From the NCBI GenBank assembly GCA_021813505.1, contig JAKAKI010000016.1, forward strand, positions 1-61,241: a DNA stretch of 61,241 nucleotides. The letters are read 5' to 3'. The stretch's first letter is position 1, and each line of letters opens with the position of its first letter. Under the pieces are notes generated by a model. That model was not told where the DNA came from. It made no database searches and saw nothing but the letters and a program-made list of their open reading frames with translations. The position numbers were made by a program, and so were the translations under genes. Source of the DNA: a bacterium. GTDB taxonomy: Bacteria > Zixibacteria > MSB-5A5 > WJJR01. Positions 1 through 61,241 of the stretch are shown here, piece by piece.

Positions 1-134
1 GGGCAAATGCCCTTGCTTTTCGGATCGTTCTGGTTACCTTTCAGCCAGGAAGCTCTTGTGGTTTGACGTTCGACAATTGAATCAACATCCCTGCAAGCCG
101 CCGGAATGCTTGCAGTCGGGGGGCAGTTGGCAGC

Positions 135-1826
135 ATGACTCTGTCTCCGAGATTCGGACAACGGGTCCTTTGGGCCCTCCTGATTCTGGTCGTGGCCTAC
201 GGGCTCTACCAGGCGGTGGCGCTGGCATGGGTCTGCGATGACGCGTTCATCTCGTTTCGGTACGCTGCGAATCTGGTCAACGGCCATGGACTCGTCTACA
301 ACGCCGGGGAGCGGGTCGAGGGGTATACCAATTTCCTCTGGACAGCCGCCATGGCCGCAGGAATCTGGGTCGGATTCGACCCGGTCGATCTCTCGCGGAT
401 CCTGGGTCTGGCCTTCTTCCTTCTGACTGCTGCAATCCTGACCTATCTGTCGTTCCGATTGGTCGCGCCCTCCGAGAGCGGCCGGCGCGTGGTCATACCA
501 ATGGCCGCGATGGCGTTTCTGCTGTCGCACGAATGCCAGGTGTGGGCTACGTCGGGGCTGGAGACGTCATCGGTGACGTTTCTGATCGTCCTGGGATTCG
601 CACTTCTGGTACTCGGAGATTCCGTGCGGACGACATTGGCGGCTGGATGTGTGATGTCGGCGGCAGCGTTGAGCCGGCCCGATGCGATGGTTTTCTGCGC
701 GATGGCGGTACCGTATCTGTTACTTCTTCGCAAGCCTCGGATTCGGCGCGTCGTGAGTTATCTGCTGCCGCTCGTCGTGATCTTTGTTCCGTATTGGATC
801 GCCCGGTACGAGTACTACGGTTACCCGTTCCCGAATACGTACTACGCGAAGTCGGTGGCGCTTTCCAACTATGCGCAGGGGTTGGTTCATCTTTGGCTGT
901 ACGTCAAGACGTACTACGTGCTGCTTCTGGTGCCGGTGGCGTTGGGAGCGTTCCTGGGCGGATTGCTCAAACTTGGCCGCAATTGGACCGACGCGGACCG
1001 ATACGCCTATCGGTCGTTGGGGCTGGGATTTCTGATGGTGATCCCGTACGTCTTCTATGTCGTGCGGACGGGCGGGGATTTCATGTTTGCCCGGTTCTTC
1101 ATCCCGGTGACGCCGATCTGTTTTGTGATTCTGGAAGCGGCATTGATGCGACTCCGGTTGCGCCCCCGTTTCCATGTTGCAGTTGCGTGCGCGGTTCTCG
1201 CTTGCGTGCTGCTGCGTTGGCCGCAGTTCCGGCCGGGGCAAACCTACATTTCCGGCGTTGCCGATGAACACTCGGTGTATCCTCCCGAAATGATCGCGAA
1301 GGCGCGGGTCGAGGGCGCTCTATTGAAGAAGTATCTCGGTGGCAAGCATGTGACGGTCGGATTTGTGGGGACCGGGGCGATGCGGATGTATTACGCCCAA
1401 CTCCCCACGGCCATCGAGTGCCACACCGGACTTACGGATGAGTATATCGCGCATCTGCCGGTCGAACACCGTGGCCGTCCGGGGCATGAGAAGCCGGCGC
1501 CGATGGACTATCTGGTGCGGCGCGGCGTGAATTTCCTGTTCACCGACGGACCGGGGAAAGAGACCGAGTCGCAAAATCTGAGATTCATCTCCTTTGGCGG
1601 TATCCCGGCGGCGATCATCGTCTACGATAACCCAGTCATGGAATCGCTGCGGTCATTCACCGACGTGCGCTTCATGCCTTTCCCCGATTTCCTCGACCGC
1701 GACCTCGAACAGGTCCGGTCACTCCCCCCGGAACAGCGGCGCGAGTTTTTCGAATTCAGCAAGGAGTTCTATTTCGATCACAACGCAGATTCGGCGCGGC
1801 TGGTGGTGGTAAGGGCGGGGTTGTGA
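135..1826 (+). CDS. GT-C-type polytopic membrane glycosyltransferase
   Basis: A 563-residue membrane protein with about ten hydrophobic segments up to roughly residue 375 and a soluble C-terminal part of about 190 residues. The first loop after the N-terminal helix carries an Asp-Asp pair in CDDAFISFRYA followed by GHGLVYN and GERVEGYTNFLW. This arrangement is known from GT-C glycosyltransferases that use polyprenyl-phosphate sugars, for example mycobacterial arabinofuranosyltransferase AftB and its relatives. By analogy it would move a sugar from a lipid carrier onto an extracytoplasmic acceptor, with the Asp pair as catalytic site; the substrate cannot be read from the sequence. The ATG is the first good start, but its ribosome-binding site is weak. 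It stands alone on this strand, and a palindromic repeat begins about 30 bases after its stop. Confidence 0.75.
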   Translation: MTLSPRFGQRVLWALLILVVAYGLYQAVALAWVCDDAFISFRYAANLVNGHGLVYNAGERVEGYTNFLWTAAMAAGIWVGFDPVDLSRILGLAFFLLTAAILTYLSFRLVAPSESGRRVVIPMAAMAFLLSHECQVWATSGLETSSVTFLIVLGFALLVLGDSVRTTLAAGCVMSAAALSRPDAMVFCAMAVPYLLLLRKPRIRRVVSYLLPLVVIFVPYWIARYEYYGYPFPNTYYAKSVALSNYAQGLVHLWLYVKTYYVLLLVPVALGAFLGGLLKLGRNWTDADRYAYRSLGLGFLMVIPYVFYVVRTGGDFMFARFFIPVTPICFVILEAALMRLRLRPRFHVAVACAVLACVLLRWPQFRPGQTYISGVADEHSVYPPEMIAKARVEGALLKKYLGGKHVTVGFVGTGAMRMYYAQLPTAIECHTGLTDEYIAHLPVEHRGRPGHEKPAPMDYLVRRGVNFLFTDGPGKETESQNLRFISFGGIPAAIIVYDNPVMESLRSFTDVRFMPFPDFLDRDLEQVRSLPPEQRREFFEFSKEFYFDHNADSARLVVVRAGL

Positions 1827-1857
1827 AATGGAGTTTCGGTTGGTGGCCCGCAGCTCT

Positions 1858-2074
1858 GGGGCGTGTTGAAGAACCCCGAGCAATCGAGGCGCTGTCGCGG
1901 CAGGGAGGCGGAGATTGCTTCGCTCCGCTCGCAATGACCTCACGAGTATCCCGGAGCGAATTGTGCCCCATGTCGTTGCGAGGAGCGTCTCCGCCGAAGG
2001 CGGAGGGAGCGACGAAGCAATCTCGTCCGTTCCCTGTTTCGGAATACGATAAGCAGGCTTTTTCAACACGCCCC
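1858..2074. repeat. Palindromic repeat family 1, copy A
   Basis: A 217-bp element with perfect 13-bp terminal inverted repeats (GGGGCGTGTTGAA at the left, TTCAACACGCCCC at the right). Inside are nested inverted arms GAGATTGCTTCG and CGAAGCAATCTC. The core is closely similar to copies at 5671-5895 and 30794-31013, all in the same orientation. It contains no credible gene and accounts for most of the non-coding stretch 1827-2202; in the remainder (2075-2202) I see nothing. It resembles MITE- or REP-like palindromes that are common in bacterial genomes. Confidence 0.85.
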
Positions 2075-2202
2075 TCTGCTGCGGGATGGGTCTAACTAGG
2101 GATATCATCCCGGGTTGTGCGTGCCAAGGATTCGCGCCGAACCTCGCTGATTTCCCTTTGGATCATCCCGCGGCAGAGCTGCAGGGCACCAAGGCACTCG
2201 TC

Positions 2203-2709
2203 TCATTGAACTGGTGAGTGTGCCAGCAGAGCAAAGAGCATAACCGTCACATGAAGTGCCACAAAAACCCAGGGTACGGTGATTTCCACATGGGTGAAAG
2301 GAAGGTATCGCTTGGGATCCCTCCCTCGCCCAACCGCTTCCCATTCCGAATCGTAGGGACGAATGGGCAGTCCAAGCTCGATCGCGTGAATCACTTTGAA
2401 TTTCGCTGAATTCAGGTCACGATAGGAACGGACAATGCGCCGCCAAAGGTAGCAGATCACCACCCCGGCAATCGCGATAGGTAGACGAATGTCGACTGAC
2501 AACGCCGTCTTGTAAGAAACGCTAATGTAGCCGACTAGACCAATCATCGCAGTGTTGATGCTCAGAAAGAATGAGTTCGTGGTTATTCTTCTGGCGCTGA
2601 CCCTATCGGCCATCTCAACATAAATCCGGTAGAGCTCGAGCACATGAGACCGGTGCAGGTCTCCGTACTCACCTGGGGGGACTCCCTTGAGTATCTCTTC
2701 AAGACCCAC
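2203..2709 (-). CDS. Small three-helix membrane protein of TIR cassette
   Basis: A 168-residue protein with a GTG start preceded by a GGGAG motif, 15 nucleotides after the stop of the TIR-like gene at 2725-3135, so the two are very probably co-transcribed. A charged N-terminal stretch (LYRIYVEMADRVSARRITTN) leads into hydrophobic segment 1 at about residues 47-68. Segment 2 lies near 74-96 and segment 3 at the C-terminus (about 145-166), with a cytoplasmic-looking loop between the last two. The YVEMAD-x-SARR-xTNSFFLSINTA pattern reminds me of proteins annotated as RipA-family octameric membrane proteins; this is from memory. Beside two TIR proteins, an obvious inference is a membrane effector, or an assembly that acts when a TIR-made nucleotide appears. 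No enzyme motif is visible. Confidence 0.75.
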   Translation of the reverse strand: MGLEEILKGVPPGEYGDLHRSHVLELYRIYVEMADRVSARRITTNSFFLSINTAMIGLVGYISVSYKTALSVDIRLPIAIAGVVICYLWRRIVRSYRDLNSAKFKVIHAIELGLPIRPYDSEWEAVGRGRDPKRYLPFTHVEITVPWVFVALHVTVMLFALLAHSPVQ

Positions 2710-2724
2710 GACTTCTCCCTCACA

Positions 2725-3135
2725 TCAAAGCGCGATTTCGCGGATCCCGGAAATGATGGACCCCGTGTTCCAGCCAACGACCTTGTCAGCATTCTCCTCA
2801 ACAAGCAACGACGTTCGCTCGTTCCCCCATGGACGAATCGCTAGAATTGGCTTCTGAAGGTCACTATTGGCTAATTGGATTTCCCGGTCAATCCACTTAC
2901 TGTAACTCGCGTAAACTCCAGAGATCACGAGTACTACATGACAAAACGTCATCTTCGCCTTAATGGCAGCGTAAAGCAAAGCGACATTTGGGGCGTTGTG
3001 GACTGGATCATCCCTAGGAACCGAATAATCCCGGTATTGGAAGTTCGGAGCTGTATCGAGCATTTCGAGGAGCTTATCATAAGCGTCGGAGTAACTCCAC
3101 GAATGACTTATGAAAACATTGTAAATCTTTGCCAT
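2725..3135 (-). CDS. ThsB-like TIR protein (MTH538/DUF1863 type)
   Basis: A 136-residue single-domain protein. Its first strand and loop carry VFISHSW (residues 7-13). The pattern FQYRDYSVPRDDPV, then LYAAIKAKM, then SGVYASYSKWIDREI is that of the TIR-like DUF1863 family, which includes ThsB of the Thoeris anti-phage system. Glu85 in WIDREI sits where TIR enzymes keep the catalytic glutamate for NAD cleavage. The open frame runs upstream to 3267, but the ATG at 3135 is preceded by AGGAGG with a 4-base gap, so I use that start. It lies 160 bases after the stop of the other TIR gene and 15 bases before the membrane-protein gene. Inferred role: NAD-derived signal producer. The usual ThsA partner (SIR2-SLOG or macro type) is absent. 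Confidence 0.85.
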   Translation of the reverse strand: MAKIYNVFISHSWSYSDAYDKLLEMLDTAPNFQYRDYSVPRDDPVHNAPNVALLYAAIKAKMTFCHVVLVISGVYASYSKWIDREIQLANSDLQKPILAIRPWGNERTSLLVEENADKVVGWNTGSIISGIREIAL

Positions 3136-3295
3136 GATTCCTCCTGACTCGAGTGTCTTTGCTCCGCTTCTGCCCCATTGTTGGTTTGACAGCTGATGCG
3201 ACCAGTTGAATCTTGTAGTGGCAGTCCCGTGCAACATCTGATAAGGCAACCCCCTATTCCAGCGCAAGTCTCAAGTGGCAACTTACCAGAAGCCC

Positions 3296-4423
3296 TCATG
3301 ACTTCACGCTCGGAGACGGACCTTCAGCCCCACTTCTATGCCTCTTCGAAACCACTTGTGTTTCAGTTCGGGCCAAGAAGTGCTCCAGCAGATCCGGGAG
3401 ATGCCGAATCATCATGTCCACTTCGGGATCATCCTCCTGGATCATGTGGCGCCAGGGTCGAGATTCTGAGAGAACCTTCAATGTTCGCCGTGCAGCGTCA
3501 CGCGCTGAGGCTATTCGCTCCGGATCGCGCGAACAGGTTGCGCGATACATCTCCATCGCCAATTCATGGAGCCATGGGATTTCCGAGCCCATCGTGCTTC
3601 CAAGCATAAGCCAGGCTGCGCCTTCACCCTCGGGCGTTTCGCGTACACCGGGATGGAATAGCAACTCCTCAAACATCATGGGGTGGAATAGCCGGCCACG
3701 CAGGGACCGACGCCGACCGACCCGTTCTTGGACCTTAGCTTCTACTTTCTCCGGCAGGTCGCGAAACATCACTTTGACCTCCTCGAACAACTTCGCGAGG
3801 GCCGATTCGTCGAGACGACCAGGTTGTGATGTTGCACCCTGCGTACCCCTCTTCTTCTGGAGCGCCGCTACCCTATCTCGAAAAGCACGCACCTGCAGTC
3901 TCACAGCTTCTGGGCGAGGTTCGGCGCCTGGATTTCGTTTGACAAGCTGCGTTACCAATCCCGTGAGCGCGTCTTCGTCATCCGGGCAATTCTGGAACTG
4001 GTAAAAAGGACCTGTATTCGCTCGTTCGAATGGAACTCCAATAACCAGCCCGAGCACCTTACCACCGATCTTCCCTTTCGCCACGCCTGCCTCGTAGAGA
4101 ATCCAAGGCCGATCGAGGCTATGAGGCGTCAGAAGCGCAACGACGTCAGTAGCGGTCCCGAGCTTCAGCATAATGGCGTTGTACCACTCATCGCCGTATT
4201 CCATGCCCGCAGTTCCCTTTTTATCTGAAGAGCGAAATGACTTGAGCATCCCTCCGCTTGCGTCTCGCAGGAGATTGTCAAACTCCTCGGCGAGATCGGC
4301 GTCCCGCGAATCGTGGCTAATGAAGACGAGAGCCTGAGGTGCGGTGGAAAGACCTGGCGAGCTCGCCTTCTCGACAGTTGTTATAGGGTCGTCAGTCGTG
4401 AGAGCAATCCTCTTTTTGTCCAT
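3296..4423 (-). CDS. TIR-domain protein with unknown C-terminal domain
   Basis: A 375-residue protein starting at an ATG with a strong AGGAGGTG ribosome-binding site. A variable leader of about 30 residues is followed by a TIR domain (about 30-130): ALVFISHDSRDADLAEEF, then YGDEWYNAIMLKL, then LLTPHSLDRPWILYEAGVAKG. Glu111 in WILYEAG is the expected catalytic glutamate of NAD-cleaving bacterial TIR domains. Residues 160-230 are charged and helical. The C-terminal part (about 235-350) is a compact domain I do not recognise, with FHPMMFEELLFHPG and WLMLGSTMGSEIPWLHELAM. It is the first gene of a minus-strand series with the ThsB-like and membrane genes. A poor promoter candidate (TACAAT at 4470-4475 on the minus strand) lies about 47 bases upstream. 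The local base composition is AT-richer than in the flanks. Confidence 0.8.
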   Translation of the reverse strand: MDKKRIALTTDDPITTVEKASSPGLSTAPQALVFISHDSRDADLAEEFDNLLRDASGGMLKSFRSSDKKGTAGMEYGDEWYNAIMLKLGTATDVVALLTPHSLDRPWILYEAGVAKGKIGGKVLGLVIGVPFERANTGPFYQFQNCPDDEDALTGLVTQLVKRNPGAEPRPEAVRLQVRAFRDRVAALQKKRGTQGATSQPGRLDESALAKLFEEVKVMFRDLPEKVEAKVQERVGRRRSLRGRLFHPMMFEELLFHPGVRETPEGEGAAWLMLGSTMGSEIPWLHELAMEMYRATCSRDPERIASARDAARRTLKVLSESRPWRHMIQEDDPEVDMMIRHLPDLLEHFLARTETQVVSKRHRSGAEGPSPSVKS

Positions 4424-4679
4424 TGTTCACCTCCTATGTAGTTGCCATGGAAGAGAAAGCACGGTCGAGATTGTATTGTCAAAGGCGTCGCACAGATCCC
4501 CGCACGTCTACACGGATGATACTTTGAATTCGGCAACTCCCCCCGGCGCAGTTCATACCCCGCACGGCAGGCCGTGGGGCACCCAAACGGATGGAAATTG
4601 CCTTCGACATACTGTCCAAGATATCAGCCCCTCGCTGCGGGTCAATCGCTTTACGCGATGTTTGCGGTGGACTGAAATT

Positions 4680-4732
4680 GGCGGCTGCCGTTCCGATCTT
4701 CTGTTCGAACGGTATTCGGTCAGGCAGCCGCC
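4680..4732 (-). terminator. Hairpin downstream of the beta-barrel gene
   Basis: Perfect 10-bp arms GGCGGCTGCC and GGCAGCCGCC enclose a second inverted pair (CGTTC/GAACG). It starts 20 bases after the stop of the minus-strand gene at 4753-5469. There is no U-run after it, so termination or mRNA protection are both possible. The remaining stretch 4424-4679 holds nothing else that I recognise. Confidence 0.45.
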
Positions 4733-4752
4733 CGACGGTTCACGTTTCTGCC

Positions 4753-5469
4753 TCACCAGTACAGCGACAGGCCCATTCGCACGCCACCGCTGGAAATGCC
4801 AAGCCCCTTCGATGTTGTAAACGTGGTTATCCCGGCTCCTCCCGAACCATGGCCGGACTTTCCCTTCGTCCTCGCCCACTGATAGTTCAGTGATGTTCCA
4901 TACTCCGCGGAAAGGCCGAGGGACTTATACGGAAAGACCTCTACGCCGATCAGGCATCCCAATCCGGCGCTCCAGTTCACGGCCGTCCCAATGTTCCAAT
5001 TTGAGTTCGGCGCCCCACCATTGGTATGCGAGCGGCCATACGAGAACCGGGGACCGTACCCGTAGAAGACATTGAACACGGACGGTGGGCGGGGGAACAC
5101 AATCCTGGTCAGACCGATTGAGAGCGATTGTGCATTGGACTTGTTCGTGCTGGTATCCGTGTGCAGATCATAAGTCTGGATGTAGGATGTCTCGTGATAG
5201 TTGTCCACGACGTCGGCGGACACGGACACACCCAGACGCCATGCGCCACGCTCGGAAGTATGTTTGGTGAGCGAAAACGCGGCGCCGTCAAAGGTGTTCA
5301 AAGTGAAATTTCCCCCCACCGAAAACTGCAGCGCCCAGGCGCCGGCGTGCAGCGAGTGTTTTTGTGATGCCGAGTCGGCGGTTTGGGAAAACGCGGTGGC
5401 GGTGAGAAGCGCTAGGACGGTGACAAGTTGGAGCGCCAGGATTGCCGACTTGGTCATGCGTGTGGACAT
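4753..5469 (-). CDS. Exported outer-membrane beta-barrel-like protein
   Basis: A 238-residue protein. The ATG at 5469 is preceded by GGAGGAGAC and begins a classical signal peptide (SAILALQLVTVLALLTATAFSQ) with cleavage expected near residue 30. The mature part has alternating polar and aromatic stretches with glycines, and ends in GVRMGLSLYW, a C-terminal aromatic typical of outer-membrane barrels recognised by the BAM machinery. Family membership beyond that is not visible. It is transcribed toward the TIR cassette, but 329 bases and a hairpin separate them, so it is probably an independent unit. Copies A and B of the palindromic repeat bracket this gene together with the TIR genes. Confidence 0.65.
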   Translation of the reverse strand: MSTRMTKSAILALQLVTVLALLTATAFSQTADSASQKHSLHAGAWALQFSVGGNFTLNTFDGAAFSLTKHTSERGAWRLGVSVSADVVDNYHETSYIQTYDLHTDTSTNKSNAQSLSIGLTRIVFPRPPSVFNVFYGYGPRFSYGRSHTNGGAPNSNWNIGTAVNWSAGLGCLIGVEVFPYKSLGLSAEYGTSLNYQWARTKGKSGHGSGGAGITTFTTSKGLGISSGGVRMGLSLYW

Positions 5470-5670
5470 GAGTGTCTCCTCCGGTTGAATACCGCTTGCT
5501 TGTTTGTAACATGGCCGGGCGCGCGACCGGCGAATCGCCGCTGCCTCCAGTTGCAAGATAGCAGTCGGATATTCAGGATCAACAGGAATTTAGTGGGGGC
5601 CGTGCCGCACGTTCTGTCGCCCCTACGGGGCTGAAGAGTTGAGATGTCCGTTCGTATTCCCAGGCCTGGC

Positions 5671-5895
5671 GGGCGTGTTGAGGAATGCCTCTGACAAGCG
5701 GCGGCAATTGTGTAAGGGGGAGATTGCTTCGGCGCAAAGAGCCGCGCCTCGCAACGACATCTCACATGTCGTTGGCAATGCAAAGGCACAATTGTCGTTG
5801 CGAGGAGCGTCTCCGCCGAAGGCGGAGGGAGCGACGAAGCAATCTCCCCCTTACGCAACTACCGCGGCGTTGGGGACAAGTTCCTCAACACGCCC
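5671..5895. repeat. Palindromic repeat family 1, copy B
   Basis: A 225-bp element with perfect 15-bp terminal inverted repeats (GGGCGTGTTGAGGAA / TTCCTCAACACGCCC). It shares the GAGATTGCTTCG and CGAAGCAATCTC arms and the centre right of the middle with copies A and C. Short GC hairpins with the core CGCCCC-TCGGGGC flank it (about 5618-5632 and 5919-5932). The whole stretch 5470-6104 shows no other gene. Confidence 0.85.
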
Positions 5896-6104
5896 CGGCG
5901 GCCGCGGCTACATTTTTTCGCCCCTTCGGGGCCTCGTTGTTTTTCGATGGTTCGCCGCTAATGTCATACCGGTTTTGTCCGATATCCTGAAACATACCGG
6001 GGATGGGCCCAGGCGACACTGGACCGGGTCCCGAGAACCGGGAGAAACCGAAGGACCCGCCATTTGAATCGGATGATTCTGATGCCGGGAGAGGAGGATC
6101 CACC

Positions 6105-6332
6105 ATGCCGACCAACACCACCAACTGGACCGTCAACGACGTGCACTGCATCGAGAAGACCCCGGCGTCGCCCGGCTACATCCAGTCCCAGATTTCGGGT
6201 CTCGTGTTCAACTCCACCGCCTGCCGTTGCAAGGTTGAGACGATCAACCCGACGACTGGCGAGTATCGCATTGTCCTGCAGGGCACGCTCGACGTGACCG
6301 GCGTGGGCAACGGCCCGAATTTCAACGGCTAA
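6105..6332 (+). CDS. Small hypothetical protein, three cysteines
   Basis: A 75-residue protein whose ATG follows GAGAGGAGG at a good distance. The frame is open further upstream, but that part is Pro/Gly/Asp-rich and starts without a ribosome-binding site. There is no signal peptide or membrane segment. It holds Cys15, Cys40 and Cys42, with TACRCKVETINPTTGEYRIV suggesting a small beta-rich fold. A terminator-like hairpin with a T-run follows 24 bases after the stop, so the gene looks like a complete single-gene unit. I do not recognise the family. Confidence 0.6.
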   Translation: MPTNTTNWTVNDVHCIEKTPASPGYIQSQISGLVFNSTACRCKVETINPTTGEYRIVLQGTLDVTGVGNGPNFNG

Positions 6333-6355
6333 GCTTCGATTGCCGCAAGACACTG

Positions 6356-6387
6356 GGGAGGGTTCACGATGGTGGACTCTCCCTTTT
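6356..6387 (+). terminator. Rho-independent terminator of the 75-residue gene
   Basis: The stem GGGAGGGTTCAC / GTGGACTCTCCC (two G-T pairs) with loop GATG is followed directly by TTTT. It lies 24 bases downstream of the small gene. Confidence 0.65.
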
Positions 6388-6412
6388 CGTTGTGGGGGAT
6401 GGCGGCACAGAG

Positions 6413-6448
6413 AGTGGACTTAGTGGACGCAGTGGACGAAGTGGACCT
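6413..6448. repeat. Four tandem 9-nt AGTGGACNN units
   Basis: Four consecutive units AGTGGACTT, AGTGGACGC, AGTGGACGA and AGTGGACCT. A short microsatellite-like array with no coding role visible, between the small gene and a lipoprotein gene on the other strand. Confidence 0.8.
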
Positions 6449-6516
6449 ATGAAATAACCCGGGGACCCATCCAGGGCCCCCGGGCACACACGAAGCCAAC
6501 CACACCAGGAGAAAAA

Positions 6517-6738
6517 CTACCGGTTCGAAGCCGGAGCAGCGGCGGGATCGGCCGAGGCGCCAATGTTACCTTGCTTGGTGCCTTTGCCGTCGGTGTTGCC
6601 GCCACCCGAGCCGGAGATTGAGCCGTTATTGGGATTGGAGGAAACCGGGTTGTGCCCGCACCCTCCCAAGAGGAACAAACTGACCACCAGTGCCACGACG
6701 ACTGCTGCGAACATCGCCATCCCCTTTGACCGTTTCAT
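6517..6738 (-). CDS. Small Gly/Ser/Asn-rich lipoprotein
   Basis: A 73-residue protein with an AAGGAGG ribosome-binding site. The N-terminus is MKRSKGMAMFAA followed by a hydrophobic helix ending in LLGGC, a lipobox with the lipidated cysteine at residue 27. The mature part is low-complexity (NPNNGSISGSGGGNTDG) and has no recognisable domain. It is probably anchored in the outer membrane. The 360 bases between its start and the htrA promoter contain nothing else that I can support. Confidence 0.65.
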   Translation of the reverse strand: MKRSKGMAMFAAVVVALVVSLFLLGGCGHNPVSSNPNNGSISGSGGGNTDGKGTKQGNIGASADPAAAPASNR

Positions 6739-7075
6739 CGTTCCCTCCTTCTCTCCGTACCCCAGACTCTTCGACTACTCTAGTGCACTGCCTTTGCATT
6801 TCCTCCGTGAGCTACCAATTGCAACCGACCTGCCCAATGTGAGCCACCCCTGGACACAGAGGTAAGCATCTGCCGGTAAACGAGTTAGGAACTCATTGCA
6901 CAGGCATGTTCAAGATCCGCGCAGCGGGAACGTGGATTTCGTACCCCAGAGCCACGGGGAGTTCCCATACAATGCCAAGGTGTGCCAGCGCGTAAATAGG
7001 TCACAATCGGCAGGGAAGCGGAGGTGGATTCCGCGAAGCCCTCAGGCCTGGGGATACCCCCGCGAGTCTTGTCCC

Positions 7076-7103
7076 TTGCCCTGCCCGTTCGCCGCTGTAT
7101 AAT
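7076..7103 (+). promoter_or_regulatory. Sigma70-type promoter for the HtrA gene
   Basis: TTGCCC at 7076-7081 and a consensus TATAAT at 7098-7103, with 16 bases between them. It lies about 70 bases before the chosen GTG start of the protease gene. Confidence 0.6.
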
Positions 7104-7172
7104 TTGCACTGGACGCCTTCAGCCGAATGTGCGCGAAGGCACATTGATGCGTCCTGGAGTTGGAGTGAAGCT

Positions 7173-8681
7173 GTGATCTTGAGCGCACAACGTGCCGTCC
7201 GATTGAATTTCAGGCCGATCCTTGCGGCCGGATTATTGGCGTTGGTGGGTATCGTCCTTGGCTGCCGTGCCGAGAATGCGAAACCGCCCCCATCCGCGGC
7301 CCAGACCGATGCCACAGTGAATTCCCGCCATGATGCAGTGGCGCAGCCGTTGTCATCGGTGCTCACCGCGCAACGGTGGGGTTTCGCCGATGTCGCGGCA
7401 AGGGTCACCCCGGCCGTGGTGAACGTCTTCTCGGCGCGCACGGTGGTCACGCGTGAGCGCGTCAACTCACCATTCTGGTCAGACCCGTTCTTCGATTTCT
7501 TCGGGCAGCGCTATTACTCGGTGCCACGGGAACGTCGGGAGACGTCGTTGGGCTCGGGCGTGATTGTGGACAATTCGGGAATCGTGCTGACCAATAACCA
7601 CGTGATCGAGGGTGCGCAGGAGATTCAGGTGGCCCTGGCGGACGGCCGCAAGTTCACGGCGAAGCTGCTCGGCACGGATCCCGCCACCGACGTCGCCGTG
7701 CTGAAGATCAAGGCCGACAGCCTGCCGGTCATTCCGATGGGCAATTCCGACTCGGCGCGGATCGGCGACGTGGTGCTGGCGATCGGCAATCCGTTCGGAA
7801 TCGGCCAGACGGTGACGATGGGGATTATCTCAGCGACGGGACGCTCCGACGTCGGCATTGTCGATTACGAGAACTTCATCCAGACCGATGCCGCGATCAA
7901 TCCCGGCAATTCGGGCGGCGCGCTGGTCGATGTCTCCGGCAGTCTGATCGGGATCAACACGGCCATCTTCTCGCGGTCGGGAGGATACCAGGGAATCGGA
8001 TTTGCGGTCCCGGTGAACATGGCGCGCACGGTCATGCAGAGTATTGTGAGCACCGGTGCGGTGGCCCGCGGCTCGTTGGGCATGTCGTTTCAGGACATTA
8101 ACGAGAGCATTCAGACCGCGTTTGGCCTGGAGGGTCCGGGTGGCGCACTGGTCAACGAAGTCACGCCCAATGGTCCGGCGGACAAAGCCGGGATCGGCCG
8201 TGGCGACGTGATCACCGAATTCAACGGCGAGAAAATCACCGATGCCACCGATCTGCGGAGACGAATCGCGCTGACACCGGTCGGGAACATGGTCGATGTG
8301 ACCTACAAGCACGGGGGGAACGCGGCCACCGCGAAACTGAAGGTCGCGCAGTTGATGACGGAATACACCTACCTCTCGGCGAACTCAAAACAGTGGGTGA
8401 GTCCGATTGAGGGCGTGGTGGTGGAGACGCTGGACCGGCACACCGCCGAGCGGCTGGGATTGCGTCCGGACGCTCAGGGAGTGATCATCAAGGATATCGT
8501 TGACCGGTCGCCGGCATCCTACTCGGGACTGCGGGTCGGTGACATCCTTTTGGAAATCAACCGGGAGCAGGTGCAGTCTGTCGACGATTTCAAAAACCTG
8601 GTCAGCCGATTCGAGGGAAAGACGCTGATCCTTCTGGTCTCACGCGGCGGACGGCTGTATTACCTGTCACTTGCCGCCTGA
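7173..8681 (+). CDS. HtrA/DegP-family serine protease, lipoprotein
   Basis: A 502-residue protein if started at GTG 7173, which has TGGAG 8 bases upstream and gives a clean signal peptide ending in the lipobox IVLGC (Cys31). The longer open frame starts at 7104 just after the -10 box and is unlikely. The trypsin-like domain carries His143 (TNNHV), Asp173 (ATDVAVL) and Ser247 (NPGNSGGAL). Two PDZ domains follow: one near 285-375 (GPADKAGIGRGDVITEFNG) and one near 400-500 (SPASYSGLRVGDILLEIN). Expected role: periplasmic quality-control protease and chaperone, here likely membrane-tethered by lipidation, which differs from soluble E. coli DegP. It begins a co-directional series with the lipoprotein gene 49 bases downstream. 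Confidence 0.92.
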   Translation: MILSAQRAVRLNFRPILAAGLLALVGIVLGCRAENAKPPPSAAQTDATVNSRHDAVAQPLSSVLTAQRWGFADVAARVTPAVVNVFSARTVVTRERVNSPFWSDPFFDFFGQRYYSVPRERRETSLGSGVIVDNSGIVLTNNHVIEGAQEIQVALADGRKFTAKLLGTDPATDVAVLKIKADSLPVIPMGNSDSARIGDVVLAIGNPFGIGQTVTMGIISATGRSDVGIVDYENFIQTDAAINPGNSGGALVDVSGSLIGINTAIFSRSGGYQGIGFAVPVNMARTVMQSIVSTGAVARGSLGMSFQDINESIQTAFGLEGPGGALVNEVTPNGPADKAGIGRGDVITEFNGEKITDATDLRRRIALTPVGNMVDVTYKHGGNAATAKLKVAQLMTEYTYLSANSKQWVSPIEGVVVETLDRHTAERLGLRPDAQGVIIKDIVDRSPASYSGLRVGDILLEINREQVQSVDDFKNLVSRFEGKTLILLVSRGGRLYYLSLAA

Positions 8682-8730
8682 GAATTGGCGATTGATGCAA
8701 GACATTGAATGGAATCGAAGGAGAAGAATT

Positions 8731-9375
8731 GTGAATTGTAATCGGGCAACGTTGTGCATGACAGTAATTGGCGCCGCTCTGATTGCCATTGGATGCAATC
8801 GTACGGAAACGCCAGGCGCCGGGGAGGCCAAGCCGGTGGCGCAGGCACCGGCGAATTCGGCGGCGGTCCCCCCTTCGACCGGGCTGGAATCGGCGGCATG
8901 GATTGCCGCGAGCCGGAGCTGGCAGGACACGTTGCGCTGGAACTTCGACTCGGCATTCGAGCATCGTCAGGATGGATTGCTGATGCGTTTGCGGATGATC
9001 GCGGCACAGGATTTCATTCCCGGGGAGTACAAGGACACGCACCCGTTGCAGTGTATCGTGAACCTCACGCTTCGCCCCATTCCGGAATGGCCGCTGGCGC
9101 GCGGATTGTCCATCGATTCCGTGATCTTCCATGACCCCATTCGGAATAAGACATTCCCGTCGCTGCCGATCATGGCGGCGGAACGGATCTACGAGAGCCA
9201 AACCGTTCGGACGCGATTTCTGAATGCGATGAGCAAACCTTATGTCCCGACATTGACTGAGAATCAGCTTTTGCATCCGACACTCTACCTGCACTGGGAC
9301 AAACGCGTGATTATTGCGGCCCTGCCGCCAATCCCGGTCGGCTTTCTCCGCGAGGCAGCGAAACCCATCGAGTAA
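8731..9375 (+). CDS. Hypothetical lipoprotein
   Basis: A 214-residue protein started at GTG 8731, which follows AAGGAGA by 6 bases. It yields a short leader with hydrophobic core TVIGAALIAIGC and lipidated Cys19. A Pro/Ala-rich linker (about 25-55) precedes a domain of about 150 residues with WQDTLRWNFDSAFEHRQDGL and LHWDKRVIIAALPPIP. No family recognised. It sits between the protease and the STAS-HTH gene (14-base gap), all co-directional, suggesting an envelope-linked signalling operon. Confidence 0.65.
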   Translation: MNCNRATLCMTVIGAALIAIGCNRTETPGAGEAKPVAQAPANSAAVPPSTGLESAAWIAASRSWQDTLRWNFDSAFEHRQDGLLMRLRMIAAQDFIPGEYKDTHPLQCIVNLTLRPIPEWPLARGLSIDSVIFHDPIRNKTFPSLPIMAAERIYESQTVRTRFLNAMSKPYVPTLTENQLLHPTLYLHWDKRVIIAALPPIPVGFLREAAKPIE

Positions 9376-9389
9376 CCACGGGACAATAC

Positions 9390-10073
9390 ATGGCTGATTC
9401 GCGCGATGGAAGACTCAAGGTTTCGCTGACGGCAGCGGGCACGCCTTCGGATGTGTATGTGGTCCGTCTGGACGGTGCGGTGGACACGCTGACCTCGTCG
9501 GAGGTTGACACGGTCCTGGCGTCGCTGATCACGCAGAAACGGCTGCGCATCGTGCTCGATCTGGCCGGGGTGGGTTATATCTCGTCGGCGGGCTGGGGGG
9601 TGTTCATCTCGCGGTTGCGTGAAATCCGCGAGGGGGGCGGCGATCTGAAGCTGGCGCGGATGACGCCGGATGTCCGGGAGATATACAGCCTGCTGGAATT
9701 CGAAGGGGTTCTCTCGCACTTCGACCGTCTGGACTCAGCTCAGGCGGCATTCAATGGCGGTAACGGACACTCCCACGAAGCGGTCGCACTGGCGAGTGCT
9801 GCGCCTGCGGCTCCCGCGCACTCGACGGCGAAACCGTTCACGAGCCCGCTTGGAATTCCGCTCCTGGATGCGGCGGTTCTGCAACTGGTTCTCGAGGATC
9901 CATTCTACAGTCTGGTTGAAATCAGGGCGCGTCTTGGGCAGCTTGGCCATGGGCCGGTTGGATATTGGACAATCTGGAATATCCTGCGTGCACATAAGCT
10001 GTTAAGCCGGCGGCGGCGTTTTCAATATTTCCGGCGTCACCAGGTCGGGATCGCATTGGTGCAATCACAATGA
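9390..10073 (+). CDS. STAS domain fused to a putative helix-turn-helix
   Basis: A 227-residue protein. Residues about 10-115 form a STAS domain (VYVVRLDGAVDTLTSSEVDT, then LRIVLDLAGVGYISSAGWGV), like SpoIIAA-type anti-sigma-factor antagonists. The Ser-Ser in ISSAGW is at the usual phosphorylation site. After an Ala-rich linker, residues about 150-220 (LDAAVLQLVLEDPFYSLVEI, then YWTIWNILRAHKLLSRRRRF) look like a winged helix-turn-helix, similar to those of transposase or integrase N-termini, with a basic tail. Its stop overlaps the start of the GGDEF gene (ATGA), so the two are translationally coupled. Inference: a STAS-controlled DNA-binding or partner-switch regulator working with the cyclase. 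Confidence 0.75.
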   Translation: MADSRDGRLKVSLTAAGTPSDVYVVRLDGAVDTLTSSEVDTVLASLITQKRLRIVLDLAGVGYISSAGWGVFISRLREIREGGGDLKLARMTPDVREIYSLLEFEGVLSHFDRLDSAQAAFNGGNGHSHEAVALASAAPAAPAHSTAKPFTSPLGIPLLDAAVLQLVLEDPFYSLVEIRARLGQLGHGPVGYWTIWNILRAHKLLSRRRRFQYFRRHQVGIALVQSQ

Positions 10074-11671
10074 GTCTGCTGCGTTTTAGATCGCGGCATC
10101 ACCTGCTCACCAACACCGGGGGGCGTCTCGCGCTCCAGACCGGGAAGTGTGAACACCCGTTGCCATCGGCGTTGCGGGAGTTAGTCGATGATGCCCTTCC
10201 CGGTTGCGGAGAAACCGAGTGGACAGCGCGGGTCGGCCGGGCGCTGGCACATTTCCCACCCGGAGCACTTCCCTATTTGTACCTGCTCCAACAGAGCCAG
10301 GCGCAACTCGTTTCACCTGGGATGGCGGCAAATGTTGAAACGAATGCGCCACCAGCCACGTTGCCTTTGAACCCACAGGCGCTCATGGCGGGAACGGCAC
10401 TCCCGTTGCAGGAATGTCTGGATATCGAATGGCCGGCGGGGGAACGCCGCGCCTCGCCGCGTGAATCGAAGTGGGTTCATCCGTTCTATAGCAAAGGCCG
10501 GTTGCTCGGATGCTGGATTGGCGCTATCGGCCCGGGTTGCGACGCTGCCGTACTCGAGCAGACGAAGGAGTTGGAGTATTGGATCGCGACCTCCTACGAA
10601 CTCACGGGACTCGCGGGTGCGGAGCTTGGCGGGCTGCCGGAGAATCCGATGCCGCTGGCGAAGTGGCTGTCGGCTGATTCGCTTCTTTCCCTCTGCGCGA
10701 TGGCCGCGCCCGATTTCCGCGAGGCACACGGGATGTCGCATTTGCTGATTGTGGCTCACGCCGGTGGATGGCCGCAGAAATGGGCGCTGACGCCTTGGGA
10801 TGAGCACTGGCGCGCGGTGGATCAATGGTATGCCGCCCGCACACGGGACCAGGTTCACCCACGGCCGGCTGCCGGCAAAGCGTGTCCGACAAAGTCCTCC
10901 CGATTGACGGACATTGATCTGGAATTGCAGCGGGCGGGGTTTCGCGCCGGGGCGTCGATTGAGACGGGGCGGAGCACATCGTACTGTGCGTTTTGGATTC
11001 GGGGGGAAGGAACCGGCCCATCGCATTTGGAGAATCCCGCCATTACTGCCGAATTAGACAGCGAACTTCTGGACGGGTATCTTTGGAAACAGTTTCAGGT
11101 GGCGCTGGGCAATATGGCGCGGCTGGAGTACCTGCGCGAGCTGTCCCACATCGACTCGATCACCGGTGTATTCAACCGGCGGTACTTCAACCTGCGACTC
11201 ACCGAGGAGACCAGCCGTGCCCGCCGTTTCGAGCGGCCGATGTCACTATTGGTATTCGATATCGATCACTTCAAGGAACTAAACGACTCGATGGGGCATC
11301 AGGCGGGCGACACGATCCTTCACCGCGTGGCCGAACATGTGCGTTGGACGGTGCGTTCGACGGATCTGCTTTGCCGGCTCAGCGGCGATGAATTTTGTAT
11401 TCTGATGTCCGATACCGATCTCGCCGATTGCCTGCGGCTTGGCGAACGATTGCAGCAATCACTCCGTCTCAAGCGATTCGCACCGGGCGCCGGGCTGGAG
11501 ACTGTTCCGGTTCAAATCTCAATCGGGGGAGCGGTGTTTCCGACGCATGCAACCGACGCCGAGACGATCCTGTGGTGTGCGGATATGGCGCTTTTGGAGG
11601 CCAAGCAACAGGGCCGCAACCGTTTTCTCCTCTATGAACCTTCGATGCGCAGCAACGGATGCGCCAAGTGA
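10070..11671 (+). CDS. GGDEF diguanylate cyclase with unknown sensor part
   Basis: A 533-residue protein. The C-terminal GGDEF domain (about 360-525) has HIDSITGVFNRRYFN, LVFDIDHFKELNDSMGH and the active-site variant S438-G-D-E-F442. This is close enough to GGDEF for activity, since the Asp/Glu residues are kept. An RSTD inhibitory I-site (429-432) lies five residues upstream. The first 330 residues have no transmembrane helix and may contain one or two GAF-like domains, but I cannot identify them. Likely product: cyclic di-GMP in the cytoplasm. It overlaps the STAS-HTH gene by 4 bases and the next gene by 13 bases. Confidence 0.88.
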   Translation: MSLLRFRSRHHLLTNTGGRLALQTGKCEHPLPSALRELVDDALPGCGETEWTARVGRALAHFPPGALPYLYLLQQSQAQLVSPGMAANVETNAPPATLPLNPQALMAGTALPLQECLDIEWPAGERRASPRESKWVHPFYSKGRLLGCWIGAIGPGCDAAVLEQTKELEYWIATSYELTGLAGAELGGLPENPMPLAKWLSADSLLSLCAMAAPDFREAHGMSHLLIVAHAGGWPQKWALTPWDEHWRAVDQWYAARTRDQVHPRPAAGKACPTKSSRLTDIDLELQRAGFRAGASIETGRSTSYCAFWIRGEGTGPSHLENPAITAELDSELLDGYLWKQFQVALGNMARLEYLRELSHIDSITGVFNRRYFNLRLTEETSRARRFERPMSLLVFDIDHFKELNDSMGHQAGDTILHRVAEHVRWTVRSTDLLCRLSGDEFCILMSDTDLADCLRLGERLQQSLRLKRFAPGAGLETVPVQISIGGAVFPTHATDAETILWCADMALLEAKQQGRNRFLLYEPSMRSNGCAK

Positions 11672-12558
11672 TCGGCCCCGCGAACCTGCCTACTGTGCCT
11701 TCAGATTCCCGCCCGCTTGATTCGCGGAGGATGACTGGCGTACTCACCTTCGATACATGCCCAGGCCTGGAGCCAGGGACACTTCTACCCAACGCGAATG
11801 ATGATTGGCTTCAACACATCCGCGAAGTGCTTGCGTTGCTTCGCCCACATGGAGGTAAGGCAACTTTCTTCCTCTGCGAACATGGCCTGTCTCAGGGCAC
11901 CGAGGGAATAGAGGCAATCGCGCGCGAGGGACATGAAATCGGGTTGCTGCGCTGCAATGGGGCCGACCGCCGGCGGGCGAGTGAGGACAACGAACTGGAC
12001 GCCATCAGTACTCTGCGAGCGACTCTCCAGCAGAAATCTGGCCAGATCATCACGGGATTTCGCGACAGTCTCTTCCCGTTGGAACATAGCGATCTGGCGC
12101 GATGGACCATGCTGGCCAATGCGGGATTCCAATACGACTCCTCGGTGATCCCGTATGAATCGGGGCCGGACCGGCAACTCTCCCTCCCCCGCTATCCCTT
12201 TCGCGTGGTGGTCGGTAGTGCCGGCGTCACGGAATGGCCGCTGACAACCGCAAAACTGTTCGGGAACTTGATTCCCTTGATTTGCACGCCTTCTGCTCAT
12301 TCGCTGCCGTACTGGTTTGTTCGCCGCGCGATTCAAGCGAACAATGAAGTTGGCTGGCCGGCGATGATTGTACTGGACGTTGCGGATCGGCGGGAATCGC
12401 TGATGAAGCTCTTGCAGAATTGCGCACTGGGAACTCTTGATGCGAATATTCGATGTCAGAAACCCGGGGAACTGACCACTGTACGGCTGAAAATGGAACG
12501 GGCCCCCAAACCGGTGAAACAACCGTGCGTAACTCAACAGGGTAAACCTGAACCGTGA
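11659..12558 (+). CDS. Degenerate NodB-type polysaccharide deacetylase
   Basis: A 299-residue protein aligned by eye to the NodB-fold deacetylases of the XrtA/PEP-CTERM type: LTFDTCPG, then GGKATFFLCEHG, GHEIGLLRCNG, GFRDSLF, NAGFQYDSSVIP, LPYWFVRRAI and PAMIVLDVADR. The fold markers are present, but the H-x3-H metal motif expected after GHEI is missing and the terminal LHPWE-type histidine is replaced by LDVAD. It is therefore probably not a metal-dependent deacetylase. The start is uncertain: ATG 11659 overlaps the cyclase gene, and ATG 11731 has a GGAGG placed too close. Possible roles are binding of a carbohydrate or a regulatory pseudo-enzyme. Confidence 0.65.
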   Translation: MRQVIGPANLPTVPSDSRPLDSRRMTGVLTFDTCPGLEPGTLLPNANDDWLQHIREVLALLRPHGGKATFFLCEHGLSQGTEGIEAIAREGHEIGLLRCNGADRRRASEDNELDAISTLRATLQQKSGQIITGFRDSLFPLEHSDLARWTMLANAGFQYDSSVIPYESGPDRQLSLPRYPFRVVVGSAGVTEWPLTTAKLFGNLIPLICTPSAHSLPYWFVRRAIQANNEVGWPAMIVLDVADRRESLMKLLQNCALGTLDANIRCQKPGELTTVRLKMERAPKPVKQPCVTQQGKPEP

Positions 12559-12586
12559 GGCCAGGGCTACTTGACGATCGAGGCAA

Positions 12587-13741
12587 ATGATGGCGGAATC
12601 GACACAACCCAGTACTGGCAGAATGGAAAGATCGGCCCCACCGACGCGCGCGCGTGTCGCGGCGGTTATGACCCGGCCGGCGACTGTGCTCGACGACTAC
12701 CGCCGGTTGCTGGATCTGGTGGGCGTGGTTGACGGGCTGAGCCGTGACACCGATACATTGCTCAAGCTAAACTTGTCCTGGACCAAGTACTTCCCGGCCT
12801 GCTCCTCGCAGCCGTGGCAGGTGGAGGGTGTGGTTAAGGCGCTCATCGACTACGGGTTTTCACGCGAGCGTCTGATTCCGATTGAGAATAAGACGGTTGT
12901 TACGAATCCGATCCAGGGGGCACAGAATAATCTGTGGCTTCCCATTCTGAAGAACTACGGCCTCACGTTCACGCCGCTGCCCGATGTCGAGTGGATTGTT
13001 TACAAGTTCAAATCAGATTTGCTCAAACTCAACGAGATTTTCCCCGAGGGCATCGAAATCCCCAAGATTTATCCGGGGAAACAGATTATCCACTTCCCCA
13101 CTGTCAAGACACACGGGCACTCGATCACCACCGGGGCAATAAAGAACGCGTTCGGCGGATTGCTGAAAGAGGTTCGGCACTACGCCCACAAGTACATTCA
13201 CGAGGTCATGGTCGACTTGATGTTGATGCAACGCGAGTTGCATCCCAAGGTGCTGGCCGTAATGGATGGAACAGTCTGCGGCGACGGGGCCGGACCCCGG
13301 ACCATGATACCGCGGGTCGGCAACGTGATTCTGGCGTCGTATGACTCGGTGGCGATCGATGCCATCGCGGCCAGGGTCATGGGTTTCGATCCACTTTCCA
13401 TTCCGTACTTGCGCATGTGCCAGGAACGTGGCCTGGGCGTGGCCGATCCGTCGGCGATTGACATCATCGGCGATGACATTGCCGCGATGAATCTTGGTTT
13501 CACGACGAAGCGCTCCCTGGTGATCTGGGGCGACCAGATGTTGCGCAAGGGGCCGTTGCGTTTCATGGAGAAGGCCGCCCTGCATTCGCCGCTGGTGGTC
13601 TGGGCGCCGTTTGCTTCGAACGTGTATCACGACTGGATGTGGTATCCGACGGTCGGGCAGAAGATCATTCGCGGCTTCATGCGCACAGAGTGGGGGCAGT
13701 TGTTTCAGTCGTACCGCACGAAGTTTGGGAGCGGGAAGTGA
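12587..13741 (+). CDS. DUF362-domain protein
   Basis: A 384-residue protein with the DUF362 hallmarks: KLNLSWTKYFPACSSQPWQVEGVVKAL near the start, GKQIIHFPTVKTHGHSITTGAIKNAFGGL in the middle, and AVMDGTVCGDGAGPR with DSVAIDAIAARVMGFDP in the second half. The family is often found with iron-sulfur or quinone-linked modules, but its biochemical role is not settled. No ferredoxin domain is fused here. The ATG at 12587 lies 28 bases after the previous stop; MTR at about residue 28 is an alternative. It is followed by the CoA-binding gene, 80 bases downstream. Confidence 0.75.
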   Translation: MMAESTQPSTGRMERSAPPTRARVAAVMTRPATVLDDYRRLLDLVGVVDGLSRDTDTLLKLNLSWTKYFPACSSQPWQVEGVVKALIDYGFSRERLIPIENKTVVTNPIQGAQNNLWLPILKNYGLTFTPLPDVEWIVYKFKSDLLKLNEIFPEGIEIPKIYPGKQIIHFPTVKTHGHSITTGAIKNAFGGLLKEVRHYAHKYIHEVMVDLMLMQRELHPKVLAVMDGTVCGDGAGPRTMIPRVGNVILASYDSVAIDAIAARVMGFDPLSIPYLRMCQERGLGVADPSAIDIIGDDIAAMNLGFTTKRSLVIWGDQMLRKGPLRFMEKAALHSPLVVWAPFASNVYHDWMWYPTVGQKIIRGFMRTEWGQLFQSYRTKFGSGK

Positions 13742-13821
13742 GTTTACTGAGCAGGGCACGCCGATCGAAGAGCGGGTGTCCAGTAGATCCTTTGTCCTTT
13801 GTCCCTAAACCGGGAGCCAAT

Positions 13822-14193
13822 ATGCCAACTGTCGCTATCATTGGAGCCTCGACAGACAGAAACAAGTACGGCAACAAAGCCGTTCGTGCTTATGTCCGGC
13901 AAGGCTGGACTGTTTATCCGGTCAATCCCAAGGCGGATTCCATCGAAGGCCTGAAGGCGTACCGCACAATTCTCGATGTTCCGCAACCGATAGACCGAGT
14001 CTCCGTCTATCTTCCTCCCGACGTGGGAATGACGGCGATTGAGAACATCGCCAAGGCAAAACCGGGGGAAGTCTTCCTGAATCCAGGTTCGGAATCACCG
14101 GATTTGATCGAGCGGGGCCAGGCGCTCGGACTCATGGTCATTGTCGCCTGTTCAATTGTTGATATCGGATTGACCCCCGCCCAGGTCGGTTGA
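13822..14193 (+). CDS. CoA-binding domain protein (YccU type)
   Basis: A 123-residue protein with a complete small Rossmann domain: VAIIGASTDRNKYGNKAVRAYVRQGW, then VYPVNPKADSIEGLKAY, DRVSVYLPPDVGM, VFLNPGSESPDLIERG and VIVACSIVD. This is the CoA_binding_2 family (E. coli YccU), a stand-alone relative of the succinyl-CoA synthetase alpha N-terminal domain. The exact ligand role is unknown. The open frame extends upstream into the end of the DUF362 gene, but the ATG at 13822, after GGGAGCC, matches the family's usual start. The next gene begins 25 bases later. Confidence 0.85.
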   Translation: MPTVAIIGASTDRNKYGNKAVRAYVRQGWTVYPVNPKADSIEGLKAYRTILDVPQPIDRVSVYLPPDVGMTAIENIAKAKPGEVFLNPGSESPDLIERGQALGLMVIVACSIVDIGLTPAQVG

Positions 14194-14218
14194 CCCGTTC
14201 CCAAGTTGGAGTACCTCC

Positions 14219-15403
14219 ATGTTGCCCTTTTCCCTGCAATGCGGCTGGTGTGGACGCGATTATCCCTCGGATGTACTTCAGGGTCTCTGTGTGGACTGCA
14301 AACGTCCTCTGGTGGCGAAGTACGATTTCACTCCGGCAGTCGGACGTCGCATTGGAGACGGGTTGAAATCGGGTCCGCGTTCGTTGTGGCGGTACCACGA
14401 TGTCCTCCCGCTGGCGGATTCGAAGAATATTCTCTCATTGGGAGAGGGAGGCGTACCGCTGAGCGATGCGCCGCGGCTGGCGTCACGGCTGGGGTTTCGC
14501 CAGGTGTTGATCAAAGACGAATCGCAAAATCCCACCGGCTCATTCAAGGCACGGGGAATGACGGTCGCGATCTCACGCGCCGTCGAATTGGGCGCAAAGC
14601 AGTTCTGCCTCCCGTCGGCTGGCAATGCCGCCGGGGCGGCGTCGGCCTATGCGGCATTGGCGGGGAACCGGATACGGGTTTACATGCCCGCAGATTCGGG
14701 TGATGCATTTTTTGCTGAGTGCCGGGGGTACGGCGCTGAAGTCTTCGCGGTCGAGGGCACGATCGCCGATTGCGGACGCCGGATGGCCGCGGAGTGCAGC
14801 CCATCGGAGTGGTTTGATCTTTCGACTCTCAAGGAACCGTACCGGCTCGAAGGCAAGAAGACGATGGGGTACGAGTTGTTTGAGGATCTTGGTGGACAGC
14901 TCCCTGATGTGATCATCTATCCGACTGGCGGTGGAACAGGGTTGATTGGAATGTGGAAAGCCTTCGGTGAGATGCAGCAGTTGGGCTGGATCGATGGGCG
15001 TCGTCCGCGGATGATCAGTGTCCAGACGACGGGATGCGCGCCAATCGTGGGCGCATTCGAGCGCGGGGCCGAGACCGCAGAACCGGTAGCCAATCCTCAC
15101 ACAGCCGCCCTGGGACTTCGCGTCCCTGGTGCAGTGGGGGATTTCTTGATTCTGCGCGCGATTCGCGAGTCGGGAGGCTGTGCGGAGGCTGTCACCGAAG
15201 CTGAGTGGGCCGCAGGTCAGTCATGGTTGGCGAGTGATGTCGGCTTGTTTGCGTCGCCGGAGGGCGGAGCCGCGGTGATCGCGACGAAGAAGCTTCTGGA
15301 CAAGAAAATCCTCTCCCCAGACGAGAAGATCGTGATCTTCAATACCGGTTCTGGCTTTAAGTACCCACCTTCGACGTGGCCACGGGGCACAACCACGGCG
15401 TAG
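14219..15403 (+). CDS. thrC: Threonine synthase with N-terminal zinc ribbon
   Basis: A 394-residue PLP enzyme of the fold-II group. The N-terminus has Cys8-x2-Cys11 and Cys24-x2-Cys27, a rubredoxin-like ribbon found in many threonine synthases of this type. LGEGGVPLSDAPRLASRLG and KDESQNPTGSFKARGM follow, with Lys110 as the PLP lysine. SAGNAAGAASAYAALAG and the glycine-rich YPTGGGTGLIGMWKAF bind the cofactor phosphate. It converts O-phosphohomoserine to threonine in the cytoplasm. Related homologues such as diaminopropionate ammonia-lyase are less likely because of the ribbon and the PTGSFK motif. No other threonine-pathway genes lie nearby. Confidence 0.85.
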   Translation: MLPFSLQCGWCGRDYPSDVLQGLCVDCKRPLVAKYDFTPAVGRRIGDGLKSGPRSLWRYHDVLPLADSKNILSLGEGGVPLSDAPRLASRLGFRQVLIKDESQNPTGSFKARGMTVAISRAVELGAKQFCLPSAGNAAGAASAYAALAGNRIRVYMPADSGDAFFAECRGYGAEVFAVEGTIADCGRRMAAECSPSEWFDLSTLKEPYRLEGKKTMGYELFEDLGGQLPDVIIYPTGGGTGLIGMWKAFGEMQQLGWIDGRRPRMISVQTTGCAPIVGAFERGAETAEPVANPHTAALGLRVPGAVGDFLILRAIRESGGCAEAVTEAEWAAGQSWLASDVGLFASPEGGAAVIATKKLLDKKILSPDEKIVIFNTGSGFKYPPSTWPRGTTTA

Positions 15404-15517
15404 AGTCTCTATCCCGTTTCAGGTTCAAGATCATCCCCTGCCTATCAACTTAGGCCGGTTTACCGTCGATAATCCTGCTATGGGGTGGCCCGGAGCTAAC
15501 CGGGCGCAATAAGGGTT

Positions 15518-16597
15518 ATGATGGTGAAGGAATCGGCACATCTGGATACGGTCAATCCCGAAGTTTCCGTCGTTGTGCCGATGCACAACGAGATTGAGAA
15601 TCTTCCCGCCACCATCGATCGGATAGCGCGATCGCTGGCGGAGACGCTTTGCACGTTCGAGATTATCGCGGTCGATGACGGTTCCACTGATGCCACGGCG
15701 CGGCGGTTGGCGGCAATGGCGGAGGGCGATCCCCGGCTGCGCGTGGTCTCGTATCCCACAAATCGCGGCCGCGGTTATGCGCTCCGGCGGGGATTTGCGG
15801 CGGCGCGGGGCGGGATCATCGTGACCATCGACGCCGATTTGAGTTACGATCCCGTGCACATCGGCCAGATGCTTCAGGTGCTCCAGCAGCACCCCGACAC
15901 AGATTTTGTCGTCGGCTCGCCATATGCGAAGGGCGGTGACACAGTCAACGTCCCCCGTGGGCGGCTTTGGATTTCGCGTTGGGGCAATCGGGTTCTTGGA
16001 CTGGCGATGCCGGGAGGTCTCACCGCGGTGACCGGGATTCTGCGGGCGTATCGGCGCGCGGTTCTTGAAATGCTCGACCTTGAGTCGAATGATAAAGAAA
16101 TCCATCTCGAGATCGTGTCCAAGGCGCTGGCGGCGGGATTTGTCCCGATTGAGATGCCGGCGGTCTTGAAAGGGCGGATTCGGGGCAAGTCGAAATTCCT
16201 ACTGCGCGCCACGGTGGGTTCGCACCTCGTCTTCTCTTTTTACCAAAAGCCGGTTCTGCTGTTTGGATTGGTGGGGGCCATGATCCTGGGTTTGGGCCTG
16301 GGGTGCGGATTGCGGCTGGTTTATCTGTGGCATCTGGGGACACTCAACCCGGATCGGCCATTGGTGGCTTTGACAGTGATATTGCTTGTGGCCGGTTTAC
16401 AGGTTCTCCTGTTCGGTTTTCTGGGCTCCCAGATCGTACAGGTGAGACGCGAATTGTATCGCACGCAGAAAACCATCAAGTTGATCGCGCGAACAATGGA
16501 ACACCAGACTGCTGAAGTGACCCAAACTGAAAGAGCGATCCGACCCGGCCCCAGACAGGCGCGACACAAAACTGCTGAACAACCTGTGATTCATTGA
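15518..16597 (+). CDS. Family 2 glycosyltransferase with C-terminal helices
   Basis: A 359-residue protein. The GT-A domain has VSVVVPMHNEIENLP, EIIAVDDGSTDAT, NRGRGYALRRGFAAARG and the metal-binding IDADLSYDP (residues about 106-114). Two membrane segments (about 240-265 and 285-310) are followed by a cytoplasmic tail. This resembles dolichyl- or undecaprenyl-phosphate sugar transferases (DPM1/GtrB type), which charge a lipid carrier with a sugar. Its stop overlaps the start of the following glycosyltransferase (TGATG), so they are coupled. A GGG-containing leader precedes the first of two adjacent ATGs. Confidence 0.87.
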   Translation: MMVKESAHLDTVNPEVSVVVPMHNEIENLPATIDRIARSLAETLCTFEIIAVDDGSTDATARRLAAMAEGDPRLRVVSYPTNRGRGYALRRGFAAARGGIIVTIDADLSYDPVHIGQMLQVLQQHPDTDFVVGSPYAKGGDTVNVPRGRLWISRWGNRVLGLAMPGGLTAVTGILRAYRRAVLEMLDLESNDKEIHLEIVSKALAAGFVPIEMPAVLKGRIRGKSKFLLRATVGSHLVFSFYQKPVLLFGLVGAMILGLGLGCGLRLVYLWHLGTLNPDRPLVALTVILLVAGLQVLLFGFLGSQIVQVRRELYRTQKTIKLIARTMEHQTAEVTQTERAIRPGPRQARHKTAEQPVIH

Positions 16598-17853
16598 TGC
16601 GAATTCTCCTGATCAGCAACCGGTACCCGGCGGACGCGGATGATCACGCGTCGCCATTTGTTCCGTACTTTGCCGAAGCGCTGGCCGCACGCGGCGTGAA
16701 CGTCGATGTGCTGACCCCGGAATACGGTCGTGCCACTGTGCCGACGTCGGACGAACTCCGGGCTGTGTCGGGATGTGAGTCAGGCGTTGGGAGCGAGTTT
16801 CCGCCTTCGGTCAGCGTTCTTCGCTTCCCAACGGGCGCTACAGAACCAGTGGGCTCGTGGAATCTGTTGAATCCGATGTCGTGGGTGAAATTGTCGCGTT
16901 TTCTGAAAGCTGGGAGGCGGGCAGGAGAAGAGCTGTGCCGGACGCAGAGATACGATCATATCCTGGCGTTGTGGGCGCTCCCCTCTGGGCATTTCGCTCA
17001 TGCGCTCTCGCGCAAGTTCGGTGTCCCCTATTCGGTCTGGTGCCTTGGCTCAGACATCTACACATGGGCCAGGCGGCGCATCATACGCGACCGGATCGCC
17101 CATGTCCTCAAAGGTGCAAATGCGGTCTTTGGCGATGGCGAGGAGCTTTGCGAGCGCATTCGCACCTGGCTGGGGATTCATGCGACCTTCCTGCCATCGT
17201 TCCGTCCGCTGGAAGGACTCGAGGATTGCGAGCCACCTTCCCCCACCGAGGCGCCGCGATACCTTTATCTCGGCCGTCTCCATGGCGACAAAGGGATCTT
17301 TGAGCTCCTAACAGCGTTTGCCCATGTGCGCGTCGCATTGCCACTCGCGACTTTGCAGTATGTTGGCGATGGCCCTGGGAAAGAAGAGCTAGAGGATCGG
17401 GCCGAGGAGATGCGGTTCTATCATCGGCATGATCCTGATGCCGGCAGCGTTCACATCCGCGGCGCGGTTTCACATGCCGGAGTCGTGCGGGCGTTGAGAG
17501 ACTGTGACATTGTGGTCATTCCGACGCGGTCCGACAGTGTCCCGCTGGTCCTTACCGAGGCGGTGCAGGCAATGCGTCCGGTCATTGCGACCGATGTCGG
17601 TGATTTGGGCATGTTGATCCGACGGTATCAGGTGGGACAGGTGGTGCCATCAGCCGATGATTCCAGCCTCGCGGCGACCATGATGCGTATGGCGCATCAG
17701 CCGGCGTTCGACTTGAGGGGACGCACTGAGTTGCTGGTGCGATTCGATCCCAGGCGTGCGGCCAAGGTATTCTGTGATCAGGTCCTGCCTGCAGCCGGAA
17801 CTTCGGCGCAGACGAAAAAGCCGGAAACCACTGCAAAGATGGTCCCGGTGTGA
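16597..17853 (+). CDS. Family 4 glycosyltransferase
   Basis: A 418-residue GT-B protein: N-terminal RILLISNRYPADADDHASPF, a middle HALSRKFGVPYSVWCLGSD, and the C-terminal nucleotide-sugar half with YLYLGRLHGDKGIFELLTAF, YVGDGPGKEELE, RGAVSHAGVVRALRDCDIVV and PTRSDSVPLVLTEAVQAMRP. The last motif holds the E-x7-E pattern of retaining GT4 enzymes. The ATG overlaps the stop of the previous gene; a TTG three bases earlier also opens the frame. Likely a cytoplasmic sugar transferase for a glycolipid or exopolysaccharide, acting together with the GT2 protein. Confidence 0.88.
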   Translation: MRILLISNRYPADADDHASPFVPYFAEALAARGVNVDVLTPEYGRATVPTSDELRAVSGCESGVGSEFPPSVSVLRFPTGATEPVGSWNLLNPMSWVKLSRFLKAGRRAGEELCRTQRYDHILALWALPSGHFAHALSRKFGVPYSVWCLGSDIYTWARRRIIRDRIAHVLKGANAVFGDGEELCERIRTWLGIHATFLPSFRPLEGLEDCEPPSPTEAPRYLYLGRLHGDKGIFELLTAFAHVRVALPLATLQYVGDGPGKEELEDRAEEMRFYHRHDPDAGSVHIRGAVSHAGVVRALRDCDIVVIPTRSDSVPLVLTEAVQAMRPVIATDVGDLGMLIRRYQVGQVVPSADDSSLAATMMRMAHQPAFDLRGRTELLVRFDPRRAAKVFCDQVLPAAGTSAQTKKPETTAKMVPV

Positions 17854-17884
17854 TTACGTACACTGTAAGTACGGCTGGCTTGAC

Positions 17885-17956
17885 TGGGGAGTGGCCAAGC
17901 GGTAAGGCTCCCGGCTGTTAACCGGGTAAGCGCAGGTTCAAGTCCTGCCTCCCCAG
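17885..17956 (+). tRNA. tRNA-Asn (GTT)
   Basis: A 72-base cloverleaf: acceptor TGGGGAG pairs with CTCCCCA (discriminator G). The D-stem GCC/GGC encloses AAGCGGTAA. The anticodon stem CCCGG/CCGGG holds loop CTGTTAA with anticodon GTT. The T-arm is GCAGG-TTCAAGT-CCTGC. No CCA is encoded. It lies 31 bases after the GT4 stop. Confidence 0.93.
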
Positions 17957-18153
17957 CGTTGCATTCGATAGACTTCCACAACGCACTCATATCTTCCTAG
18001 ATGTTCTGCCCCCTCGGCCGAGCGTTCGTGTATTGCCACCCGTCTGCCAAGCCGTTGGGGCCTATCCAGTACGCCCCAACGGATACGGCCTGACATAATC
18101 TTGGGATTGTCCCGAAATCCGGAAGATTTTACACATTCCTGATCGAATCTGCG

Positions 18154-18175
18154 CGTATGATTCATACGTATGAAT
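18154..18175. promoter_or_regulatory. Overlapping palindromes, likely TetR operator
   Basis: CGTATGATTCATACG at 18154-18168 (7-bp arms) overlaps the perfect 16-bp palindrome ATTCATACGTATGAAT at 18160-18175. The latter covers the ATG of the tetR gene at 18170. This is a typical arrangement for autorepression by a TetR dimer; that this regulator binds it is inferred. Confidence 0.65.
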
Positions 18176-18841
18176 GAATCACAAACCACACGTGATACGT
18201 TGATCGTGGCCGCCCGCGCCCTGTTTGCTCGAAATGGCTATGAGGGAACCTCGATCAAGGCCATCACCACCCGGGCCAGGGCCAATTTGGGGGCGGTCAC
18301 GTACCATTTTGGCGCCAAGGAAGAACTGTACTACGCGGTGCTTCGGTCGGTCGGGGAGCCATTCAAGGTGCGGCTCCTTGCTGCTGCGGCACAGCCCGGC
18401 CCACCACTCGATCGCATCGAGGGGTTTGTCCGGGCTTTCTTCGATCACCTGTGCGACCACAGCGAAATGCCGTCGCTGATGATGCATGAGCTGTCACTCC
18501 GGCGCCCTGTTCCGTCGCCGCTACGGGGGATCATGGGAACGATATTCCGCACGGTCGCGGGCTTGATTCGTGAAGGGCAGAAGGATGGCACGATTATCGG
18601 CGGGGAGCCCAGGCTCCTGGTCGTCAGCGTGCTGGCATTGCCGGCCTATGTGATGTGGATGCGCGTGCCGCTCGGTGAAGTCGTCGGACTCGATACCCAT
18701 GATCATCGCGTGCGCGAACAGATTCTCGACCACATCGTGATCTCGATCCGGCGCAGCATTGAAACACAGCAGGTCAAACGGCCAATGCGCCGTCCTGCCG
18801 CGAGTGGTTCCAGAAGGCGTGCGAGGAGGCGTGAGTCATGA
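18170..18841 (+). CDS. TetR-family regulator, CecR/YbiH-like
   Basis: A 223-residue protein. The N-terminal helix-turn-helix reads TLIVAARALFARNGYEGTSI, then NLGAVTYHFGAKEELYYAVL (residues about 10-60). The AVTYHFG recognition helix and the C-terminal part are like CecR (YbiH) of E. coli, which controls a HlyD/ABC-2 exporter. The tail is very basic (RRPAASGSRRRARRRES). Its stop overlaps the tolC-like gene by 4 bases, so repressor and exporter form one operon. The palindrome over its start codon suggests autoregulation; the effector is unknown. Confidence 0.87.
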   Translation: MNESQTTRDTLIVAARALFARNGYEGTSIKAITTRARANLGAVTYHFGAKEELYYAVLRSVGEPFKVRLLAAAAQPGPPLDRIEGFVRAFFDHLCDHSEMPSLMMHELSLRRPVPSPLRGIMGTIFRTVAGLIREGQKDGTIIGGEPRLLVVSVLALPAYVMWMRVPLGEVVGLDTHDHRVREQILDHIVISIRRSIETQQVKRPMRRPAASGSRRRARRRES

Positions 18842-20211
18842 GTCGACGATGTTTCACAATCTTGGTGACGATCTTGCTGGCGGCAACTCAAGGGGTAGGC
18901 TCTGCCTCGCGGGAAGTAGCGGCTGCCACACGAATAACCCTGGCGGATGCGGTTGCGCTGGCACTGGGACAATATCCCGGCATCGGATTGGCCCGGGCCA
19001 AATCCGACGAGGCGCACGCCGCGATCCGTGAGGCGTTCGCGGCGTGGCTGCCGACTCTGCAGCTCGGAGCGACGGCCATGTGGTACGAAAAGCCGATGCT
19101 GGTTTTCCCGCTTCACGGTCTGGATCCCTTGTCGCTAGTGACTCCGGGACAGGGGCCGCAGTTCGACCGGGCCTTGGTTCAGGGCGCGTTGACGCTGGAC
19201 TACACGCTGTTTGACGCTGGGCGCAACGCCAAGGTACGGCGGGCGCGGTATCAGGCGGCGGCGGCAGACGCCGGATTGAATGCGTCTCAGCAGGCGGTGG
19301 CATTGCGGGTGATCAATGCGTATCTCGGCGTACTCGCCAAACGCGAGACCCTGGCCGCGCACGATCGCCGGCTGGAGTCACTGGAATCGGAGTTGTCCCG
19401 CGCGCACAAGCTGCGCGACGTCGGGCGCGCCGCGGACGTGGAAGTGCTGCGCGTTGAGGCCGCATTGTCGACCGCACAGGCCGACAGGGTGCATCTGTTC
19501 ACCGAACTGGACACGGCGGAACGTGAATTGGCCCGGTTGATCGACATCCCGTACGAGCAGATTCAAACGGATGAATTGTCCTGGGTGGCGCAGGCGGATA
19601 CGACCGTCATGGCTCGTGACAGCGCGTTGGCGATGGCAAGGGGTTCAAGCCCCAATCTGACGCAGGCATCGCGCCAGGCCGACGCGGCGCAGGCCGGCCG
19701 GACTGCCGCGCGCGGGACGATGTGGCCGGTACTGCGCGCCACAAGTGCCTATGTTGACCGAGGGGCGAGTCCAGGTGTTTACAAAGCCGAATGGAACGCC
19801 GGGTTGGTGCTCGCTTATCCCCTGTTTACCGGTGGAGCGGTTCGAAGCGCTATTGCGCGAGCGGACGCGGCGGCTATCGGAGCACAGGAGCAATTGCGCC
19901 TGGCGCAACTGCAACTGGCGGAGGACATCGATCGCGCACTGGGGGCGGTGCGTGAGTCACGAGCGCGGGTGAGAAGCCTCGATGATGCCGTCAGCCGCTT
20001 TACGGAAGTCGTGCGAATCGAGAAACTCTCGCTGGAGACTGGTGCGCGCACACAAACGGATTACCTGCGCGCTGAAGCTGATCTATTGTCGGCAAGAGCA
20101 GGTCTCGCCGAAGCGCGCCGGGGAGAGATTGCCGCTCGCGCGGAACTGGCGCGCGTCACCGGCCAGTTGTCGTCCCACTGGATTGCCAACTCATTGGAGA
20201 ATCGCGAATGA
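18838..20211 (+). CDS. TolC-family outer-membrane efflux protein
   Basis: A 457-residue protein with a signal peptide (FTILVTILLAATQGVGSASR) and two outer-membrane-efflux repeats rich in Ala/Arg/Glu coiled coil: ITLADAVALALGQYPGIGLARAKSDEA near the start and a second half beginning around residue 250. LDYTLFDAGRNAKVRRARYQ and LAYPLFTGGAVRSAIARADA are the paired motifs before each helical hairpin. It should form the trimeric outer-membrane channel of the exporter encoded downstream. It overlaps both neighbours by 4 bases. E. coli ybhGFSR lacks a dedicated channel gene, so this operon is more complete. Confidence 0.9.
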   Translation: MSRRCFTILVTILLAATQGVGSASREVAAATRITLADAVALALGQYPGIGLARAKSDEAHAAIREAFAAWLPTLQLGATAMWYEKPMLVFPLHGLDPLSLVTPGQGPQFDRALVQGALTLDYTLFDAGRNAKVRRARYQAAAADAGLNASQQAVALRVINAYLGVLAKRETLAAHDRRLESLESELSRAHKLRDVGRAADVEVLRVEAALSTAQADRVHLFTELDTAERELARLIDIPYEQIQTDELSWVAQADTTVMARDSALAMARGSSPNLTQASRQADAAQAGRTAARGTMWPVLRATSAYVDRGASPGVYKAEWNAGLVLAYPLFTGGAVRSAIARADAAAIGAQEQLRLAQLQLAEDIDRALGAVRESRARVRSLDDAVSRFTEVVRIEKLSLETGARTQTDYLRAEADLLSARAGLAEARRGEIAARAELARVTGQLSSHWIANSLENRE

Positions 20212-21194
20212 ACTCAAGGAAGCGCATTTCCATCATCGCCGCACTGGTGATCACAGTTGCGGCCTCTCTATTAATCATCTGCCGTGGCCGTGGCGCGAAT
20301 GGATCGCTGCAGGTCTCAGGCACGGTGGAGGCCACCGAGGCACAACTGGGATTCCAGGCGCCAGGACGGATCGAGGTCATCTCAGTGAAGGAGGGCGACC
20401 AGATCACAGCGGGCACCGAACTGGCGCGGCTGGACCGCTCGGAAGCACAGGCCCGTCGCGATCAGGCCGACGCTCAACTGGCCGCCGCGCGCGCACTTCT
20501 CGCTGAAATGGAAAGCGGCTTCCGTTCGGAAGAAGTCGCACAGGCGCGCGCCGCCCGTAACGCGGCGCAGGACAAATTGTCCGATGCGCAACGTGATCTG
20601 GAACGAACCCGCAAACTTCGGGATGGCGGTGCGGTCAGCCAGGAGATGCTCGACAAAGCCACTACGCTCGAAGAGGTGGCCAAGAGTCAATTCACGCAGG
20701 CGGATGAACAAGCACGCATGGTGGAAAGCGGGGCACGCAAGGAACGTATCGATGCCCAGCGAGCCATGGTAGCGCAGGGCGAGGCGGCGGTGCGCTCGGT
20801 GGATGCATTGTTACGCAACATGACGATTCGCTCGGAATTCGACGGCATCGTCTCGGTGCGCCACCGTGAACCCGGCGAAATCGTACCAGCCGGATCGCCC
20901 GTGCTGACGATCATCAACCGGGACGACCGCTGGATTCGCATCTATATCCCGGAAACCAAGATTGGGACCGTGCGCATCGGACAGAAAGCCTCCATCACCT
21001 CAGACAGTTATCCGAACAAGTCGTACCAGGGTGAAGTCGTCTACATTTCGACCCAGGCGGAATTCACGCCAAAGACTGTGCAGACCACTGAAGAACGCGT
21101 GAAGCTGGTGTACGCCGTCAAAGTGCGTATCACCGGCGATGCCGCCTATGACTTGAAACCTGGCATGCCCGCAGATGTCCGTCTGGAGCCATGA
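20208..21194 (+). CDS. HlyD-family periplasmic adaptor (YbhG-like)
   Basis: A 328-residue protein with a single N-terminal signal anchor (IIAALVITVAASLLIICRG). A biotinyl-lipoyl half-motif follows (GTVEATEAQLGFQAPGRIEV, then GDQITAGTELARLD), then a long coiled coil (about 85-200) and the second half-motif (SEFDGIVSVRHREPGEIVPA, GSPVLTIINRDD). A beta-barrel domain with PETKIGTVRIGQKASI completes it. It bridges the inner-membrane ABC transporter to the TolC-like channel. It overlaps neighbours by 4 bases at each end. Confidence 0.9.
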   Translation: MNSRKRISIIAALVITVAASLLIICRGRGANGSLQVSGTVEATEAQLGFQAPGRIEVISVKEGDQITAGTELARLDRSEAQARRDQADAQLAAARALLAEMESGFRSEEVAQARAARNAAQDKLSDAQRDLERTRKLRDGGAVSQEMLDKATTLEEVAKSQFTQADEQARMVESGARKERIDAQRAMVAQGEAAVRSVDALLRNMTIRSEFDGIVSVRHREPGEIVPAGSPVLTIINRDDRWIRIYIPETKIGTVRIGQKASITSDSYPNKSYQGEVVYISTQAEFTPKTVQTTEERVKLVYAVKVRITGDAAYDLKPGMPADVRLEP

Positions 21195-22135
21195 TAGTGC
21201 CCGCGCAACAGGGGACAATCGAGACGCAGGAACTCACCCGGCGATTCGGCGAACTGAACGCGGTTGATCGCCTGACATTTGTCGTCAATCCCGGCGAGTT
21301 GTTTGGCCTGGTGGGGCCCGATGGCGCTGGCAAGACCACGACATTGCGGATGCTAGCAGGGGTCCTGCGGCCGACCTCGGGGGATGCGCGGCTGAATGGA
21401 ATCAGCGTGGCGCGCGATCCCGAGCGCGTCAAACATACCATCGCCTACATGTCCCAGCGTTTCGGATTGTACGGCGATCTAACCGTTCTGGAGAATCTCA
21501 ACTTTTATGCGGATCTGTATTGCGTACCCCGGGCCGAACGGTCTAAACGGATGGAACGGCTCTTCGCATTTTCCAATCTCGGTGCTTTCAAGGACAGGCT
21601 GGCCGCGCGGTTGTCGGGCGGGATGAAGCAGAAACTCGGACTGTCTTGCGCGCTGATTCATCAGCCTCAGATTCTGCTTCTGGACGAGCCGACATTCGGC
21701 GTCGATCCGATCTCACGGCGTGATTTGTGGCTCATTGTCCATGAGATGGTGGCGCAGGGTGTGACGGTTGTCGCCAGCACCGCATATATGGACGAGGCGG
21801 AGCGGTTCGACCGGCTGGCACTCCTCCACCGGGGACGGGTCCTGGCCATCGATACACCATCGACACTTCAAACCGCCGGGTCGGCGGAGATTGTAGCCAT
21901 CCAGGTTGATCGGGCGCGCGAGGCTCGTGATGCGGCATTGCGTCATCCGGCGGTGCGCCGGGCCTCGGTGTTCGGCGACCATCTTCACCTGACGGTGTTG
22001 TCGATGGAACGCGACTGGCCAGCGGTCGGCGCAGCACTCAGTCATGCGGGCTTTGCGTTCACTCAGGCCGAGCGAATCGTCCCCTCTCTCGAGGATGTGT
22101 TCATCGATCGTATCGCCGAGGCGGGGGGGGAATGA
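21191..22135 (+). CDS. ABC transporter ATP-binding subunit 1
   Basis: A 314-residue ATPase. Walker A is GPDGAGKTTTLRML (Asp replacing the usual Asn), the Q-loop region is AYMSQRFGLYGDLTVLENL, the signature is LSGGMKQKLGL and Walker B is ILLLDEPTFGVDP. The switch region reads VASTAYMDEAERFD, where the usual H-loop histidine (STH-Y-M) is replaced by Ala. The C-terminal extension is typical of ABC-2 multidrug exporters. Together with the next gene it corresponds to the N-terminal and C-terminal halves of E. coli YbhF, here encoded separately. Overlaps of 4 bases couple it to both neighbours. Confidence 0.9.
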   Translation: MIVPAQQGTIETQELTRRFGELNAVDRLTFVVNPGELFGLVGPDGAGKTTTLRMLAGVLRPTSGDARLNGISVARDPERVKHTIAYMSQRFGLYGDLTVLENLNFYADLYCVPRAERSKRMERLFAFSNLGAFKDRLAARLSGGMKQKLGLSCALIHQPQILLLDEPTFGVDPISRRDLWLIVHEMVAQGVTVVASTAYMDEAERFDRLALLHRGRVLAIDTPSTLQTAGSAEIVAIQVDRAREARDAALRHPAVRRASVFGDHLHLTVLSMERDWPAVGAALSHAGFAFTQAERIVPSLEDVFIDRIAEAGGE

Positions 22136-23076
22136 ACGCTCAGGCTGCGGTCAGCATTCAGGACCTGACGAAGGTCTTCGGCCGCTTCGTCGCGGTGGAT
22201 CGTGTCACGCTCGATGTGAATCAGAGTGAGATATTCGGCTTTCTCGGGCCGAACGGCGCAGGCAAGACGACCACGATCAAGATGCTGATCGGGCTGCTGC
22301 TGCCGACCTCCGGGCAGGGCACGGTCGCCGGATTCGATATCATGACTGAAACAGAAGAGATCAAACGCAACATCGGGTACATGTCCCAGTTGTTCTCGCT
22401 GTATGCGGATCTGACGGTCGGGGAAAACATCGCCTTCTTCTCCGGCCTCTACAGTGTGCCGCAGGCCCGGCGCGCCGGGCGGCGTGACTGGGTACTCGAA
22501 ATGGCAGGGCTGACCGATCAGCGCAGTCGGTTGACCGGAGAATTGCCGTTGGGCTGGAAGCAACGGCTGGCGCTGGGATGCGCGATTCTGCATGAGCCGC
22601 CGCTGCTGTTCCTCGATGAACCGACGTCCGGTGTCGATCCGATTTCGCGGCGCAGTTTCTGGGACCTCATTTATTCGCTCACCGACAACGGAACGACGGT
22701 GTTCGTGAGCACGCATTACATGGAAGAGGCGGAGTATTGCCATCGTCTCGCACTCATGAATCGGGGGAAGCTGATCGCGCTGGACCGGCCAGCGCAGTTA
22801 CGCGCGCAATTGCCTGAGCCGCTCCTGGAGATTCAAACGCAGCACAGTCCGCAAATCGTCGATGCATTGCGCGGTGTCCCGGGAGTGCTCGAGGCGGGGA
22901 TGTTTGGGCGGGCGGTGCACGTCATGGTGCATAATGCGGCCAGGGCGCGCGGTGAGATCGCTGAACATCTCCGCGCACATGGCCTCGGATTCGCTGACAT
23001 TCAGGAAATCCCTCCCTCGCTGGAAGATGTTTTCATCGCGCGCGTGCATGCGGAAGGAGGGGCGGCGGTTGATTAA
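22132..23076 (+). CDS. ABC transporter ATP-binding subunit 2
   Basis: A 314-residue ATPase with Walker A GPNGAGKTTTIKML, Q-loop YMSQLFSLYADLTVGENI, Walker B LLFLDEPTSGVDP and H-loop VSTHYMEEAEY. The signature is degenerate: ELPLGWKQRLALG in place of LSGGQ. With subunit 1 lacking its H-loop histidine, the pair should have one standard and one weakened ATP site, as in other asymmetric ABC dimers. A palindromic repeat lies between this gene and the first permease. Confidence 0.9.
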   Translation: MNAQAAVSIQDLTKVFGRFVAVDRVTLDVNQSEIFGFLGPNGAGKTTTIKMLIGLLLPTSGQGTVAGFDIMTETEEIKRNIGYMSQLFSLYADLTVGENIAFFSGLYSVPQARRAGRRDWVLEMAGLTDQRSRLTGELPLGWKQRLALGCAILHEPPLLFLDEPTSGVDPISRRSFWDLIYSLTDNGTTVFVSTHYMEEAEYCHRLALMNRGKLIALDRPAQLRAQLPEPLLEIQTQHSPQIVDALRGVPGVLEAGMFGRAVHVMVHNAARARGEIAEHLRAHGLGFADIQEIPPSLEDVFIARVHAEGGAAVD

Positions 23077-23106
23077 CCACCCTCACATTGCTCCCAAGGT
23101 CTCAGA

Positions 23107-23235
23107 GGGAGGGCGAGGCTCCTGCCGAGCCTCTTCTCATGCGTGTGTAACAGTCCCCGTGGGGGTGGAACCCTCATTGGGACCTCGCGTTCATTTGCGC
23201 GCGGGTAGATGGCTCGGCAGGAGCCTCGCCCTCCC
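23107..23235. repeat. Palindromic repeat inside the export operon
   Basis: Two perfect 25-bp inverted arms at 23107-23131 and 23211-23235 (core GAGGCTCCTGCCGAGCC) with a 79-base loop. It fills most of the 195-base gap between the second ATPase and the first permease. The arms could form a long RNA hairpin within the operon transcript. Confidence 0.85.
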
Positions 23236-23271
23236 TTTCGCCGGGATAGTGCCAGCGACACGAGGTTCGTC

Positions 23272-24390
23272 ATGCTGAATTGGATGCGGCTGGCAGCGAT
23301 TGCGCGCAAGGAAGTCATCCAGCTTCGGCGGGATTTTCGCAGTTTGATTCTGGCGTTCCTGCTCCCCGTTCTCCTGCTCATCTTGTTTGGATATGCGATT
23401 ACGTGGGACGTCGACGACATCCCGCTGGCGGTGGTTGATCAGGACAATACTGTTGCCAGCCGGGAGCTGGTCAGCGCGTTTCTTTCGTCGCACTACTTCA
23501 CTTTGCACACCCGATTGGATCGCACGAGCGAGATCGAGCCGCTCCTGGACCGGCGGACGATCCGTATCGGGCTCGTGATTCCACCGAAATTCTCCTCTGA
23601 CCTTGCCACCGGACGCACGGCACAGTTGCAGGCGATTGTTGACGGCAGCGATGCCAACACGGCGACGATCGTCCTGGCGTACACCCAGGCGGTCGTGCAG
23701 AAATACTCAGCGGCGATTCTGCTCAAGGGATCGTCCGTGAAGATGCCGGTTACAGCCGAAAGCCGTGTCTGGTACAACGAGGAGCTGAAGAGCCGCAATA
23801 TGATCGTCCCGGGGCTGGTGGCGGTGATCATGATGATTATCGCCGCGATGCTCACATCGTTGACCATCGCGCGCGAGTGGGAACGCGGGACGATGGAGCA
23901 ATTGGCGGCGACGCCGGTGACGCGGCTGGAGGTTGTGCTCGGCAAGATGCTCCCGTATATCGCCATCGGCCTGATCGACGTGGCAGTGAGTTCACTTCTT
24001 GGGGTTTTGCTTTTTGGCGTGGCCTTCCGGGGCAATCCGTTTTTGCTGGCGGTGCTGTCGTTCTTCTTCCTTTGTGGAGCGCTCGGACTGGGGATGTTTA
24101 TTTCGGCGCTCGCCAAGTCGCAGTTGCTGGCCACCCAGTTCGCGATGGTGATTACCTTCCTGCCCGCCTACCTGCTGTCCGGGTTCATGTTCGCGATTGA
24201 TGTGATGCCTGTGCCGTTACAGGTGATCACGTTCCTGGTACCGGCCCGCTACTTTCTCGTCGTGACGCGCGGGATATTTCTGAAGGGTGTTGGTATCGAA
24301 GTCTTGTGGGTCCAAGGGTTGTTGATGGTGGCCTTCGCAGCACTCGGATTCCTGCTGGCGGTGCGAGTCTTTCGCAAGGAGCTGGCATGA
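23272..24390 (+). CDS. ABC-2 permease 1 (YbhS/YbhR-like)
   Basis: A 372-residue protein, start ATG 23272 with GAGG 6 bases upstream. The longer open frame reads into the repeat, so I reject it. The first helix is followed by a large extracytoplasmic domain (about 45-175), then five helices near 180-370. IAREWERGTMEQLAATPVTR and GKMLPYIAIGLIDVAVSS are the conserved ABC-2 membrane motifs of drug and lipid exporters. It forms the inner-membrane channel with the next gene, which overlaps it by 4 bases. Confidence 0.88.
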   Translation: MLNWMRLAAIARKEVIQLRRDFRSLILAFLLPVLLLILFGYAITWDVDDIPLAVVDQDNTVASRELVSAFLSSHYFTLHTRLDRTSEIEPLLDRRTIRIGLVIPPKFSSDLATGRTAQLQAIVDGSDANTATIVLAYTQAVVQKYSAAILLKGSSVKMPVTAESRVWYNEELKSRNMIVPGLVAVIMMIIAAMLTSLTIAREWERGTMEQLAATPVTRLEVVLGKMLPYIAIGLIDVAVSSLLGVLLFGVAFRGNPFLLAVLSFFFLCGALGLGMFISALAKSQLLATQFAMVITFLPAYLLSGFMFAIDVMPVPLQVITFLVPARYFLVVTRGIFLKGVGIEVLWVQGLLMVAFAALGFLLAVRVFRKELA

Positions 24391-25505
24391 TGCCGTCGAT
24401 CCGGTTCGAGCGCGTCTGGGAAGTGATGCGCAAGGAATTCCTCCAGATTCGCCGCGATCCGAGGTTGTGGCGCGTGATCCTGGTGGCCCCACTGCTGCAA
24501 CTGGTGATTTTCGGGTACGCCGTCTCGACCGATGTTCGCCACACGAAGACATTCGTGGTTGATCACGATCAGAGCCGGGCTTCACGCGATTTGATCGCGG
24601 CGTTTACATCGTCCGATTACTTCCGGGTTGTGGGACAATCCGAACGGCCGGCCGATCTGGTCAGAGCGCTGGATCACGCCGATGCGGTCGTGGGGATCGA
24701 AATCCCGCCGGGCTTCGGCAAGTCGATTCACAACGGAGCCGGTGCAAAGGTTCAGATACTTGTAGATGGGACCAACTCGAACATTGCCAATGTGGCGCTC
24801 GGGTACGCTGAGCGGATTGTGCAGAATTACAATCTGCAGATCGTAACGGTTTCGCACCAGTTGCCGATTGAGTTACGCGAGCGGGCGTGGTACAACCCGG
24901 ATCTTGCCAGCCGCAATTACAATGTCCCGGGGGTGATTGGGCTGATCATACTTCTGGTCTGCCAGCTCTTGACGTCGCTGGCGGTGGTTCGCGAGCGGGA
25001 GATCGGCACGTTGGAGCAGCTCATGGTAAGCCCGCTCACACCGGGGGAGATGATCATTGGCAAGACGCTGCCGTTCGGCATCATTGGACTGTTCGATCTG
25101 GTGTTGATCTCTACAGTGGCGATGCTGTGGTTCGGGGTACCGTTGCAGGGGAGCATTCTGCTCTTGACTCTCGCCAGCGTCTTCTTCCTGTTATCGGGAC
25201 TGGGCACGGGTCTTTTGATCTCCACGATATCGAACACCCAGCAGGAAGCGTTCATGGTCAGCTTTCTGATTTTCATGCCGGTGATATTGCTTTCCGGATT
25301 CATGTTTCCGGTCAGCAGTATGCCCGAATTTTTCCAGTGGCTGACTCTGGTGAATCCCCTGCGACACTACCTCGTTGTCGTGCGGGGAATCTTCCTGAAG
25401 GGGTCGGGACTGACAGTGCTATGGCCGCAGTATCTGGCTTTAGCGGCCACGGGGATCGGTGTTCTGGCGTTCGCGGCGAAGCGATTCCACAAGACGGCGG
25501 GGTGA
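24387..25505 (+). CDS. ABC-2 permease 2 (YbhR/YbhS-like)
   Basis: A 372-residue protein of the same build as the preceding permease: RKEFLQIRRDPRLWRVILVA at the start, an extracytoplasmic domain, then VREREIGTLEQLMVSPLTPG and GKTLPFGIIGLFDLVLIS before the last helices. The ATG at 24387 overlaps the previous stop (ATGA). It ends the operon; a palindromic repeat begins 11 bases after its stop and may help to end or stabilise the transcript. Confidence 0.88.
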   Translation: MMPSIRFERVWEVMRKEFLQIRRDPRLWRVILVAPLLQLVIFGYAVSTDVRHTKTFVVDHDQSRASRDLIAAFTSSDYFRVVGQSERPADLVRALDHADAVVGIEIPPGFGKSIHNGAGAKVQILVDGTNSNIANVALGYAERIVQNYNLQIVTVSHQLPIELRERAWYNPDLASRNYNVPGVIGLIILLVCQLLTSLAVVREREIGTLEQLMVSPLTPGEMIIGKTLPFGIIGLFDLVLISTVAMLWFGVPLQGSILLLTLASVFFLLSGLGTGLLISTISNTQQEAFMVSFLIFMPVILLSGFMFPVSSMPEFFQWLTLVNPLRHYLVVVRGIFLKGSGLTVLWPQYLALAATGIGVLAFAAKRFHKTAG

Positions 25506-25515
25506 GAGCAAGAGC

Positions 25516-25657
25516 GCCCTCACCCCCGGCCCCTCTCCCAGAGGGAGAGGGGAGAAAAACTCCCCGCTATCACAGTCTGTTCGCATCACGGCAGACCGCT
25601 CCGGCCCCCTCTCCCTCTGGGAGAGGGTTGGGGTGAGGGCTTCTGCGCCACATTCTC
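25516..25657. repeat. Palindromic repeat family 2, copy 1
   Basis: Inverted arms begin GCCCTCACCCC (25516) and end GGGGTGAGGGC (25640), with inner arms CCTCTCCCAGAGGGAGAGG and CCTCTCCCTCTGGGAGAGG. Beyond the right arm it shares TGCGCCACATT with the copy at 57521-57650. It lies between the convergent export operon and the HpaB-family gene. Confidence 0.85.
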
Positions 25658-25669
25658 TGGCTTGATCGT

Positions 25670-27130
25670 TTACTTCGTACCGGGTTCAGCGATTGGTGGG
25701 CTGATTCCGGCGATGCGGGCCGCCAACTCGGTGGAGCCTTCCCAGTCGGAGCGCGAACGGATCACAAGCTTGGCGCCATCGGGCGAGCCACCACCGTGCA
25801 TGCAGCCGGGTACGCCCGAACCGATCGTGAGCCATTCGACCAGGCGCGCGGCACGCACTCTGGTGTCGGCATCGACTGCGGCACCGAGGTATTTCTTCAA
25901 GCTGGCGCCGTATGCCGGACTCTCGAGATCGATCGAAGAAGGCATGCATCCGGTTTCGGCGATGCCGCCAGCGATCTCCTGGGCGAGGCGTGAGGTTTCG
26001 TACGGAAGCGTTGCCACATGTGTCTTGTTGACATTTGCCAGGAGCGCGTCGGGAATCCACACGCCGGATGGGTGCGCCTTGCCGAGTGCGGCGGCGGCGA
26101 TGCCAACGCCGTACGTGGTCTCGTTGTTGATCTGCATCTGGACAAGTTTGTCCTTGAAGACCTTCGACGATATCCCATTGGCGCGGGCCATGAGAATCGC
26201 CGCACCGATCTTGATGTCCCCCTGGCCGGCAACGCAGCCGCCGATGGCGGCGCGGTACGGCATGATGAAGTTCATCACGGTCTGAAGGGTTGCGCCGACC
26301 TCGCCATTGAGGAATATGCGGTTGTTGGGCACGAAGACCTCTTCGAAGAGCAGGTACCCCTGGGTGATCCCGCCGATGCGGTTGGGATTGTCAATCCCAT
26401 CCTCCATGTCGCGGGTGTCGGAGGGACGGCGCGCTTCGACTACAGTAAGTCCGTCGGCGTCGCGCGGCACCGCGAAAGCAATCGACCAGTCCTCCTCCCC
26501 TTCTTTGTAGGCCGCACCGGGCAGGACGAAGACTTCCTCTGCGGCGGCGGCGCCGGCAATCATGATCTTGGCCCCGCGCACAACCACGCCGTCGGGACGG
26601 CGCGACACCACACGGAGGTTCATGTCCGGGTCAGCTTGTTGCGATGGTGTCTTGGTACGGTCTCCCTTGGGATCGGTGAGCGCTCCGCAACAGGTGATGT
26701 CGCGGCGTTGGGCGTCGGCAAGCCAGGCACGCAGCCGGTTGTGATAGTCGGTTCCCTGCTTCTTATCGAGGTCGTAGGTGGTGGCCCACATGGCGCTGAT
26801 GGCATTGCCGCCGACACACCGGCCTCCCGTACAGGTGCCGGTGAGTTGGAAGGCCCAGCGCTTCATTTTGCAGATCGCGATGAAATCATCCAGGTTGCGG
26901 GCGATCGCCAGATAGCGCGAGGCGTTCTCGCCAATCAGATCAGAAAAGACGATGACCCTTTCACGGTGCTTTTCGCATTGGCCCGCCTTGAATATCTGGG
27001 CATGCCCTTCGATGGTGCGCCGGGTGGCCGGGTGGGTGGTGACGTCCTTGATCAACTCGCCAAACTTGTAGACGTTGGGCCGCATCTGCTGCAGGGCCGC
27101 TTTGTATTGTTCGGGTGTGCGCAGGGCCAT
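25670..27130 (-). CDS. HpaB / 4-hydroxybutyryl-CoA dehydratase family protein
   Basis: A 486-residue flavoprotein of the acyl-CoA-dehydrogenase-like HpaB/AbfD family, started at an ATG with GAGGAGA. Length and overall plan match 4-hydroxybutyryl-CoA dehydratase, whose [4Fe-4S] cluster is held by CxxxC, His292 and Cys299. Here GTCTGGRCVGG has Cys100 and Cys105 (one extra residue between). PYRAAIGGC has Tyr292 where the ligand His is expected, and Cys299 is kept. The cluster is thus probably altered or absent, so calling it a 4-hydroxybutyryl-CoA dehydratase would be premature. A flavin-dependent acyl-CoA or aromatic hydroxylase role is open. It has no obvious operon partner; the next minus-strand gene upstream starts more than 1 kb away. 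Confidence 0.8.
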   Translation of the reverse strand: MALRTPEQYKAALQQMRPNVYKFGELIKDVTTHPATRRTIEGHAQIFKAGQCEKHRERVIVFSDLIGENASRYLAIARNLDDFIAICKMKRWAFQLTGTCTGGRCVGGNAISAMWATTYDLDKKQGTDYHNRLRAWLADAQRRDITCCGALTDPKGDRTKTPSQQADPDMNLRVVSRRPDGVVVRGAKIMIAGAAAAEEVFVLPGAAYKEGEEDWSIAFAVPRDADGLTVVEARRPSDTRDMEDGIDNPNRIGGITQGYLLFEEVFVPNNRIFLNGEVGATLQTVMNFIMPYRAAIGGCVAGQGDIKIGAAILMARANGISSKVFKDKLVQMQINNETTYGVGIAAAALGKAHPSGVWIPDALLANVNKTHVATLPYETSRLAQEIAGGIAETGCMPSSIDLESPAYGASLKKYLGAAVDADTRVRAARLVEWLTIGSGVPGCMHGGGSPDGAKLVIRSRSDWEGSTELAARIAGISPPIAEPGTK

Positions 27131-27282
27131 ACTGTCTCCTCGTGGTCGTGTCTGAGTGACCGTTCGCCAGTCATCGCCGGGATGGCTTGTCTATACCAAC
27201 TATATCGACTTACGGTCGGGATTCCAGAATCGGGTGTGGGGGGAAAGAGAAATTGACAGGGGCCGGCATACACCTACCCGAT

Positions 27283-27432
27283 GTCATTCCCGCGAGAGCG
27301 GGAAACCAGGGGCGCAACGGCGACCGAGCCCCAGCGTTCGCGGGGGTGAGGTTTATGAGTTCGGTGCTACCCGAGGCCGTTCCCGCGAACACGGGCGGCC
27401 ACATCGGGCCGCCCCTACACCCGATGTGGTGA
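27283..27432. repeat. Composite of short genomic repeats
   Basis: Hairpin-forming pieces typical of dispersed repeats: TTCCCGCGAGAGCGGGAA at 27285-27302 and GGGCGGCCACATCGGGCCGC near 27402, the latter also seen in variant form at 29915-29940. The stretch 27131-27436 holds no gene. TATAGT/TATAGA boxes for the HpaB-type gene are possible at about 27190-27203 on the minus strand but lack a clear -35 box. Confidence 0.6.
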
Positions 27433-27436
27433 GTAC

Positions 27437-28195
27437 CTACAGGCTGAACCTCCAGGCACAGAACCACTCGGGAGGATGCTGGTCTGGGGGACAGCCCAGG
27501 CACTCGGTTTTGATACGCGGGTCGATGGCTTGGGCGAAGGTTGTGTACTCGATGATGCCGGCGGATTTGCAGGGGTAATCGGCGAGGCCCTTGCGCTGCC
27601 GCGTGGATTGCACGCGGCAATCGTTCATGTAGAGAATCAGCGTGGATTTGTCAGGACGTTCGATGCTGTAGCGATTGATCTGCGCATAGAGGCGGCCATC
27701 GAGCGCGGCGGACAGCGCATTAAGCGGGTCGTCGTCAGGAATGTCGTGTGTCGCTTTGATGCTCGCCGCCTCGAATGGTGAGAAGCGCGCCCATGCTTCG
27801 TTATTGCAGGTCTGCGCAGCCGCCATGCCCCGGCGCTGTTCGACTGCTTGAAACCAGATGCCATCATTGGCCAGCCAATTGGCGGATAACCCGTCCAGCA
27901 GGGCTTTCAGTTCTTCGGGAGACTTGTCTTTGAGGGCGACCGGAATGCCTTGTGGATCGACGGGAAATCCGAGGATTTTGGCCAGACGGGTCATCTGGAT
28001 GGCGAACGATTTCTCCCAGACGGTCCGCTCCAGTTCGATACAAGCCTGCAGGCCGAGATTCTCTTCGACTCGGGACTGCCAGAGGCCATAGTGGATGATC
28101 ATGCGATGGAAGGCGTCGAGGATGTCGCGAATCTGAGTGGAGGATTCGGCCTCCCTCAGGACTTGATTCTCACGAGTTGATGATTCGGATTTCAT
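27437..28195 (-). CDS. DUF6125-like cysteine-rich protein
   Basis: A 252-residue protein; the start at ATG 28195 (MKSESSTREN) is chosen because the longer frame overlaps the divergent methyltransferase. Motifs: LANDGIWFQAVEQRRG in the middle and a Cys-rich end, YMNDCRVQSTRQRKGLADYP, then CKSAGIIEYTTFAQAIDPRI, TECLGCPPD and WFCAWRF. This is the pattern I recall for DUF6125, related to L-2-amino-thiazoline-4-carboxylate hydrolases. The clustered cysteines may bind metal. Function is unknown. It is divergent from the methyltransferase gene with about 125 bases between starts. Confidence 0.7.
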   Translation of the reverse strand: MKSESSTRENQVLREAESSTQIRDILDAFHRMIIHYGLWQSRVEENLGLQACIELERTVWEKSFAIQMTRLAKILGFPVDPQGIPVALKDKSPEELKALLDGLSANWLANDGIWFQAVEQRRGMAAAQTCNNEAWARFSPFEAASIKATHDIPDDDPLNALSAALDGRLYAQINRYSIERPDKSTLILYMNDCRVQSTRQRKGLADYPCKSAGIIEYTTFAQAIDPRIKTECLGCPPDQHPPEWFCAWRFSL

Positions 28196-28321
28196 GAACC
28201 CATGAAAGCATTCGTGTGCGATGCGTGTCAAGACGGGACATGACGGGAATGACCGGATCGCCGGGGCATGTGGAATACGCCCCGACAGAAGGGACAACAA
28301 CAGGCTGCCGATAATTACTCT

Positions 28322-29062
28322 ATGGGTGTAAGCGTGGGACAGAACGAGGCCATTACGACGGAAGCGGCGGGTCAGAGCTTGCCACCGCCTGACAAACGTG
28401 CCGTGTTTGATCAATACTGGCGCACGCGTGATCTGCGGTCTGCTGATTTGCGCACCCGGTTGCGAATCGAGATTGTGGAGCGATTCCTCGGTGATCGCAC
28501 GGGGAGCCTGCTGGACGTCGGGTGTGGCCGCGGTGCGGTGGCCGCGCATTTCGCCGAAGCTGGGTACTCGGTCACTGCGCTGGATATCTCGCCTCTGGCC
28601 ATCCAGATGACCGAGCGTCTGCATCCGGCGATCAAGGCGGCCGTTCTTGATCTCGAAAACGAGCCGCTCAACGGCAGTTTTGATGTGATTCTCTGCCTGG
28701 AAATGTTGCAGCAGGTGCGGGATCCGGTAGCGGTGCTCGCCAAACTTCGAGACGCGCTGGCTCCCGAAGGCACGCTGATCGTCAGCCTGCCGAACGAGTT
28801 CCACCTGGCGCGCCGTCTGGCGATCCTCGCAGGGCGGGTCAACTTCGGCGGAATTGCGGACACGCACATCAAGCTGTACACGCCGGCGGAGCAAGACCGG
28901 CTGATTCACGCGTGCGGTCTCCGCATAGAGGAATCCGTTTCGCAATCAATCATCCCGCCGCGCTGGCTGGGCGGCTGGGCGCATCGGATGGGGAACGCGC
29001 TGGCGAAATGGATGCCGGGCTTGTTTTCTTTGTCCACCATCTATCGACTGACACCTGAGTGA
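28322..29062 (+). CDS. Class I SAM-dependent methyltransferase
   Basis: About 246 residues from ATG 28322. An earlier in-frame ATG at 28268 gives 264 residues; neither has a strong ribosome-binding site. Motif I is SLLDVGCGRGAVAAHFAEAG with VTALDISPLAI after it, and motif IV/post-I FDVILCLEMLQQVRDP is as in the UbiG/type-11 group. The C-terminus SLSTIYRLTPE is short. It probably methylates a small molecule or lipid intermediate. The next gene, another methyltransferase, starts 4 bases after the stop. Confidence 0.82.
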   Translation: MGVSVGQNEAITTEAAGQSLPPPDKRAVFDQYWRTRDLRSADLRTRLRIEIVERFLGDRTGSLLDVGCGRGAVAAHFAEAGYSVTALDISPLAIQMTERLHPAIKAAVLDLENEPLNGSFDVILCLEMLQQVRDPVAVLAKLRDALAPEGTLIVSLPNEFHLARRLAILAGRVNFGGIADTHIKLYTPAEQDRLIHACGLRIEESVSQSIIPPRWLGGWAHRMGNALAKWMPGLFSLSTIYRLTPE

Positions 29063-29066
29063 TTTC

Positions 29067-29957
29067 ATGACCGAAGCGATTACACGCATCAACGACACTG
29101 CGGGAACGTTCTCGGAACGATTCCCCATCCTGTTCGATCCGAATGGCCGGCTGCAGAAGGCGGAAAAAGTCGTTGCCGTGATGTACGACTATTGGGGCCG
29201 GCAGGCGCGTTCGAAGACGGTGGTCGACGTCGGATGCTCGACCGGGATTATGACCCGCCGCTTTGCCGCGGCGTTTCATCGGGTCATCGGGCTGGACACC
29301 GATCATGTGGGCATCGGGAATGGCGCCCGTCTGGCAATTGAAGCCGGGATCGGGCGCGACGCGCTGCAATTCTGTGGCGCGGACGGCTGCCGGATGCCTT
29401 TGGCGGACAACTCGGTGGACGGTGTCATCTGCAATCAAGTTTACGAACATGTCGACGATCAGCAGGGACTCATGGTCGAGATTTTCCGTGTTCTGAAGCC
29501 AGGGGGTATCTGCTACTTCGGAATCGGCACACGCCATGTGCTGGTGGAAGGGCACTACAAATTGCCGTTCCTTTCATGGTTGCCGCACGGGTTGGCGGAT
29601 GTGTACATGAAGGTTGCGGGGAAGCAGGCGCGGTATGATGTGCTGCTTCTGTCGTATCGAAATCTGAAGAAGCTCGCGAACAAGTTTCAAGTTGTGGACT
29701 ACTCGATCGACATCATTAAACGGCCGGAGCATTACGCTGAGGGCGAACGCGGGATGTTGCGCCGCTGGGTGCAGCGTTGGCCGGTCTGGATTCTGAATCT
29801 GATTCTCCCGGCCATTCCGATTCATGTGTGGGTCCTGGTGAAACCGGGAGACGATACCGCGGCGGTCGCGGGGCGGCGGACGAGCCGATACACCGCGATG
29901 GGAATGGCTCGTAGCGGCGGCCCTATGTGGCCGCCCGTTGCAAGGGACCAAGGATAG
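29067..29957 (+). CDS. Class I SAM-dependent methyltransferase
   Basis: A 296-residue protein: motif I KTVVDVGCSTGIMTRRFAAA, acidic motif IGLDTDHVGI, CGADGCRMPLADNSVDGVIC, and RVLKPGGICYFG, a type-11 pattern. Residues 175-285 include amphipathic or weakly hydrophobic stretches (WPVWILNLILPAIPIHVWVL), which suggests a membrane-associated substrate. The last 20 or so residues (GMARSGGPMWPPVARDQG) are encoded by a copy of a dispersed repeat, so the natural C-terminus may have been extended by its insertion. Tight spacing to both neighbours suggests an operon. Confidence 0.8.
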   Translation: MTEAITRINDTAGTFSERFPILFDPNGRLQKAEKVVAVMYDYWGRQARSKTVVDVGCSTGIMTRRFAAAFHRVIGLDTDHVGIGNGARLAIEAGIGRDALQFCGADGCRMPLADNSVDGVICNQVYEHVDDQQGLMVEIFRVLKPGGICYFGIGTRHVLVEGHYKLPFLSWLPHGLADVYMKVAGKQARYDVLLLSYRNLKKLANKFQVVDYSIDIIKRPEHYAEGERGMLRRWVQRWPVWILNLILPAIPIHVWVLVKPGDDTAAVAGRRTSRYTAMGMARSGGPMWPPVARDQG

Positions 29958-29960
29958 TTT

Positions 29961-30770
29961 ATGGATCCGGCCTTGCGTAGCGCCATCATGTCCTCCCCGT
30001 GGTCGTGGGTTCTGGTCTCGATGCTGGGACTGGCGGTCGGCAGTTTCGTGAATGTGCTGATTTGGCGGCTGCCGCGCGAGGAGTCGATCCTGCGGCCGGC
30101 ATCGCGGTGTCCGAAATGTGAGAACGCACTGAAATGGTATCACAACATCCCGGTCTTCTCGTGGCTTCTGCTGCGGGGAAAGTGCGGTTTCTGCCGGGCA
30201 CCAATCCGCTGGGTTTACCCGGCGGTTGAGCTGATTTGCGGCGGACTGTTTGTGGGGTTCTTTGCCCGGTACGGACCGACCGTGTCGACGCTGGCATTCT
30301 GGTATCTTGCGGCGACATTGATTGCCGTCCTGTTTATCGATTGGGAATTTCAGATCATCCCCAATGAGCTGACCTACTCGGCCCTGGCGGTCGGATTGGG
30401 TGCTTCCTTCTTCACCCACCACATCACCTGGTCGCAATCACTCTTGGGAGCGGCGGTGGGGTTCGGGGGGTTCCTCGGCCTGGCGTACTTGGGCAGCTGG
30501 CTGTTCAAGAAAGACAGCCTGGGTGGCGGGGATATCAAGCTGGCCGCGGCGATGGGGGCATACCTGGGGGTTTGGAAGATCCTGCTGGTCTTCATCCTCT
30601 CCGCTGCCATAGGTCTGGTATTGGCCGTAATCGGGATGTTCTTCTCGGCCTCGTTACGGAAGCACCATACGATTCCTTTCGGTCCATCCCTGGCGTTGGC
30701 CGCGTTGCTGGCGGGGTTCTGGGGCCAGGAGATCATCCGATACTACATCGAGCATTTCATCGGGAATTGA
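29961..30770 (+). CDS. Prepilin peptidase (A24 aspartic protease)
   Basis: A 269-residue membrane protein. The N-terminal GSFVNVLIWRLPREESIL and the zinc-binding pairs Cys50-x2-Cys53 and Cys75-x2-Cys78 belong to the methylating domain of PilD. Catalytic aspartates are Asp127 (FIDWEFQIIPNE) and Asp191 (GGGDIKLAAAMG). Several membrane helices follow. It would cleave and N-methylate type IV prepilins or type II secretion pseudopilins at the inner membrane. No pilin or secretion ATPase gene lies in this window. It starts 3 bases after the methyltransferase stop. Confidence 0.92.
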   Translation: MDPALRSAIMSSPWSWVLVSMLGLAVGSFVNVLIWRLPREESILRPASRCPKCENALKWYHNIPVFSWLLLRGKCGFCRAPIRWVYPAVELICGGLFVGFFARYGPTVSTLAFWYLAATLIAVLFIDWEFQIIPNELTYSALAVGLGASFFTHHITWSQSLLGAAVGFGGFLGLAYLGSWLFKKDSLGGGDIKLAAAMGAYLGVWKILLVFILSAAIGLVLAVIGMFFSASLRKHHTIPFGPSLALAALLAGFWGQEIIRYYIEHFIGN

Positions 30771-30793
30771 ATCCGCGTTGGCCGTCGTCCTGT

Positions 30794-31013
30794 GGGGCGT
30801 GTAGAAGAACCCCAAGCAATCGAGGCGCTGTCACAGCAGTGAGGCGGAGATTGCTTCGCTCCGCTCGCAATGACATCACGAGTATCCCGGAGTGAATCGC
30901 GCCCCATGTCATTGCGAGAAGCGTCTTCGCCGAAGGCGGAGGAAGCGACGAAGCAATCTCACGCTCTCTCGTAGTGATGGACTTCGTTCGCGGGGTTTCT
31001 CTCAACAGGCCCC
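30794..31013. repeat. Palindromic repeat family 1, copy C
   Basis: A 220-bp element: left end GGGGCGTGTAGAA, right end TTCTCTCAACAGGCCCC (imperfect terminal repeats), and the same GAGATTGCTTCG/CGAAGCAATCTC core as copies A and B in the same orientation. The following 31014-31405 contains another hairpin, TTCCCGCCTTCGCGGGAA (31103-31120), and low-complexity GGGGAC/GGGGGATC units, but no gene. Confidence 0.85.
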
Positions 31014-31405
31014 TATGGGCTGAGTGGTAGGCGGAGAGCACCCTTGCCGGGGTCTTTGTCGTTACCGCAAAATCTGGGATTCGGCGCGCCGGAGCACTGG
31101 ATTCCCGCCTTCGCGGGAATGACATCAAGGGGGCGGGAATGACATCGGGGACCTGTAAGGGACCTCGGGGGGATCTGTAAGTCCATCGGAGGGATCTGTG
31201 GAGATGCCCGACGGGACTCTTACGCTGGACGGCAATCGGTACGCTTCGGGAAGATCGTTCCCGGACATACCACAGCCTTACCGCCGGAGGGTTTCAGGCG
31301 ATTGGTCTTGGGTTCTGGGTTTTCGTTTCGCTGGTCAAGTCTTGGGTGGGGGGATCACCCGGACTCGTCAGTAGTCAATTCGTATCCGGCCTTTTTACCG
31401 TCGAT

Positions 31406-31591
31406 CTAGCGGGAGGTGTTGATGCTCTCTTGGGTACCCCGCTTATGCTTGCTATGGCAGGCCTTGCACCGTTTGGGAGATTGGTAATACCCTTTCTCCT
31501 CGAAGTAGTCTTGTGCCGAAGCGGTGAATACGAACTCTTCGCCGCAATCGACGCAGACCAGGAACCGTGGTTTACGCCCATTTTCTTCCAA
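31406..31591 (-). CDS. Zinc-ribbon protein (zf-trcl type)
   Basis: A 61-residue protein if started at TTG 31591, which has GGAGGAG 6-8 bases upstream. The frame is open to 31642 but without another good site. FLVCVDCGEEFVFTASAQDY, then FFEEKG-like YFEEKGYYQSPKRCKACHSK gives the two CxxC pairs of the 'probable zinc-ribbon' family found in many bacterial phyla. Function is not established; such ribbons often bind nucleic acid. A TACAAT box at about 31635 on the minus strand could be its -10 element. Confidence 0.75.
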   Translation of the reverse strand: MEENGRKPRFLVCVDCGEEFVFTASAQDYFEEKGYYQSPKRCKACHSKHKRGTQESINTSR

Positions 31592-32084
31592 GTGCTTCTC
31601 CTCCCTGAGCCCGGTTGCCCGGGTTCGCGTTAATTGTAGCACCGTGACCGCCTCGTGAAAGCCTGCAGGGGCCTCAGGCGAAATCCCTGATCTTAGCCCT
31701 TTGATCGTAAGTAAGAAAGACTTTCACGTGCTTAACCCAATCCCTGGGTGAACTCACTCGCCGCCGGGTTGACCCTCGCGTCTCACAAGCGGACTTAAGA
31801 CCGATTCCGTTACCACCGATGCCCCGTGGGCCTGACCCTGATGGGGGCCCGCCGGGTTATGGGCCAGACGACACAATCTTTCCGTCAATCTGTCAAGTGT
31901 AAAATTGCGCGCCGGGCACATCCTGCTTTCGATTACGGAGTTTTGGCCTGCCAGACTCCCCCAGTCCGGTCCGCCGGCTGAATCTCCCTCCCCTGCCAAT
32001 GGCGAGCATCTCTATCCTACCCAGGATATGTGCATAACCCGCCAGACAGGCGGGCTCATGGCGTTGAGAGCCCCCGCGCCGGTC
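31592..32084. other. Non-coding stretch, no gene recognised
   Basis: About 490 bases between the zinc-ribbon and the NtrC-type gene. No open frame has a credible start and composition. GGGCC/GGCCC-rich inverted segments (about 31827-31868) and the AT-containing TGTAAAATTG near 31898 could belong to a structured leader or small RNA, but it matches no RNA family that I can recall. Confidence 0.4.
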
Positions 32085-33455
32085 TTAGTTGCGCGAGGCC
32101 TCGATGTTGTATCGTTTCAGTTTCTCAAACAAGGTCGTATAGTCAATCTTGAGTATTTCCGCCGTCTTACGCTTGTTTCCGCGTGTCTGCTCCAGTACCC
32201 GGACAATCAGCGCCCGTTCTGCCTGCATCTGGGCGTGCTGGCCGATTTCCTTCAAGCCGGCATCGTCACGCAGGCGGATATCCTGGTCGGAGGGGATGCG
32301 GATGGCCATGTGCTCGGGGCCGATATAACGCGACTCGCAGAGAATGATGGCACGTTCGACCGTGTTTTCGAGTTCGCGGACATTGCCCGGCCAGTTGTAC
32401 CGATCCAGAAGCTTCAGCGATTCCTGGGAGAGCTTCTTGACCGGTTTTTTCATCTCGGTGCAGTACTTCGAAATGAAGTACTCCGCGAGTTTGGGGATAT
32501 CGTCCCGGCGGTCGCGCAGGGGCGGGATGTTGATCGGGAATACCGACAGGCGGTAATAGAGATCCTCGCGAAACGCCTTGTTTTCGATCGCCGCCTTCAG
32601 GTCGATGTTGGTCGCGGCGATCACCCGAACGTCAACGGAGATTTCCTTGGTGCCACCCAGCCGTTCGAAGGTCTTCTGTTGAAGGAAACGCAGCAGTTTT
32701 GCCTGCAGGGACATATCCATGTCCCCGACCTCGTCCAGAAAGACCGTCCCGCCGTCGGCGATTTCGAACTTGCCCAGCTTCAGGCGGTGGGATGATGTGA
32801 ACGCCCCCTGTTCGGACCCGAAGAGTTCGTTTTCCAGAAGTTCGCGGGGGATGGCGGCGCAGTTGATCGTGATATACGGTTTATCTTTGCGCGGGGACAA
32901 CTGATGCACACCCGCAGCGAAAAGCTCTTTGCCCGTGCCACTTTCACCTTGGAAGAGCACGGTGGTCTCCGAACAGGCGACCTTCTTGACCAGAGCTTCC
33001 ACTTCGATCATGACTTGCGAGGAGCCGATGATCTGGTTATATCCAATCCGCGTCGCCAATTCATTGCGTAACAATGAGTTTTCCGCAAGCAGGCGGCGGT
33101 TTTCCAGGGCCCGGTCGATCAGGACATTCAAGTGGTCTGGGTCGAATGGCTTGGTCAGGAAATCGAAAGCCCCGCGCTTCATGGCGGAGACCGCAGTCTC
33201 AATCGTCCCGAAGGCGGTCATGACAATCACGGGCGTTTCGGGATCGGACTCCTTGATGGCACTGAGGACTTCGAGTCCATCCATTTCCGGGAGTTTCAGA
33301 TCGGTCAGGATTAGATCAAAGCGAGTGGATTTGGCTTTTTCGATGGCGGAATGGCCATTGCGTGCGACTTCGACGGCGTGACCTTTGGTGGTCAATGTGT
33401 CCGCCAGCATACGGCGGACGGAATCTTTGTCTTCTACGACAAGAATCGAGGACAT
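32085..33455 (-). CDS. NtrC-type response regulator, altered GAFTGA loop
   Basis: A 456-residue regulator. The receiver (1-120) has phospho-acceptor Asp52 (LILTDLKLPEMDG) and Lys102 (FLTKPFD). The AAA+ domain (about 140-375) has Walker A GESGTGKE, Walker B GGTVFLDEVGD and the arginine-finger region LYYRLSVFPINIPPLRDR. The Fis-type helix-turn-helix is at the C-terminus (NKRKTAEILKIDYTTLFEKL). The loop that contacts sigma54 is GAFTSS (217-222) in place of GAFTGA, so activation of sigma54 promoters may be altered. No histidine kinase is adjacent; its signal is unknown. The upstream region holds a palindromic repeat and a divergent STAS gene. Confidence 0.92.
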   Translation of the reverse strand: MSSILVVEDKDSVRRMLADTLTTKGHAVEVARNGHSAIEKAKSTRFDLILTDLKLPEMDGLEVLSAIKESDPETPVIVMTAFGTIETAVSAMKRGAFDFLTKPFDPDHLNVLIDRALENRRLLAENSLLRNELATRIGYNQIIGSSQVMIEVEALVKKVACSETTVLFQGESGTGKELFAAGVHQLSPRKDKPYITINCAAIPRELLENELFGSEQGAFTSSHRLKLGKFEIADGGTVFLDEVGDMDMSLQAKLLRFLQQKTFERLGGTKEISVDVRVIAATNIDLKAAIENKAFREDLYYRLSVFPINIPPLRDRRDDIPKLAEYFISKYCTEMKKPVKKLSQESLKLLDRYNWPGNVRELENTVERAIILCESRYIGPEHMAIRIPSDQDIRLRDDAGLKEIGQHAQMQAERALIVRVLEQTRGNKRKTAEILKIDYTTLFEKLKRYNIEASRN

Positions 33456-33618
33456 GTGTCTGGCTCCCCCTTAGGTGGCACTACACTCAGTGTATCGGCT
33501 GGACCCCACATTTCCCTTACCGGCTGAGGGTGTATTCCAACAGTCATTGGGAGCGATCTCCACTCATTGGGGGGGCAAGCTAAGCATCCTGCACATCCAC
33601 GAACCCCGTGAAGAAAGA

Positions 33619-33682
33619 GGTGGGCAGAGCCCACCCTACCTGCCAGCCTCACGCCGTATTTGTAGGGTGGGCTCCGCCCACC
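33619..33682. repeat. Palindromic repeat family 3
   Basis: Arms GGTGGGCAGAGCCCACCCTA and TAGGGTGGGCTCCGCCCACC face each other around a 22-base centre. The left arm core GGTGGGCAGAGCCCACC recurs at 58543-58559. The rest of 33456-33755 contains no gene that I can support. Confidence 0.75.
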
Positions 33683-33755
33683 AACGCTCGCGGAAACGGG
33701 CGCGGCAGTGTCACAGCATACCCTCAGGGACCGGCATCGGCCTCCATCACCGGCC

Positions 33756-33784
33756 TTGAACCGAGGGGGGCAATGGGGTATAAT
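33756..33784 (+). promoter_or_regulatory. Sigma70-type promoter of the STAS gene
   Basis: TTGAAC (33756-33761) and TATAAT (33779-33784), separated by 17 bases. The gene's GGAGG and ATG follow at 33820 and 33829. Confidence 0.78.
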
Positions 33785-33828
33785 GGTCGGACATCTGATG
33801 TGGAGCACATGGCCCTGACGGAGGAATA

Positions 33829-34167
33829 ATGAAAGTCAAATCATGGGAAAAAGATGGCGTGTCGATTCTGGAGCCAAGCGGCAAGTTGATGGGCGGTCCG
33901 GACACCGGCGAATTGGATGAAAAGCTCTACGCCCTGCTGGGAAGAGGCGCCAAGAAGGTCGTCATTGATCTGGGGCAGACCGAATGGATCAATTCCTCCG
34001 GTCTATCTATTTTGATCCATCATTGGAAGAAATTTCAGGACGCCGGCGGCAGTCTCCGACTGGCCAATCTGACGCAAAGAATCGAGAAGATCCTGGTGAT
34101 CGCCAGGCTGACCTCGGTATTCGAGTGTTACGACTCCCTCGATCTGGCTTTGGCCAGCTTCAAGTAA
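33829..34167 (+). CDS. STAS-domain anti-sigma factor antagonist
   Basis: A 112-residue single-domain protein: VSILEPSGKLMGGPDTGELDEKL, then KKVVIDLGQTEWINSSGLSI, then FECYDSLDLALASF. The Ser-Ser in WINSSGL is the usual phosphorylation position in SpoIIAA/RsbV proteins, which release sigma factors by binding anti-sigma kinases. No anti-sigma kinase or phosphatase is adjacent, so partners must lie elsewhere. It has a GGAGG ribosome-binding site, its own promoter and a terminator, so it is a monocistronic unit. Confidence 0.9.
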   Translation: MKVKSWEKDGVSILEPSGKLMGGPDTGELDEKLYALLGRGAKKVVIDLGQTEWINSSGLSILIHHWKKFQDAGGSLRLANLTQRIEKILVIARLTSVFECYDSLDLALASFK

Positions 34168-34192
34168 GAACAAATACCAAGGGGTTCATTGC

Positions 34193-34222
34193 AGGGTGCG
34201 TGCTTGCGCGCACCCTTTGTTT
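34193..34222 (+). terminator. Rho-independent terminator of the STAS gene
   Basis: Stem AGGGTGCG / CGCACCCT with a short loop, followed by TTTGTTT, 25 bases after the STAS stop. Confidence 0.8.
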
Positions 34223-34322
34223 ATGGGAGACTGACAGCATCAGTTAACGGCCCTTCGCGCGCAAGTTGGTGGGCGGATCCCACCAGGCTCGTCCTCGGCC
34301 GCTGCTCCGCAATTGCTTACGT

Positions 34323-34616
34323 TCAGTTGCTCTGCGTGTCGGCGCGTTCGCGCTGCCATTCGGAGATGATAGTCAGAAGGCGGTCGGTCTTGCCCTGCAG
34401 GTTTTCGATCATCTCACGCGACTCAATCAATTCGGTGCGTGAATCGGAGACCTGCTGAGATAGAAGTTTGATCTGGGAAAGAATTAAGTCGACTTTCGTG
34501 TGAAGGCCGAGGAGCAATTCCTCGAACTCGAGATGATCTTCGTCGAAGATCTCCTGCAAGCGATCCGAGGCGGGATCGGCCCGGGGTGTGGAACCGGGCG
34601 CTTTCTTGTCGGTCAC
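34323..34616 (-). CDS. Short coiled-coil protein
   Basis: A 97-residue protein that is almost entirely helical after a disordered start. Heptad-like spacing in LHTKVDLILSQIKLLSQQVS and IESREMIENLQGKTDRLLTI predicts a coiled coil of about 60 residues. No membrane segment or signal. It starts 9 bases after the stop of the carboxypeptidase gene, so it is probably co-transcribed with it. Not recognised as a family. Confidence 0.6.
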   Translation of the reverse strand: MTDKKAPGSTPRADPASDRLQEIFDEDHLEFEELLLGLHTKVDLILSQIKLLSQQVSDSRTELIESREMIENLQGKTDRLLTIISEWQRERADTQSN

Positions 34617-34625
34617 GAACTGCTC

Positions 34626-35564
34626 CTACGAGCCTGAGCCGGCCGGAAGCGGCAGGCCATTCGCCCAAGTCAGAGCATTGCGCAGAGCACGAAAACGGTT
34701 GCTGTTCGAAGGGGCACCAAGCACCACCACAGTTACGTCATGGCCATCATCGGCGGCGCTACGCGCCGCGATACACCAGCCGGCGGCATCAATGTAACCG
34801 GTCTTGGAACCGACGAATCTGTATCCGCCCCTCAGGAGGCGGTTCGTATTGACCAGGTGATACGGCCGGCGGCGGTTGACACATTGGACTGTCGTTTCCG
34901 GTGTGCTGGCGACCTGCCGAAGGAGGGGATTCTTGAGAACAGAATTCAAAAGGAGAGCGCAATCGCGCGCGTTGGAGACATTCTCCTGTGCCAGCCCGGT
35001 CGGTTCAACGACGTGGGTCGAGTCCATGCCCAAGTGATGTGCCCGGTCATTCATGCGGGCAACAAATTCCTCCTTGGACATTCCCGCGGAGCGCGCGAGC
35101 ACGCGTGCGGCGCGGTTGTCCGAGCTGACCAGCGCTGCGTAGAGATAATCGCGCAGGGCCAGTTTATCTCCGGGCCGGAAGCGCGAGCGGCTCGACTCGA
35201 AAGCGTCCTCTTTGGTGACCTGGACGATCGTGGACAAGTCCACGCCGGATTCAACGAACACCAGCGACGTCAGAAGCTTGGAGAGCGAGGCGATCGAGCG
35301 CTTTTGCAGGGCATTCTGGGTATAGAGCACATCGTTGCTGACGTTGTCGATGATCAGGGCGGCTTCGCACGACATGACCGGCCGGCGGCCACGAACTTCA
35401 ATCGCTCGATCAGGGTGCACCGCCCATTTGGGTAATTCGAGCTTGGGGGGAGCAGACTCCTGGAGACCCAGCGGCGAGGTGACCAATTCACGTGTGGTGC
35501 CCAAAATCAGGACACCGCACAAAACTACCCCACCCAACCAGATCAGTACGTGTTTCTTCATCAT
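34626..35564 (-). CDS. D-alanyl-D-alanine carboxypeptidase (PBP5 type)
   Basis: A 312-residue protein started at ATG 35564, where a single N-terminal membrane helix begins (MMKKHVLIWLGGVVLCGVLI); the longer frame upstream is unlikely. Active-site motifs of the S11 family are Ser93-x2-Lys96 (ASLSKLLTSL), Ser148-Asp-Asn150 (SSDNRAA) and Lys254-Thr-Gly (SKTGYIDAAGWC). It trims the terminal D-Ala from peptidoglycan stem peptides in the periplasm. The usual C-terminal PBP5 beta-domain and amphipathic anchor are missing; the protein ends soon after the catalytic domain, so the N-terminal helix probably anchors it. Confidence 0.9.
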   Translation of the reverse strand: MMKKHVLIWLGGVVLCGVLILGTTRELVTSPLGLQESAPPKLELPKWAVHPDRAIEVRGRRPVMSCEAALIIDNVSNDVLYTQNALQKRSIASLSKLLTSLVFVESGVDLSTIVQVTKEDAFESSRSRFRPGDKLALRDYLYAALVSSDNRAARVLARSAGMSKEEFVARMNDRAHHLGMDSTHVVEPTGLAQENVSNARDCALLLNSVLKNPLLRQVASTPETTVQCVNRRRPYHLVNTNRLLRGGYRFVGSKTGYIDAAGWCIAARSAADDGHDVTVVVLGAPSNSNRFRALRNALTWANGLPLPAGSGS

Positions 35565-35733
35565 GAAATCCCGAATTAGGGAGCGGTGGCTCCCCTGGGG
35601 CCAGCCGCAATCACATTCTACCCGTCCTGGCCCGGGCCTGCAACAGTTTTTTGAGGCCCAAGCCCATGCCAGGGCGCCTCGGGGCAGCACTGGCCCCTCT
35701 ATTCGTATTCATCGGAGTCGAAATGTGCAGAAC

Positions 35734-36510
35734 TTAGGATTCTTTAAGGAGCAGGGTCTGCATTCGGAAGGCATCCTTAACTGCTTGCCCGAGATGGCAG
35801 TTGTTGAAGAACAAGAAGATCTTATCTGCTTTTTGACGCAGTTCCTCCAGGCGCTTGACCCAGTCTTTGAGCTGCTCGTCGGTATAGGTGTAGTCGTAGC
35901 GCAATGGTCCTCCCCCCCACCAGTGCTCACCGTTTCGTCCGTGGAACCGGACATACCCCACCCGTGTGGTGGCAGAAGATTCCGGCGGGAGAAGATGGGG
36001 AAGCGAGGGCTGGTCGACATTGCAGTAGCCGATCCCAGCCTGCGATAACGCCGGCTTGACCGCCGGTGACAGCCAACTGTCGTGCCGGAATTCGGCGTAG
36101 AGCGGCAGTTCTCCAAACAGCTTCGCGCCCTGGGTCACGTATTCCAGATTCGCCGGACTGAAGCGGAATGAGCCGGGAAACTGGGCCAGCAAACCCTTGA
36201 GCTTCCCGGATTCCGCCATCGGCGCAATGGCGGCCATGAACTCGGCGGATTGTCGTTCGACCTCACGGCGTTCGTGAGTGAAGGAGGCATGCGTCTTCAC
36301 GATGAACTCGAATTCCGGGGGAGTCTTGCGCTCGATGTTGCGCATCACCGCCGGATGCGGGATACGATAGTACGTTGAGTTGATTTCAACGGTTTTGAAA
36401 TGCTCCAGATAGAAATCGAGCATCTTGCCTTTTTCGATTCCCGCGGGATAGAAGGGACCAACCCAATCCGGAAACGAATAGCCTGACGTGCCGATGAGAA
36501 TCTGCGCCAT
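35734..36510 (-). CDS. DUF72-domain protein (YecE type)
   Basis: A 258-residue TIM-barrel-like protein: ILIGTSGYSFPDWVGPFYP, then LDFYLEHFKTVEINSTYYRI, FEFIVKTHASFTHERR, QFPGSFRFSPANLEYV, and VGYVRFHGRNGEHWWGG near the end. These match the DUF72 family, whose function is unknown. GAGG precedes the ATG. It lies 9 bases after the stop of the 46-residue zinc-ribbon gene, so the two probably share a transcript. Confidence 0.9.
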   Translation of the reverse strand: MAQILIGTSGYSFPDWVGPFYPAGIEKGKMLDFYLEHFKTVEINSTYYRIPHPAVMRNIERKTPPEFEFIVKTHASFTHERREVERQSAEFMAAIAPMAESGKLKGLLAQFPGSFRFSPANLEYVTQGAKLFGELPLYAEFRHDSWLSPAVKPALSQAGIGYCNVDQPSLPHLLPPESSATTRVGYVRFHGRNGEHWWGGGPLRYDYTYTDEQLKDWVKRLEELRQKADKIFLFFNNCHLGQAVKDAFRMQTLLLKES

Positions 36511-36519
36511 CGTACCTCG

Positions 36520-36660
36520 CTACCGCCGCGTCCGTCGCGCCGGCTGGGGTTTGATCGTCTGGAAACGCACCCGGCCGCAGTCGGGGCAGACCCATTTGCG
36601 CTGCTTGTGGAACGTGCGTTTCAACTCAATCATGGCAGACTTACAACGAGGACAGATCAT
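36520..36660 (-). CDS. 46-residue zinc-ribbon miniprotein
   Basis: A very short gene. MICPRCKSAMIELKRTFHKQ leads to KWVCPDCGRVRFQTIKPQ and an Arg-rich tail. Two CxxC pairs (Cys3, Cys6 and Cys25, Cys28) make a compact zinc ribbon, and the basic tail suggests nucleic-acid contact. The ribosome-binding site is weak. It sits 9 bases upstream of the DUF72 gene and 42 bases after the end of the four-gene membrane operon, same strand. Confidence 0.65.
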   Translation of the reverse strand: MICPRCKSAMIELKRTFHKQRKWVCPDCGRVRFQTIKPQPARRTRR

Positions 36661-36702
36661 ACACCAGTGGTCACTTTGTTGGACGTGAGGGTCCGGGGCG
36701 GA

Positions 36703-37302
36703 TCATGATCGCAGGATACCCAGCCAGTCTCCCATGAGAAATTCGAGCCGGCCGATCAACAGCGCCACGCGAGACATGACGGTATAGGCGAAGGTCGCAC
36801 CAAAGAACACCATCATGAAATAACGCCCAATGCGGGCGCTGGTTCCCCAGGCGCCACGGTGGGCACGGGTGAAGACGAAGTATGTGAGGGTGGCGAGAAC
36901 ACCGATAAGGATGATCCATCCGGCCCAACTGGTTACGCCATTGGCGGTCGCTGCCATTTGATCGAGCACCCGCGCTTTGAGCATGGCCGGGATGGCCACA
37001 CCCGCGCCGCCACCAACCACCAGTGCCAATGAGATCCGCGACCACCCAGCCCAACGCGGGACAAGCCGGAGGAGGATCAAACATCCCAGAATCAGTGGCA
37101 CCAGGCCGGGCATCTCGCCGCGACCCATCGGAATGATGGCTTGCGGCCAGATGACCGATTTCAGGGTGATGACAAGAGTGTAACCGATGGTCAGCCCCAC
37201 GAGGAGGTGTTCGGCGAACTTGTAGAACGGGTTGTCGCCGGCGAGAAACGAATAGATCGCCAGCGTGAGCAGCGCGGTCGTCGTGGTCTCAAGCAGATTC
37301 AC
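36703..37302 (-). CDS. Membrane-operon gene 4: six-helix membrane protein
   Basis: A 199-residue protein with about six hydrophobic segments, beginning MNLLETTTTALLTLAIYSFL, with conserved-looking loops FYKFAEHLLVGLTIGY and RIGRYFMMVFFGATFAYTVM. No known motif or catalytic residue stands out. It overlaps the upstream gene by 4 bases and ends a four-gene minus-strand operon whose members all carry membrane segments, so it is probably a subunit of one inner-membrane complex. Confidence 0.7.
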   Translation of the reverse strand: MNLLETTTTALLTLAIYSFLAGDNPFYKFAEHLLVGLTIGYTLVITLKSVIWPQAIIPMGRGEMPGLVPLILGCLILLRLVPRWAGWSRISLALVVGGGAGVAIPAMLKARVLDQMAATANGVTSWAGWIILIGVLATLTYFVFTRAHRGAWGTSARIGRYFMMVFFGATFAYTVMSRVALLIGRLEFLMGDWLGILRS

Positions 37303-38117
37303 TGGTTTGTGCCCCTGCCGGTTTGGCTACGCCGCTTTCGCCATGCTTGAATGTTCCCTGCGACAATGAGAACGGCAATCAGGGCATGGATCGCCGATTG
37401 GGCATCCATCCCACGAGATCCCGCACCGGGTGCCGACAGGAGTTGCTCGTATTCGGCGGCGCCACGCAACCCGGCCACAATACCGGTGAGTTGATGGGAT
37501 TCGAGGTAGGGGATATACGAGGTCACCATGACCGCGGTCAGGGCAGCGGCAATCTTCACATTATACCGAGCCTGGGCATACTCCACCCAGTATGTGGGCA
37601 TTGATCCATCGGCGACCGAGATGACCAGTGCAATGTCCCGGTAGTTGTGAATGCGGCTGCCCAGCGGCGATTCCGCCAGTGAATGACCCTCATAGTCCCT
37701 GCTGAAGACCTCGCCGAGGTCTTCGCCCATACCGAGTATGGCCGAAGTGTACTGGGGCCGGAAACCGAGATAGATCCACTCAGTACCGTATGTCTTCCCG
37801 GCGGCTGAAGCTCGGCGGTTGATCAGCTCGTATCCCGCAGCGGTGCCCTCGGAGAAGAGCGCCAGTCCGACGATGCGAATACCCTTGCGGAAACAGTGAT
37901 CGACAATCGCGGTGCCGAGCGGACCAACTTCCGGAAGGCTGGACGCCTCATGATCGAATGAGATCATCACAACAGAATTGCTGTCCAGGGAGTCGATCAG
38001 GTCGAAGACATGACGGGTTTCCTGGCTCACACTCAGCGGGAATCCCGGCCGGAAGATCATTGCCGCCACTGCCACTACTCCCACGACGGCGAAGATCCAG
38101 CGGCGCGACGTCCCCAC
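37299..38117 (-). CDS. Membrane-operon gene 3: membrane-anchored alpha/beta protein
   Basis: A 272-residue protein started at GTG 38117, which follows GGAGG at a good distance just after the previous stop. The longer frame overlaps that gene. One N-terminal helix (WIFAVVGVVAVAAMIF) is followed by an alpha/beta domain (about 35-220) with SNSVVMISFDHEASSLPEVG, YGTEWIYLGFRPQY and DIALVISVADGSMPTYWVEY, then a C-terminal helix and a basic tail. Its layout (helix, soluble domain, helix) is repeated in gene 1 of the operon (38749-39651). Function is unknown. Confidence 0.7.
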   Translation of the reverse strand: MGTSRRWIFAVVGVVAVAAMIFRPGFPLSVSQETRHVFDLIDSLDSNSVVMISFDHEASSLPEVGPLGTAIVDHCFRKGIRIVGLALFSEGTAAGYELINRRASAAGKTYGTEWIYLGFRPQYTSAILGMGEDLGEVFSRDYEGHSLAESPLGSRIHNYRDIALVISVADGSMPTYWVEYAQARYNVKIAAALTAVMVTSYIPYLESHQLTGIVAGLRGAAEYEQLLSAPGAGSRGMDAQSAIHALIAVLIVAGNIQAWRKRRSQTGRGTNQ

Positions 38118-38118
38118 G

Positions 38119-38739
38119 CTATCGTCCTCCGAGGTAGGTGCGTTCCAGACCGGCGATGACCTTAAGCGAAGTGGCGACCATTCCCAATCCGATACCAATC
38201 AAGATCGCGCGTTTGGCGGCCAGCGCTGGGACATTGAGAATCCAATCAGAGACGTTTGGCAGGATGGGCGAGAGCCACTCGCCCAGCGGGACTCGGCCGA
38301 GCATCACAATGATTGCCGCCATCACCAGGATTGCCGATTCGCCCGAGCGGGCACGGAAACCACGGTAGGCGGCGGATGCGATGTAGAACGCCAAAAGTGA
38401 GAATACGGTTGACTGCATCGGCGCCTGCCAATGATCGAATACCCATTGGAACGATGTGCCGCGATCAATTCCACCTGCGAATCCGAGGATGGTCATCACC
38501 AGCACACCGGCAAGAAGCGTCACCGAGTACAGCCATCCGGCGCGTTTGCGGCCGATGCGTTCCAGATGGAGCCGAATCACACCAAACACGCCGACCACGA
38601 TGGCGAAGGCGGCGATAATCTGCATCCATGAGAGAATGGCGCGATATGCAGAGTTGGCGATTGGCAACGTGATGAAGTACTGCAGGGCCATAAAGGCGCC
38701 CGCCAAGGTTGCCGTAATGATCGCCAACCGGTCTCTCAT
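38119..38739 (-). CDS. Membrane-operon gene 2: multi-helix membrane protein
   Basis: A 206-residue protein with about five or six helices: LAIITATLAGAFMALQYFIT, AILSWMQIIAAFAIVVGVFG, a WLYSVTLLAGVLVMTILGFA segment, and AAIIVMLGRVPLGEWLSPIL. The loop RGTSFQWVFDHWQAPMQSTV lies between helices. No recognised family. It starts 9 bases after the stop of the DUF6754-like gene and ends 1 base before the GTG of the next gene. Confidence 0.7.
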   Translation of the reverse strand: MRDRLAIITATLAGAFMALQYFITLPIANSAYRAILSWMQIIAAFAIVVGVFGVIRLHLERIGRKRAGWLYSVTLLAGVLVMTILGFAGGIDRGTSFQWVFDHWQAPMQSTVFSLLAFYIASAAYRGFRARSGESAILVMAAIIVMLGRVPLGEWLSPILPNVSDWILNVPALAAKRAILIGIGLGMVATSLKVIAGLERTYLGGR

Positions 38740-38748
38740 CGCAACTGC

Positions 38749-39651
38749 CTACCTTGCCGTCCACTGAAACAGGTTGAAGCCCACAGTTGCTGTCAGCGCC
38801 GCACCAACGATGAGCAATGTCAGGACGAGGTACTTCAACCAATCCTGGCTCCAAACCGCAGCGGCAGCGGCGGGATCTTTGGCGACGATCCCCGAGGCAG
38901 CGAAGAGTTCCTCGCCGATCAGAGTGTAATCGCAGGCGACCAAAAAGAAGGATAGCTGTATGGTGGAGTCGGTTCCCGCGATCGTCATCGCCCCGGTTTG
39001 ATGGGCGGTTTCCGCCAGAATGAGTGCTTCGCCTTCGAAACTGCCGAGCAGGAAGACGGCGCCGGGGCGCTCCCGCGCCATCATTCCATCGACGGCGGCG
39101 GCATAGCCGAGCTGGCTTTGCGAGACGAAGCTGATGTCGTCGGCGCGGTACCAGTCGGGCCGACCAACGGCCAGCGCCGACTGCGACACAGTCTCCTGTG
39201 CGACGGAAACGATGAGCGGATCATGCGATGGAAACAGCAGACGGCAGTTGTACTCAGCAGCTCGTTTGGCAATCTCAGCGAGAATGCCCATCGAGGCCAT
39301 GGTTGTGGGGCGTCCCATATCCCCGCCCCAGCCGGTGGAGTAAACAACAGGTGTGCCGAGTTCGGTAGCACGTCCGAGGGCGTCGCCAACGGCGTCGAGC
39401 GCGGGCAGAGAGCGCAGTTGCAACCGCTTCCCTCGTTTGACGAGGAGCGCCGCAATCGCCAGAGCCAGGATGGCGATGACGATCCCGATAAGCTCGGCGA
39501 TTCGAGATGAGTGGAACCAACCGGCCGCTGACGTTGCTGAACTTGCTGAATCCGCGAGAGCTGCTGCAGGAATGAGCGCAATGACGGCACCGATGGAACT
39601 GGCGATAGCGAACTGAAAGCTGACACGGCAACGCCAATTGAAAGCGCTCAT
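38749..39651 (-). CDS. Membrane-operon gene 1: DUF6754-like protein
   Basis: A 300-residue protein. ATG 39651 is preferred to the TTG at 39672. An N-terminal hydrophobic stretch and a second helix (IAELIGIVIAILALAIAALL) are followed by a soluble alpha/beta domain with the striking GTPVVYSTGWGGDMGRPTTM and NCRLLFPSHDPLIVSVAQET, FVSQSQLGYAAAVDGMM and GSFEGEALILAETAHQTGAM. A C-terminal helix ends the protein. The STGWGGDMGRP block is what I remember for DUF6754, an uncharacterised family. It heads a tight four-gene operon of membrane proteins. No enzymatic role can be read. Confidence 0.65.
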   Translation of the reverse strand: MSAFNWRCRVSFQFAIASSIGAVIALIPAAALADSASSATSAAGWFHSSRIAELIGIVIAILALAIAALLVKRGKRLQLRSLPALDAVGDALGRATELGTPVVYSTGWGGDMGRPTTMASMGILAEIAKRAAEYNCRLLFPSHDPLIVSVAQETVSQSALAVGRPDWYRADDISFVSQSQLGYAAAVDGMMARERPGAVFLLGSFEGEALILAETAHQTGAMTIAGTDSTIQLSFFLVACDYTLIGEELFAASGIVAKDPAAAAAVWSQDWLKYLVLTLLIVGAALTATVGFNLFQWTAR

Positions 39652-39710
39652 GCCTGTATAAACCGGCAACAACGGAAGGCGTCAATCAGAAAGCGAGCAA
39701 AGGCCACTGG

Positions 39711-39856
39711 CGGCCCACCAGGAGCAATGGCGCCGAAGCCGGCAGCGCGGATGGTGGGGCGCGGCAGGATCGGTTGCGTCTATCTCTGCTCCCCGTGAAG
39801 AACCCCATCAGGAGGACATTCTGCTGCGCAGAATGCCCTCCTGGTGGGCCACCACA
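39711..39856. repeat. Inverted-repeat element with inner hairpin
   Basis: Outer arms GGCCCACCAGGAG (39714-39726) and CTCCTGGTGGGCC (39839-39851) face each other. An inner hairpin, CATTCTGC-TGC-GCAGAATG, flanked by AGGAGG and CCTCCT lies at about 39810-39842. It occupies most of the gap 39652-39897 and may stabilise the ends of the two flanking minus-strand units. Confidence 0.7.
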
Positions 39857-39897
39857 GCGCAGTCGAAGTGAATTGGACTGGAGAAGGACGAGTGGTG

Positions 39898-40839
39898 TTA
39901 TGGCCGGATGATCAGGCCAAAGCGGTGCGTAGCACCGAGATCGTCGGAGTACGGAGCGAAGGCGTAATCGACACCAAGACGGCCATCGGCGGTGCGGGCG
40001 CCAAACCCGGCAGAAAACGTCTGGGTGCTGTACCCGAGTTTCAGCCCGGCACGCAGGGCGAGGCGCGGGTCGGGGGTGGCCTCGACGCCGAAATTCCAGC
40101 GGGCATTTTCATTATCCGGAGCCAGCAGTTCGGCTCGCAGTGTTCCGAGATGATGCTGCCAGATTGCCCCCAGACGGAACAGATCGGGCATACGGAAGTC
40201 GCGGTCAACGAAATGCGCTTGTGGACCAATGTTGGCAAGCGCGGCGCCGAATGAGAGCCGGTCGCTCTGGCGATACCGAACTCCCAGACCGAACACGACA
40301 CTTTGCGCCGTGCTGACGTCGATGTGCTCGAGGGCGTATCCCGCGGATAGTCCGGCAGAGAATCGTTCATTGAGGTCCCGAGCACACGCCGCCTGGAAGA
40401 CACCACTGGACGCGTCATACATCGAGAGCGGAAGATCGGTCGGCGAATCTTCGCGCCGCGGAATGCCGGTTACTCCCATGTAACCGATCCGGGCGCCATA
40501 CGCCCAGGTCCCAATCGGGCCACCGACGCAGACGTACTCGCCACGCGTATCCTGGAAGTAGGCGTTGTGGGAAAACGCGATGGCGGTGCGTTTCAGGGCG
40601 GCCAATCCTGCCGGATTGTACTCCATGACGAAAGGATCCGAAAAATCGGCGACCATTGTCTCACCCAGCCCCACTGCGCGTGCTCCGCCGCCGATGGTCA
40701 GGAATCGGAAGCCGGCCGGTGGGCGGTCGCTGCTTTGTGCATGGGCTGTGCCGGCCAGTATGGCGACGTTAAGAAGCAGCGTCAAAGCCGCGGACGCTCC
40801 GAAGCAACTCCGACCTCGCGTGCAGTGAGATGACTTCAT
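39898..40839 (-). CDS. PorV/PorQ-family outer-membrane protein 2
   Basis: A 313-residue protein with a signal peptide (LTLLLNVAILAGTAHAQS). FLTIGGGARAVGLGETMVAD, then DPFVMEYNPAGLAAL, is the hallmark N-terminus of PorV/PorQ-like barrels. The rest alternates as a beta-barrel and ends FGLIIRP. In Bacteroidetes, PorV shuttles cargo at the outer membrane in type IX secretion. Here a general role in secretion or assembly of the neighbouring propeller protein is inferred. It lies 52 bases downstream of a homologous gene (40892-41944), probably in the same operon. Confidence 0.82.
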   Translation of the reverse strand: MKSSHCTRGRSCFGASAALTLLLNVAILAGTAHAQSSDRPPAGFRFLTIGGGARAVGLGETMVADFSDPFVMEYNPAGLAALKRTAIAFSHNAYFQDTRGEYVCVGGPIGTWAYGARIGYMGVTGIPRREDSPTDLPLSMYDASSGVFQAACARDLNERFSAGLSAGYALEHIDVSTAQSVVFGLGVRYRQSDRLSFGAALANIGPQAHFVDRDFRMPDLFRLGAIWQHHLGTLRAELLAPDNENARWNFGVEATPDPRLALRAGLKLGYSTQTFSAGFGARTADGRLGVDYAFAPYSDDLGATHRFGLIIRP

Positions 40840-40891
40840 AATGAATTTGTCGGCCTGTCAGGCGGCGAAGCGCACAGGGCACCCGCGCCGC

Positions 40892-41944
40892 TTAGAATCG
40901 AATCCCCAGCGAAAACAGATGTTCGGCGTCAATCTTATCCGGTTGGATGGTGTACGCGTAATCGAGCGCCAGGGTCAGCTTGGGGCGAAGCTTCGGCTCC
41001 AAACCGGCGCCCAGGGTTAGATTTTTGTTATCAACGCCCGCACGCAACGAAACGAATTTGAGCGGCTTGCCCTCGGCACCGACGTGGATGCGCGAGGATT
41101 GCTTTTGATTGATCTCGCCATCAAAGGCAACCAGGAGTTTTTCGTTAAGCCAGGATGTAGCGATACCGAATCGCCCAATAATCGGGAATTTCTCGTTTAC
41201 CGCTGAGCCCGATTGGCCATTATTGACCCAATACTTGCCGGTCGTCCACGGGTACTTCTGGCCCACACATTGGAGCGCCGCGCCGAGCCGGACTTTCGAC
41301 ATCGGAATCTTGAACGATCCGAGTTCCCAATCCCGAATAAAGCGGATGTGGGTGCCGAAATCGAAACCGACGGTGTAGGCATTAATGTTCGCAATGTTCT
41401 GCTGAACATAGCGCAAGGTGACGCCCAGGGAGAATTCCGGCGTGAACTTGCGGGCGAAAGTGAACGTTGCGGCATTCGTCGCGTTTGACAACTGGGCGCC
41501 CTGCTGGCCATCCGTGCCCATTTCGTAGACATTGGAGACACCGGAGTATATCCACCCCAGGGACATCGCGGCGTCTTCCTTGCCGAATGGATGCACGAAG
41601 GCGACATAACCGGTTTGCCGATCGAAACTCATCGTGCGCCAGGCCGCTTCAAGTCCGTTAACACGGACTTGCGCGACACCCGCCGGATTCCACCAATAGG
41701 CGGTTGGACCGTCGGCGATGGCGACGTAAGCGCCACCCATGGCCACCGCGCGCGCGCCGATCCCCAACTGAACGGGCGCCCCGGCGTATCCACCGTCCTC
41801 GGCGCTCTTGGCACTGGAAGCAGCCAGGAGCAGAATCGTACACGCGATTGTGGCGGCGAACTTGTGCCGGCGCGGGGAGTTATCATGGATGTGGTTCATA
41901 TGCGATTTGCCCGCCATGCCTGATAGACTGATTCGTCTCGTCAC
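40892..41944 (-). CDS. PorV/PorQ-family outer-membrane protein 1
   Basis: A 350-residue barrel protein of the same family: YAGAPVQLGIGARAVAMGGA, then YVAIADGPTAYWWNPAGVAQ, and a C-terminal EHLFSLGIRF. A signal peptide (TIACTILLLAASSAKSAE) lies after a basic leader. The GTG at 41944 overlaps the stop of the propeller gene (GTGA); ATGs at 41917 and 41899 are alternatives with equally weak ribosome-binding sites. It is distinct in sequence from the downstream PorV-like protein, so not a recent duplicate. Confidence 0.82.
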   Translation of the reverse strand: MTRRISLSGMAGKSHMNHIHDNSPRRHKFAATIACTILLLAASSAKSAEDGGYAGAPVQLGIGARAVAMGGAYVAIADGPTAYWWNPAGVAQVRVNGLEAAWRTMSFDRQTGYVAFVHPFGKEDAAMSLGWIYSGVSNVYEMGTDGQQGAQLSNATNAATFTFARKFTPEFSLGVTLRYVQQNIANINAYTVGFDFGTHIRFIRDWELGSFKIPMSKVRLGAALQCVGQKYPWTTGKYWVNNGQSGSAVNEKFPIIGRFGIATSWLNEKLLVAFDGEINQKQSSRIHVGAEGKPLKFVSLRAGVDNKNLTLGAGLEPKLRPKLTLALDYAYTIQPDKIDAEHLFSLGIRF

Positions 41945-44580
41945 GGAATCACCACGATCTTTCCCCAGTGCGTCTGGCCATTGGCGTATTCAACAACGAA
42001 GAAATATGTCCCTGTCGCTACGAGGTCGCCTTTGCCATTGCGTCCATCCCACACGATTGTCTCATCGTATTGGATGCCAACCGTGCGCTCTGTGTTATCG
42101 GCGAATGTTTTCACCGTATTATTGGCGAAGTCATAGATCGTGACTTTGACTTTTCCCGAGACAGGGGGCGTGTAATGGATGCGAACCCCGTCGTAGAATC
42201 TGGGTGAAAACGGGACCGGCGTCGCGTATGTGCCGCCCTTTCCGGACGGGATGTCGCCGGAGATCTGCTTGAATTTCCGCCGCACCGAAATAACGCTGCC
42301 ATCCGACTTGTTGAGCACAGCCAGTCCATTGCCGGAGCCGATCCATAGTTCATCGCCGACCACACGCACGGCATACAGTTCTGTCGCCGAGTCGATGGCG
42401 GCGCCACTCGATGGGTCGACAAACCGGTCCGTCCGCTCCCAAGTGGCACCAACGTCGGGAGAATGCAATAGTCCCTGCGAAGTAGCGACCCAGACATTCG
42501 GTCCATCGAAAGCGAAGTTCCAAACGTTGACCTGTTCACCCTTACAGGTGTCACATGTTGGGATGACCATTCGCCAAGTCAGCCCACCATCGTCGGAACG
42601 GGAAATTCCAGAGAGCTCGTAGGTTGACGTCGTTTGCGTGCCCGCCCAGTAGATCCGGTTGCCGGCGTATGGCTGCACCGCGAGTGCAGTCACAAAATTG
42701 CCGGAGATCGACGGGAATTTGTGTGTCGACGTATCCACCGGCAGCCAATTGATGTGGTAGTTCAAATCAAACTCATGCCGGTTGGGATTCGACCATATCA
42801 AACCCCACAGCGAGCCGGAGTTGGTGGTGAACACGAGTCCGGAATCGGTCGCCACCCAGATGGCACTGATCGACGGTTTGTTGGTGGAGTCGGGACCAAT
42901 CTGGAGTGCCACCGAACGGGCCGGCGGTTTGGCGCGGTAGGCATTGAGATTGGCCAGATACTCGGTGGAGTCGACCTTGGGGAAGTACCCGCGCGCCAGG
43001 CCCGAATCGCTGGCCAGATAGAAGATGTTGTCGAAGAACGCGACGTCATTCGGCGTGACTTTGCGAGTGGAGACGATCCACGTCTGGCCACCGTCTTTGC
43101 TCACCGCGTAGCCATTTCGCGTGGTGTCCGATCGCAACGGACGATTGAAACTCCAGATAACGCTGCTATCCGATAGGGGCTGATACGCGAGTCCGGTGAC
43201 GCGGAGGCCGAGCTTCTCAGCCGGCAGTCCAACCTGGAGGACCGCCGCGCTGACTGGGGGCTGTCCATCGGGGACGGTGTAGAGAACGATGCCGCTGTCT
43301 GTGCCGGCATAGAGCTGGGTTGTATCGGACTTGGCCACGGCCAACAGCGTGTTGATGTGACCAAGCATGATCGCGGTATCGTCCGGAAGGAAATCGGTCA
43401 CGGCGATCGAATCCCAAGTCGCGCCATTATCGGCCGAGCGAATCAAGCCGCCCTCGGCGCAAGCGACCCACCAGGCACCTGCCGCGGTAACAATCGAAAC
43501 CGCACGCTGGCTGTGCCCCATGGCACGTTGCGGTTTGCTGGCGATCCAATGCGCCCCGGAGTCGACCGTAATCGCCAAGCCGGCACCGGCCGTCCCAGGG
43601 ATCGAATCGATGCCCACGATGATCGTGTCCCCGTGCGCCGCGAACGTCCCGACGAAATTGGTGGGGAAGCCATCGTTCTGGAAATAGGTGGTCGTCCATG
43701 AGCCGCTGCTGCGCCAGATGCCGGTGTGATTGGGGCTCATCGATAAGCCGCGCTCGGTGGCGGCGTAGAGACTGGGACCATCGAGATAGATCTTGCGGAA
43801 ATTGAATCCCGTGACCTTGAGACTGGAATCCAGATAGACAAACTTGTTGATGCCGAGTGCGGAACCAGCCAGAAGCGTCAGAGAGTCGGGCGCTGCCGTG
43901 TCCACGACACAGGAGAAGAAGCGGTTGTTCAGGCTCTCGAAGCGCTTGTTAGTCCAGTCATCTTTGGCAAACGAAGAGGGAAATATGTTGGCCCACTTGG
44001 TGCCGCCGTCGAAGGTCGTGACCAAGCCACCGGCAAAACAGGCCGCAAACACCATATCGCGGAATGAGGCCAGATCATAGGCCAGCATGAACGGGCCAGA
44101 GGCCTGGCCGGAGTCGGGCGAAACCCTGATCCACGATTCGCCCCCATTGCTCGACATGAAGACACCGTCGCCACGGGGGACAGACTGCTCCTGGACCACC
44201 TCGGCATGCGAAGTGGAGACCCATACCTGATCGCCGAATACCTGGACCGCGGGAATTTCATGATCAGAAATCGGCATGGAATCGCCGAAAATGCGCCATG
44301 CACGGTCTGCCGTTGAGTAGCTGCTGGTTCCCCGGCCAGTCGCCGCCCAGACTCCGGGAGTACCGAGAACCAGATCGACGATGCTGTTTGAGGCCGGGAC
44401 TGTATCGGTGAGGATACTGTCTGGGGTCAGGGCGGACGTCGATCTGACGAGCGGCGCCCGAGGGATAGGCGCGGCCGTCGACAAGCCGGCCTGACCGAAA
44501 AGCGAAAGCCCCAGGAGCATTAAGACGCAGACGACCGGGGCGGGAACTCGATGGTTGTGCAGGCGCATCAGATTGGGCAT
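41941..44580 (-). CDS. Secreted Asp-box propeller with FlgD-like C-terminus
   Basis: An 879-residue exported protein. The signal peptide is PVVCVLMLLGLSLFGQAGLS. The body contains at least six Asp-box (BNR) motifs, for example SNGGESW, DSGAHWI, DNGATWD, KDGGQTWI, DDGGLTWR and DVGATWE, diagnostic of sialidase/sortilin/photosystem-stability-factor-like beta-propellers. The C-terminus is a FlgD-like Ig domain (PVSGKVKVTIYDFANNTVKT, DETIVWDGRNGKGDLVATGT, YFFVVEYANGQ), used as a sorting domain in FCB bacteria. No sialidase catalytic residues are evident, so a structural or binding role is likely. It is translationally coupled to the PorV-like gene. Confidence 0.82.
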   Translation of the reverse strand: MPNLMRLHNHRVPAPVVCVLMLLGLSLFGQAGLSTAAPIPRAPLVRSTSALTPDSILTDTVPASNSIVDLVLGTPGVWAATGRGTSSYSTADRAWRIFGDSMPISDHEIPAVQVFGDQVWVSTSHAEVVQEQSVPRGDGVFMSSNGGESWIRVSPDSGQASGPFMLAYDLASFRDMVFAACFAGGLVTTFDGGTKWANIFPSSFAKDDWTNKRFESLNNRFFSCVVDTAAPDSLTLLAGSALGINKFVYLDSSLKVTGFNFRKIYLDGPSLYAATERGLSMSPNHTGIWRSSGSWTTTYFQNDGFPTNFVGTFAAHGDTIIVGIDSIPGTAGAGLAITVDSGAHWIASKPQRAMGHSQRAVSIVTAAGAWWVACAEGGLIRSADNGATWDSIAVTDFLPDDTAIMLGHINTLLAVAKSDTTQLYAGTDSGIVLYTVPDGQPPVSAAVLQVGLPAEKLGLRVTGLAYQPLSDSSVIWSFNRPLRSDTTRNGYAVSKDGGQTWIVSTRKVTPNDVAFFDNIFYLASDSGLARGYFPKVDSTEYLANLNAYRAKPPARSVALQIGPDSTNKPSISAIWVATDSGLVFTTNSGSLWGLIWSNPNRHEFDLNYHINWLPVDTSTHKFPSISGNFVTALAVQPYAGNRIYWAGTQTTSTYELSGISRSDDGGLTWRMVIPTCDTCKGEQVNVWNFAFDGPNVWVATSQGLLHSPDVGATWERTDRFVDPSSGAAIDSATELYAVRVVGDELWIGSGNGLAVLNKSDGSVISVRRKFKQISGDIPSGKGGTYATPVPFSPRFYDGVRIHYTPPVSGKVKVTIYDFANNTVKTFADNTERTVGIQYDETIVWDGRNGKGDLVATGTYFFVVEYANGQTHWGKIVVIP

Positions 44581-44732
44581 GTTGTATTCAAACCGGATAG
44601 TGGGTGGCAGAAATGGCTGATCTCCCGTTTAGCCCCAAAGGGGGGCTCTCCCCTTATGGAATCTACGAATTTCGCGGGATCGCTGAGGTGAGTCAAGCTC
44701 TTTCCCAACGGCAAGATAGACCGCGTGTGCGC

Positions 44733-45725
44733 TCAGAGGCGTCCCTGCTCGGATAGACGGACGGCAACGCCCCAGCGCAGACCCCGAACAGAGACAATGA
44801 CCCGGTTGGCATGCAACCGATTCAACACCCCGGCCCATAGGAAGGTTCCAGCGGTTAAGACCCGCGCCCGCTGGGGGTCAAATGGGATCAGGCGGCGTAT
44901 CGCGGGTTGATCCAACGTAGCCAGCCGCTCGGCCATCCGGACGATCCAGTCCAATGTCAGGATTGTCCCGTGGAGGCGCTTTGAATCAAAGGACTTGAGC
45001 CGGCCAGCAATGGCCGCCAGGGTCACAAGTGTCCCACCGACGCCGATCACTCTCGGCGCTCGTCCGCTCAACTTTGGCAGATCGTCGAAGACCGATTCGG
45101 ATAGGCGCAGATACCGGTCTGATCGCACTGTTGATCGACCGATGGCTCTCCCCCACTCCGCGGTTGCCTTCGCCGCGCCGCAATGAAACAGGCGGAATCT
45201 CATCCGTCCCTTCTCGGTGAATACGACCTCCGTAGATCCGCCACCAATGTCGACGATGATGGTTGGGCTCGCCGAGACTCTCATCCCCGACATGGCCCCA
45301 AGGACCGAAAGCGCGGCCTCCTGCCGTGCTGACAAGATGCGAACTGGATACTCGGTAAGTTCCTGCAGTGAGCGGGCGAATCGCGTCCCATTGGGAGCGT
45401 CACGGACCGCGGCGGTGCAGACGATGGCGCCCTTGTCCGCGCCTTGTTCCTCTGCAACTTGGGCAAAGCGCTTGGCCACCATGGTGGCGCGTTCGAGAGC
45501 CGCGCCGGTCAGCCGTCCGCTCCGGCCTTTGCCGGACAGCAAATCGATCGTATACCGCTCTTCGACCACTGGAATCAGACGGGTGCCCGATGAGCGCACG
45601 ACCAGGATCAGACCGGTAAACGTGCCGAGGTCGCAAACGGCGAAGACTCGTGGTTTTGATTTGATCTGGGTGGCCGCGGGACTCACTGTGGGAATATGTG
45701 TCCCGCCACAGAATTTGGCCATCAT
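44733..45725 (-). CDS. Ppx/GppA-family phosphatase
   Basis: A 330-residue protein of the ASKHA fold. ATG 45725 overlaps the previous stop, so I use it and reject the longer frame. The first phosphate motif is AVCDLGTFTGLILVV (normally D-I-G-S-N-S), and the second is TIIVDIGGGSTEVV, with ILSARQEAALSVLGAM and RVIGVGGTLVTLAAI. Members hydrolyse polyphosphate or pppGpp to ppGpp. The F-T replacement in motif 1 is unusual. The C-terminal HD domain of long Ppx forms is absent. It is coupled to a zinc-ribbon/SPFH pair, an uncommon setting. Confidence 0.82.
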   Translation of the reverse strand: MMAKFCGGTHIPTVSPAATQIKSKPRVFAVCDLGTFTGLILVVRSSGTRLIPVVEERYTIDLLSGKGRSGRLTGAALERATMVAKRFAQVAEEQGADKGAIVCTAAVRDAPNGTRFARSLQELTEYPVRILSARQEAALSVLGAMSGMRVSASPTIIVDIGGGSTEVVFTEKGRMRFRLFHCGAAKATAEWGRAIGRSTVRSDRYLRLSESVFDDLPKLSGRAPRVIGVGGTLVTLAAIAGRLKSFDSKRLHGTILTLDWIVRMAERLATLDQPAIRRLIPFDPQRARVLTAGTFLWAGVLNRLHANRVIVSVRGLRWGVAVRLSEQGRL

Positions 45726-47101
45726 TCCCGAGCCGCAAGTGCCGCCTTGGGGAGACACAGGCCGGTTACCGAATCGGTCAGTTCCCCTCGGTCGGGGTTG
45801 AGGGGGATGAACACCAATCGGGGAAGTGACAGGGTGCACGAATCCGGCGACGGCGATTTTTGATCGTGAATCAGCTCGGCGAGTCCGGCCGCAATGTCGG
45901 GCAGAAGTGAGACACCGACCAGGCGGTTGGGCGGCTCAGATGGGACCGCGAACGAGCGCTTCTGCCCTGAGACTATCATGCCGAATCGGACCAGCGCCCG
46001 GTAGTTGCGAATCGGGAACGCCGGTACCATAATCTGATCCGGCTCGAAAGCCCAGAAAGGGTGCCATAACGATCCGCGGGGCGCGGGTCCCTCTGCGAAT
46101 TCGCAGGTCAGAGCGCGCCGGTCACCGTTTCCAAACTGCGCTATCAGGACACCGCAATTTGCGCATGGGAACACCGAGAGATTCCCGTCGGCAGGAAGGT
46201 CTGCGCCGCAGGATGGGCAACGATGCGGCAGGAGCTTGGGGGCCCCCCCTGCGATGACGGCGCCCTGCTCGGGCAGCCGGGGGGATCCTGATATTTCGCG
46301 GATCACGCGGCCACTGACAGCATCCATCTCAACACCGGTTGGGCGATCGCGGCCTCCTTGAGTGATGATCCAGACCGGCCAGTAGATCAGCGAGACCTGA
46401 GGGGCGATTATCTTAGGGCGATTCGGAACAGACCCGTGGGCATGGGCCAGTAGCGAAGCGACAGCGGCCTCGAGCCGGGGAACGGCATCTGTGGCTTGGC
46501 CGGAAGCGGACCACCACAAGGTCTCTTCCGACGCTGAAGTCTCCGAACAATCACGCAAGGAGATCGTCTGGGCGCGAACCCCGAGAGAATCCATGCCCGA
46601 CAGTCCGTTCTCGAAAGCCGCGTAGGAAAAATCCCACGGCTTGATTTCCCACTCAGGGTCGCTGGGCTCCCGGTTCACGATGCGCGGGGACTCCGGATTC
46701 CAGAAGTCATGAGTCAGACTGGAGAGAACCGGCGAGACCGCGGACTCGGGTTGATGCGATTCAACTGATCCGTGCTGGATTGCCACGATGGCGCGCACAT
46801 GCCAGAACGGCAGGTAGACCAAGTGTCCCCGGCAGCCCGGTCGTGAAAGCGGGCGCCCCTGCTCTTTCAGATAGTGATCCCAGTGGGCGATGGCCTCACG
46901 CTTGTCCAGTGAGGCGGTCGCAGCAATCGAAGGATATGCCGCCGGACATCGCACCCAAAGCCCCGCGCCGCAGTATTTGCACGTCAGGCAACGCCGGTCG
47001 AGGGCGACGTCATTCGGGCCGTTGCAATGGGGACATGGAAGGCGCCACGTGAACATCGGTGAACTCGCGGAACGCAGTGTCGGCGCGATGCCATTGGGCA
47101 C
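45722..47101 (-). CDS. Double zinc-ribbon protein, partner of SPFH protein
   Basis: A 459-residue protein from GTG 47101; ATG 47056 (MFTWRLPCPHCNGPND) is an equally reasonable start. An N-terminal ribbon (CPHC, then CKYC) and a central ribbon (CPSC, then CANC, about residues 293-314) are linked by long regions rich in aromatic residues with W-P-V-W-I and LVYLPFWHVRA motifs. No membrane helix. The build recalls B. subtilis YdjG, a TFIIB-type zinc-ribbon protein encoded beside the SPFH protein YdjI. It may work as a cytoplasmic partner of the SPFH scaffold. Confidence 0.65.
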   Translation of the reverse strand: MPNGIAPTLRSASSPMFTWRLPCPHCNGPNDVALDRRCLTCKYCGAGLWVRCPAAYPSIAATASLDKREAIAHWDHYLKEQGRPLSRPGCRGHLVYLPFWHVRAIVAIQHGSVESHQPESAVSPVLSSLTHDFWNPESPRIVNREPSDPEWEIKPWDFSYAAFENGLSGMDSLGVRAQTISLRDCSETSASEETLWWSASGQATDAVPRLEAAVASLLAHAHGSVPNRPKIIAPQVSLIYWPVWIITQGGRDRPTGVEMDAVSGRVIREISGSPRLPEQGAVIAGGAPKLLPHRCPSCGADLPADGNLSVFPCANCGVLIAQFGNGDRRALTCEFAEGPAPRGSLWHPFWAFEPDQIMVPAFPIRNYRALVRFGMIVSGQKRSFAVPSEPPNRLVGVSLLPDIAAGLAELIHDQKSPSPDSCTLSLPRLVFIPLNPDRGELTDSVTGLCLPKAALAARE

Positions 47102-47124
47102 CGCGCCGGCAACGGCGGGAATTA

Positions 47125-48300
47125 CTAATGTGATCCGGAATCAGGCTTATCCGGGTGCGCGGAGGGGCCTTCACCGGGCGAATCCCCAACGACCAGATTT
47201 CCGCACTTGGGACAGAATTTTGATCCGAACGGCAAGGCCGCCTGACAGTGCCCGCAGGTGATCTTTTCGGCGAGCTTGGTGCCGCACACCATACAGAAGA
47301 CAGCCTCGGTCGGCAGATCAACTCCGCATGCCGGACAGCGGTTGATGGCCAGCATGGGATTGCCGCACCGGTAGCAGAAGCGCGATTCTTCCGGCGTATC
47401 ATTGCCGCACTTGGGACAGGTGATAGTCGGCAGAGGATCGGACTTGAGATCGGTGGGGTTGGGAGTCATTGCCTTCGAGAGCAGGCCAGGCACCATCATC
47501 CCAACACCGGCGCCCATTCCCATTCCGGCGCCGGCGGCCGGCCATGAGGAGCCTGATTCGGCAAATGCTTTGGCGAGACCGAACTTCAGGAAGCGATTGA
47601 GGTCACCCACCGCGGCCATCCCGCCGCGGGCGTCAATCATCTTCTGAACGTCTTCCGGAGGCGTGATGGAGGTGATGTAGAAATCGATCAATTCCAGGCC
47701 ATACTTCTGGAATTCGACCGCGATGCGTTCCTTTGCGGCCTGGGCCAGTTCTTCGTATTGCTTTGGCAGGTCGAGGATGGTCTGCAACCGTTCACCAAAC
47801 ATATCGGTGAGCTTGAACACGATGACGTCACGCAGGTAGTCGCCAATATCCTGCGTCGAGAAGACCGCCTGGCGTCCCACGATGGAATTCAGGAACAAGA
47901 GAGGTTCGGTGACCTTCGTCGTGTAGTTTCCGAAGGCGCGCAACCGGACCAGTCCCAGTTCGTGATCGCGGAATGCGACCGGGTGGGTGGTGCCCCAGCG
48001 CAGAGAGGTGAAGACCTTGTGATTGATGAAATACACTTCGCAACGGAAGGGAGATTTCATCCCCCACGGCAAAGCCAGAAGCCGCGTGAGAATCGGCAGA
48101 TTGAGTGAGGTCAGGGTGTGGCGTCCCGGCCCGAGGACATCACACGCTTTGCCGTCTTTGAAGAACACGGCGGATTGCGACTCGCGCACGATGCATTGCG
48201 CGCCCCATTTGATGTCGGCCGATCCCTCGCTGGGAACGCGATGGATGATCTTTTCTCCGGTTGGGTCAGTCCATTCGATGATTTCGAGTAAGATGCTCAT
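47125..48300 (-). CDS. SPFH-domain protein with C-terminal zinc ribbons
   Basis: A 391-residue protein started at ATG 48300 (GGGGGACG upstream). Residues about 10-260 form an SPFH/band-7-like domain of the YdjI type: VRESQSAVFFKDGKACDVLG, PGRHTLTSLNLPILTRL, then ELIDFYITSITPPEDVQKMI. A Gly/Met-rich hinge (AGAGMGMGAGVGMMVPG) leads to three or four CxxC zinc ribbons (CPKCGN, CYRCGN, CPACGV, CGHCQA, CPKCGN). YdjI-type proteins bind membranes or recruit PspA in envelope stress. There is no pspA here. It heads an operon with the double-ribbon and Ppx/GppA genes. Confidence 0.85.
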   Translation of the reverse strand: MSILLEIIEWTDPTGEKIIHRVPSEGSADIKWGAQCIVRESQSAVFFKDGKACDVLGPGRHTLTSLNLPILTRLLALPWGMKSPFRCEVYFINHKVFTSLRWGTTHPVAFRDHELGLVRLRAFGNYTTKVTEPLLFLNSIVGRQAVFSTQDIGDYLRDVIVFKLTDMFGERLQTILDLPKQYEELAQAAKERIAVEFQKYGLELIDFYITSITPPEDVQKMIDARGGMAAVGDLNRFLKFGLAKAFAESGSSWPAAGAGMGMGAGVGMMVPGLLSKAMTPNPTDLKSDPLPTITCPKCGNDTPEESRFCYRCGNPMLAINRCPACGVDLPTEAVFCMVCGTKLAEKITCGHCQAALPFGSKFCPKCGNLVVGDSPGEGPSAHPDKPDSGSH

Positions 48301-48853
48301 TCGTCCCCCGTTGTCCCACTGCAGTTCAACTGGCCACACGAAACACTGCTCACTTCAGTTATCGGCGTGGCGGACCATCCCAGAAGCGTCTCGCCGTGTG
48401 CAATCTTTCGCATACTCTACCAGCGCAACGGCGGCATGTGGGTTGCATCCCAGAGGGGCGGCACAGGCCAACTTCCGGCTCGAGGTTGCAGTCTGATTGT
48501 GGGAAGATCCCTACGTCGGCGAAGTTGACGACGATGGACTTGTCGACTTCGGAATCGACTGGTAAGAGTGAGCCGGGTGGCAGCCAACACCAATCTGAGA
48601 ATGCCACCGCTTCGCCATGAGATCCACGTTCCGCCCACCGATGTTCTTGAGCCCGCGGTTGGTGGATATCAATCAGTGAATGCGTGATATGAACTTATTC
48701 TGACGACGGGCTGTTGCGGGAGTATCTTCTCGCCCTTTGTAACCTATTGCGAATGAACACATTCGAATTGGGGGTGGAGGTCTGGCCACGGTGGAATGGC
48801 AATTGCTTTGCTGGTGGGGATATGAATCTTAACCCAAAGGGAGGACGAAACAA
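48301..48853. other. Non-coding stretch with a possible operator
   Basis: About 550 bases. A minus-strand frame at 48359-48607 (82 codons) has no ribosome-binding site and no recognised similarity; I do not call it. The palindrome CGAATG-AACA-CATTCG (48750-48765) is a candidate operator for the metal-binding lipoprotein gene downstream. AAAGGGAGGACG just before 48854 is that gene's ribosome-binding site. Confidence 0.4.
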
Positions 48854-49462
48854 ATGGGCAGAGTTCTAATTCCGATCGCTGCTGTCGCGCTGACCGTAGC
48901 AGGAGTCGCTGGATGCGGCAGTGATTCCACTATGATGTCCCGCAATGAGACACCGATGGTACAAACGACGCCGGCTGACGGGGCCGACGGATTCGATCCG
49001 GCCGCACCGATCTACATGAAGTTTAGCGAAGTGGTCGACACTGGCAAATTCCACGACAGCTTCTTCTGCATGGAGGATTCGTCGCACCAAGCCCTGCATG
49101 ACTCGCTCGCAGGGAGCATGATGGGGGGTGGCATGGGTGATCACGGATCGATGGGCGGCATGATGGGTGACACCAGCAAGGCAGCCTGCGATCGGATGCA
49201 TTCAGGCATGATGGGCGGAAACCACGGCGGACCTGGCGACAGTGCGATATACGGCCGAATGCACGGGCGCCGTATCCCAGGGCAAGTATCGTGGAACGCC
49301 ACTGGGGATTCCTGTGTCTTCACTCCGTCAGACGGCCTGATGCATAATCGCGATTACGTCATGATGTTCCGGTCTGACATGAGAACGCGGTCCGGGGGAC
49401 GGATGCGCAACCACGGAGGACGATTCACGCAGGATGTGATGATCCACTTTCGCACGCGCTAG
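48854..49462 (+). CDS. Met/His-rich lipoprotein, putative copper-binding
   Basis: A 202-residue protein with a strong GGGAGGACG ribosome-binding site and a lipobox, VAGVAGC (Cys21). Residues about 35-65 (ETPMVQTTPADGADGFDPAA, PIYMKFSEVVDTGKF) look like the start of a bacterial Ig-like (Big_5) domain, interrupted by a Met/His/Gly-rich insert around residues 95-135 (MMGGGMGDHGSMGGMMGD, RMHSGMMGGNHGG). The Ig-like domain then closes with WNATGDSCVFTPSDGLMHNR. Met and His clusters of this kind bind Cu(I)/Cu(II) or Ag. The convergent neighbour also has metal-binding motifs, supporting a metal-resistance pair. Confidence 0.72.
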   Translation: MGRVLIPIAAVALTVAGVAGCGSDSTMMSRNETPMVQTTPADGADGFDPAAPIYMKFSEVVDTGKFHDSFFCMEDSSHQALHDSLAGSMMGGGMGDHGSMGGMMGDTSKAACDRMHSGMMGGNHGGPGDSAIYGRMHGRRIPGQVSWNATGDSCVFTPSDGLMHNRDYVMMFRSDMRTRSGGRMRNHGGRFTQDVMIHFRTR

Positions 49463-49497
49463 TCATGTTCCTGACTCGACTCCCACTGAAACGTCCA

Positions 49498-49569
49498 AGG
49501 GTCGACTGCCAGTCGTAGTCAGCCGACCCTGAACGTTTACTGCCGACAGTGAAGTGGTGGGCTGTCGGC
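49498..49569. terminator. Paired hairpins between convergent metal genes
   Basis: Hairpin 1, AGGGTCGACT / AGCCGACCCT (49498-49530), follows the plus-strand lipoprotein. Hairpin 2, GCCGACAG / CTGTCGGC (49542-49569), follows the minus-strand gene. They are positioned as terminators for the two genes. Neither has a long U-run. Confidence 0.5.
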
Positions 49570-49575
49570 TGCCGG

Positions 49576-50385
49576 TCAGTGACTGTGACTGGCTGGTCGC
49601 GGTTGTTGCGACGTCTGGCTGGCGGTCTCCTGTCCGCCGACACTTTGGAGAGTCAGTTCCATGCCACATTTCTCACAGGTTCCCGGAGCAGTACGGCGAA
49701 CCTCCCCGCATGCCGGACAGGCACCATAGAAGACGTAGGCTGGTTGCAGATCCATTCCGCACTGTGAACACTTGCCAGGCTCCAGTGACGCCTGATCGGG
49801 ATGCATCGGACACGCCATGCCGAATAGCGGCGTCTGTCGGAACGGTTCGGTCCACCTGGTCTTCTTCTCATCCTGCCCAGGCAGATTACGAAGCCGGACT
49901 TCCGCCTGTACAGCACCATCTGACACATTCCTCAAGTCGTAGGCGGCCCAGAGAAATCCTGCCGATTGGTTGACAGCAGAGCCGGGGCGTGCACGGTACC
50001 TCGCCATCGGGTCAGTATTCCCCAGAGTCCAGCTTAAGGTCGCCTCGGATTTCTTGCCCTTCTCCGGCTTGAAGACGACCGTCCCCTCGACATCGCGGGC
50101 TGACATGACGGCACCATCTTCAGCCAGCAAATAGATCCGCACACCATACTCCGTGTAGACGGTTTCGAACTGGAACTCTTTGGTGGAATGGACCACCCCA
50201 CCGTGGGGCGCGACGGTCGCGCGCAGTGAGAGGCCCGGCTCGCGCTGATCTTTTTGATCGCCCTCATGCCCACTTCCGTGGCCACTCGAGTGGCTCATCC
50301 CACATTGAGTCCATCCAGTCTGGGAAACGCTTGTGGAAACCACCAAAATGAACGCTGCCAACAACGGACTGATTCTTCGTTTCAT
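49576..50385 (-). CDS. Periplasmic protein with two heavy-metal-binding motifs
   Basis: A 269-residue protein with a signal peptide (LLAAFILVVSTSVSQTGWTQ). After the signal comes a His-rich stretch (CGMSHSSGHGSGHEGDQ), then a beta-rich middle domain (about 50-185). Two copies of the 'heavy-metal-binding domain' motif follow: ACPMHPDQASLEPGKCSQCG with MDL after it, and ACPACGEVRRTAPGTCEKCG with MEL after it. A His-containing tail (PASHSH) ends it. This motif is common at the N-terminus of copper P-ATPases and CusB-type adaptors. Here it stands without a pump, so metal buffering or delivery in the periplasm is inferred. Confidence 0.78.
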   Translation of the reverse strand: MKRRISPLLAAFILVVSTSVSQTGWTQCGMSHSSGHGSGHEGDQKDQREPGLSLRATVAPHGGVVHSTKEFQFETVYTEYGVRIYLLAEDGAVMSARDVEGTVVFKPEKGKKSEATLSWTLGNTDPMARYRARPGSAVNQSAGFLWAAYDLRNVSDGAVQAEVRLRNLPGQDEKKTRWTEPFRQTPLFGMACPMHPDQASLEPGKCSQCGMDLQPAYVFYGACPACGEVRRTAPGTCEKCGMELTLQSVGGQETASQTSQQPRPASHSH

Positions 50386-50741
50386 CGCTCGTTACCTTTC
50401 TGGCTGAAATTCGAGATCTCGATTGTCATTGGAGCACAATTCAAACAATCACGCATGAGGCCGGTAAGAGCAAACGATGTACCCACACGGCAGTTTGGCA
50501 AGGATGAGGAAGACCGCACTCTCGCAGTTTCGCTGCCAAAGTGGGGATAGACAATGAGGTAGGATTCTTCAATGATAGTAAGTTCCCCCGCTTCCCCATT
50601 GTGATAATCCTGCGGCCGCTAATCAGAATTGGCTGATTTGAAATAGTGGCGTGGGCCATTTGAATCGCGGCCGCAACTCCTCATTCGGGAGCGTTCCCTC
50701 GCAATCGTGATGGAGGGATTTGGTAGGCATGACCGAACACG
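50386..50741. other. Non-coding stretch upstream of the metal-binding gene
   Basis: Apart from the perfect 12-bp palindrome TCGAGATCTCGA at 50411-50422, 26 bases upstream of the 50385 start and so a possible operator for that gene, I see no gene or RNA. Confidence 0.4.
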
Positions 50742-50772
50742 CGACAGGCCGGGCGACGTGCCCGGCCTGTCG
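50742..50772. terminator. 13-bp perfect hairpin after etfA
   Basis: CGACAGGCCGGGC and GCCCGGCCTGTCG, loop GACGT, located 24 bases after the etfA stop on the minus strand. It is stable but lacks a U-run; likely the operon's 3' end structure. Confidence 0.6.
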
Positions 50773-50795
50773 CAATTGAAGCGGTCAGAAGCCCG

Positions 50796-51782
50796 TCAGC
50801 GACCGAGCTTTTCGCGGAAGAGCTTGGTGATTTCCGGGAGATACTCGAAGAGATCGCCGACGATGCCGTAGCTGGCGACAGTGAAGATCGGTGCGTCGGG
50901 ATCCTTGTTTATCGCTACAATCACGCGCGATGATTGCATTCCGACCAGATGCTGAATTGCACCGGAGATTCCGCAGGCGATGTACAACTTCGGATTGACG
51001 GTCTTGCCGGTCTGTCCCACCTGTTTGGCGTAGGGGACCCAGCCGGCATCGACAATCGCGCGCGAGGCACCGGAGGCGGCGCCGAGTACCTGGGCGAGTT
51101 CCTCGACGAGCTTGTAATTCTCAGGGGCTTTGAGGCCGCGTCCGCCGGAAACGATGACATCAGCCTCATTGAGATTGACCGTGCCCGCACCGGCGTCTTC
51201 AGATGCCACGACAGTAACCATCGCCGGGGAAGCTCCGTTGGTGCTTCTGACGTCGACAGCTCCGGAACCACCCCGCGGAGCCGCTTCCTCGGTGGACTTT
51301 GGCCGGATTGAGATGATCGCGGGTCTTTTGTCGGAGAGTGTGTATTCCGTGTACGCCTTGCCGCCATAGGTCGCCTTGAGCGCCGTGACCTTGCCATCCT
51401 TGATGGTCACTGAGCCGGCATCTGCGACCAATCCGCAATCGGCGATTGCCGCAACACGGGGGAACAAGGCCTTGCCATAGAAACTGGCGGTTCCGAGGAC
51501 AATCTGCGGTTGCTCTTTGCTGATCCACCCGGCGAGCAATCCGGCGTACAGATCATCGGTGAATTGGGCAAGTGAAGGATCATCGGCGACAATGGCGCGG
51601 TCGGCGCCCCGCAGTGTCAGTTCGGCGGCAGCATCCTTCACCTGATGGCCAAACAGAATGGCGGTCAGGGGCTGGCCGGTCTGATCGGCGAGCTGGCGTC
51701 CCAATGCGACGAGCTCAAATCCTGTGTGCGCGACAGCGCCTTTCTTCTGCTGTGCAAATACCCAAATCCCTGATAGTGGCAT
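50796..51782 (-). CDS. etfA: Electron transfer flavoprotein subunit alpha
   Basis: A 328-residue protein. The N-terminal half (GIWVFAQQKKGAVAHTGFEL, LTLRGADRAIVADDPSLAQF) is followed by the C-terminal FAD-binding half. That half has SGGRGLKAPENYKLVEELAQ, AIVDAGWVPYAKQVGQTGKT, VNPKLYIACGISGAIQHLVG and AINKDPDAPIFTVASYGIVG. EtfA pairs with EtfB to shuttle electrons from acyl-CoA dehydrogenases or other flavoenzymes. Unusually, no etfB gene is adjacent in the window; upstream is larC, 3 bases away. Its partner must be encoded elsewhere. Confidence 0.93.
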   Translation of the reverse strand: MPLSGIWVFAQQKKGAVAHTGFELVALGRQLADQTGQPLTAILFGHQVKDAAAELTLRGADRAIVADDPSLAQFTDDLYAGLLAGWISKEQPQIVLGTASFYGKALFPRVAAIADCGLVADAGSVTIKDGKVTALKATYGGKAYTEYTLSDKRPAIISIRPKSTEEAAPRGGSGAVDVRSTNGASPAMVTVVASEDAGAGTVNLNEADVIVSGGRGLKAPENYKLVEELAQVLGAASGASRAIVDAGWVPYAKQVGQTGKTVNPKLYIACGISGAIQHLVGMQSSRVIVAINKDPDAPIFTVASYGIVGDLFEYLPEITKLFREKLGR

Positions 51783-51785
51783 GAA

Positions 51786-52979
51786 TTATTCCCCTTCACG
51801 TTCTCCGGCCGCGCGGGCGAGTTGCTGCGCATGCAGCCGGGTAGCGGATTCAATGATCTCGATTAACGGCACTCCGGAATTTTCGGCCGCACGGCGGCAA
51901 TCGTCATATTCGGGAACACCGCGCGGGCCATCCGGAGTTTCGGCGACCTTCACGCGAATCGTTCCCCACGGTGTCTCGACACTTTCAATGCGGCGGCCGA
52001 GCTTTGTACGGGATACAGGAATCCAGCGGACGCCCAACGAATTCGTTTCGGACAGGATGATGCCGGCGATATCGGTGCGGGAGTTTGAATCACAGATGGC
52101 TTCGACACGGACACCCAACCGCCCCTTCTTCATGCTCACACTGCTCATCGTCACGTCAATCGCCCCGGCGCCGCTCAGGCACTCCCGCAACCAGTCAAAC
52201 ACTTCGGGTCTGGTATTGTCAATATCACTGGCCGCCAGCCAAAGAAGATCGGTGTCATAAAGTTCCGGGACGACTCCCAGCGTGGCGCGCAGAAGATTCG
52301 GACGGTCCGGCATTGACTTGTGACCCGCACCATAACCAACCGTCTCCGGAACAAGCATCAGGTCTTCGACAAACTCGGCGAACTCAGCCAGGATGGCCGC
52401 ACCGGTGGGCGTTGTTGTCTCGCCCAAGTCCGCGACGACGCGGACAGGTTTCCGACGAAGGATTTCGAGAACCGCAGGGGCAGGATAGATAATCGGCCCA
52501 TGGGCCGAGCGGCCCAGTCCGGAACCCAGGACCGGCGGCGAAGCGAAGACGGTGGAGATACCCAGCTGCTCGATTCCCCAGCACGCTCCCACAATGTCCA
52601 CGATCGCGTCGATAGCGCCGACTTCATGGAAATGCACGGTCTCCGGGGTTGCGCCGTGCACCGCCGCCTCGGCCGTTGCGAGACGACGGAAGACCGCGGT
52701 TGCGCGCGCTTTTACGGTCGCAGAGAGGCCACCGCGGTCCAGAAGCTGGGTCACTTGCGATAGTGAACGATGGCCCTGCTCTTCATTTGTATCAACGTGC
52801 ACGCGGCGCCCCGTCACGCCATTGACTGAGACATTCTCCACGCGGATGGTGAAAGGCGCGGGTGCAATCGCACTCACAAGCTGGGCGAGCCGCTGGTGGT
52901 CGAGGCCCAGGGCAAAAAGCGAACCGAGGATCATATCCCCCGCCACGCCCGATTCCCCATCAAAGTAGAGTGCTCTCAT
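51786..52979 (-). CDS. larC: Nickel-pincer cofactor biosynthesis protein LarC
   Basis: A 397-residue protein: YFDGESGVAGDMILGSLFAL at the N-terminus, TVHFHEVGAIDAIVDIVGAC in the middle, LVPETVGYGAGHKSMPDRPN, and DIAGIILSETNSLGVRWIPV with GTIRVKVAETPDGPRGVPEY near the end. LarC inserts nickel into the pincer nucleotide cofactor of LarA-type racemases, using CTP. In Lactobacillus it is made by a programmed frameshift; here it is one continuous frame. LarB, LarE and LarA are not in the window. It lies 4 bases after the dus gene. Confidence 0.9.
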   Translation of the reverse strand: MRALYFDGESGVAGDMILGSLFALGLDHQRLAQLVSAIAPAPFTIRVENVSVNGVTGRRVHVDTNEEQGHRSLSQVTQLLDRGGLSATVKARATAVFRRLATAEAAVHGATPETVHFHEVGAIDAIVDIVGACWGIEQLGISTVFASPPVLGSGLGRSAHGPIIYPAPAVLEILRRKPVRVVADLGETTTPTGAAILAEFAEFVEDLMLVPETVGYGAGHKSMPDRPNLLRATLGVVPELYDTDLLWLAASDIDNTRPEVFDWLRECLSGAGAIDVTMSSVSMKKGRLGVRVEAICDSNSRTDIAGIILSETNSLGVRWIPVSRTKLGRRIESVETPWGTIRVKVAETPDGPRGVPEYDDCRRAAENSGVPLIEIIESATRLHAQQLARAAGEREGE

Positions 52980-52983
52980 GAGA

Positions 52984-54039
52984 TCAGTTCATCCTCGCGG
53001 GATTCTGGAGCCAGTCAAAATCAAGAGTGACATACTCCCGGATCCATTCATCTCCATCAATACGCGGCAGATCGGGGTGGCTCGCGAGGTAATCGCGGAA
53101 CGCCTCACGAATCTCAGCCGGATCGCTGGCCGACATGAGTTGCGCTTTGAGCGCATGGCTGCCATTCCATCCTTTGACATAGGCCGCCAGTTGCTTGCGC
53201 ATCAGGCGAACAACGCCGGGATCATATCCCGTGTCGGCGAGTTTGTCATTCAGGTGTTGCCAGGCCACACAAATCCGGTCGGGAATCGAGGGCTCGGGAA
53301 GCAACTCACCTGATTCGAGGTAACGGTTGATTTGAGCGAATATCCAGGGACGTCCCAATGCGCCGCGTCCGATCATGACGGCATCGCAGCCGGTCTGATC
53401 GAGCATGGCTTTGGCGTCCTCTGGTGAATTCACATCACCATTGCCAATAACGGGGACCTTCAGTTCACGTTTCAGATCCGTTATGTAGCTCCACGTGGCA
53501 GCAGTTTCGTAGCCGTCCACGCGAGTTCGGGCGTGGAGGGTAACCGCCTGGGCGCCTTCGGCTACGGCGGCGTGGGCGGCGTCGTGATACACCAGGTTTT
53601 CGTGATCCCACCCGGCGCGCATCTTAACAGTTACGGGCAGCGATACTGCCGAACAAGCCTCGTGGACAATCCGCGCCATTAATTCCAAATCCTTGAGAAT
53701 CGCGGCGCCGCCGTTCTTGCCGACGACTTTTTTCACGGGGCAGCCAAAATTCAGGTCTATCATGTCCGGTTTGAATTCCGCGAGTTGGCGCGCGGCGGCG
53801 GCGAACGTCTCGGTCCGGGCTCCAAACAACTGGTAGGCAACAGGATGCTCGTCGTCAGCGAGGATCAGTTTGTGCTCCTGGTTCATGGAATTGTAAACCA
53901 ATCCGTCGGTGGAGAGGAACTCGGAATAGACGATCGCGGCCCCAAATCGGCGGCATAGGCGGCGGAAGACGATATCGGTGATTCCGGCCATCGGAGCGAG
54001 CACAACCCGCCCCGGGATCATCAAGTTTCCTATCCGCAT
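52984..54039 (-). CDS. dusB: tRNA-dihydrouridine synthase, DusB-like
   Basis: A 351-residue FMN enzyme from ATG 54039 (MRIGNLMIPGRVVLAPMAGI); the frame opens further upstream but overlaps the divergent FHA leader. Family motifs: APMAGITDIVFRRLCRRFGA, DMIDLNFGCPVKKVVGKNGG (catalytic Cys in NFGCP), LPVTVKMRAGWD, VTLHARTR and VIGNGDVNSPEDA with MIGRGALGRPWIF. It reduces specific uridines in tRNA D-loops. It is the first gene of dus-larC-etfA. Confidence 0.9.
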   Translation of the reverse strand: MRIGNLMIPGRVVLAPMAGITDIVFRRLCRRFGAAIVYSEFLSTDGLVYNSMNQEHKLILADDEHPVAYQLFGARTETFAAAARQLAEFKPDMIDLNFGCPVKKVVGKNGGAAILKDLELMARIVHEACSAVSLPVTVKMRAGWDHENLVYHDAAHAAVAEGAQAVTLHARTRVDGYETAATWSYITDLKRELKVPVIGNGDVNSPEDAKAMLDQTGCDAVMIGRGALGRPWIFAQINRYLESGELLPEPSIPDRICVAWQHLNDKLADTGYDPGVVRLMRKQLAAYVKGWNGSHALKAQLMSASDPAEIREAFRDYLASHPDLPRIDGDEWIREYVTLDFDWLQNPARMN

Positions 54040-54167
54040 GTCGAAAATATAGTTGTCACCCTTCGTTGCCGCAACGCCATTGGGGACTTTGTCGTGCGGC
54101 CCAAGGGGTTCTCGCAACGGATAGGCGAGCAAACAGGCCTTTGATCAGACGTTACACCGGAGGAGCC

Positions 54168-54872
54168 ATGGCGGAAATCGTGGTGCGGTATGAAGACAAG
54201 GTCATCGAACGGGTGATCACGGAAAAGCGGCGGATTTCGATCGGCAGAACGTCTGACAACGACATCGTTCTGGAGAATCGCGGGGTGTCGCGCAAGCATG
54301 CCGTGATCGAGATCAACCCGCAGAACTCGGTGATCATCGATAACGAATCGCTCAACGGGACGTTCGTCAACGACCGCCGTGTTGAGGAAGAGATCCTCCG
54401 GGACAACGACACGATTGCGATCGGGAAATACACACTCGTGTTTCACACCGAGACTCCTCATGAGACACGGGGCGCGGATCTTGACGGCACGATGACGCTG
54501 GAGACCAGACGGCACCGTGAGATTGTCGCCAGCGACCGTAAGTACCGCGAGGTGGTCAACCGTGCGGGTGGACGGGCGGTGCTGATGGGCGAGGACGGCA
54601 CCGAACCGGCGGAGATCACACTTGGCGTCCAGTCGGTCACGTTTGGCCACGCTTCGTTTGTAAACGTCAAGGTCAAGGGCTGGTTCATTCCCGACATTCA
54701 GGCCAAGATCACGCCCGAAGGCGGGCAATACATCCTGACCAATGTGGGCGCGCGTGGCAAGACGAGGCTCAACGGCGAGCCTGTTGATCAAGCGACTCTC
54801 AAAAACAGTGACCTGGTGCAGATTGGCAAATCGGTCTTTCGCTTCGTCGCGGGCTCCGGCACGGGAGCGTGA
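54168..54872 (+). CDS. Double-FHA-domain protein
   Basis: A 234-residue cytoplasmic protein, started at ATG 54168 (GGAGGAGCC upstream). FHA domain 1 (about 15-90) keeps the phosphothreonine-binding residues in SIGRTSDNDIVLENRGVSRK and SLNGTFVNDRRV. Domain 2 (about 150-230) is weaker: VTFGHASFVNVKVKG and GKTRLNGEPVDQ. A linker between them holds threonines in GTMTLETRRH that could be a kinase target. It is followed 71 bases later by a Ser/Thr kinase gene, a classical kinase-FHA pairing. Confidence 0.9.
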   Translation: MAEIVVRYEDKVIERVITEKRRISIGRTSDNDIVLENRGVSRKHAVIEINPQNSVIIDNESLNGTFVNDRRVEEEILRDNDTIAIGKYTLVFHTETPHETRGADLDGTMTLETRRHREIVASDRKYREVVNRAGGRAVLMGEDGTEPAEITLGVQSVTFGHASFVNVKVKGWFIPDIQAKITPEGGQYILTNVGARGKTRLNGEPVDQATLKNSDLVQIGKSVFRFVAGSGTGA

Positions 54873-54943
54873 TTCGCTTTGAGATGTGAAACGACTAACA
54901 CCGGACAAAGAGTGGATGCCGACACGAGAGATGTAACCACATC

Positions 54944-57487
54944 ATGAAGAATCCACTGGGCAATTTCGAGTTCCGTTTGGGCAGCGACAAATTGCAGCGC
55001 CACGGGTCGTACTTCCTCGCCGGGGTGATCTGCCTATTGGTGGTTGCACTCTACCTCAGCGACTACCGCGGCCTCGCATCGCTTGAGCTCAGGATACAGG
55101 ATTCCATGGTGTCGCTTGGCCGCCGTCCGCAACCGGCGAGCAATGTGGTCATCGTGACCATCGACGATGAGGCCGTCAAGAAACTGGGACGCTGGCCCTG
55201 GGATCCGGAGCGTGTCGGGTACCTCGTCGGCATGCTTTCCGAATACCAGCCATCGGCGATCGGACTGGACTTCGAAATCAGCGCGGAGGACGCGAACGAT
55301 CCAGCAAGGAACAAGTTTCTGGAGAACATGATTACCCAGGCGGGTAATGTGATTCTCCCGCTTCGGTTCACACTGGGCCAGCCTGGCAGCGCGCCCCAAG
55401 GCACACCTGACTATGTCCGCAAATCCAGTTATGTGACAGTCGATGATGCCACGTCGCTGATGGACCATCCGTATCCGCAGGCGCATCACGTCACGCGTCC
55501 CTATGAGGCCATCTGTAAGGCCGCGTGGGGACTGGGCGAAACGAACACCTGGCAGGACGTCGACGGCAAGGTACGCCGCGATCCCCTCGTCGTGAGTTTC
55601 GATGGGGATTACTATCCGGCGATGGCGCTGCAACTGGCGCGGTGTGCGATGAAACTCAATCGCACGCAGGTGCGCATCGATCCCGGCAAGGGGATTATTC
55701 TGGGTTCATCGGTGGTTCCCTGCGATGACGCCGGGCTATTGCGCATCGACTACCGTGGACCGGCGGGTACACTGCGCTCGGTCTCCGCTGCGAGAGTTCT
55801 CGAGGGCCAGGCGGACAAGAATCTGATCACCGGCAAGATTGTGGTGGTGGGTGTCACGGCTTCCGGCTATGGAACAAGCCTGAGCACTCCGGCCTCACCC
55901 GCGCTGCCGCGCGCCGAGAAGATTGCGACGACCACGGCGAATATCATGGAAGGGCGCTACATCACGACGGTGACTTTGTCGACCGTGCTGGACTTGCTGA
56001 TCCTGGTCGCGGTAGCCGCCTTCTGCGCCTTCGTGCTCCCTCGCGTGGTATTTCAGTATCGTGTGATTATCCTGCTGGTAGTGGCGTTCCTGTTTATCGA
56101 TCTCAATTTCATTCTGTACAATTCGTTCAAGCTGGTCACCAAGACGCTGTATCCGTCGCTTGAGATTCTGCTCTTCCTGCTCTTCTCCCCCGCCATGAAG
56201 CCGCCTCCGGCGGTCAAATCGAAAACCGGCGCGGCCAAGATACTCCCGCGGCCGGAACACGCGGCGGCGGCCGTAAGCCAGGAAGTTCCGCGGCCGGCTA
56301 AGGCGGAGAAACGCAAGAATGTCTCGGTTGACAGCGATGGCGTTCGCGTCCGCGTGATCCCGGCCGATGAGCCGGCCCCCACGATCGGCGGACTGGAACG
56401 GACGATGGTGATCGACGCGGCCCTGCTGTCTGGCGCGGTCTCAGCCACCCCACCACCTCCACCGAACTCTGTGTCCGATACGCGCGAAACCACTGCGGCG
56501 TCCGCGAGCGAAGAGGCCGATTCTTTTGAGAGCACACGGCAACTGATGGATGCCAGTCCTGCGCCACTCGGTGCGGATTCGGGTTCCGACGGACAAATGG
56601 ACATCTCCTCCGGTCAAATCAATCTGGAGACGGCCACGCTGAAGAAGCTAGGGCGGTACGAGATCCTGAGCGTGCTGGGACAGGGAGCCATGGGCACGGT
56701 CTACAAGGGTAAGGACCATGCCATCGAACGCCTGGTCGCATTGAAGACAATTCGCGCCGGGTACGGCGGAACTCCGGCGGAGGCCGAGGAATTGCGCGAA
56801 CGCCTGGTGCGCGAGGCCAAGGCGGCGGGCAAGCTGTCGCATCCGAATATCGTGACGATCTACGACGTCGGCGCCGACGGTGACCTGCGCTACATCGCCA
56901 TGGAGTATCTCGAAGGATACACGCTCGAACAAGTGGTCCGCAAGAAAGTCCAATTGAATTACCGGATTGCGGCCAAGATCCTGATGCAGGTGTGCGCGGC
57001 GCTCGATTATGCGCACAAGGCCGGGATTGTCCATCGTGACATCAAGCCGGCCAATATCATGGTGCTCGACGGGTTCAAGATCAAGGTGACCGATTTCGGC
57101 ATTGCGCGATTTGAATCGGCGCAAATGTCGATGACCCAGACAGGGATCGCGCTGGGGACCCCGCACTACATTTCGCCGGAGCAATTGCGTGGCGGCACCA
57201 TCGATCGCCGTTGCGACATATTCAGTCTCGGCGTGGTCGCCTACGAGCTTCTGACCCACCGGCGTCCGTTTATTGGCGACAACATTTCCGCACTCATCTA
57301 TTCGATCACCCAGACCAATCCCGCGGCACCGTCGGCGGTCGATCAGAATATCCCCGGAATCTTCGACGTGGTGATCTCCAAAGCGCTCGCCAAGGAGCCG
57401 CGCGAGCGCTACCAGTCGGCCGACGAAATGGCCAACGACCTCAGAGTCTTCGCCGAGGACTTGACGGCGAAGTCGTATCGGATTTAA
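54944..57487 (+). CDS. CHASE2-sensor Ser/Thr protein kinase
   Basis: An 847-residue membrane protein. One N-terminal helix (YFLAGVICLLVVALYLSDY) leads into an extracytoplasmic CHASE2 domain (about 45-330): VVIVTIDDEAVKKLGRWPWD, PSAIGLDFEIS and ITGKIVVVGVTASGYGTSLS. Three helices follow (about 345-410), then a Pro/Ala/Glu-rich linker. The kinase domain (about 569-840) has the Gly loop GQGAMGTVYKG, Lys601, His697-Arg-Asp699 (HRDIKPANIM) and Asp717-Phe-Gly719, with GTPHYISPEQLRGG. It is a Hanks-type kinase fused to a sensor usually found on histidine kinases and cyclases. The linker's threonine-rich ERTMVIDAAL may bind the neighbouring FHA protein. Confidence 0.92.
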   Translation: MKNPLGNFEFRLGSDKLQRHGSYFLAGVICLLVVALYLSDYRGLASLELRIQDSMVSLGRRPQPASNVVIVTIDDEAVKKLGRWPWDPERVGYLVGMLSEYQPSAIGLDFEISAEDANDPARNKFLENMITQAGNVILPLRFTLGQPGSAPQGTPDYVRKSSYVTVDDATSLMDHPYPQAHHVTRPYEAICKAAWGLGETNTWQDVDGKVRRDPLVVSFDGDYYPAMALQLARCAMKLNRTQVRIDPGKGIILGSSVVPCDDAGLLRIDYRGPAGTLRSVSAARVLEGQADKNLITGKIVVVGVTASGYGTSLSTPASPALPRAEKIATTTANIMEGRYITTVTLSTVLDLLILVAVAAFCAFVLPRVVFQYRVIILLVVAFLFIDLNFILYNSFKLVTKTLYPSLEILLFLLFSPAMKPPPAVKSKTGAAKILPRPEHAAAAVSQEVPRPAKAEKRKNVSVDSDGVRVRVIPADEPAPTIGGLERTMVIDAALLSGAVSATPPPPPNSVSDTRETTAASASEEADSFESTRQLMDASPAPLGADSGSDGQMDISSGQINLETATLKKLGRYEILSVLGQGAMGTVYKGKDHAIERLVALKTIRAGYGGTPAEAEELRERLVREAKAAGKLSHPNIVTIYDVGADGDLRYIAMEYLEGYTLEQVVRKKVQLNYRIAAKILMQVCAALDYAHKAGIVHRDIKPANIMVLDGFKIKVTDFGIARFESAQMSMTQTGIALGTPHYISPEQLRGGTIDRRCDIFSLGVVAYELLTHRRPFIGDNISALIYSITQTNPAAPSAVDQNIPGIFDVVISKALAKEPRERYQSADEMANDLRVFAEDLTAKSYRI

Positions 57488-57520
57488 CGGATAAGATTAT
57501 AGTCAGCGTGTGGCCCGGAC

Positions 57521-57650
57521 GCCCTCGGCCGCGGCCCAGAGGGAGAGGGGAGGAAAACTCCCCATTGCACCATGGCGTCTGATTCACGAGAGGCGGCCCC
57601 CTCTCCCTCTGGGAGAGGGCCGGGGTGAGGGCGCCTGCGCCACATTGCTT
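57521..57650. repeat. Palindromic repeat family 2, copy 2
   Basis: Similar to the copy at 25516-25657: inner arms with CAGAGGGAGAGGGGAG and CCTCTCCCTCTGGGAGAGG, right end GGGGTGAGGGC, then TGCGCCACATT. It lies downstream of the kinase gene, convergent with the hypothetical gene at 57681. Confidence 0.85.
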
Positions 57651-57680
57651 GGGACATTTAATTTGAGAATGCGGCAGCGA

Positions 57681-58124
57681 TCAGCTTTCGCCGTCGCCTT
57701 TTTTCAGCAGGTCTTCGGCGAGCGAGAGGGCAACTCCGGAAAGCATGACCTCGACGCCGAGTTTGGTGAAGTCGCCGGAGATCAGATCACGCGTGACATT
57801 GGCGTAAAGCGAGCAGGCGGCCTCGCGCTCGACCACCAGTCCGGAGAGACGTCCCGCGGATTCGCCAACGAACGTGACTTCACCGAGGTCCTCTGAGGAG
57901 ACGAAGCCGGTGCAATTGTGGAGCTGGAGATGGCCGCCCATTGTGTAAACGACAATCATCGAGCCGAGATTTCGCCCCAGTCTCACTTCGGGATAGAGTT
58001 CCACGACCAGCATCCGCCGGTCGCGCGCGTTGACCAACTTCAAGCGATGATGGTCGGTCTCAAAGGTTCGCGATTCGGGCTGCAGACAGTTGGCGATGCG
58101 GTCGACGTCGGCTTGAGAGAACAT
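57681..58124 (-). CDS. Hypothetical protein, YbjN-like size
   Basis: A 147-residue soluble protein with no signal peptide: MFSQADVDRIANCLQPESRT at the start, then ARDRRMLVVELYPEVRLGRN, GSMIVVYTMGGHLQLHNCTG and an alpha-helical end (LISGDFTKLGVEVMLSGVAL). A mixed alpha/beta fold is likely, but I do not recognise the family. It lies 29 bases after the tatA stop and is probably co-transcribed with it. Confidence 0.6.
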   Translation of the reverse strand: MFSQADVDRIANCLQPESRTFETDHHRLKLVNARDRRMLVVELYPEVRLGRNLGSMIVVYTMGGHLQLHNCTGFVSSEDLGEVTFVGESAGRLSGLVVEREAACSLYANVTRDLISGDFTKLGVEVMLSGVALSLAEDLLKKGDGES

Positions 58125-58153
58125 GGCTTGGTCCTGTCGTTGGGCTGCGCGAT

Positions 58154-58465
58154 CTATTGAGGCGCGGCGGGAGGATCAGGCAACGTGCCCTGAGCGGGGC
58201 GTTGATTATTGGGACTGAAATTCCCGGGGACCGAATCGAGGTCACTGGGAACAGTTTCCACCGGCTTCTCCGGTGTGGGCCTGGCGCGCGGCGCCTCTTC
58301 GAGTGTACGGTTCAATTCGCCTTTGGCTTCGTCCATGGCCCGTTTGAACTCACTGATGCCTTTGCCAAGACTGCGCGCGATATCGGGAATCCGGTTTGAT
58401 CCAAACAGCAATAGCGCCACAAGAAAGATCAGCAACAGTTCCTGAACACCGATTCCGCCGAACAT
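58154..58465 (-). CDS. tatA: Sec-independent translocase subunit TatA/TatB
   Basis: A 103-residue protein: MFGGIGVQELLLIFLVALLL FGSNRIPDIARSLGKGISEF is the short N-terminal helix, the FG hinge and the amphipathic helix of TatA/TatB proteins. The Gly at the hinge (LLFGSNRIPD) and the lack of a Pro in the membrane helix fit TatA better than TatB. A Pro-rich acidic tail follows. Together with TatC, not seen here, it exports folded proteins carrying a twin-arginine signal. Confidence 0.9.
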   Translation of the reverse strand: MFGGIGVQELLLIFLVALLLFGSNRIPDIARSLGKGISEFKRAMDEAKGELNRTLEEAPRARPTPEKPVETVPSDLDSVPGNFSPNNQRPAQGTLPDPPAAPQ

Positions 58466-58542
58466 AGATGCCTCTTCGGGGGCACAACCAACCCACAGCC
58501 TTTCATTCCTAAGGTAGTAGCGTTCCAGCGATCAACGCGCGA

Positions 58543-58626
58543 TGGTGGGCAGAGCCCACCCGACAGCGGATGAAGGTAGCACGGGCTTCCAGCCCGTGCG
58601 TGCATGGGCAGGATGCCCATGCTACC
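58543..58626. repeat. Cluster of three short hairpins
   Basis: GGTGGGCAGAGCCCACC (as at 33619), GCACGGGCTTCCAGCCCGTGC and GCATGGGCAGGATGCCCATGC in a row, together in the gap between DUF4321 and tatA. These are common dispersed repeats. Confidence 0.8.
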
Positions 58627-58693
58627 ACTTGCTCTGCGCCTTCTCCCTGGCTCCGCATCGGCTTTAATCTCAGCACATTACACACTGGCCAAC

Positions 58694-58987
58694 TCACAGA
58701 TACCACCATCGAAAATACACGAACAACAATAATACGAAGAGCACACTGACAAAGTTTATGCGGAGTGTCAGGCCGAAGACCAGGGTAATGGCGTAGAGAT
58801 TTAGTGTCAGCGGTTCGACCGATTTGGTGTCGACCGTGCGGCCGAGGCCGATTTCGACGCTGTGCTGGAAAAGAGTCTTGATTGCGCCATCGGGGAGGAA
58901 TGAACCGACCAATTCGCCGATCAGCCCCCCGGCCGCAGCTGCCAGAATCATGCCCACAATCAGGAAGGTCAATTCCTGACGTTTCAC
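58694..58987 (-). CDS. DUF4321-family small membrane protein
   Basis: A 97-residue protein with two helices: LTFLIVGMILAAAAGGLIGE near the N-terminus and LYAITLVFGLTLRINFVSVL at the C-terminus, with LTLNLYAITLVFGLTLRINF as the most family-specific block. Known as DUF4321, of unknown function. It overlaps the purQ stop by 4 bases, so it is translated with the purine genes. Confidence 0.8.
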   Translation of the reverse strand: MKRQELTFLIVGMILAAAAGGLIGELVGSFLPDGAIKTLFQHSVEIGLGRTVDTKSVEPLTLNLYAITLVFGLTLRINFVSVLFVLLLFVYFRWWYL

Positions 58988-59730
58988 ACTTGGGCTCCCC
59001 TCTGCGAGGCCACCTTCGCCTTAAGCGGCGTTTCCATTCCGGCCGCGGTCGCACCCAACAGTGAGTTGAACAGCGCGAGACCGTCTTCGCTTCCCAGGAT
59101 CGACTCGACTGCCCGCTCGGGATGGGGCATCATGCCCAAGACGTTACCTTCGCGGTTCATGATCCCGGCGATATTGTGACGGGAGCCATTGGGGTTGGAC
59201 GCGTCATCGGGAATGCCGGAGGCATTGACGTAGCGCAGCACGATCTGTCCGGAACGTTCGAGCTGATCGATCGTTTCGTCGTCGGCGTAGTAGTTGCCTT
59301 CGGCGTGTGCAATCGGGATGCGCAAGATCTGGCCGGGACGGCAGCCGCGCGTGAACGGCGTGCGCGTGGTCTCAACTTTGATCTGTGTCCACTGGCAGGC
59401 AAAACGCATGGTGCTGTTTCGCAGCATGGCGCCGGGGAGCAGACCGGCTTCGAGCAGAACCTGGAAACCGTTGCAGATGCCCCAGACCAAGCCGCCCGAC
59501 TCGGCAAACCGTTTCACCGAGTTCATGACCGGCGAGAAGCGCGCGATTGCGCCCGCGCGCAGGTAATCGCCAAACGAGAACCCGCCGGGAAGGATCACGC
59601 AGTCGACGTCCTTCAAATCGGGATCGGTGTGCCAGAGGAACTCCACCGGGGCACACAAGACATGGCGCAGAGCGGCGTAAGCGTCATAATCGCAGTTCGA
59701 ACCGGGAAATGTCACGACGCCGAATCTCAC
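58984..59730 (-). CDS. purQ: Phosphoribosylformylglycinamidine synthase subunit PurQ
   Basis: A 248-residue class I glutamine amidotransferase: VVTFPGSNCDYDAYAALRHV, VILPGGFSFGDYLRAGAIA, the nucleophile Cys86 in WGICNGFQVLLEAGLLPGAM, and His203/Glu205 in MMPHPERAVESILGS. It supplies ammonia to PurL in the fourth step of purine synthesis. It overlaps purS by 4 bases. PurL is not in the window. Confidence 0.95.
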   Translation of the reverse strand: MRFGVVTFPGSNCDYDAYAALRHVLCAPVEFLWHTDPDLKDVDCVILPGGFSFGDYLRAGAIARFSPVMNSVKRFAESGGLVWGICNGFQVLLEAGLLPGAMLRNSTMRFACQWTQIKVETTRTPFTRGCRPGQILRIPIAHAEGNYYADDETIDQLERSGQIVLRYVNASGIPDDASNPNGSRHNIAGIMNREGNVLGMMPHPERAVESILGSEDGLALFNSLLGATAAGMETPLKAKVASQRGAQV

Positions 59731-59987
59731 GAGCGCACCTCCACCTGGAAACTCTCGATGACCGGGTTGGCCAGAAGTTTGCTGGAGATTTCCTCCAGCC
59801 GTCCGCGGGCGGTCAGCAGATCTTCCGCCTCGATTTCGACTTCAAATGTGCGGCCGGTCCGGACATTACGGACCCAGTCGTACCCCATTTGTGCCAAGGC
59901 CCGACGGATCGTCTGCCCCTGCGGGTCCAGAACGCCGTCCTTCAAACGGACCTTCACTGTGCCTTTCAACACCACTGGTCTCCCCAT
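59727..59987 (-). CDS. purS: Phosphoribosylformylglycinamidine synthase subunit PurS
   Basis: An 86-residue protein started at ATG 59987 (GGGACG upstream): VVLKGTVKVRLKDGVLDPQG, then GQTIRRALAQMGYDWVRNVR, with the FEVEIEAEDLLTA strand. The longer frame to 60122 has no family support. PurS bridges PurQ and PurL in the small-type PurLQS complex. Typical order purS-purQ. Confidence 0.93.
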   Translation of the reverse strand: MGRPVVLKGTVKVRLKDGVLDPQGQTIRRALAQMGYDWVRNVRTGRTFEVEIEAEDLLTARGRLEEISSKLLANPVIESFQVEVRS

Positions 59988-60104
59988 CGTCCCGTCGCCG
60001 CCACCATGCGCGGCAACGACAACCGACAGCAAATTATAAGTGCTGCCGGACGCAATTCCCACAGGAATTGTCAATTGATCCGATGTTGAAGGGGGATGGG
60101 GGGT

Positions 60105-60139
60105 TGCGGGATGCGCCAGCAAGGCTGGCGCATCCCGCA
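60105..60139 (-). terminator. 16-bp perfect hairpin after the repeat protein
   Basis: TGCGGGATGCGCCAGC and its complement around AAG, 7 bases beyond the stop at 60146 of the secreted repeat-protein gene. No U-run follows. Confidence 0.65.
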
Positions 60140-60145
60140 GGACTA

Positions 60146-61241
60146 CTACTTTAGGAGGACCATCTTCTTATTCTCTGAGAAGCTACCCGTGGTGAGTCGG
60201 TAAAAGTAGACACCAGATGGAACCGAACGACCGCCTGCGTCAGTGCCATCCCATGAAACGCTCTCTACACCCGGCCCCAAGTCCTGATCAACCAAACGTG
60301 TGACCTCCCTGCCGAGAACGTCAAAGACTGTGAGAGTGACGTACCCGGAAGTTGGAAGGGCAAAGCGGATTTCGGTCCCAGAGTTGAAGGGGTTGGGGTA
60401 GTTCTGGGAAAGAGTATGCGAGGTTGGAATGTTACTAGGGTCCCCATCCTGAATGCCAACGGTGTGCCCGTATCCACGAGCCGTAGTTGACGGGGGCCCA
60501 TCCTTATCCGTTCCGTCTTGGGCGAGGTATGCCCGCACAAAGTAGAAATGCTCGCCCATGATTTCATCGCAATACTTCCGTTGCGCGGGATCAGTACCCC
60601 TGACCACTGGTGTTGGTGAGTCATCACGATAGACCTTGAACCCGACCACAGGACTTCCCGTCCAGTTCCAATTCACACAGATCTCACCCTGCCGGTCGAC
60701 CGATGCGTTGACGGGGCTTGGTGTTCCAAGTGGAACAGAAATGGTAGTTGGCGCATTCCCGCTGGTTGACCCGCACCCGTTCGATGCCGTCGCCGTGATC
60801 GTGCACGGCCCCGTCGATCCCGCCGGCGCCGTCCAGTTCGTCGTGCTGCTGCTCGGCGAACTGAAACTCCCCCCGCAACTCGAACTCCAGCTCCAACCCG
60901 TCGCCCCCGACGCACCCGCACTCAGACTGTATGTCTGCCCCCCGCACACTGAACCCGGCAATCCCGTCACCGATACTGTCCCCGGCGGCTGGCCCACCGT
61001 GGTCGAGGCATTCCCGCTGGTTGACCCGCACCCGTTCGATGCCGTCGCCGTGATCGTGCACGGCCCCGTCGATCCCGCCGGCGCCGTCCAGTTCGTCGTG
61101 CTGCTGCTCGGCGAACTGAAACTCCCCCCGCAACTCGAACTCCAGCTCCAACCCGTCGCCCCCGACGCACCCGCACTCAGACTGTATGTCTGCCCCCCGC
61201 ACACTGAACCCGGCAATCCCGTCACCGATACTGTCCCCGGC
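60146..61241 (-). CDS. Secreted repeat protein with NYPNPFN sorting domain, partial
   Basis: The gene runs off the window's right edge, so only the C-terminal 365 or so codons are visible; an apparent GTG start at 61225 is not real. Two or more copies of an 85-residue Ig/PKD-like repeat (GLPGSVCGGQTYSLSAGASG, ATGWSWSSSCGGSFSSPSSS, TTNWTAPAGSTGPCTITATA) with paired cysteines are followed by a fibronectin-like segment (GEICVNWNWTGSPVVGFKVY). The end is a FlgD/por-like sorting domain (SQNYPNPFNSGTEIRFALPT, VFDVLGREVTRLVDQDLGPG, VPSGVYFYRLTTG). Exported and probably surface-attached through a type-IX-like pathway, as with the propeller protein. Confidence 0.88.
   Translation of the reverse strand, partial: PGTVSVTGLPGSVCGGQTYSLSAGASGATGWSWSSSCGGSFSSPSSSTTNWTAPAGSTGPCTITATASNGCGSTSGNASTTVGQPPGTVSVTGLPGSVCGGQTYSLSAGASGATGWSWSSSCGGSFSSPSSSTTNWTAPAGSTGPCTITATASNGCGSTSGNAPTTISVPLGTPSPVNASVDRQGEICVNWNWTGSPVVGFKVYRDDSPTPVVRGTDPAQRKYCDEIMGEHFYFVRAYLAQDGTDKDGPPSTTARGYGHTVGIQDGDPSNIPTSHTLSQNYPNPFNSGTEIRFALPTSGYVTLTVFDVLGREVTRLVDQDLGPGVESVSWDGTDAGGRSVPSGVYFYRLTTGSFSENKKMVLLK
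60756..61241. repeat. Perfect 255-bp tandem repeat in the secreted protein gene
   Basis: The unit beginning TTCCCGCTGGTTGACCCGCA at 60756 recurs at 61011. The 231 bases visible of the second unit match the first without a difference that I can find. The period is 255 bp (85 codons), in frame. The array continues past the window edge. Confidence 0.92.

Follow-up and report, generated by a model that had tools for sequence, protein, structure and literature searches.

A recurrent four-gene membrane cassette with a DUF6754 subunit, and its GlmL-related ATPase partner, in Zixibacteria and other bacteria

The question addressed here is what is encoded by four contiguous membrane protein genes, located on the minus strand of a Zixibacteriota contig (assembly GCA_021813505.1, contig JAKAKI010000016.1), which was analysed over its whole length of 61,241 bp, hereafter the window. 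A sequence-only reading had described these genes as an operon, possibly encoding an inner-membrane complex with two related soluble domains. The four genes are listed in the order in which they are read.

G1, 38749-39651, minus strand: 307-aa ORF, with ATG at 39651 and TTG at 39672 as possible starts; three membrane segments by hydropathy; match to PF20539.
G2, 38119-38739, minus strand: six-helix membrane protein (5-6 segments by hydropathy); no family above cut-off.
G3, 37299-38117, minus strand: helix, predicted extracytoplasmic alpha/beta domain, helix (two segments by hydropathy); N-terminus and C-terminus predicted inside.
G4, 36703-37302, minus strand: polytopic membrane protein (5-7 segments by hydropathy); no family above cut-off.

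G3 probably starts at the GTG at 38117 rather than at the TTG at 38198, since the latter is located upstream of the beginnings of its homologues. G1 and G2 are separated by 9 nt and G2 and G3 by 1 nt, while G3 and G4 overlap by 4 nt (GTGA). With these spacings, G1-G4 form a tight operon, very probably co-transcribed and translationally coupled. The original description of four overlapping or nearly abutting genes, all with membrane helices, was thus confirmed by ORFs, spacings and hydropathy.

Comparison with family profiles revealed that G1 is a true DUF6754 protein (PF20539; E=3.2e-84, 282.5 bits against a gathering cut-off of 27), matching positions 3-249 of the 257 of the profile, so that the label "DUF6754-like", assigned from the sequence, was exact. 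No Pfam or NCBIfam family was found above cut-off for G2, G3 and G4. In profile searches of the PDB with G1-G4 the conserved parts were unmatched, the sole match being Fn3 for the G1 N-terminus, and no relatives were found in the viral and plasmid collections searched. Comparison with a sister genus member gave dN/dS values of 0.11 for G1, 0.05 for G2 and 0.06 for G4, which are therefore under strong purifying selection. The PF20539 match, the low dN/dS and a gene order recurring in dozens of genomes, described below, mark G1-G4 as more than chance ORFs. The G3 copy of the sister genome (L139:11553-12371, contig JACRMA010000110.1) contains one in-frame stop in the middle of the gene, due either to decay or to a sequencing error.

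The other genes of interest in the window are the following.

39898-44580, minus strand, directly upstream of G1: two PorV/PorQ-family outer-membrane barrels, and a BNR-repeat protein of 879 aa whose C-terminus is FlgD-Ig-like.
35734-36510, minus strand, directly downstream of G4: DUF72 gene, a position that it shares in about 12 of the 20 window-type loci.
34626-35690, minus strand, after the DUF72 gene: D-Ala-D-Ala carboxypeptidase (S11).
47125-48339, minus strand: SPFH/Band-7 protein with C-terminal zinc ribbons.
54944-57487, plus strand: Ser/Thr protein kinase carrying a fused CHASE2 sensor domain.

The PorV/PorQ-BNR trio, possibly a type-IX-like secretion outlier, is located upstream of the cassette in two further genomes from this family as well (L141, L142).

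The arrangement is repeated within the host. Its assembly, although incomplete, contains five DUF6754 genes, each followed by G2, G3 and G4 homologues in the same order: three of these cassettes are located on contig C36, one on C85 and one in the window. The C85 cassette (L038:100-2252) lies close to genes resembling ExbB/TolQ and ExbD and to one for a TPR protein, a neighbourhood found in the two genus members only. Within the phylum, to which also belong the two close relatives detected by a single-protein search (both Candidatus Zixiibacteriota), DUF6754 was found in 133 of 133 genomes, most often in five copies each, against none of 14 control genomes, and G1 was accompanied by its partners in order in 38 of 40 loci.

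G3 was used to evaluate the distribution at a larger scale and was detected in 173 genomes out of 289; of the 156 from outside the phylum, 41 were positive. Sixty out-of-phylum genomes, 41 G3-positive and 19 G3-negative, were then searched for DUF6754, which was present in 40 of the former and in none of the latter (Fisher p about 1e-14). The phyletic survey suggested in the sequence-only reading therefore shows that the genes co-occur. In 37 of 40 out-of-phylum loci, G1-G2-G3-G4 occur as one or more complete sets, each encoded on a single strand. DUF6754 was also present in all 20 genomes of a second phylum and in 3 of 4 genomes of a third. Overall, outside Zixibacteria the cassette is distributed over about 40 bacterial families; with the home phylum included, it covers at least three phyla, with 1-7 cassettes per genome. 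Omp85 is present in nearly all sampled genomes, and does not discriminate for or against the idea that the cassette is restricted to diderms. In one out-of-phylum genome (L126:3763-8737), three additional G3 genes follow the cassette in tandem, the external subunit being amplified alone.

The history of the cassettes was reconstructed from a tree of 110 concatenated cassettes and from single-gene trees of 62 Zixibacteria cassettes. In the former, the Zixibacteria copies form five clades interleaved with outside sequences, and most duplications must therefore be older than the phylum. From this sequence comparison, the five cassettes of the host go back to five old duplication events, each of which carried all four genes as a block. 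The paralogue lineages were all recovered (5/5) in the G2, G3 and G4 trees, and in 4 of 5 cases in the G1 tree, while pairwise mirror-tree correlations among G1-G4 range between 0.68 and 0.93. The trees thus point to an absence of subunit swapping between paralogous cassettes, as expected of a dedicated complex. The proposal of an inner-membrane complex whose genes travel together is supported by the order kept outside the phylum, by the five host cassettes and by the congruent trees.

Clustering of the genes neighbouring the cassettes revealed that two of them, a PF13941 ATPase and a protein named here C0, are repeatedly found next to G1-G4. Many loci contain two further genes, located before the ATPase: D, a small soluble helical protein of about 130 aa, and E, made up of two helices and a PH-like part with a weak bPH_7 match. 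The resulting larger operon can be written as E-D-ATPase-C0-[G1-G2-G3-G4]n, with one to three cassettes after C0; the order ATPase-C0-G1-G2-G3-G4, with gaps down to -4 nt, is also found in Zixibacteria loci. The neighbour analysis in other phyla, proposed from the sequence alone, recovered the cassette order and, in addition, partners encoded outside the window: the ATPase, C0, the PH-like protein and the small protein, like the five-fold amplification, are absent from the earlier description.

The companion ATPase, about 600 aa long, matches PF13941 ("MutL") with 429-430 bits against a cut-off of 27, and its ATP motifs TDCGSTTTKA, VDIGGATTD and GSGGVLSH are conserved. We take this family to be that of the GlmL accessory proteins, with an ASKHA (actin/Hsp70) fold, and not mismatch-repair MutL. 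The protein falls short of all the NCBIfam cut-offs for GlmL (230 of 475, 218 of 600 and, for TIGR01319, 182.6 of 204 bits), and its identification with the methylaspartate mutase GlmL equivalog was discarded. By these profile scores it is classed as GlmL-related, not GlmL. C0, a cytosolic protein about 376 aa long and well conserved between families, weakly resembles barrel-sandwich domains at its N-terminus (RnfC_N, Biotin_lipoyl, RNA polymerase beta') and a KOW domain at its C-terminus.

Both companions follow the cassette. Among out-of-phylum genomes, C0 was found in 37 of 41 cassette-positive ones, and PF13941 above cut-off in 38 of 41, leaving four and three positive genomes, respectively, without such a match; in the 19 cassette-negative genomes, neither C0 nor an above-cut-off PF13941 match was found. 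ATPase and C0 are usually single-copy each, as opposed to the 1-7 cassettes. In three genomes, a single ORF of about 950-1015 aa, located away from the cassettes, joins an ATPase-like to a C0-like part (L198:6237-9095, L199:5132-8089 and L200:4878-7925). The window cassette is adjacent to neither gene. In the incomplete host genome, the ATPase is located at the end of contig C71 and C0 was not found; since a genus mate carries ATPase, C0 and cassettes in a row, the missing C0 is likely to reflect an assembly gap.

The subunits were then compared in terms of domain structure, topology and conservation. G1 is made up of a signal-peptide-like helix, a first membrane helix, the DUF6754 alpha/beta domain (residues about 77-280) and a second membrane helix. 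Its relatives start with a signal peptide and a Fn3-like domain, and their N-terminal region is sometimes much longer; the window G1 has lost this Fn3-like domain. Strongly conserved are R87, GRATE (100-104), R200, GxFxxE (210-215), E221 and FFxxxCDYTLIGEE (242-255). Two conserved-looking blocks had been singled out in the sequence-only reading, and both are present; one of them, STGWGGDMGRPTTM, located in G1, is typical only of the paralogue lineage of the window. Conserved in G2 are a predicted cytoplasmic loop with SAAYRxFRAR and a C-terminal GxERxYLG, and in G4 a predicted cytoplasmic loop with SFLxxDNPxYKxAEH and a C-terminal FGAxFGYTVMxRxxLLIGR. The most conserved loops of the two polytopic proteins, G4 22-32 and G2 123-134, are both predicted to face the cytoplasm.

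In G1, positive-inside counts gave 6.9 K+R near the membrane on the side of the domain, against 1.7 and 0.6 outside. The DUF6754 domain is predicted to be cytoplasmic, and the G3 domain extracytoplasmic, with both G3 ends inside. Conservation is higher at positions predicted to be cytoplasmic than at external positions (0.65 against 0.48, p=7e-19), also when G2 and G4 alone are evaluated (0.62 against 0.40, p=1e-8). The G3 extracytoplasmic domain, at 0.51, is fairly conserved.

The suggestion that G1 and G3 carry two related soluble domains did not hold. Homology was rejected, as profile comparison gave a probability of 1.8%, with only a membrane helix aligned; G1 and G3 would rather contribute two apparently unrelated alpha/beta domains, on opposite membrane faces according to the predicted topology. 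G2 and G4 gave a weak match (15%), and homology is not claimed. Foldseek comparison of the two soluble domains, also suggested earlier, was performed on AlphaFold models of low confidence (mean pLDDT 52 for G1, from a 3-sequence alignment, and 57 for G3, from a 2-sequence alignment), and gave no fold match at E<0.001. Methyltransferase- and dehydrogenase-like matches were generic, with TM below 0.4, and were treated as meaningless. The models fit an alternating alpha/beta order and nothing beyond.

The four genes are tied to ATPase and C0 by a shared operon and by their phyletic profile. Taken together, the data favour, with a probability of about 0.38, the reading that G1-G4 may make up an inner-membrane module belonging to a so far undescribed envelope machine, driven or gated by ATP, whose composition is well supported and whose function we infer. 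In such a machine, the ATPase-C0 pair would dock on the conserved cytoplasmic face, formed by the DUF6754 domain of G1, G4 22-32 and G2 123-134. Driven by ATP, the ASKHA cleft would open and close, and this motion would be relayed through the G2/G4 membrane core to the G3 domain on the outside, as well as to the Fn3 domains of those G1 proteins that have them. The outside domains might then move or remodel an envelope substrate, whether this is exported, inserted or subjected to mechanical work. Each paralogous cassette would endow the shared motor with an external specificity of its own, the window cassette being one specialised unit. Several points count against this explanation: ASKHA proteins are often scaffolds or reactivases, not motors; the level of conservation of the G3 domain is unusual for a purely substrate-specific part; the window cassette is not adjacent to ATPase and C0, and C0 was detected in the genus mate but not in the incomplete host genome; some cassette-positive genomes gave no C0 match or no PF13941 match above cut-off; and the structural models were of low confidence, with generic fold matches.

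In a wider and more doubtful form, the machine would be universal in the phylum, one ASKHA ATPase and a barrel-sandwich adaptor driving several interchangeable four-protein modules; if so, a transport or force-generating system would be powered by an ASKHA instead of a Walker-type ATPase. Whatever the mechanism, in at least two phyla none of the sampled genomes lacks the system, and elsewhere about one in four sampled families has it, generally as several paralogues; a central role in the cell is therefore likely. The gene set E-D-ATPase-C0-[G1-G2-G3-G4]n provides a defined target for expression, purification, structure determination and knockout.

Other explanations may be considered for the same gene set. 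The GlmL-like ASKHA protein could be a nucleotide-regulated organiser of the PilM/FtsA type, sitting on a G1-G4 frame which links cytoplasm and envelope and moves no substrate. PilM, GspL and FtsA are ASKHA scaffolds with membrane partners, and the small helical D, the PH-like E and the Fn3-rich exteriors would suit a structural role, as would the near-universal presence in two phyla, typical of core cell structures. However, the ATPase has its relatives in GlmL, with no match to PilM, FtsA or other type IV pilus families, and the membrane helices of G2 and G4 are as conserved as the loops, beyond the needs of an anchor; this possibility is doubtful. The GlmL/MutL relationship would also be expected if the cassette encoded a membrane enzyme or cofactor complex of one-carbon or lipoate metabolism, for which the GlmL-like protein would serve as reactivating chaperone, by analogy with glutamate mutase. 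In agreement with this, gcvT, gcvH, gcvPA and/or gcvPB and/or a lipoate ligase gene adjoin D-ATPase-C0 in six out-of-phylum loci (L201, L202, L203, L204, L113, L119), and L202 is a nearly gapless operon running from gcvT through G4 to lplA. Most loci, including all those from Zixibacteria, are nevertheless devoid of a glycine-cleavage neighbourhood, no mutase genes were seen, and GDC-P is found also in most cassette-negative genomes, with no strong phyletic contrast, which makes such a complex unlikely.

The receptor or uptake complex of the sequence-only reading, in which two ligand-binding domains would be related to each other and lie on one side of the membrane, is more unlikely still: although both domains resemble alternating alpha/beta folds in the weak models, and window-type cassettes of other families adjoin a sugar ABC importer, the domains lack homology and are predicted on opposite sides, and the importer, which occurs in some families only, is transcribed divergently. 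Very improbable is a redox- or ion-coupled complex of the Rnf/Nqr type, with C0 as the RnfC/NqrA-like entry subunit. The C0 N-terminus matches RnfC_N (1.7e-4, 22.0 of 25.6 bits), and the C0 part of one fusion matches NQRA_N (4e-4, 20.9 of 25 bits), but both matches are below cut-off, that to RNA polymerase beta' is equally weak, and neither other subunits nor Fe-S or flavin motifs were seen in the loci.

The envelope machine reading was finally compared with known systems. A search of the freely accessible journal literature found no paper naming DUF6754, PF20539 or PF13941, and the eight proteins gave no PADLOC match to anti-phage defence. The statement that no described system has this build agrees with the lack of Pfam, NCBIfam, PADLOC or PDB relatives of G2-G4, and G1-G4 belong to no described kind that we could find. 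PF20539 includes G1 as a full-length member, and its description mentions no function, cassette, ATPase or C0. With GlmL/MutL of glutamate (methylaspartate) mutase (PF13941, NF040745) the operon ATPase has in common the ASKHA family and the ATP motifs; it differs in scoring below the NCBIfam cut-offs and in being linked to membrane genes, not mutase genes. The other similarities are analogies only. PilM-PilN-PilO of type IV pili also combine a cytosolic ASKHA protein with small inner-membrane partners, whereas the present set comprises a pair of polytopic proteins plus two alpha/beta domains predicted on opposite sides, and none of G1-G4, C0 and the ATPase matches the Pfam or NCBIfam families of PilM, PilN or PilO. 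ECF and ABC transporters likewise use one cytosolic ATPase module for several membrane modules, a similarity of logic and not of parts: no ABC_tran or permease was found above cut-off in G1-G4, ABC genes being only neighbours in some families, and the companion ATPase is of the ASKHA and not of the Walker type. What was already available is the DUF label of one subunit and the misleading name "MutL" for the ATPase.
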